Below are positions 1 through 18,457 of a stretch of 18,457 nucleotides of DNA, piece by piece. Numbering within the stretch: position 1 is the first letter of the stretch; each line of letters opens with the position of its first letter. A program made the position numbers and the translations under genes. The notes beneath the pieces are model-generated. The model searched no databases and was not told the DNA's origin. It saw nothing but the letters and a program-made list of their open reading frames with translations. Source of the stretch: Desulfuromonas sp. SDB (GTDB taxonomy: Bacteria; SDB-A); the NCBI GenBank assembly GCA_001412365.1, contig LKUE01000305.1, forward strand, positions 1 through 18,457, given 5' to 3'.

Positions 1-588
1 AAGATGGATGTTTTTTCCTCTGGCAATCAGCCGGGTGAGAAGTTCTGATATCCACACGATAGGATAAAGCAATATAATCAGGAAATATACAAAATAACTG
101 GTTAGTCCTGCCAGTTTAGGCCAATAAATCGCTCCGATAGTTTTAGGAATTATTTCTGAAAGAAACAATATCATTAAAGTCATCACCGCTGAAAATAGAC
201 CAAACCAGGCGCTTCCAAACACAACGGTGGCTTTAGCCCCAGCCCCGATTGCACCTACGGTGTGAGCTATGGTGTTTAAAGATAAAATTGCTGCCAGGGA
301 CTGATCAACCTTTTTATATTTAAGTTTTTCCAAAAGAGCAGCCTGCTTTGATTTTTTTTCTTTGATTTGTTCAATATAGGGAGGAGTGACACTTAACAGT
401 ACCGCTTCGGCAATTGAACATAAAAAGGAGATGCATAATGCAGATAACACATATATTACCAGCAACAAAAGATCAATCCCAACTCCGCTTGCTTCAACCG
501 AGGCGGAATTTACTTCACCGGAGATAGAACTGAAAATATTTGTATGAAATTCAGTAATAACTAAAAAAATCAGATTAGGATAAACCAC
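1..588 (-). CDS. CNNM/CorC-type (DUF21) membrane protein, 3' end beyond window
   Basis: The reading frame stays open for 196 codons from a GTG at 586-588 to the window edge, so the C-terminus is missing. What is visible matches the CNNM transmembrane domain of the HlyC/CorC family, proteins linked to magnesium or cobalt homeostasis. A hydrophobic helix reads LLLLVIYVLSALCISFLCSI and is followed by AEAVLLSVTPPYI. Next comes a basic loop (KEKKSKQAALLEKLKYKK), then SLAAILSLNTIAHTVGAIGAG and the family hallmark LSEIIPKTIGA, then further hydrophobic segments. The paired CBS and CorC_HlyC domains expected downstream would lie outside. The GTG start is chosen because an in-frame TAA lies directly upstream and a GGGGAG purine run sits about 11 nt before it. 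The N-terminus, about 35 residues before the first strong helix, is longer than usual and could be mis-started. Confidence 0.85.
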   Translation of the reverse strand, partial: MVYPNLIFLVITEFHTNIFSSISGEVNSASVEASGVGIDLLLLVIYVLSALCISFLCSIAEAVLLSVTPPYIEQIKEKKSKQAALLEKLKYKKVDQSLAAILSLNTIAHTVGAIGAGAKATVVFGSAWFGLFSAVMTLMILFLSEIIPKTIGAIYWPKLAGLTSYFVYFLIILLYPIVWISELLTRLIARGKNIHL

Positions 589-644
589 TTATATTAATGC
601 TCCCCTGAAGGAATTTTCAATTTTTCATTTAGCTCCTGCAATAA

Positions 645-674
645 ATGATATCAGTACAAAACAACTTAAGTCAA
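645..674 (-). promoter_or_regulatory. Candidate sigma-70 promoter for the CNNM gene
   Basis: On the minus strand, TTGACT (669-674) and TATCAT (645-650) are separated by 18 nt, about 57 nt upstream of the GTG start. This is a match by eye only. The rest of the 224-nt spacer (589-812) shows no gene, repeat or RNA that I can recognise. Confidence 0.4.
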
Positions 675-812
675 TTTAATTATGTCACTTATAAATATCA
701 GCCTGTTCCAATCCACTTGTAAAAATAAATTATATGAAAAATTGTCAATGCTTTGGATAGCAATCTATGCATCTGTTTGCCAGAAGTAAATTAAACCATA
801 AAATATTGAAAA

Positions 813-1544
813 TTACATTGACCTTTTAGTTAGCTTAAGTTTACCTTCAACTTTTTTAAAATGCCGGTCTGCCCATAACAAACTTACGGGGAGGGTAATG
901 TATAAAAATCCTCCCAGGATATTGATATTGGAAGGCATTAACCAGGTAAAAAGTACGGAAGCAAAACCAGTTAAGGCGACAATTGAAAATGAGGCAATTT
1001 CCAGGTCGGTTTTAACTAATTCCAGCTGGTTAAGCCTTAACCTGTTTTTCCTCTTTTTAGCCAGGAGATAAAGCCAAGCCATCAATGCGCCCATTGCCAA
1101 CATTCCCAAACCGTAGATAATGAATAAACCGGATAACTCCTGTTGTGAACTCAGGGAAAACCTGGAAGGCAACCAACCATGACTTAACCAGGAGAAAAGA
1201 GCAGAAAATATTATTCTCAAGGGGTAAATATAGGTCAAAAGGACAAATACCAAAATTATACTTATGACCACAGTTGACTTGTCTTCTAAACCGTACCTTC
1301 TGCTCCAGGTTCGATGTCCGTTCCAAAAAAGCATAATAATTATAAAACTGCTCAGGCAGGAAGGGATTTGTTTCAATGCAAATATTAATTCAGGAAAATT
1401 TTCAGGAATATCACCTATGGATATTACCAGCATGGATGTGGCAAAGGCAAATGCGGCATCAATGAAAGTTTCCAGCCGGGTAGTTTGCATTCCCCTTAGC
1501 CGGAAATGATTTTTTATTTGATATTTATTTCTGGAAATACTCAT
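813..1544 (-). CDS. TMEM175-like (DUF1211) membrane protein
   Basis: This 243-residue protein is very hydrophobic, with about six membrane segments. Near the N-terminus it carries RLETFIDAAFAFATSMLVI (residues 23-41). That corresponds to the RxxxFSD-type first-helix motif of bacterial TMEM175 proteins, which form potassium-permeable channels; here the Ser of FSD is replaced by Ile28. A bacterial TMEM175 of about 200-250 residues usually has one six-helix repeat, and this length fits. No clear ribosome site precedes the ATG at 1544. The next Met (residue 19) is preceded by AAGGGG but almost without spacing, so the start is uncertain. It lies 102 nt downstream of nothing but the radical SAM gene's end, in the same direction. 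The family call is fair; ion selectivity cannot be told from the sequence. Confidence 0.7.
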   Translation of the reverse strand: MSISRNKYQIKNHFRLRGMQTTRLETFIDAAFAFATSMLVISIGDIPENFPELIFALKQIPSCLSSFIIIMLFWNGHRTWSRRYGLEDKSTVVISIILVFVLLTYIYPLRIIFSALFSWLSHGWLPSRFSLSSQQELSGLFIIYGLGMLAMGALMAWLYLLAKKRKNRLRLNQLELVKTDLEIASFSIVALTGFASVLFTWLMPSNINILGGFLYITLPVSLLWADRHFKKVEGKLKLTKRSM

Positions 1545-1646
1545 CGGATTTTATGAATATCAAAGCATTAAAAAATATACAATTTTGAATACATAACAAA
1601 GTGTTTTAATTATCACATATAATAAAACAAAACAATATCACAACCT

Positions 1647-3215
1647 TTACTTTTGTAAGCTTTGTTTTGCTTTAATCAAATTTTCAGAAAAGGGATCTTT
1701 ACTAAAATTGGCTTTCCAACGCCGAATGATAATCCAACCTCCAAACCGGATAAGATCATTTCGCCAGTGACGGTACCATTTCCTCCAACCAAATTTAATA
1801 TTCCACAAGGTCAGCATCATTGCTGGAAAAATCAGTATATTACGAGCTATGGCAAATATATATCTGAAGCGGTAAAAACGGCCCATTATTTTTTTCAGAG
1901 CAGTCTGCATATCCTCTGCAGTTAGCGGTTCATCAGGTACAAACAGGGGAAAGTTTCCATCGTAGTACTTCCATCCGATGTAATCTAGAGGAAAAATACG
2001 ATTATCTTGATTTAACCGTTTGGTCAATCCTGTTCCAGGAATGGGAACCGGTAATAATACCTGAAGGGTATCTATTTTACCCTGGCGAATAAATTTTCTA
2101 AAACGTTTTATTCTTTCTTTTAAGGACATTTTCACTTCCACACCCTTGGGCAAAGGATAACCGAAAATAAACATTCCATGCACTAAAAATCCAGCTTGAT
2201 GATAAAGTTTGGTCAATTTCAGCATTTCTTCCGGTTTAATTTTCTTGTTCATAGCTTCCAACTCTTCAGAAATGGGTGATTCAAAACCAATACATACTGT
2301 ATTAATCCCCGCTTTCCTCATTGCCCTCAGCAACTCACGGTCCTTTGCCCGATCCAACCTAATTTGAACAGTTATATCCAGCCTGACTCCAACTGCCTTC
2401 TGATAATTAGCTAATAAATCACAAAGTTTTAAAGTATCTGCTCTTTTATTCCCAAACAGATCATCAACAATGAAAAAATGCCGGGCATGATGTCCTTCCA
2501 GCAGGGAAGCAATTTGTTCGACTACTCTTTCCGGAGAAGAAGACCGGGGGCGTCCTTTTACTGTACAGAATTCACAATCCATGCCGCAACCTCGAGTCCA
2601 ATTTATGGGATAAAGTTTCATTTTAGAATAACGAAGAAGATTGAAATCAGGTAAAGGCAGACTATCAAAATCAGTGATTTTCTGACGATCTTCTGTTTTA
2701 ACTAAATTGCCATTACTATTTAAAAAGGCTATCCCTGCTACATTTTTCAAATCTTCTCCCTGTTGAAGGGTATTCAACAATTCCCTGATGGTGATCTCAC
2801 CCTCTCCGATCACTACAAAATCAATAGAATTTTCCAATGCCTCCCGGATATTAGATTCAACAAAATGCTGTCCTCCAGCAATGGTAACAACACCTTTTTG
2901 CTTGTATAATTTTGCCAGTTTGTATAATCTGGGCACAGTACTGGTTAGACCGCCGTAAAAACCAGCCACATCTGCCGGTCTGATTGCCTGGAGGGTGTCA
3001 TGATCAGGCTGACCATCTTGTTTCTTTGGACCGAATTTACGGTAGTTGTTTTCATCAATAACTTCAGCATCCCAATCTTTCATTCTGCCGACCATGGTGG
3101 CAATACATATCGGTCCTAACGCAGTGGTGGAAATTGCTATTCTGGAATAGATATTTAAAGCAGGATATTTTGGTATTATCAATCTAAATCTTTTTCTAAT
3201 GGGAAATTTTTTCAT
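1647..3215 (-). CDS. B12-binding-type radical SAM protein
   Basis: This is a cytoplasmic radical SAM enzyme of 522 residues from the ATG; a GTG codon lies directly before the ATG and could also start it. The N-terminal 150 residues have the layout of a cobalamin-binding-like Rossmann domain, with GGQHF and IGEGE near 114-141. The radical SAM core follows, with TRGCGMDCEFCTV placing the [4Fe-4S] cysteines of CxxxCxxC at C210, C214 and C217. Downstream CIGFES and GMFIFGYP match the strand ends typical of the family. The last 90 residues contain a hydrophobic then basic stretch (NILIFPAMMLTLWNIKFGWR) that suggests membrane contact. I do not see the DxHxxG cobalamin motif, so B12 binding is doubtful. 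Relatives carry out difficult methylations or ring closures in lipid and pigment pathways. No neighbouring pathway gene identifies the substrate. Confidence 0.85.
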   Translation of the reverse strand: MKKFPIRKRFRLIIPKYPALNIYSRIAISTTALGPICIATMVGRMKDWDAEVIDENNYRKFGPKKQDGQPDHDTLQAIRPADVAGFYGGLTSTVPRLYKLAKLYKQKGVVTIAGGQHFVESNIREALENSIDFVVIGEGEITIRELLNTLQQGEDLKNVAGIAFLNSNGNLVKTEDRQKITDFDSLPLPDFNLLRYSKMKLYPINWTRGCGMDCEFCTVKGRPRSSSPERVVEQIASLLEGHHARHFFIVDDLFGNKRADTLKLCDLLANYQKAVGVRLDITVQIRLDRAKDRELLRAMRKAGINTVCIGFESPISEELEAMNKKIKPEEMLKLTKLYHQAGFLVHGMFIFGYPLPKGVEVKMSLKERIKRFRKFIRQGKIDTLQVLLPVPIPGTGLTKRLNQDNRIFPLDYIGWKYYDGNFPLFVPDEPLTAEDMQTALKKIMGRFYRFRYIFAIARNILIFPAMMLTLWNIKFGWRKWYRHWRNDLIRFGGWIIIRRWKANFSKDPFSENLIKAKQSLQK

Positions 3216-3261
3216 CACCGATAACTTTGCTTAAATATCCAGATGATTATTAAAAAATCCT

Positions 3262-3328
3262 GGGGAGTTATCTTACTCACTTTTCATACCCACAACAACT
3301 TTCTAGATATTACTCTTGATAACTCTCC
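3262..3328 (-). promoter_or_regulatory. Inverted repeat in the radical SAM leader, attenuator-like
   Basis: GAGTTATC and GATAACTC form a perfect 8-bp pair (3318-3325 and 3265-3272). A mismatch and two more G-C pairs extend it outward, and the loop is about 45 nt. On the minus strand the 3' arm is followed by AGGA and six T residues, a terminator-like order inside the untranslated leader. The loop is large, so it may instead be chance or a helicase-gene 3' structure. Confidence 0.3.
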
Positions 3329-3342
3329 GAGTATTGTAATTA

Positions 3343-3371
3343 ATATTATCAAATACTTAAAATAAAGACAA
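3343..3371 (-). promoter_or_regulatory. Candidate promoter for the radical SAM gene
   Basis: On the minus strand, TTGTCT (3366-3371) and TAATAT (3343-3348) are 17 nt apart. Transcription from here would give a leader of about 120 nt that contains the inverted repeat at 3262-3328. Confidence 0.4.
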
Positions 3372-3405
3372 GTTTTGTTTTAAAATTCAATTATGCTTTC
3401 AATAT

Positions 3406-5013
3406 TTAAACATTATTTTTTTTATCAATAATACTTCTGGCATGGGAAACCAGCGGTTTTTGACCTTTCTGCCTAAAACTATGCACTATTTTTTCAGCTT
3501 GTTCAAAAGGAACGGTTACAAAAGAGAATTTATTCATAACTTGAACATCACTTATCTGTTGGGGGTCAATAGATACTTTTTTGGCAATTAACTTGACCAA
3601 CTTAGAGGGATTAATGTTGTCCTTATTTCCCAATGCAATAAATAGCCTTGCCTTGCCCTGTAGATCTAACTGCATACTCTTTTTGCCGGCGGATTGAATT
3701 TCATTGTACCCTTCAGGATCTATTTCATTTTTAAAGCAATAGTTAAGCATTGCCGCTAACAGCTGGGTGGGGTTCTTATCGGTTAGAAGCTGCTTAGCCC
3801 AGTTGTAATATTGGTCTTCAATATCTTGCTCCATGATACCAGCTAAATCCAGGTATATCTTTTTCTTTTTTGCATTTATGATATCCTTAACTCTGGGGAT
3901 ACTTCCTTTTCTGATATCAGTTTTAGCTATTCTCTGAATAAACATCAGTCTTTTGTATTCTCTAGGGGTTATAAAGGTAATTGCAGTCCCTTCATTTCCA
4001 GCCCTGCCCGTCCGGCCTATCCGATGGACATAGGATTCAGGATCATGAGGAAGGGAATAATTTATTACATGAGTAAGGTTGGCAACATCAATACCTCGAG
4101 CGGCAACATCAGTTGCCACCAGAACATTAATGGTTTTCTTTCTAAATTTACCTAAAGTTCTCTCTCTTTGGACTTGGGTAATATCACCGTGAATAGCTTC
4201 AGCATCATATCCTCTATTATTCAAGTGACTTACAACAGAATCTACATCATTTTTAGTTCTGCAGAATATGATTCCATAGAAACTATCTTCAATATCAATA
4301 ATCCTGCAAAGGGCTTCAAATCTATCTGAGGATTTTACTTCGAAGTAAATTTGTTCAGTTAAATTGGTGGTAAGTTGCTTCATCTTATCGGTGATAAGCT
4401 TGTAGCCATCCATGTACTTATGAGCCAACTCTCTTATTTTTTTAGGTATGGTTGCAGAAAACAATAGTGTTTTTTTATCAGGATTAGTATGCTTCATGAT
4501 TTCTTCCATATCCTCAATGAATCCCATGTTGAGCATTTCATCAGCTTCATCTAAAATTAAATGCTGAATTTCATGAAGTTTTAAAGTTTTCCTGTTAAGA
4601 TGATCAATTATTCTTCCCGGTGAACCGACTACAATATGCACTCCCCGTTTTAATCTTCGAAACTGCTGGTCAATAGATTGTCCGCCATATATGGGGACAA
4701 TTTTTATATTTTTCTCGCCTTTCAGTGAATTTATCTCCTCAGAAACTTGAATAGCTAACTCCCGGGTAGGAGTGACAATCAACGCTTGAACTGTTTCACA
4801 ATGGGCATCAATCATATCTATTAAGGGCAATCCGAAAGCTGCCGTTTTTCCGGTACCGGTTTGGGATTGAGCAAGTATGTTGAGATCATTTCTCAACATC
4901 AGTGGAATAGTTAACCTCTGGATAGTAGTTGGTTCTTCAAAGCCCTTGTGGTAAACTGCCTGCAAGGTCTGGGGAGAAAGACCCAGATCTTCAAAACTGG
5001 ATTTATCTGTCAT
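3406..5013 (-). CDS. deaD: DEAD-box ATP-dependent RNA helicase, DeaD/CsdA type
   Basis: This 535-residue helicase unwinds RNA duplexes, in relatives during ribosome assembly and mRNA turnover in the cold. All helicase motifs are intact: the Q motif (GFEEPTTIQ), Walker A AQSQTGTGKT with K56, PTREL (82-86), GSPGR in place of the usual TPGR, DEAD at 155-158, SAT at 186-188, VATDVAARGID (299-309) and HRIGRTGR at 330-337. Residues 455-525 resemble the DbpA/CsdA-type RNA-binding domain. Length and layout fit DeaD better than the shorter RhlE. The ATG at 5013 has a purine run (AGAGAG) just upstream. The gene stands 87 nt from the small membrane protein gene before it, and may be co-transcribed or have its own start. 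Specific cold regulation is inferred from the family only. Confidence 0.93.
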   Translation of the reverse strand: MTDKSSFEDLGLSPQTLQAVYHKGFEEPTTIQRLTIPLMLRNDLNILAQSQTGTGKTAAFGLPLIDMIDAHCETVQALIVTPTRELAIQVSEEINSLKGEKNIKIVPIYGGQSIDQQFRRLKRGVHIVVGSPGRIIDHLNRKTLKLHEIQHLILDEADEMLNMGFIEDMEEIMKHTNPDKKTLLFSATIPKKIRELAHKYMDGYKLITDKMKQLTTNLTEQIYFEVKSSDRFEALCRIIDIEDSFYGIIFCRTKNDVDSVVSHLNNRGYDAEAIHGDITQVQRERTLGKFRKKTINVLVATDVAARGIDVANLTHVINYSLPHDPESYVHRIGRTGRAGNEGTAITFITPREYKRLMFIQRIAKTDIRKGSIPRVKDIINAKKKKIYLDLAGIMEQDIEDQYYNWAKQLLTDKNPTQLLAAMLNYCFKNEIDPEGYNEIQSAGKKSMQLDLQGKARLFIALGNKDNINPSKLVKLIAKKVSIDPQQISDVQVMNKFSFVTVPFEQAEKIVHSFRQKGQKPLVSHARSIIDKKNNV

Positions 5014-5042
5014 ATAACTCTCTTTTCTAAATTGTTAGGATT

Positions 5043-5055
5043 TTTCCTCAGGAAA
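5043..5055. repeat. Short palindrome in the helicase leader
   Basis: TTTCCT and AGGAAA flank a single C about 30 nt upstream of the helicase start codon. It could be an operator or a small leader hairpin. A 6-bp arm is short enough to occur by chance. Confidence 0.2.
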
Positions 5056-5100
5056 TTCAATACATTACCTGATAAAAGGTAAAATAGATACAAAATATTT

Positions 5101-5406
5101 TTAATAAGGAAATTTATTTTCCTGTTCCTGTTCTCTAATTTTCTGCTGCTTTTTATTACCCAGTCTTATAAATAGAAACAATACTACTGAATATGGCAGC
5201 CAAATAAAATAGCGATAAGGACTGGGTAAGAATAATAACAATCCCGAGAAAACAATCATTACTATCCAAAACAATATAGAAATCCTTATCATAAATGCCC
5301 TTTCTCTAGGGCTACCAGTGTTTTTTATACTGTAGTAGGTTCCAATTATTCCACCGGTCACTCCAATAATCCCTCCGGCGATTGCTCCAATCCAGGCAAA
5401 AATCAT
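5101..5406 (-). CDS. Small conserved membrane protein, function unknown
   Basis: From the ATG at 5406 the product has 101 residues; a GTG four codons upstream is possible. The ATG is preferred because GAGGT lies 5 nt before it. A glycine-rich first helix (IGAIAGGIIGVTGGIIGTYY) is followed by the polar segment SIKNTGSPRERAF. Two further hydrophobic segments follow (FWIVMIVFSGLLLFLP and YFIWLPYSVVLFLFIRLG), and the tail is charged. I recall similar small proteins with a SIKNT.GPRERAF segment annotated as hypothetical in several phyla, so the family appears conserved, but I know of no function. It reads in the same direction as the helicase gene, 87 nt upstream of it. Confidence 0.75.
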   Translation of the reverse strand: MIFAWIGAIAGGIIGVTGGIIGTYYSIKNTGSPRERAFMIRISILFWIVMIVFSGLLLFLPSPYRYFIWLPYSVVLFLFIRLGNKKQQKIREQEQENKFPY

Positions 5407-5639
5407 GTCCAACCTCACTGAAAATTAATGATTTTCCAAAGAAAATTTAAAATATTTCAATAATAACTTGTTGTAAAAAATTAACAATATATTCAATACT
5501 CTTTCCAATTCCGCCATTCCATTTAACATACAGTTTAACACATCAACCACCTCAATTCAGAAATTTCTGTTTTGTTCAACTGAAAAAAGCACAAAATGTC
5601 AAGATAAAAAGATTCAAATGTGTTTAAATCAATACTGAT

Positions 5640-6509
5640 ATGGATTATCTAAAGAAAATCAACCGCTGTATTGAATTCATTGAACTAAACCTTAAAAATG
5701 AACTGATCCTTCAAACTATAGCACAACAATCCGGTCTGTCCCTTTACCATTGTCACCGGATATTTTCCGGCTTAACTGGTTATTCTTTAAAAGAATACAT
5801 CCGTAAAAGGAGATTATCCAATGCTGCAGTTGAATTGATAAATTCAAAAAAGAGAATTATTGATTTAGCCTATGATTACGGTTATGAAACTCCGGAATCC
5901 TTTTCCCGGGCATTTAAACAGTTATTTTCAGTTAATCCCAGCATTTACCGTAAAAGAATCCCTTACATTAAATTGGTAGACAAAATTGACATCTATGAAA
6001 ATAAATCAATTCTAATTAAAGGAGGTAAAATGATTAAACCGGAAATTATCGAAAAACCGGCATTCCATATTCTGGGATATGCGGTGGAGACCAATTATCT
6101 AAATGGAGATAATTTCAAGGATATTCCCCAGTTTTGGAAAGAAGCAATGTCTGAAGGTCTATTACAAAAGATTTCTAAAAAACTAAAACCTGAATGCTGT
6201 TTAGGAGTTTGCCTTGATTTTCAGGAAGATGGAAAAATGAAATATATTATCGGTTATGAAGTGGAAGCTCTTGACCAGGTCCCTCCCGGGCAATTCCAAA
6301 CAATCATTCCTTCAGCAAAATACGCAGTATTTACCGCTAAGGGGAAGATGCCGGAAAGCATCCAAAACACAGTAAAATACATCTACCAGCAATGGTTTCC
6401 CAATTCCCAATATGAAAGAGCTGATAAACCGGAGTTAGAACTTTATGATGAAAACAGACTTACTGATCCTGAAAACAGTGAGGTGGATATATACATACCG
6501 TTAATGTAA
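5640..6509 (+). CDS. AraC-family regulator with GyrI-like effector-binding domain
   Basis: This 289-residue transcription factor has the Rob/SoxS-like two-domain plan. Residues 1-105 hold the two helix-turn-helix units of AraC proteins (LQTIAQQSGLSLYHCHRIFS, then DLAYDYGYETPESFSRAFK and the closing NPSIYRK). Residues 131-289 form a GyrI/AraC_E_bind domain, which binds small, often cationic or drug-like ligands; it opens with IIEKPAFHILGYAVET and ends with the family's DIYIPL. The start ATG has no good ribosome site. In contrast, codon 131 (ATG at 6030-6032) has a textbook AAAGGAGGT just before it, so the effector domain may also be made alone. No efflux or target gene lies beside it. The 221-nt divergent spacer to its left shows no certain promoter. 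The gene converges on the acetyltransferase gene. Confidence 0.92.
   Translation: MDYLKKINRCIEFIELNLKNELILQTIAQQSGLSLYHCHRIFSGLTGYSLKEYIRKRRLSNAAVELINSKKRIIDLAYDYGYETPESFSRAFKQLFSVNPSIYRKRIPYIKLVDKIDIYENKSILIKGGKMIKPEIIEKPAFHILGYAVETNYLNGDNFKDIPQFWKEAMSEGLLQKISKKLKPECCLGVCLDFQEDGKMKYIIGYEVEALDQVPPGQFQTIIPSAKYAVFTAKGKMPESIQNTVKYIYQQWFPNSQYERADKPELELYDENRLTDPENSEVDIYIPLM
6021..6032 (+). promoter_or_regulatory. Internal ribosome-binding site and ATG in the AraC/GyrI gene
   Basis: GGAGGT followed by AAA and an in-frame ATG (codon 131) lies exactly at the junction between the DNA-binding and ligand-binding domains. It is the best ribosome site in this part of the window, better than the one at the gene's own start. 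Confidence 0.55.
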
Positions 6510-6573
6510 AAAATTAACCTTTCAAAAGAGCTTATAATTTTCATCCGTAACCCCTAACTGCTAAACTAAATGA

Positions 6574-7566
6574 TTAAAAAATTAATCCCATTTTTCGATA
6601 ATTGTATAGATTGTTTGCCCCAATCTTTTCTGCAGTTTCAATTAATCCGGGCATCCATGAAGGTATGGAAAATTCTATTTTACTATTTAAATTAATCAGG
6701 GCTATCTGGTGTATCAAGTAATTAAAAATATAGGGCGATAACAGAGGATGATCGGGATCAGAATAAATATTGAAATATACTTTATTTGTATTTCTCTGTT
6801 GAATTGAATAACCAGCCTGGGTCACTAATTTCCCGTTTTGTTTAAATCGAATATTAATTCTGTATTCTTTGGATCCCTGGATAAATAAAAACAAGGGCTT
6901 TAGCAATCTGGCAATATTAGGCATTTGAAATCTGCTTTTATGAACAGGTTCGAATTTTGCAATTTCAGGGGGAGTAATTCTACGGAGAAGTTCGTACCGG
7001 GTTTTCCAGTCATATATACTGCTGAAAGATTGAGAATATCCACAAGGCAACTTATTTTCAAAAAAACTTTTCCGAGGTGATATTCTGAATTTATGGGCTA
7101 TCCCGTAGTCTTTAAATCCTAAGCTTTTATATAAACTACAGGCAGGAGTATTGCCCTCAATTACATTCAATATAACTCTTCTACCATGTCTGTATAATAT
7201 AAGATCTATACCCGCATTCATTAATTTCCGAGCAATTCCTTTCCTCCGGTATTCCGGTAAAACTCCGATTGAACCTATCAGCCAAGTATCTGTATCTCCC
7301 AGCTTATGTATTATAATAGTGCCGATGAGTTTACCTTCCTGTTCCCAGACAAAACCCTTCATCATATTTTTCAGCTTTGGAGAAAGAAAATGAGAAATTT
7401 TAACAATCGGCCACATATACCTAAGCTTTTTAAGGGAATTGGCAATCATAATTCGGTCTTCAGCCTGAAGACTCCACTGCTCATTTTCAGGATATTGGAA
7501 ACTATTGATAATTACATCTGCAATTAAGGGCAGATCTTCAGGAAGTTTAAAAGGTCTAACCCGCAA
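6574..7566 (-). CDS. GNAT-family N-acetyltransferase with extra C-terminal domain
   Basis: The protein has 330 residues. Residues 1-165 are a GNAT fold: the acetyl-CoA pyrophosphate loop is IGVLPEYRRKGIARKLM (100-116, RRKGIA in the R/Q-x-x-G-x-G/A position), followed by the strand VILNVIEGNTPACSLYKSLGF, which is motif B. Residues 190-330 form a second region, with WMPGLIETAEKIGANNLYNYRKMGLIF at the end. That end reads like the closing part of another GNAT-like half, so a degenerate double domain is possible. The start is TTG with AAGGA about 6 nt upstream; no ATG occurs before residue 40. The acceptor substrate is unknown. It is the last gene of the long minus-strand block, 58 nt after the methyltransferase. 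Confidence 0.85.
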   Translation of the reverse strand: MRVRPFKLPEDLPLIADVIINSFQYPENEQWSLQAEDRIMIANSLKKLRYMWPIVKISHFLSPKLKNMMKGFVWEQEGKLIGTIIIHKLGDTDTWLIGSIGVLPEYRRKGIARKLMNAGIDLILYRHGRRVILNVIEGNTPACSLYKSLGFKDYGIAHKFRISPRKSFFENKLPCGYSQSFSSIYDWKTRYELLRRITPPEIAKFEPVHKSRFQMPNIARLLKPLFLFIQGSKEYRINIRFKQNGKLVTQAGYSIQQRNTNKVYFNIYSDPDHPLLSPYIFNYLIHQIALINLNSKIEFSIPSWMPGLIETAEKIGANNLYNYRKMGLIF

Positions 7567-7624
7567 TTCTATCCTTTTTCTAATTTATCAATGATAAATG
7601 TTCTAAAACTTTAAGTAAATTACT

Positions 7625-8473
7625 TTATGGGGCACCCTGGTGGCTAGCCCAGATGATCACTCTTTCCGAATGATCATTATAAGGGGTTTTACAGTGATCT
7701 CCCCAACATTGTTCTACTTCAAACCCATATCTATCCAGATATTTTATTATATCTTCAGCGCTGGGGGGATGAGTTTGCTGTTCCCAATTTTTGTTAAGGG
7801 TTCTTCCGTCCGGAGTGGTAATTTTAACTGACCCTCTGTATTTTACCAAGCGCTGTTCAGCATCAAACCAATATCTTTCCCTGCTTCCCTCAACCACGGT
7901 CCCATCTGAGCATAAACCAGTGGGGAAAGAATTTTCCACCTGGTTCAACTGGCGCCAGGTTTGATGTAGATTTCCCTCCATATGATCACTGTCCACATAA
8001 AGATATCCTCCGGGATTCAAGGACAAGCCGGCAAGCTGAAAGCAAATTTCCTGCTCCATGGGATTAGCTAATTCATACAGGCAGTTAGCACCTAAAATGA
8101 CCACATCACAGTTATCAGGCCAAAAGTGGGAAAGAACATCTTCTTTTTTCAGGGTAATTCTCTGCTGGACTCTCAACGGAAGGGTTCTAGCCTGTCTTCT
8201 CAATCCCTTCAGCATTTGTTCAGAATGATCTATTCCGGTGATCTGATAACCTTCCTTAGCCAAAGGAATTAATACTCTCCCATTTCCACAGAAAGGTTCC
8301 AGGATTCTTAGAGGAGGATCTTTCAGCAAAGACTTGATCAAGGTCACATCATTGTTCTGCTTTTCGGTCTGATTATAGATTTCAGAAATGTAAAAATCAA
8401 TACAGTCATACATATCCGGCTGGTTGATTGATGAAGTTAAATTAATTGCTTTTTCCTTTATGCTTACTGCCAT
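7625..8473 (-). CDS. Class I SAM-dependent methyltransferase
   Basis: This is a 282-residue cytoplasmic enzyme with a Rossmann-type SAM-binding core. Motif I is ILEPFCGNGR (57-66), the acidic residue ending the second strand lies in GIDHSEQML (80-88), and DVVILGANCLYEL with LNPGGYLYVD marks the later strands. The region beyond 190 (TPDGRTLNKNWEQQTHPPS, then GFEVEQCWGD) is the variable substrate part and resembles small-molecule methyltransferases of the glycine/sarcosine or ubiquinone type, without allowing a substrate call. GAGGAGG lies 8 nt before the ATG, one of the stronger ribosome sites here. The gene follows the serine hydrolase gene after 112 nt. It may have its own transcript or belong to the same run. 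Confidence 0.87.
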   Translation of the reverse strand: MAVSIKEKAINLTSSINQPDMYDCIDFYISEIYNQTEKQNNDVTLIKSLLKDPPLRILEPFCGNGRVLIPLAKEGYQITGIDHSEQMLKGLRRQARTLPLRVQQRITLKKEDVLSHFWPDNCDVVILGANCLYELANPMEQEICFQLAGLSLNPGGYLYVDSDHMEGNLHQTWRQLNQVENSFPTGLCSDGTVVEGSRERYWFDAEQRLVKYRGSVKITTPDGRTLNKNWEQQTHPPSAEDIIKYLDRYGFEVEQCWGDHCKTPYNDHSERVIIWASHQGAP

Positions 8474-8585
8474 ATTAATATCCTCCTCTAACTTAATTTC
8501 AATTTTTGGAAATAATAAGTTCAGGGATAAATTTTGTTAAAATTAATAATATCAGATATTGAGAAAATTTCTATGAAATTTCAAC

Positions 8586-9593
8586 TTAAATTAAATCTAA
8601 ATTCAAGTAGATAAATTCTACAATTTCATCTTCTCCGTTTGTTTGGTTTGAAATTACAATTATTATTAAATCTCTTTCCGGGATGCAGGCACAATCAAAG
8701 CCAACTCCGGCATCGCTGCCCACCAGGTAATACAAATTCTGTCCATTGAATTTCTGAATGTAAATTCCCAGTCCGTAACTAATATTTTCTTTTAAATTAA
8801 CCCGGGGAGTTATCATCTGGTTTAAATAGTCCGAACTGATTATTTTATATTTAAACAATCTTTTCCAGAACTTGATCAAATCACCACTGGTTGTGTACAT
8901 CCCTCCATCTGAAGCTCCACATATAGGTATATTATATATATTCAAGGTTTTTCCATCCTCCAGATAACCCCAGGCAGTATTAAACGGTAAGCTGTTCAGG
9001 AGGGGAAATCCTGAGTCCATCATTTTATTTGGCTGCAGAATATTTTTCTCGATAAAATCTTTAAATAATTTACCCTCAATTTTTTCTATGATTATTCCCA
9101 ATAAAATATATCCTCCATTTGAATAGGAATAGCGCTGACCGGGTTTGAATTTTAACTGCTTATGCTTAAACAGAGGAAAATAATCAGAGGGAGTGGTAAG
9201 CCGGTACCAGGGAATATCCACAAAAAAATTATCAAAATCTTTTATCTGTTCTTCATCAAAGTAATCATAAATACCTGAAGTGTGAGTTAAAAGTTGTTCA
9301 ATAGTGGCATGGGGATCAATAAAACCCTGAAAATCCCGATTGATCTCTCCAACTTCAGTAGTTAATTTAAGACAACCTTTTTCCACTAAAGTTAATATAC
9401 CCAGAGCAGTGAATGTCTTGGTTCCCGAAGCAATGCCGAATCGGGTATTGATGTTGTTGGGAATTGAATTAATCCGGTCTCTGAAATTAAATCCACGGTT
9501 TACCACGAAATCATCGCCACGGGAAATAGTGATTACCCCGGAGAAACCTGTGTTTTGAGCTTTATGTTCAACAAGTTCTGAAAATTTTTTCAA
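8586..9593 (-). CDS. Beta-lactamase-fold serine hydrolase (class C/PBP4-like)
   Basis: The protein has 335 residues with no signal peptide, so it should be cytoplasmic unless mis-started. The nucleophile motif SxxK is SGTK (S56, K59), and the second motif is Y157-S158-N159 in RYSYSNGGY. The third motif, usually KTG or HxG, is represented by GSDAG (292-296). That looks like the GxDxG variant of esterase or peptidase-like members rather than true beta-lactamases. HTSGIYDY (104-111) is the usual loop of the family. Substrates of such enzymes range from D-amino peptides to esters, so no drug-resistance role is implied. The start is TTG with no clear ribosome site, 7 nt after the sixA stop, so translation may depend on coupling. 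Confidence 0.85.
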   Translation of the reverse strand: MKKFSELVEHKAQNTGFSGVITISRGDDFVVNRGFNFRDRINSIPNNINTRFGIASGTKTFTALGILTLVEKGCLKLTTEVGEINRDFQGFIDPHATIEQLLTHTSGIYDYFDEEQIKDFDNFFVDIPWYRLTTPSDYFPLFKHKQLKFKPGQRYSYSNGGYILLGIIIEKIEGKLFKDFIEKNILQPNKMMDSGFPLLNSLPFNTAWGYLEDGKTLNIYNIPICGASDGGMYTTSGDLIKFWKRLFKYKIISSDYLNQMITPRVNLKENISYGLGIYIQKFNGQNLYYLVGSDAGVGFDCACIPERDLIIIVISNQTNGEDEIVEFIYLNLDLI

Positions 9594-9600
9594 AGGAAAC

Positions 9601-10065
9601 TCAACTGCTCAAATTCTCCGGTATCATTGCCCAGTTTAAAAACCACAGGTTTTCCTGCCTTATTAAACAAACCACCCCTGAATTCTGAAAATTCACCAAC
9701 TGCAGCTGATCATCCCCGGTAAGCAGATAACTGGCAAGTTTAGTTAAATAGGGGAGATGACCCACAATCATCAAAGAGTCGGGCTCAGTGTCCAGCTGTT
9801 GGGCAATAATGCGAACATCATCCAGGGGATTTAAATCAGTTGAACTAATTAAACCCTGAGAAGGATTGAGAAAGCTGGCAAAGATCTGAGCAGTTTGTTC
9901 AGCTCTTTTCTTTCCGCTGTGGATTATCTTCTCCACAGATTCATTGATTTTGACCAGCCACTGAACAGACTTTTCGGTATCGGTCACCCCTTTTTCGGTA
10001 AGTGATCTTTCCGGATCTAATTCCTTGCTTTTGGCCTGTCCATGTTGGACCAAATATAATTTCAT
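9601..10065 (-). CDS. sixA: SixA-like histidine phosphatase
   Basis: This 154-residue member of the histidine phosphatase superfamily is closest to SixA, which removes phosphate from phosphohistidine in phosphorelays and PTS proteins. The N-terminus reads MKLYLVQHGQAKSKELDPER followed by SLTEKG, the standard SixA opening. The catalytic His is H8, but the R of the usual RHG is Q7. The second active-site histidine is in IVGHLPYL, and SGKKRAEQTA supplies the middle arginine region. I recall QHG forms in other SixA-like proteins, so the change may define a subfamily rather than damage. GGGAGG lies 5 nt before the ATG but is caught in a hairpin (10072-10105). It sits between a secreted protein gene and the serine hydrolase gene. 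Confidence 0.85.
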   Translation of the reverse strand: MKLYLVQHGQAKSKELDPERSLTEKGVTDTEKSVQWLVKINESVEKIIHSGKKRAEQTAQIFASFLNPSQGLISSTDLNPLDDVRIIAQQLDTEPDSLMIVGHLPYLTKLASYLLTGDDQLQLVNFQNSGVVCLIRQENLWFLNWAMIPENLSS

Positions 10066-10071
10066 AAAAAC

Positions 10072-10105
10072 CTCCCATGATTAACAAATCATGTAATCAT
10101 AGGAG
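10072..10105 (-). promoter_or_regulatory. 12-bp hairpin covering the sixA ribosome site, with alternative fold
   Basis: In the minus-strand RNA, CTCCTATGATTA (10105-10094) pairs with TAATCATGGGAG (10083-10072): 12 bp with one G-U and a 10-nt loop. The 3' arm holds five of the six bases of the GGGAGG ribosome site. A second copy of ATGATT lies in the loop, so a shorter 7-bp hairpin (CATGATT with AATCATG) could form instead and free most of GGGAGG. Five U residues follow before the AUG, so it could also act as a terminator or attenuator. Confidence 0.6.
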
Positions 10106-10127
10106 TTTATCATATCATATAAATAAA

Positions 10128-10493
10128 TTAAATAGTTAAATTATACAATGAAATTTCTCCAGCAGAGTCAATCTGAAAGGTCATAGTATGATCATTTGCC
10201 ACCGGGTGGATAAAGGTTATCAGCCAGATCCATTGTTCCTGTATTTCGTCATCAATTTGTTCTCCGCTCCGGTAATAATTGGTGTAGATGACTTGCTGAA
10301 TGATAAAATCTTTTAAATCTAAACTGGTTCTTTCATAGGGATTATCCCACTGGTTTAAAAAATAATCCCTGCCTAAACAAATTGCTTCTTCCACCCGGAT
10401 TTCCGGTAGGGGGATGGCTGGTCCCGCATCTGCTTGTAAAACTGAAACTAAGCTGAGCAGAAAAGTCATGATTGAAAATTGAGTTTTCAGCAT
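10128..10493 (-). CDS. Small secreted protein, function unknown
   Basis: The product has 121 residues with a clear N-terminal signal peptide (MLKTQFSIMTFLLSLVSVLQ then ADAG), probably cut after ADA, leaving about 98 residues outside the membrane. The mature part has one alpha/beta unit: a helix VEEAICLGRDYFLN, a segment DFIIQQVIYTNYYRSG, then WIWLITFIHPVA and MTFQIDSAGEISLYN. The last part has the strand and D-x-x-G-x-I turn seen in PepSY-like small exported domains, but I would not assign a family. Its ATG follows directly on the TAA of the HAD gene with AGGAG upstream, so the two are likely translated together. Confidence 0.75.
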   Translation of the reverse strand: MLKTQFSIMTFLLSLVSVLQADAGPAIPLPEIRVEEAICLGRDYFLNQWDNPYERTSLDLKDFIIQQVIYTNYYRSGEQIDDEIQEQWIWLITFIHPVANDHTMTFQIDSAGEISLYNLTI

Positions 10494-11054
10494 TTATAAC
10501 TCCTGTTTGTTTTTTTCTAAAATCCATCTAACTACATCAGATAAATTATCTCCGATATAATCAGCTATTAGTTTGACCTGTTCAATATTCCCCCTAAAAT
10601 GTCCCCATCCGGTTTTAACCATACAGCCCCTTCCCCCAAAATTTACTGCGGAAAACACATCAACCGGAGTATCTCCAATCATATACGATTTATATAAGTC
10701 AATGTCCAGTTTATCTACAGCCTGATTAAACAGAAAAGTATGAGGTTTGGCACATTTACATTTTTCCCTGACTAAATGAGGACATAGATAAGGCCCCTGT
10801 AAATAAGCTCCTTGCTGTTCTGCCCTTTCAGTAAATAATTTAAACCAGTGGTAAAATTCTTCAGAAGTAAAATACCCTTTGGCAATTCTGGATTGAACAG
10901 TGATTACCGGGGTCAAATAACCCGCATTGTTTAATTTAGCAATTGATTCCAAGGAACCGGGAATAATATTTAATTCATCTAACCGGTTCACTTGTACCGG
11001 TTCAACCAAGGTTCCGTTTAAATCTAAAAACACAGCTTTATTGAAAATTTTCAT
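10494..11054 (-). CDS. GmhB-like HAD (IIIA) phosphatase homologue with altered active site
   Basis: This 186-residue protein matches the plan of heptose-bisphosphate or histidinol-phosphate phosphatases. The zinc-loop ligands are all present: C91, H93, C99 and C101, in CPHLVREKCKC. A lysine follows at K103 (CAKP), and the final HAD motif is GDTPVD (127-132). The catalytic DxDGT is DLNGT: D11, the phosphoryl-accepting Asp, is kept, while the second Asp, the usual acid/base, is N13. The next motif, TNQSGI in GmhB, is TVQSRI here. Phosphatase activity may therefore be weak or changed. The gene begins 20 nt after selB and its stop abuts the secreted protein's start, placing it in the sel operon. 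No heptose pathway gene is nearby. Confidence 0.82.
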   Translation of the reverse strand: MKIFNKAVFLDLNGTLVEPVQVNRLDELNIIPGSLESIAKLNNAGYLTPVITVQSRIAKGYFTSEEFYHWFKLFTERAEQQGAYLQGPYLCPHLVREKCKCAKPHTFLFNQAVDKLDIDLYKSYMIGDTPVDVFSAVNFGGRGCMVKTGWGHFRGNIEQVKLIADYIGDNLSDVVRWILEKNKQEL

Positions 11055-11074
11055 GTTCGATAGGGATATTAAAT

Positions 11075-13030
11075 CTACTGATAATCATCTAATTTAGCTT
11101 TGTTCAGAAAACGGTAGTCTCCGGAGCGGATAGTTAATTTTTCTGAATCAAACTGGCTAAACAGCAATAAACAGATTTTACGGTTTCCTTTAATCAGATC
11201 TCTGAATTCAGCTACGGTAATTCCTTTCTGGCTTTTTTTTAAATAGTCAATAAGCATCTTTCGCGATTTATTCACAACTTCTGATGATATAAATTTATCT
11301 TCGATTTTATATAACTTCCCCCCATCGGTAAGATACTTTAAAATTTGATTTAGATCTTTTAAACTGATTCCTCTGCTTTCACAGCTTTGCTTTAAATCAG
11401 CAGTAACTGGAGTTTTCATATCACATTGGCGGAAATATTCCTCTACCAAATCAATATCCTTCTGCCTGTTATTATCTAAGTGATGCTCTTCGCAGGGAAA
11501 AGACCAGCTTTCATCAGGATGTTTTTCAATAATCCCCTGCTTGGTCAAATCCTCCAGCAGATACTGAAGAACTTTAAAAATTAAACTTTTTTGATCAATT
11601 TTCAAATATTTTAGAATTTCCTTGATCTGGGGTCCCCGGTTCAAGATGGGATTTTCTTTGGTAAATGATTTTACTGTTTTTTTCAACGATGATTTAAGGT
11701 TTAGAAAATCAGAGGTAGAAATAAAAATTTTGCGGGGAGATACTTCCACCAACTTAATATCCTCGGGGAGATACCCCGGGGAAAGTTCTTCCAGCTGCTG
11801 GAGGGGGATATTGGTCAGATTGGAAATATCATCAATGGTTAGAGGGAGAGGAGACTTTCTAACCTGAGCGGCAACTATTTCCGATAACTCTCCGGTGGCA
11901 ATTTTTTGAATCTCCCGGATCAACTTATCCGGTCTTCTGCGGTGATGAAGAGGTGAGATATCTAAAATCTCTCCACCTCCCAGGGTTCTATCGCTGGAAG
12001 TATTGCGGATCACGTATTTATCCCCCGGCTGCAAAACCGCTGGTTTTTCCAGATGTATCTGCACCAGGGCATCTTCTTCGTTATTTAACTCATTTCGATC
12101 CAACAGATGAATTTTAGCCTGATGTTCATAAGTCCCGGTATGGAAGATAACCTGGGTCCAAATTTTAAAATACCCCACTTCATTAAAAAGTCTTAATTTT
12201 GCATCAATCATGGAGGTTGAATTCATTATTTCACCGGAGATCACCATCCCCCGGGAAAAATCAGAACGGTCCAACCCTACTAAATTTAAGGCAGCTCGGT
12301 CTCCTCCCTGAACTTTATCTACTTTTTCCCCATGTTTTTCTATTCTCCTCACCCTTAACTCCTTTGACTTGCTGGGAAGCAGATAGACTTTCTGATCGGT
12401 ACAGATTTTACCGCTGAGAACCGATCCATTAACTACTGTGCCAAAACCTTTTACAGTGAAGATTCTATCAATATACATCCTGAATATTCCCCGGTCTGAC
12501 CTGGTTTTAAGATGGTTGGATAATTTATCCAGTTTGGTCATCAACTGATCAATCCCCTTTCCTGTTTTTGCAGAAACCTCCACTACCGGCGCTTTTTCCA
12601 AAAAAGTGCCTTTGATGAATTCAGCTACATCCTCCCTGGCTATGGCTAAGCTGTCCTCATCAACCAGATCAATTTTAGTCATCACCACCACACCCTGGTT
12701 AACTCCCAGCACTTCCAGTATCTGAAGGTGTTCTACAGTTTGAGGCATAATTCCGCTGTCTGCGGCAATAACCATCATCACCATATCTATACCGCTGGCT
12801 CCTCCCACCATGGTATGCACAAAATCCTTGTGTCCGGGAACATCAATAATGCCCACGCTGTTGCCGGAGGCAAGGTTAATATGACTGAAACCGAGATGGA
12901 TGGTTATTCCCCGTTTCTTTTCTTCCTGGTGGGTATCACAATCATAACCGGTGAGGGCTTTAATTAAAGTAGTCTTTCCGTGGTCAATATGACCAGCCGT
13001 TCCCAGAATTAAGTGCTTAGGATTATTCAT
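11075..13030 (-). CDS. selB: Selenocysteine-specific elongation factor SelB
   Basis: SelB carries selenocysteyl-tRNA to the ribosome at UGA codons marked by a SECIS hairpin. The GTPase domain has GHIDHGKT (13-20), the switch I region KKRGITIHLGF, DVPGH (63-67) and TKID (118-121). GITIHLGF and DVPGHKDFVHTMVGGASG are typical of SelB rather than EF-Tu. The EF-Tu-like domains 2-3 extend to about residue 370. The remainder, to residue 651, should hold the winged-helix domains that bind the SECIS, for example VAEFRDLIKGNRKICLLLFS near the end. Total length is close to bacterial SelB (E. coli 614). It starts 5 nt after the selA stop, so the two are surely co-transcribed. The gene appears intact. Confidence 0.96.
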   Translation of the reverse strand: MNNPKHLILGTAGHIDHGKTTLIKALTGYDCDTHQEEKKRGITIHLGFSHINLASGNSVGIIDVPGHKDFVHTMVGGASGIDMVMMVIAADSGIMPQTVEHLQILEVLGVNQGVVVMTKIDLVDEDSLAIAREDVAEFIKGTFLEKAPVVEVSAKTGKGIDQLMTKLDKLSNHLKTRSDRGIFRMYIDRIFTVKGFGTVVNGSVLSGKICTDQKVYLLPSKSKELRVRRIEKHGEKVDKVQGGDRAALNLVGLDRSDFSRGMVISGEIMNSTSMIDAKLRLFNEVGYFKIWTQVIFHTGTYEHQAKIHLLDRNELNNEEDALVQIHLEKPAVLQPGDKYVIRNTSSDRTLGGGEILDISPLHHRRRPDKLIREIQKIATGELSEIVAAQVRKSPLPLTIDDISNLTNIPLQQLEELSPGYLPEDIKLVEVSPRKIFISTSDFLNLKSSLKKTVKSFTKENPILNRGPQIKEILKYLKIDQKSLIFKVLQYLLEDLTKQGIIEKHPDESWSFPCEEHHLDNNRQKDIDLVEEYFRQCDMKTPVTADLKQSCESRGISLKDLNQILKYLTDGGKLYKIEDKFISSEVVNKSRKMLIDYLKKSQKGITVAEFRDLIKGNRKICLLLFSQFDSEKLTIRSGDYRFLNKAKLDDYQ

Positions 13031-13035
13031 GATGT

Positions 13036-14424
13036 TTACTTGATTAATATTGACAGCTGCTCTGCGATATAAGCGGTTTGCTCATCGGATAAAGTGTAGA
13101 CATCAAACATCAATTCCCCTTTCCTGATAAAACCGACAACGGGGACATCTAATTTCAACAAATCAGCGAATATTTTATCTGCCAGTTTTTCACCAGTGGA
13201 TGGTTCAACCAGCTTAACTGCAATGCTTTCCACTTCTTTTCCGGGAAGGGCTCCACCCCCCGCTCTGGCTTTACTGGATACTATCTCCGAGTCAATATCA
13301 TATTTTTTCAACTGCTGCTTAAATAATCCAGCTCTTTTTTCCAGCTGCTCCCTGGTTTGTTTGAACATCTGTTTAATAGGTATATTTTCCAGATCAGCTT
13401 CATTCCCGGAGTAAAAACTTAAGGTACTGGTCAAGGCGGAAATAGTCAGTTTTCCCACTCTCAACGCTCTTTTCAGGGGAGCTTTTTTCAGTACTTTAAG
13501 ATATTTCTGCTTACCCACGATGATACCCGATTGAGGACCTCCTAATAATTTATCCCCGCTAAATGACACAATATCAACACCTTCCTCTATTGCCGTTTTC
13601 ACATCCGGCTCCAGATTAAGATATTGATCTGCGGTAGGATATAGATAACCTGATCCGATGTCGTAGAGCAGGGGGAGATTACTCTGCAGGGATAGATTTA
13701 CCAGTTGTTTAACCGATACTTCCTTGGAAAAACCCTGAATTGAATAGTTGGATTTATGAACTTTTATGATCATGGCGGTATTTTCATTTACTGCCTGCTG
13801 GTAGTCGTACAAATGGGTTTTATTGGTTGTGCCCACTTCCACCATCACTGCCCCCGAGGCTGAAAATATCTCCGGCATCCTGAAGGAACCTCCAATTTCC
13901 ACCAATTCCCCCCGGGAGATAATTACTTCTTTTCCCCGGGCTAAGCTGTGCAGAGTCAGCAGTACCGCAGCAGCATTATTGTTTACTATCACTACATCTT
14001 CAGCTCCGGTGAGATATTTTAAAAGTTCTCCGATATGGTGGTCGCGTTTTCCCCGGGTGCCTTTGCTTAAATCAAATTCCAGATTGGAATAACCGGAAGC
14101 AATATTGACCATGTTTTCTAAAACTTTAAGACCCAGGGGCGATCTGCCCAGATTGGTATGGACTACTGTCCCGGTGGCATTGATTACCTTGGTCAAAGTT
14201 GATGATTTTAATTTATGAATTTTGTGTTGAATTCCCCTGATAATATCTGATACTTCCACTTCCTGTTTCTGGTTGACAATCAGATTTCTAAATTTATCTA
14301 ATTCCTCCCGGATTACTGAGATTAAAATCATCCGGTTGGTTTTGCCTGACAATTCAACAATTTCGGGGAAATTGAGAATTTTATCCACACTGGGGATGTT
14401 CTTTAAATATTTTGAATTTTCCAT
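13036..14424 (-). CDS. selA: L-seryl-tRNA(Sec) selenium transferase SelA
   Basis: This PLP enzyme converts Ser-tRNA(Sec) to Sec-tRNA(Sec) using selenophosphate. Its 462 residues equal the usual SelA length. The conserved INATGTVVHTNLGRSPL stands at 81-97, and the PLP lysine is K292 in SFSGDKLLGGPQSG. RAGGGALPG and the C-terminal VVGFIRKGELMFDV are also family signatures. The ATG begins only 12 nt after the 3' end of the tRNA-Sec gene, leaving no room for a normal ribosome site except a GAG that overlaps the tRNA's last base. selB follows after 5 nt. selD, the selenophosphate synthetase gene, is not in the window and must be elsewhere for the pathway to work. Confidence 0.97.
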   Translation of the reverse strand: MENSKYLKNIPSVDKILNFPEIVELSGKTNRMILISVIREELDKFRNLIVNQKQEVEVSDIIRGIQHKIHKLKSSTLTKVINATGTVVHTNLGRSPLGLKVLENMVNIASGYSNLEFDLSKGTRGKRDHHIGELLKYLTGAEDVVIVNNNAAAVLLTLHSLARGKEVIISRGELVEIGGSFRMPEIFSASGAVMVEVGTTNKTHLYDYQQAVNENTAMIIKVHKSNYSIQGFSKEVSVKQLVNLSLQSNLPLLYDIGSGYLYPTADQYLNLEPDVKTAIEEGVDIVSFSGDKLLGGPQSGIIVGKQKYLKVLKKAPLKRALRVGKLTISALTSTLSFYSGNEADLENIPIKQMFKQTREQLEKRAGLFKQQLKKYDIDSEIVSSKARAGGGALPGKEVESIAVKLVEPSTGEKLADKIFADLLKLDVPVVGFIRKGELMFDVYTLSDEQTAYIAEQLSILIK

Positions 14425-14436
14425 AATAGTTAAACT

Positions 14437-14528
14437 CAGAGAGGGCAGGAATCGAACCTGCCACGGGCGGTATTATCCGTCCGCTACTGGTTTTGAAGAC
14501 CAGCTGAACCACCAGATTCATCCTCTCC
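14437..14528 (-). tRNA. selC: tRNA-Sec (anticodon UCA)
   Basis: The 92-nt cloverleaf reads the UGA codon. I fold a 7-bp acceptor stem (GGAGAGG with CCTCTCT, first pair G-U) and a 6-bp D stem with 4-nt loop (TGAATC, TGGT, GGTTCA), a hallmark of tRNA-Sec. The anticodon stem is CTGGT/ACCAG with loop CTTCAAA (anticodon TCA; complement at 14494-14496). A long variable arm pairs GCGGACGG with CCGCCCGT apart from one mismatch. The T arm is GCAGG, TTCGATT, CCTGC. The base after the acceptor is G73; CCA is not encoded. Bacterial tRNA-Sec usually has an 8-bp acceptor stem, so the 7-bp fold is slightly unusual. It heads the selC-selA-selB operon. Confidence 0.95.
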
Positions 14529-14543
14529 TCAAATTGATACTAT

Positions 14544-14572
14544 AAATTATTTTAAGCGATGATATAAGTCAA
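14544..14572 (-). promoter_or_regulatory. Promoter of the selC-selA-selB operon
   Basis: On the minus strand, TTGACT (14567-14572) and TAATTT (14544-14549) are separated by 17 nt. The transcript would start roughly 8 nt before the mature tRNA, a normal distance for a tRNA gene. Confidence 0.6.
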
Positions 14573-14624
14573 GTTATTATTAGCATTACTCTAACCTTTA
14601 GCCCTGCTTTTATAAAAACTTGAC
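14568..14624. repeat. 8-bp dyad overlapping both divergent -35 boxes
   Basis: GTCAAGTT (14568-14575) and AACTTGAC (14617-14624) are perfect inverted copies, 41 nt apart. Each overlaps the -35 box of one divergent promoter. Five of the eight bases are simply the -35 consensus, so a shared operator is only a possibility. Confidence 0.3.
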
Positions 14625-14647
14625 ATTTAAACCTAAGCCCTTAATAT
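14620..14647 (+). promoter_or_regulatory. Promoter of the UGA-interrupted secreted protein gene
   Basis: A perfect TTGACA (14620-14625) is followed after 16 nt by TAATAT (14642-14647). A start about 8 nt downstream would give a leader of about 50 nt to the ATG at 14706, which has GGAGGGTG just upstream. Confidence 0.6.
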
Positions 14648-14705
14648 AAATAAATTGTTAGCTTTTTAGTATAACATTAAATTTTTCAGATAACCGGAGG
14701 GTGAT

Positions 14706-15902
14706 ATGACTATTTCAGCAGCACTGCTGGCAATTTTCCTCATGGGGAACTTGATATGTCCAAACGGTCAAAATATTGGCAACAGCGATATTTTATCTAA
14801 AAATCCCCATATGAACAATAATCTTTGGACTGGTTTTTCCAACAACGGAGATATTGGAACCAATGTTGGTCCCTCTTTTGAATTCCCCGGAGGATCGGGA
14901 AAAAATTACTTATTCCAGGGATCTATCGGTGTAGGTTTTATCAACGGGAACGACACGGTGGTAGTGTCAACCCAACTTTGTTGAGGAGGGTTGTCCGAAT
15001 GGACAGTCTCCCACAGTTCGTGGGAATGGGTCAATGACTCTTTGTATAGAAGTTTTTACCGATTCAACGATGTCATGCACGCCACCGGCTTGGTGGTGGA
15101 ACGCTGTGGCTATTCCTGGTCTCAAACTGCAAATCAGAATTTTTTAGTTTTTGTTCACCACATAATTAACAATTCCAAGGCGGATTATCAAAACGTATAC
15201 CTGTCCATGTATCTGGATCTGGATATGCCCAGCACATCTTATTCCAATGATCTGGCTGATTATGTGGATTCCCTTAATTTAATTTATCAGATTGATAATG
15301 AAGCGGATTCAGTGAGGATAGGGATGAAAATTCTCAATCCTACCTGCGCTCAGGGGCTGCATTTTATCAATTACAATACCACTCCGGAAACTGACGGGGA
15401 GTATTATAATTTAATTATCCATACTAACACCAATCCTACTCCTCCCACCACGCCCATGGATTATAAAATATTGTTATGTACCGGTCCCTATGTTTTAAAT
15501 GCCGGGGATACCATTGATTTTGCCATAGGTACAGTTGCCGGAGTGGGGGTGGATGATTTGGTGAACAATGCCCAAGCTATGCAGGCGGCATATGACACCC
15601 TGGCTACGGCTGTACAGGAGCCGCCGGCAGCAGTTTTACCCGGCGATAATAGGGTAAATTTTGCCCCCAATATATCTTCAGGGGTATTCAGTTGTTCATT
15701 TAATTTGCCTATTAGTTCAAATTATCAAATTGAAATATTTGACCTCCAGGGAAGAAAAGTAAAAGACTTTGGGATTCTGAAAGGGCAACAAGGTATTAAT
15801 TCATTGAATATTGATCTTTCCGGATTAGAACAGGGTATTTACTTTGCAAAAATAAATACCCCTTACTTCAATTCCAACAATCGTCTGATTTTAATTAAAT
15901 AG
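14706..15902 (+). CDS. Exported sorting-domain protein interrupted by in-frame UGA (candidate selenoprotein)
   Basis: A good ribosome site (GGAGG, 5 nt spacing) and promoter lead into a hydrophobic N-terminus (MTISAALLAIFLMGNLIC) that looks like a signal peptide without the usual lysines. The frame stops at UGA 14982-14984 (codon 93) and stays open in the same frame to 15902, giving 398 residues if the UGA is read. The part before the UGA (FPGGSGKNYLFQGSIGVGFI, then NGNDTVVVST) and the part after it (NQNFLVFVHHIINNSKADYQ, then NVYLSMYLDLDM) look to me like successive pieces of one family of FCB exported proteins. The last 65 residues (IEIFDLQGRKVKDFGILKG to the end) are a type IX secretion sorting module. 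A restart at the TTG at 14991 is unlikely, as AGGAGG would be 1 nt away. The alternatives are selenocysteine or a nonsense mutation (pseudogene). Confidence 0.7.
14982..15025 (+). promoter_or_regulatory. UGA followed by two hairpins, candidate bacterial SECIS
   Basis: After UGA (14982-14984), GGAG+GTTGTCC pairs with GGACAGT+CTCC around a GAAT loop, with one bulged G (14985-15011, 11 pairs). A second hairpin, TCCCAC, AGTTC, GTGGGA (15009-15025), has its loop 30 nt after the UGA with G as second loop base. That agrees with the known bacterial SECIS rule of a loop 16-37 nt away and a G in the first two loop bases. The outer part of the first stem and the second stem exclude each other. Confidence 0.45.
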
Positions 15903-15914
15903 TATCTCTGATCA

Positions 15915-15939
15915 GGGCGGATAGATAATTTATCCGCCC
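15915..15939 (+). terminator. Terminator-like hairpin after the first secreted protein gene
   Basis: GGGCGGATA and TATCCGCCC form a perfect 9-bp stem with a 7-nt loop, 13 nt after the stop codon. Only two T residues follow, so it may be a weak terminator or a 3' stabilising structure. Confidence 0.6.
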
Positions 15940-15956
15940 TTAACTGTAAAATTTCC

Positions 15957-15986
15957 TTTACAATAGAAGAGCAGAATATTTAAAAT
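15957..15986 (+). promoter_or_regulatory. Candidate promoter of the kelch protein gene
   Basis: TTTACA (15957-15962) and TAAAAT (15981-15986) are 18 nt apart, just after the preceding hairpin and 30 nt before the start codon. The ribosome site AGGAGG is at 16006-16011. Confidence 0.4.
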
Positions 15987-16015
15987 AATTTAAACAATCC
16001 TAACAAGGAGGATTT

Positions 16016-17365
16016 ATGAAATTCTCTTTAGTGCTAGCTTTCCTCTTAATAATTGTATCTGCATTAGCCGCAACAAATGCAGATGGAGTCCCTTCAGGAA
16101 TGATCCTGGACAGCGGAAATGAATTATTTATTCCCTGCAGCCCGGACTCAGCTTCCTGGACGACATATCCAACCATTTCCGTCGCCAGTTGCGGAATGTA
16201 TGCCGGATTTAATTATGTAGGACCGGATTTGTTCATCCACGCATTTGGAGGAAATAATACCCAAGCAGTGAACACCTATCATTTTATCTACGACTGTACT
16301 GCAGGAACCTGGAGCACCGGCACTCCTTTACCGGTGGGACTACGTTACGGCAGATCAACAACCCATAACGGGGTAATTTACTTGTTCGGGGGGTGGTCTG
16401 GTCTTCCCAATATGGTGAAGTACTACTGTGACGGAGACAGCTACCAAACCGGAACCATGCTTTACGGAGTAAATGATCCCCAGGTGGCTTTGGTAAAAGA
16501 CCGGGAGTTGATCTACGTTATTGGAGGGGGTAGTGGATGGACTCCTCAAACTTATGTACAGGTTTTCGACATCAATGGAGACAGTTTCTTTACCGCCACC
16601 AGTCTGCCGGTAGGAGTTATGGCGGGAGCAGGAGGTTATATCGGAAATGACACCTTGATGGTAACCTGCGGTGGACAGGGTGGCTCAACATGGACTAATT
16701 CAACTTATGTCGGAGTAATTGATCCTGCTGATCCTACGGTGATAACCTGGTCTGCAGGAACTGCTTTGCCCGGAACTGCCCGGAGAAGAGTAGGTGATGA
16801 AATTTGGAATAATACTCTTTATGTATTAGCAGGTCAGTTAGACGGTTATGTTTATACCAATGAATGTTATGCCTACACAACTAATGTGGGATGGTCAACT
16901 CTTCCCAGCAAACCCACTCTAAGCATGAATCTAATTGCTACTGCAGCTCCAGTTGAAGTTACCGATGCTACCGAGGGATATATTTTCTGCCCCGGGGGAT
17001 ATCTCAATTCCGCTTATTTAAATATCTTCGAAGTGCTGCTGACTGACATATTCCTTTCAGTTGAGGAACCGGGAACTAATCCTATCAACAATTTCAATTT
17101 AAGACTGTTATCAAACAATCCCCTCCATGGAGATTTCATTGTGGAATTACAGTTACCCGAAAATTCTGAAGTAAACTTCAACATCTATGACTTGACCGGA
17201 AGAACAGTAAGGAATGCCGGCTTTTCCAATATTCCCGCTGGAACTCACCGGTTAACCTGGGAAAGAATTGACAACTATGGAAAACAAGTCACTTCAGGCA
17301 GTTACTTCTATGTAGTACAAGCCGGATCAAATATCTTTTCAGGTAAAATCATCCTGACTCAATAG
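16016..17365 (+). CDS. Exported kelch-type beta-propeller with C-terminal sorting domain
   Basis: The product has 449 residues. A classic signal peptide (MKFSLVLAFLLIIVSALA, then ATN) is followed by repeated kelch-like blades of about 45-50 residues. Each has an aromatic-x-D/Y turn, a W, a loop with PLP or ALP, and a YLFGG/YVIGGG/YVLAG strand: STGTPLPVGLRYGRST..GVIYLFGG, ATSLPVGVMAGAGGY, and GTALPGTARRRVGDEI..NTLYVLAG. The last 90 residues (INNFNLRLLSNNPLHGDFIV, then NIYDLTGRTVRNAGF and GKQVTSGSYFYVV) are a FlgD-like Ig/type IX sorting module that directs export to the cell surface or medium. Such propellers bind proteins or glycans; no catalytic motif is seen. The gene has its own ribosome site and is followed by a clear terminator, so it is probably monocistronic. 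Confidence 0.87.
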   Translation: MKFSLVLAFLLIIVSALAATNADGVPSGMILDSGNELFIPCSPDSASWTTYPTISVASCGMYAGFNYVGPDLFIHAFGGNNTQAVNTYHFIYDCTAGTWSTGTPLPVGLRYGRSTTHNGVIYLFGGWSGLPNMVKYYCDGDSYQTGTMLYGVNDPQVALVKDRELIYVIGGGSGWTPQTYVQVFDINGDSFFTATSLPVGVMAGAGGYIGNDTLMVTCGGQGGSTWTNSTYVGVIDPADPTVITWSAGTALPGTARRRVGDEIWNNTLYVLAGQLDGYVYTNECYAYTTNVGWSTLPSKPTLSMNLIATAAPVEVTDATEGYIFCPGGYLNSAYLNIFEVLLTDIFLSVEEPGTNPINNFNLRLLSNNPLHGDFIVELQLPENSEVNFNIYDLTGRTVRNAGFSNIPAGTHRLTWERIDNYGKQVTSGSYFYVVQAGSNIFSGKIILTQ

Positions 17366-17374
17366 AAAGTTATA

Positions 17375-17400
17375 AAAGGGCAGCATTTCCGCTGCCCTTT
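17375..17400 (+). terminator. Rho-independent terminator after the kelch gene
   Basis: AAAGGGCAGC and GCTGCCCTTT form a perfect 10-bp stem around ATTTCC, followed by ATATTTTTC. It lies 9 nt after the stop codon. Confidence 0.85.
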
Positions 17401-17430
17401 ATATTTTTCAACAACTATAAGAGGAATAGA

Positions 17431-18396
17431 ATGAAAAAGAGATTAGTAGTTGTATTTATATGTTTGATTTTCATTACGGTTAGTGCTCCTAACTTGGAGT
17501 TAATATCCACAGATGCCATTCCGCTTAACCGCAACGGTTATGTCAGGATTAACGGTTCCACCTCTGCTGAACCGATGATAAAAGTTATCATCATGAGTAT
17601 TTTGGAAGTTCCCTTCAATTGGGAAGTAAGTTTTGACGGTACCCGGAGAATTGTACCGGAAGAAGATTGCGAAATGGATCAGGAAAATGAAATGTTAATT
17701 TCAAATCTTTACATTTCCGGAACCCACAATGCCTACACCGATCTGATTGTGGATAATGTTGATCTGATAATTGTGGCCAGGGCACCTTCTGATGATGAGC
17801 TTGTGGATGCCGAAAACAACGGGGTGGAACTGGAAGTAGTCCCCATCGCCTATGACGGATTTGTGTTCATCAACCATGTCAGCAATCCGGTGAGATATCT
17901 GGCTCTAGATGAAATACAGAAAATTTATACCGGACAAATTACTGCTTGGGGGCAGATTTGCACCTTGGAGCTACCTCCCATGGAAATCCACCCCTACCAG
18001 AGGAACCGGAACTCGGGAAGTCAGGAGTTAATGAAAAATCTGGTGATGGGGGATTTGGAAATGATTGATGCACCGGATATGATAAGTTTTAGCATGGTGG
18101 GACCGATTAATGCCATCACTGATGATCTTCTGGGAATTGGCTATTCGGTGTTCTTCTATGCTGCCAATATATTTCCCCATGATTCCATCCAGATGATGGG
18201 TATATATGAAGTAATGCCCAGCAGACAAACTATCCACAGCAGGGAATATCCCTTGACTACTGAAGTATATGCGGTGATCAGAAAAAATATGACCGATGAT
18301 CATCCTGCGGTGATCTTAAGAAACTGGCTGTTAACTGAAGAAGGTCAGAAAGTAATATCTGCCAGTGGTTATGTACCCATCAGCGGTGATTTTTAA
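17431..18396 (+). CDS. PstS-like substrate-binding protein
   Basis: The protein has 321 residues with a signal peptide (MKKRLVVVFICLIFITVSA). The mature part has the PBP-like fold of phosphate-binding PstS. INGSTSAEPMIK (40-51) matches the first anion-binding loop (GSTS). LALDEIQKIYTGQITAWGQ is the conserved family segment between the lobes, and RNRNSGSQELM corresponds to the R...SG[TS] loop that grips phosphate. GIGYSVFFY also matches. No pstCAB or phoU gene is in view and no lipobox cysteine follows the signal, so an orphan periplasmic or secreted anion-binding role is possible. The 65-nt spacer before it holds the kelch terminator and an AGAGGA ribosome site but no convincing promoter. It may depend on readthrough. 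Confidence 0.85.
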   Translation: MKKRLVVVFICLIFITVSAPNLELISTDAIPLNRNGYVRINGSTSAEPMIKVIIMSILEVPFNWEVSFDGTRRIVPEEDCEMDQENEMLISNLYISGTHNAYTDLIVDNVDLIIVARAPSDDELVDAENNGVELEVVPIAYDGFVFINHVSNPVRYLALDEIQKIYTGQITAWGQICTLELPPMEIHPYQRNRNSGSQELMKNLVMGDLEMIDAPDMISFSMVGPINAITDDLLGIGYSVFFYAANIFPHDSIQMMGIYEVMPSRQTIHSREYPLTTEVYAVIRKNMTDDHPAVILRNWLLTEEGQKVISASGYVPISGDF

Positions 18397-18401
18397 TAGA
18401 C

Positions 18402-18457
18402 TTATTCAATCATGTAGTCAACCACGGCATCATCTTTAAAAAAGATGATGACATTTC
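18402..18457 (-). CDS. 3' end of an unidentified gene entering from the right
   Basis: The minus strand reads NVIIFFKDDAVVDYMIE and then TAA (18402-18404), open to the window edge. Seventeen residues look protein-like but cannot be assigned. It would converge on the PstS-like gene with a 5-nt gap. A 10-bp inverted repeat (18428-18437 and 18441-18450) lies inside it. Confidence 0.45.
   Translation of the reverse strand, partial: NVIIFFKDDAVVDYMIE

Follow-up and report, generated by a model that had tools for sequence, protein, structure and literature searches.

An in-frame UGA beside the selenocysteine synthesis genes of Desulfuromonas sp. SDB very probably marks an undescribed family of secreted selenoproteins

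Beside the tRNA-Sec gene of Desulfuromonas sp. SDB lies a divergent gene whose reading frame is interrupted early by a single UGA codon, and we asked whether this codon is decoded as selenocysteine (Sec) or ends the protein there. The window that we analyzed, by which we mean the whole stretch of DNA under study, comprises 18,457 nucleotides of contig LKUE01000305.1. The explanation at which we arrive is a selenoprotein of a new family, with Sec at UGA 93, export by the type IX secretion system (T9SS), and a predicted role at the cell surface, and we put its probability as a whole at about 0.9; that UGA 93 is decoded as Sec, judged by sequence comparison, is a slightly safer claim still. Very probably the gene belongs to a family of secreted selenoproteins at the cell surface that has not been described before, and it lies beside the genes for Sec synthesis. 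The predicted parts of the gene in the window are:

14696-14701, plus strand: ribosome binding site GGAGGG serving the ATG at 14706, read from the sequence
14706-15902, plus strand: predicted exported selenoprotein gene of a nine-member family, 398 amino acids with UGA read as Sec, ending in TAG
14706-14768, plus strand: probable N-terminal signal peptide, by inspection
14706-15620, plus strand: putative N-terminal domain with the Sec (residues 1-305); 44 columns are invariant, among them that of U93
14982-14984, plus strand: predicted Sec codon UGA, number 93 of the frame, following a Cys codon (C92-U93); column invariant in 9 of 9 homologues
15666-15863, plus strand: T9SS C-terminal sorting domain (Por_Secre_tail), by Pfam and NCBIfam

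The TGA at 14982-14984 (codon 93) is the only interruption of a plus-strand frame that is otherwise open from 14706 to 15902 and that closes with TAG; the preliminary description of this DNA had one frame continuing across the UGA, and indeed no further internal stop is present. Its statement that the second half has no usable start of its own holds in part: a TTG does occur at 14991, though with zero spacer between it and the adjoining Shine-Dalgarno-like (SD-like) sequence GAGGAGGG.

We checked the proposal that codon 93 specifies Sec by aligning homologues there. The family that we assembled consists of the window gene, its paralogue within the same genome (G000:C158), plus seven genes from three further genomes (G001-G003; the window's own genome is G000). 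The four genomes, all apparently fragmented assemblies, belong to the same phylum and family and to two genera, and they are all the genomes of this phylum that the search covered. The paralogue and the seven homologues match the window protein over its full length at 34-41% identity. Each of the nine genes has exactly one internal stop, which is a TGA in the same alignment column, early in the gene (codon 84-93 across the family); in no member does this column hold TGG, Cys, TAA, TAG, or any sense codon. The proposal of Sec at codon 93 is thereby supported. As for the C-U pair that was described along with it, the Sec column is invariant (9/9), but the preceding residue is Cys in only 8/9 and Asn in the ninth (L029). 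Because the Cys is replaced in one member, it is Sec, rather than the C-U pair, that is the invariant feature of the family.

A tree of the nine members resolves a subfamily A, made up of the window gene and one gene each from G001-G003 (support 84/86), a subfamily B with one gene from each of the four genomes (support 99/99), and a long branch, C, found in G001 only. Since A and B are both present in all four genomes, their split predates that of the two genera, and the UGA has been kept in both.

Downstream of the UGA, two hairpins can be drawn in the window gene:

14991-15006, plus strand: proximal hairpin UUGUCC-GAAU-GGACAG, 6 bp, loop starting 12 nt after the UGA
15009-15025, plus strand: candidate SECIS element UCCCAC-AGUUC-GUGGGA, 6 bp, loop starting 30 nt after the UGA, with G and U at loop positions 2-3

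The published bacterial SECIS model calls for a loop 16-37 nt from the UGA, a G in the first two loop positions, and a stem of at least 4 bp, with a free-energy cut-off of -7.5. The distal hairpin has this geometry at one place in six of the nine genes, with a loop of AGUU 30-31 nt after the UGA. Throughout subfamily A it reads (U)CCCAC-AGUUC-GUGGG(A), with the loop 30 nt after the UGA, and it recurs at the same place as UUCCUAC-AGUUG-GUGGGAA in the subfamily B gene of G000 and as CCCAUA-GUU-UAUGGG in L029. Among these six, the window gene and the subfamily A gene of G001 alone pass the energy cut-off as isolated stems. The subfamily B gene of G001 has a candidate of fitting geometry at a shifted place, CCAUUG-CGUCCUGU-CAAUGG, at 25 nt, and we saw no convincing SECIS candidate in the subfamily B genes of G002 and G003. 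RNAalifold also arrived at the distal hairpin, in which one pair is changed on both sides (CG to UA), and the structure with both named hairpins has 72% paired cells against 28-45% in slid versions, while the folding energy of the 53-nt stretch is not significant alone (z -1.14). The covariation is modest, and codon conservation may explain part of the hairpin signal; we regard the SECIS evidence as supportive of Sec decoding and not as decisive. The proximal hairpin occurs in subfamily A and, built from other bases, in L029. We rejected it as a SECIS element, as its loop starts 12 nt from the UGA, short of the published 16-37 nt, and as subfamily B shows it only weakly.

On the 5' side of the window gene we annotated the following:

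11075-13030, minus strand: selB, Sec-specific elongation factor with winged-helix domain, called by its SelB domains
13036-14424, minus strand: selA, selenocysteine synthase (Pfam SelA, 450.8 bits)
14437-14529, minus strand: tRNA-Sec (selC) with UCA anticodon, transcribed away from the selenoprotein gene, found by ARAGORN and by Rfam (RF01852, 62.8 bits)
14620-14647, plus strand: promoter-like TTGACA-16-TAATAT for the selenoprotein gene, a consensus match only

The end of the tRNA-Sec gene (14529) lies 176 nt from the ATG at 14706, on opposite strands, which agrees with the earlier placing of the gene about 180 bp from tRNA-Sec and divergent from selC-selA-selB. In all four genomes the subfamily A gene is divergent from tRNA-Sec. 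In G001 it is divergent from tRNA-Sec, selA and selB just as in the window; in G002 and G003 the contigs start at a tRNA-Sec that is cut by the contig end (matched by Rfam and not by ARAGORN), with the A gene next and in the same orientation, so that selA-selB behind tRNA-Sec is confirmed in two genomes, those of the window and G001. In both G000 and G001 the TTGACA/TAATAT sequence stands 5' of the A gene, and in G002 and G003 we found by eye a TTGAC followed by an AT-rich, -10-like stretch. In a scan of the whole window, promoter-like sites were no more numerous than in shuffled sequences. The selC-adjacent copy is probably under the control of a shared divergent promoter region, and the conserved layout suggests that the gene is connected with how Sec synthesis is regulated.

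This layout speaks for the reading in which the UGA is mainly regulatory, that is, in which the supply of Sec sets the balance of truncated and full-length protein, the gene on the selC side serves as a gauge of selenium, and the chemistry of Sec is minor. The early position of the UGA, the hairpins that follow it, and the existence of UGA-free relatives that manage with neither Cys nor Sec at the site are all in keeping with this. The subfamily B and C copies, on the other hand, are not beside sel genes and keep the UGA nonetheless, and the Cys before Sec in 8/9 members suggests chemistry. We consider a mainly regulatory UGA unlikely, although it fares best among the alternatives.

In the neighbourhood of the subfamily B genes we note that those of G001-G003 adjoin a conserved gene of about 490 amino acids with no Pfam match (L094:6044-7528, L095:1636-3123, and L096:3316-4797), relatives of which are present in G000 too (L093). 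In the window's genome, a peptidase C69 family gene lies directly 3' of the subfamily B selenoprotein gene (L093:7963-9708).

We also weighed a pair of cistrons, with true termination at the UGA and separate translation of the downstream frame by reinitiation, because in most members of subfamily B an ATG follows the UGA at a distance of 3 nt (CAC ATG); the window gene itself has its TTG right after the SD-like sequence. Subfamily A and L029 are without that ATG, and the downstream product would carry a T9SS tail without a signal peptide. Frame and spacing across the UGA are kept in 9/9 members, and the residues that flank it form one conserved domain. Nor is the stop ever TAA or TAG. Among frames of at least 150 amino acids in the neighbourhoods that we fetched from G000, G001, G002, and G003, TGA closes 3/28, 15/33, 5/12, and 12/28, respectively, and the nine genes themselves end in TAG (five) or TAA (four) and never in TGA. 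At this local usage, the chance that nine unrelated ordinary stops would all be TGA is about 3e-5, a value that can serve only as a guide, the genes being related. Separate translation of the two halves is, on these grounds, improbable.

A nonsense mutation in a decaying gene, turning TGG or another sense codon into TGA, or else an assembly error, had been put forward as the main rival to Sec: TGG and TGA are one base apart and the region is rich in Trp codons. It loses that standing, as no relative has TGG there and the same TGA recurs in nine genes from four independently assembled genomes, with no other stop in the frame of any of them. Purifying selection also persists 3' of the TGA: in the two pairs with unsaturated Ks, Ka/Ks in this part is 0.07 and 0.15 (the remaining pairs are saturated at synonymous sites). 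By this measure the part past the UGA evolves under purifying selection and is translated, and we give a mutation or an assembly error almost no credence. If the lineage had reassigned UGA to Trp, Gly, or Cys, the site would hold an ordinary amino acid, which would suit a frame that reads through. This is extremely improbable, given that UGA ends many genes in the same neighbourhoods, that in-frame UGA otherwise occurs in SelD, at its known Sec position, and that a complete Sec machinery including tRNA-Sec is present.

Sec decoding, in contrast, has independent footing in these genomes. tRNA-Sec and SelD score above cut-off in 4/4, and SelA and SelB were found in both genomes that were searched for them, G000 and G001. 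All four SelD genes have UGA at the known GU-AAK site, so UGA decoding is in use in the lineage independently of the new family. The Sec-containing SelD genes carry UAGGUC-CGUGY-GACCU(A) 3' of the UGA, again with GU in the loop (scored for the G000 gene only). The Sec-containing SelD of these genomes shares with the new protein UGA decoding, a downstream GU-loop hairpin, and the machinery, and differs in being a cytosolic enzyme of a known family whose hairpin lies 16 nt from the UGA rather than 30. A second SelD form coexists with it in G000 (L072, C363) and G001 (L073, C66), fused behind a cysteine-desulfurase-like N-terminus in frames of 737 and 744 amino acids, respectively, and with GCACK instead of Sec.

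The description of the product as a T9SS-type exported protein stands on curated thresholds: its type A sorting domain scores 36 bits with Por_Secre_tail (PF18962; cut-off 27) and 34.8 with TIGR04183 (cut-off 23), and TIGR04183 also matches L002 and L029. The signal peptide of the window protein is by inspection hydrophobic with a weakly basic n-region, the n-regions of subfamily B being more typical. SprA_N is above cut-off in 4/4 genomes and in 0/14 controls. As sorting domain and SprA translocon gene occur in the same genomes, we take export to proceed through T9SS.

To look for more distant relatives, and for forms with Cys in place of Sec, we used a profile of the N-terminal 305 residues against about 520 genomes sampled outside the phylum. 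At 1e-10 or better, 23 of 382 sampled genomes matched, nearly all in the C-terminal half of the domain only; in a further phylum (132 genomes) the matches likewise fell mostly in this half. The nearest searchable phyla gave the C-terminal half only, in a search that in part spanned very few genomes. No Cys homologue appeared among the approximately 520 genomes. In about 35 UGA-free relatives that we inspected, D, P, N, T, G, or R stands near the Sec column and never Cys, as a rough reading of the segment after a conserved VS in a loose alignment in which the exact column cannot be assigned for most proteins. On present data, then, the Sec of this family appears to have no Cys counterpart; Cys homologues are usual in selenoprotein families, yet not required.

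The UGA-free, T9SS-tailed relatives (frames of 440-2650 amino acids) resemble the family in the C-terminal half of its domain (model positions 110-300, E to 2e-25) and loosely in the N-terminal one; in some, such as L101 (G492:C55), a subtilisin-like protease part precedes the domain. Unlike the Sec family, they are longer and have neither an in-frame UGA nor Cys at the column, and only the Sec family has the N-terminal C-U segment. One T9SS-like relative from a single-contig 5 Mb genome (L069, G060:C1:642458-643243) has a single in-frame TGA at a different place (PTDV-U-EWYMDDL), which may be a nonsense mutation, a sequencing error, or an independent Sec. Searches of IMG/VR and of plasmids returned no relative, and a search of a collection of genome contigs matched the sorting tail only. 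With NCBIfam and Pfam, too, only the sorting tail of the window protein matched, and no NCBIfam selenoprotein model did. A PDB profile search gave nothing meaningful (best E 1.8), and PADLOC found nothing.

The preliminary description knew of no described T9SS selenoprotein, and our literature search agrees: we found no T9SS, type IX, or sorting-domain selenoprotein in the open-access literature searched, which leaves room for an unlisted report. Of the 119 prokaryotic selenoprotein families or subfamilies in a 2026 review (PMC13188914), none is described as T9SS-sorted. Table 1 of this review includes bacterial selenoproteins with a C-U motif, namely SaoL/SaoC/SaoB of the SAO system, HgcA, the Csac_0668 family, KCU-star, and MbdU; these likewise have an in-frame UGA with Cys directly before Sec, but consist of other domains and have no T9SS sorting tail. 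Another predicted cell-envelope selenoprotein is the TonB-dependent receptor of the FCYXU type (NF049945; deep-Sep, PMC12013277), an outer-membrane receptor of sulfate reducers, which differs in having CxxU and Cys homologues and which, judged by an NCBIfam scan, is not related in sequence. Cys homologues exist for almost every known prokaryotic selenoprotein, and as the discovery methods reviewed depend on them, a family without Cys forms would be missed. With this family, Sec would enter the type IX secretion route, where the literature searched holds no selenoprotein, and the question is raised of what a bacterium gains from exporting a costly, oxidation-prone residue.

In the mechanism that we propose, SelB and Sec-tRNA-Sec would read UGA 93 as selenocysteine with the hairpin just downstream as a guide, and the full 398-residue chain, with its N-terminal signal and C-terminal sorting domain, would leave the cell through the type IX system. 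Outside the cell, Sec, mostly beside Cys, would then occupy a loop in a beta-rich domain at the surface and make up an exposed site that is redox-active (selenenylsulfide) or binds soft metals. The loop position and the active-site role are guesses, because the AlphaFold model of the single window protein is uninformative (mean pLDDT 36), and we advance the exposed Cys-Sec redox or soft-metal site only tentatively as the biochemical role. By analogy, C-U selenoproteins that handle organometals (SaoL, HgcA) may point toward such a role, as a lead and not as a test. More speculative, and in our view doubtful, is the idea of a Sec-only T9SS surface family in which Sec arose where Cys never stood. 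By way of the common divergent promoter region, its selC-linked member would couple the Sec machinery to chemistry at the cell surface, which might be the capture of metal, metalloid, or oxidant, or else the acquisition of selenium.

Downstream of the selenoprotein gene and on the same strand, the window also encodes a kelch-repeat protein with a FlgD-like/sorting tail (16016-17365) and a PstS-like substrate-binding protein (17431-18396).
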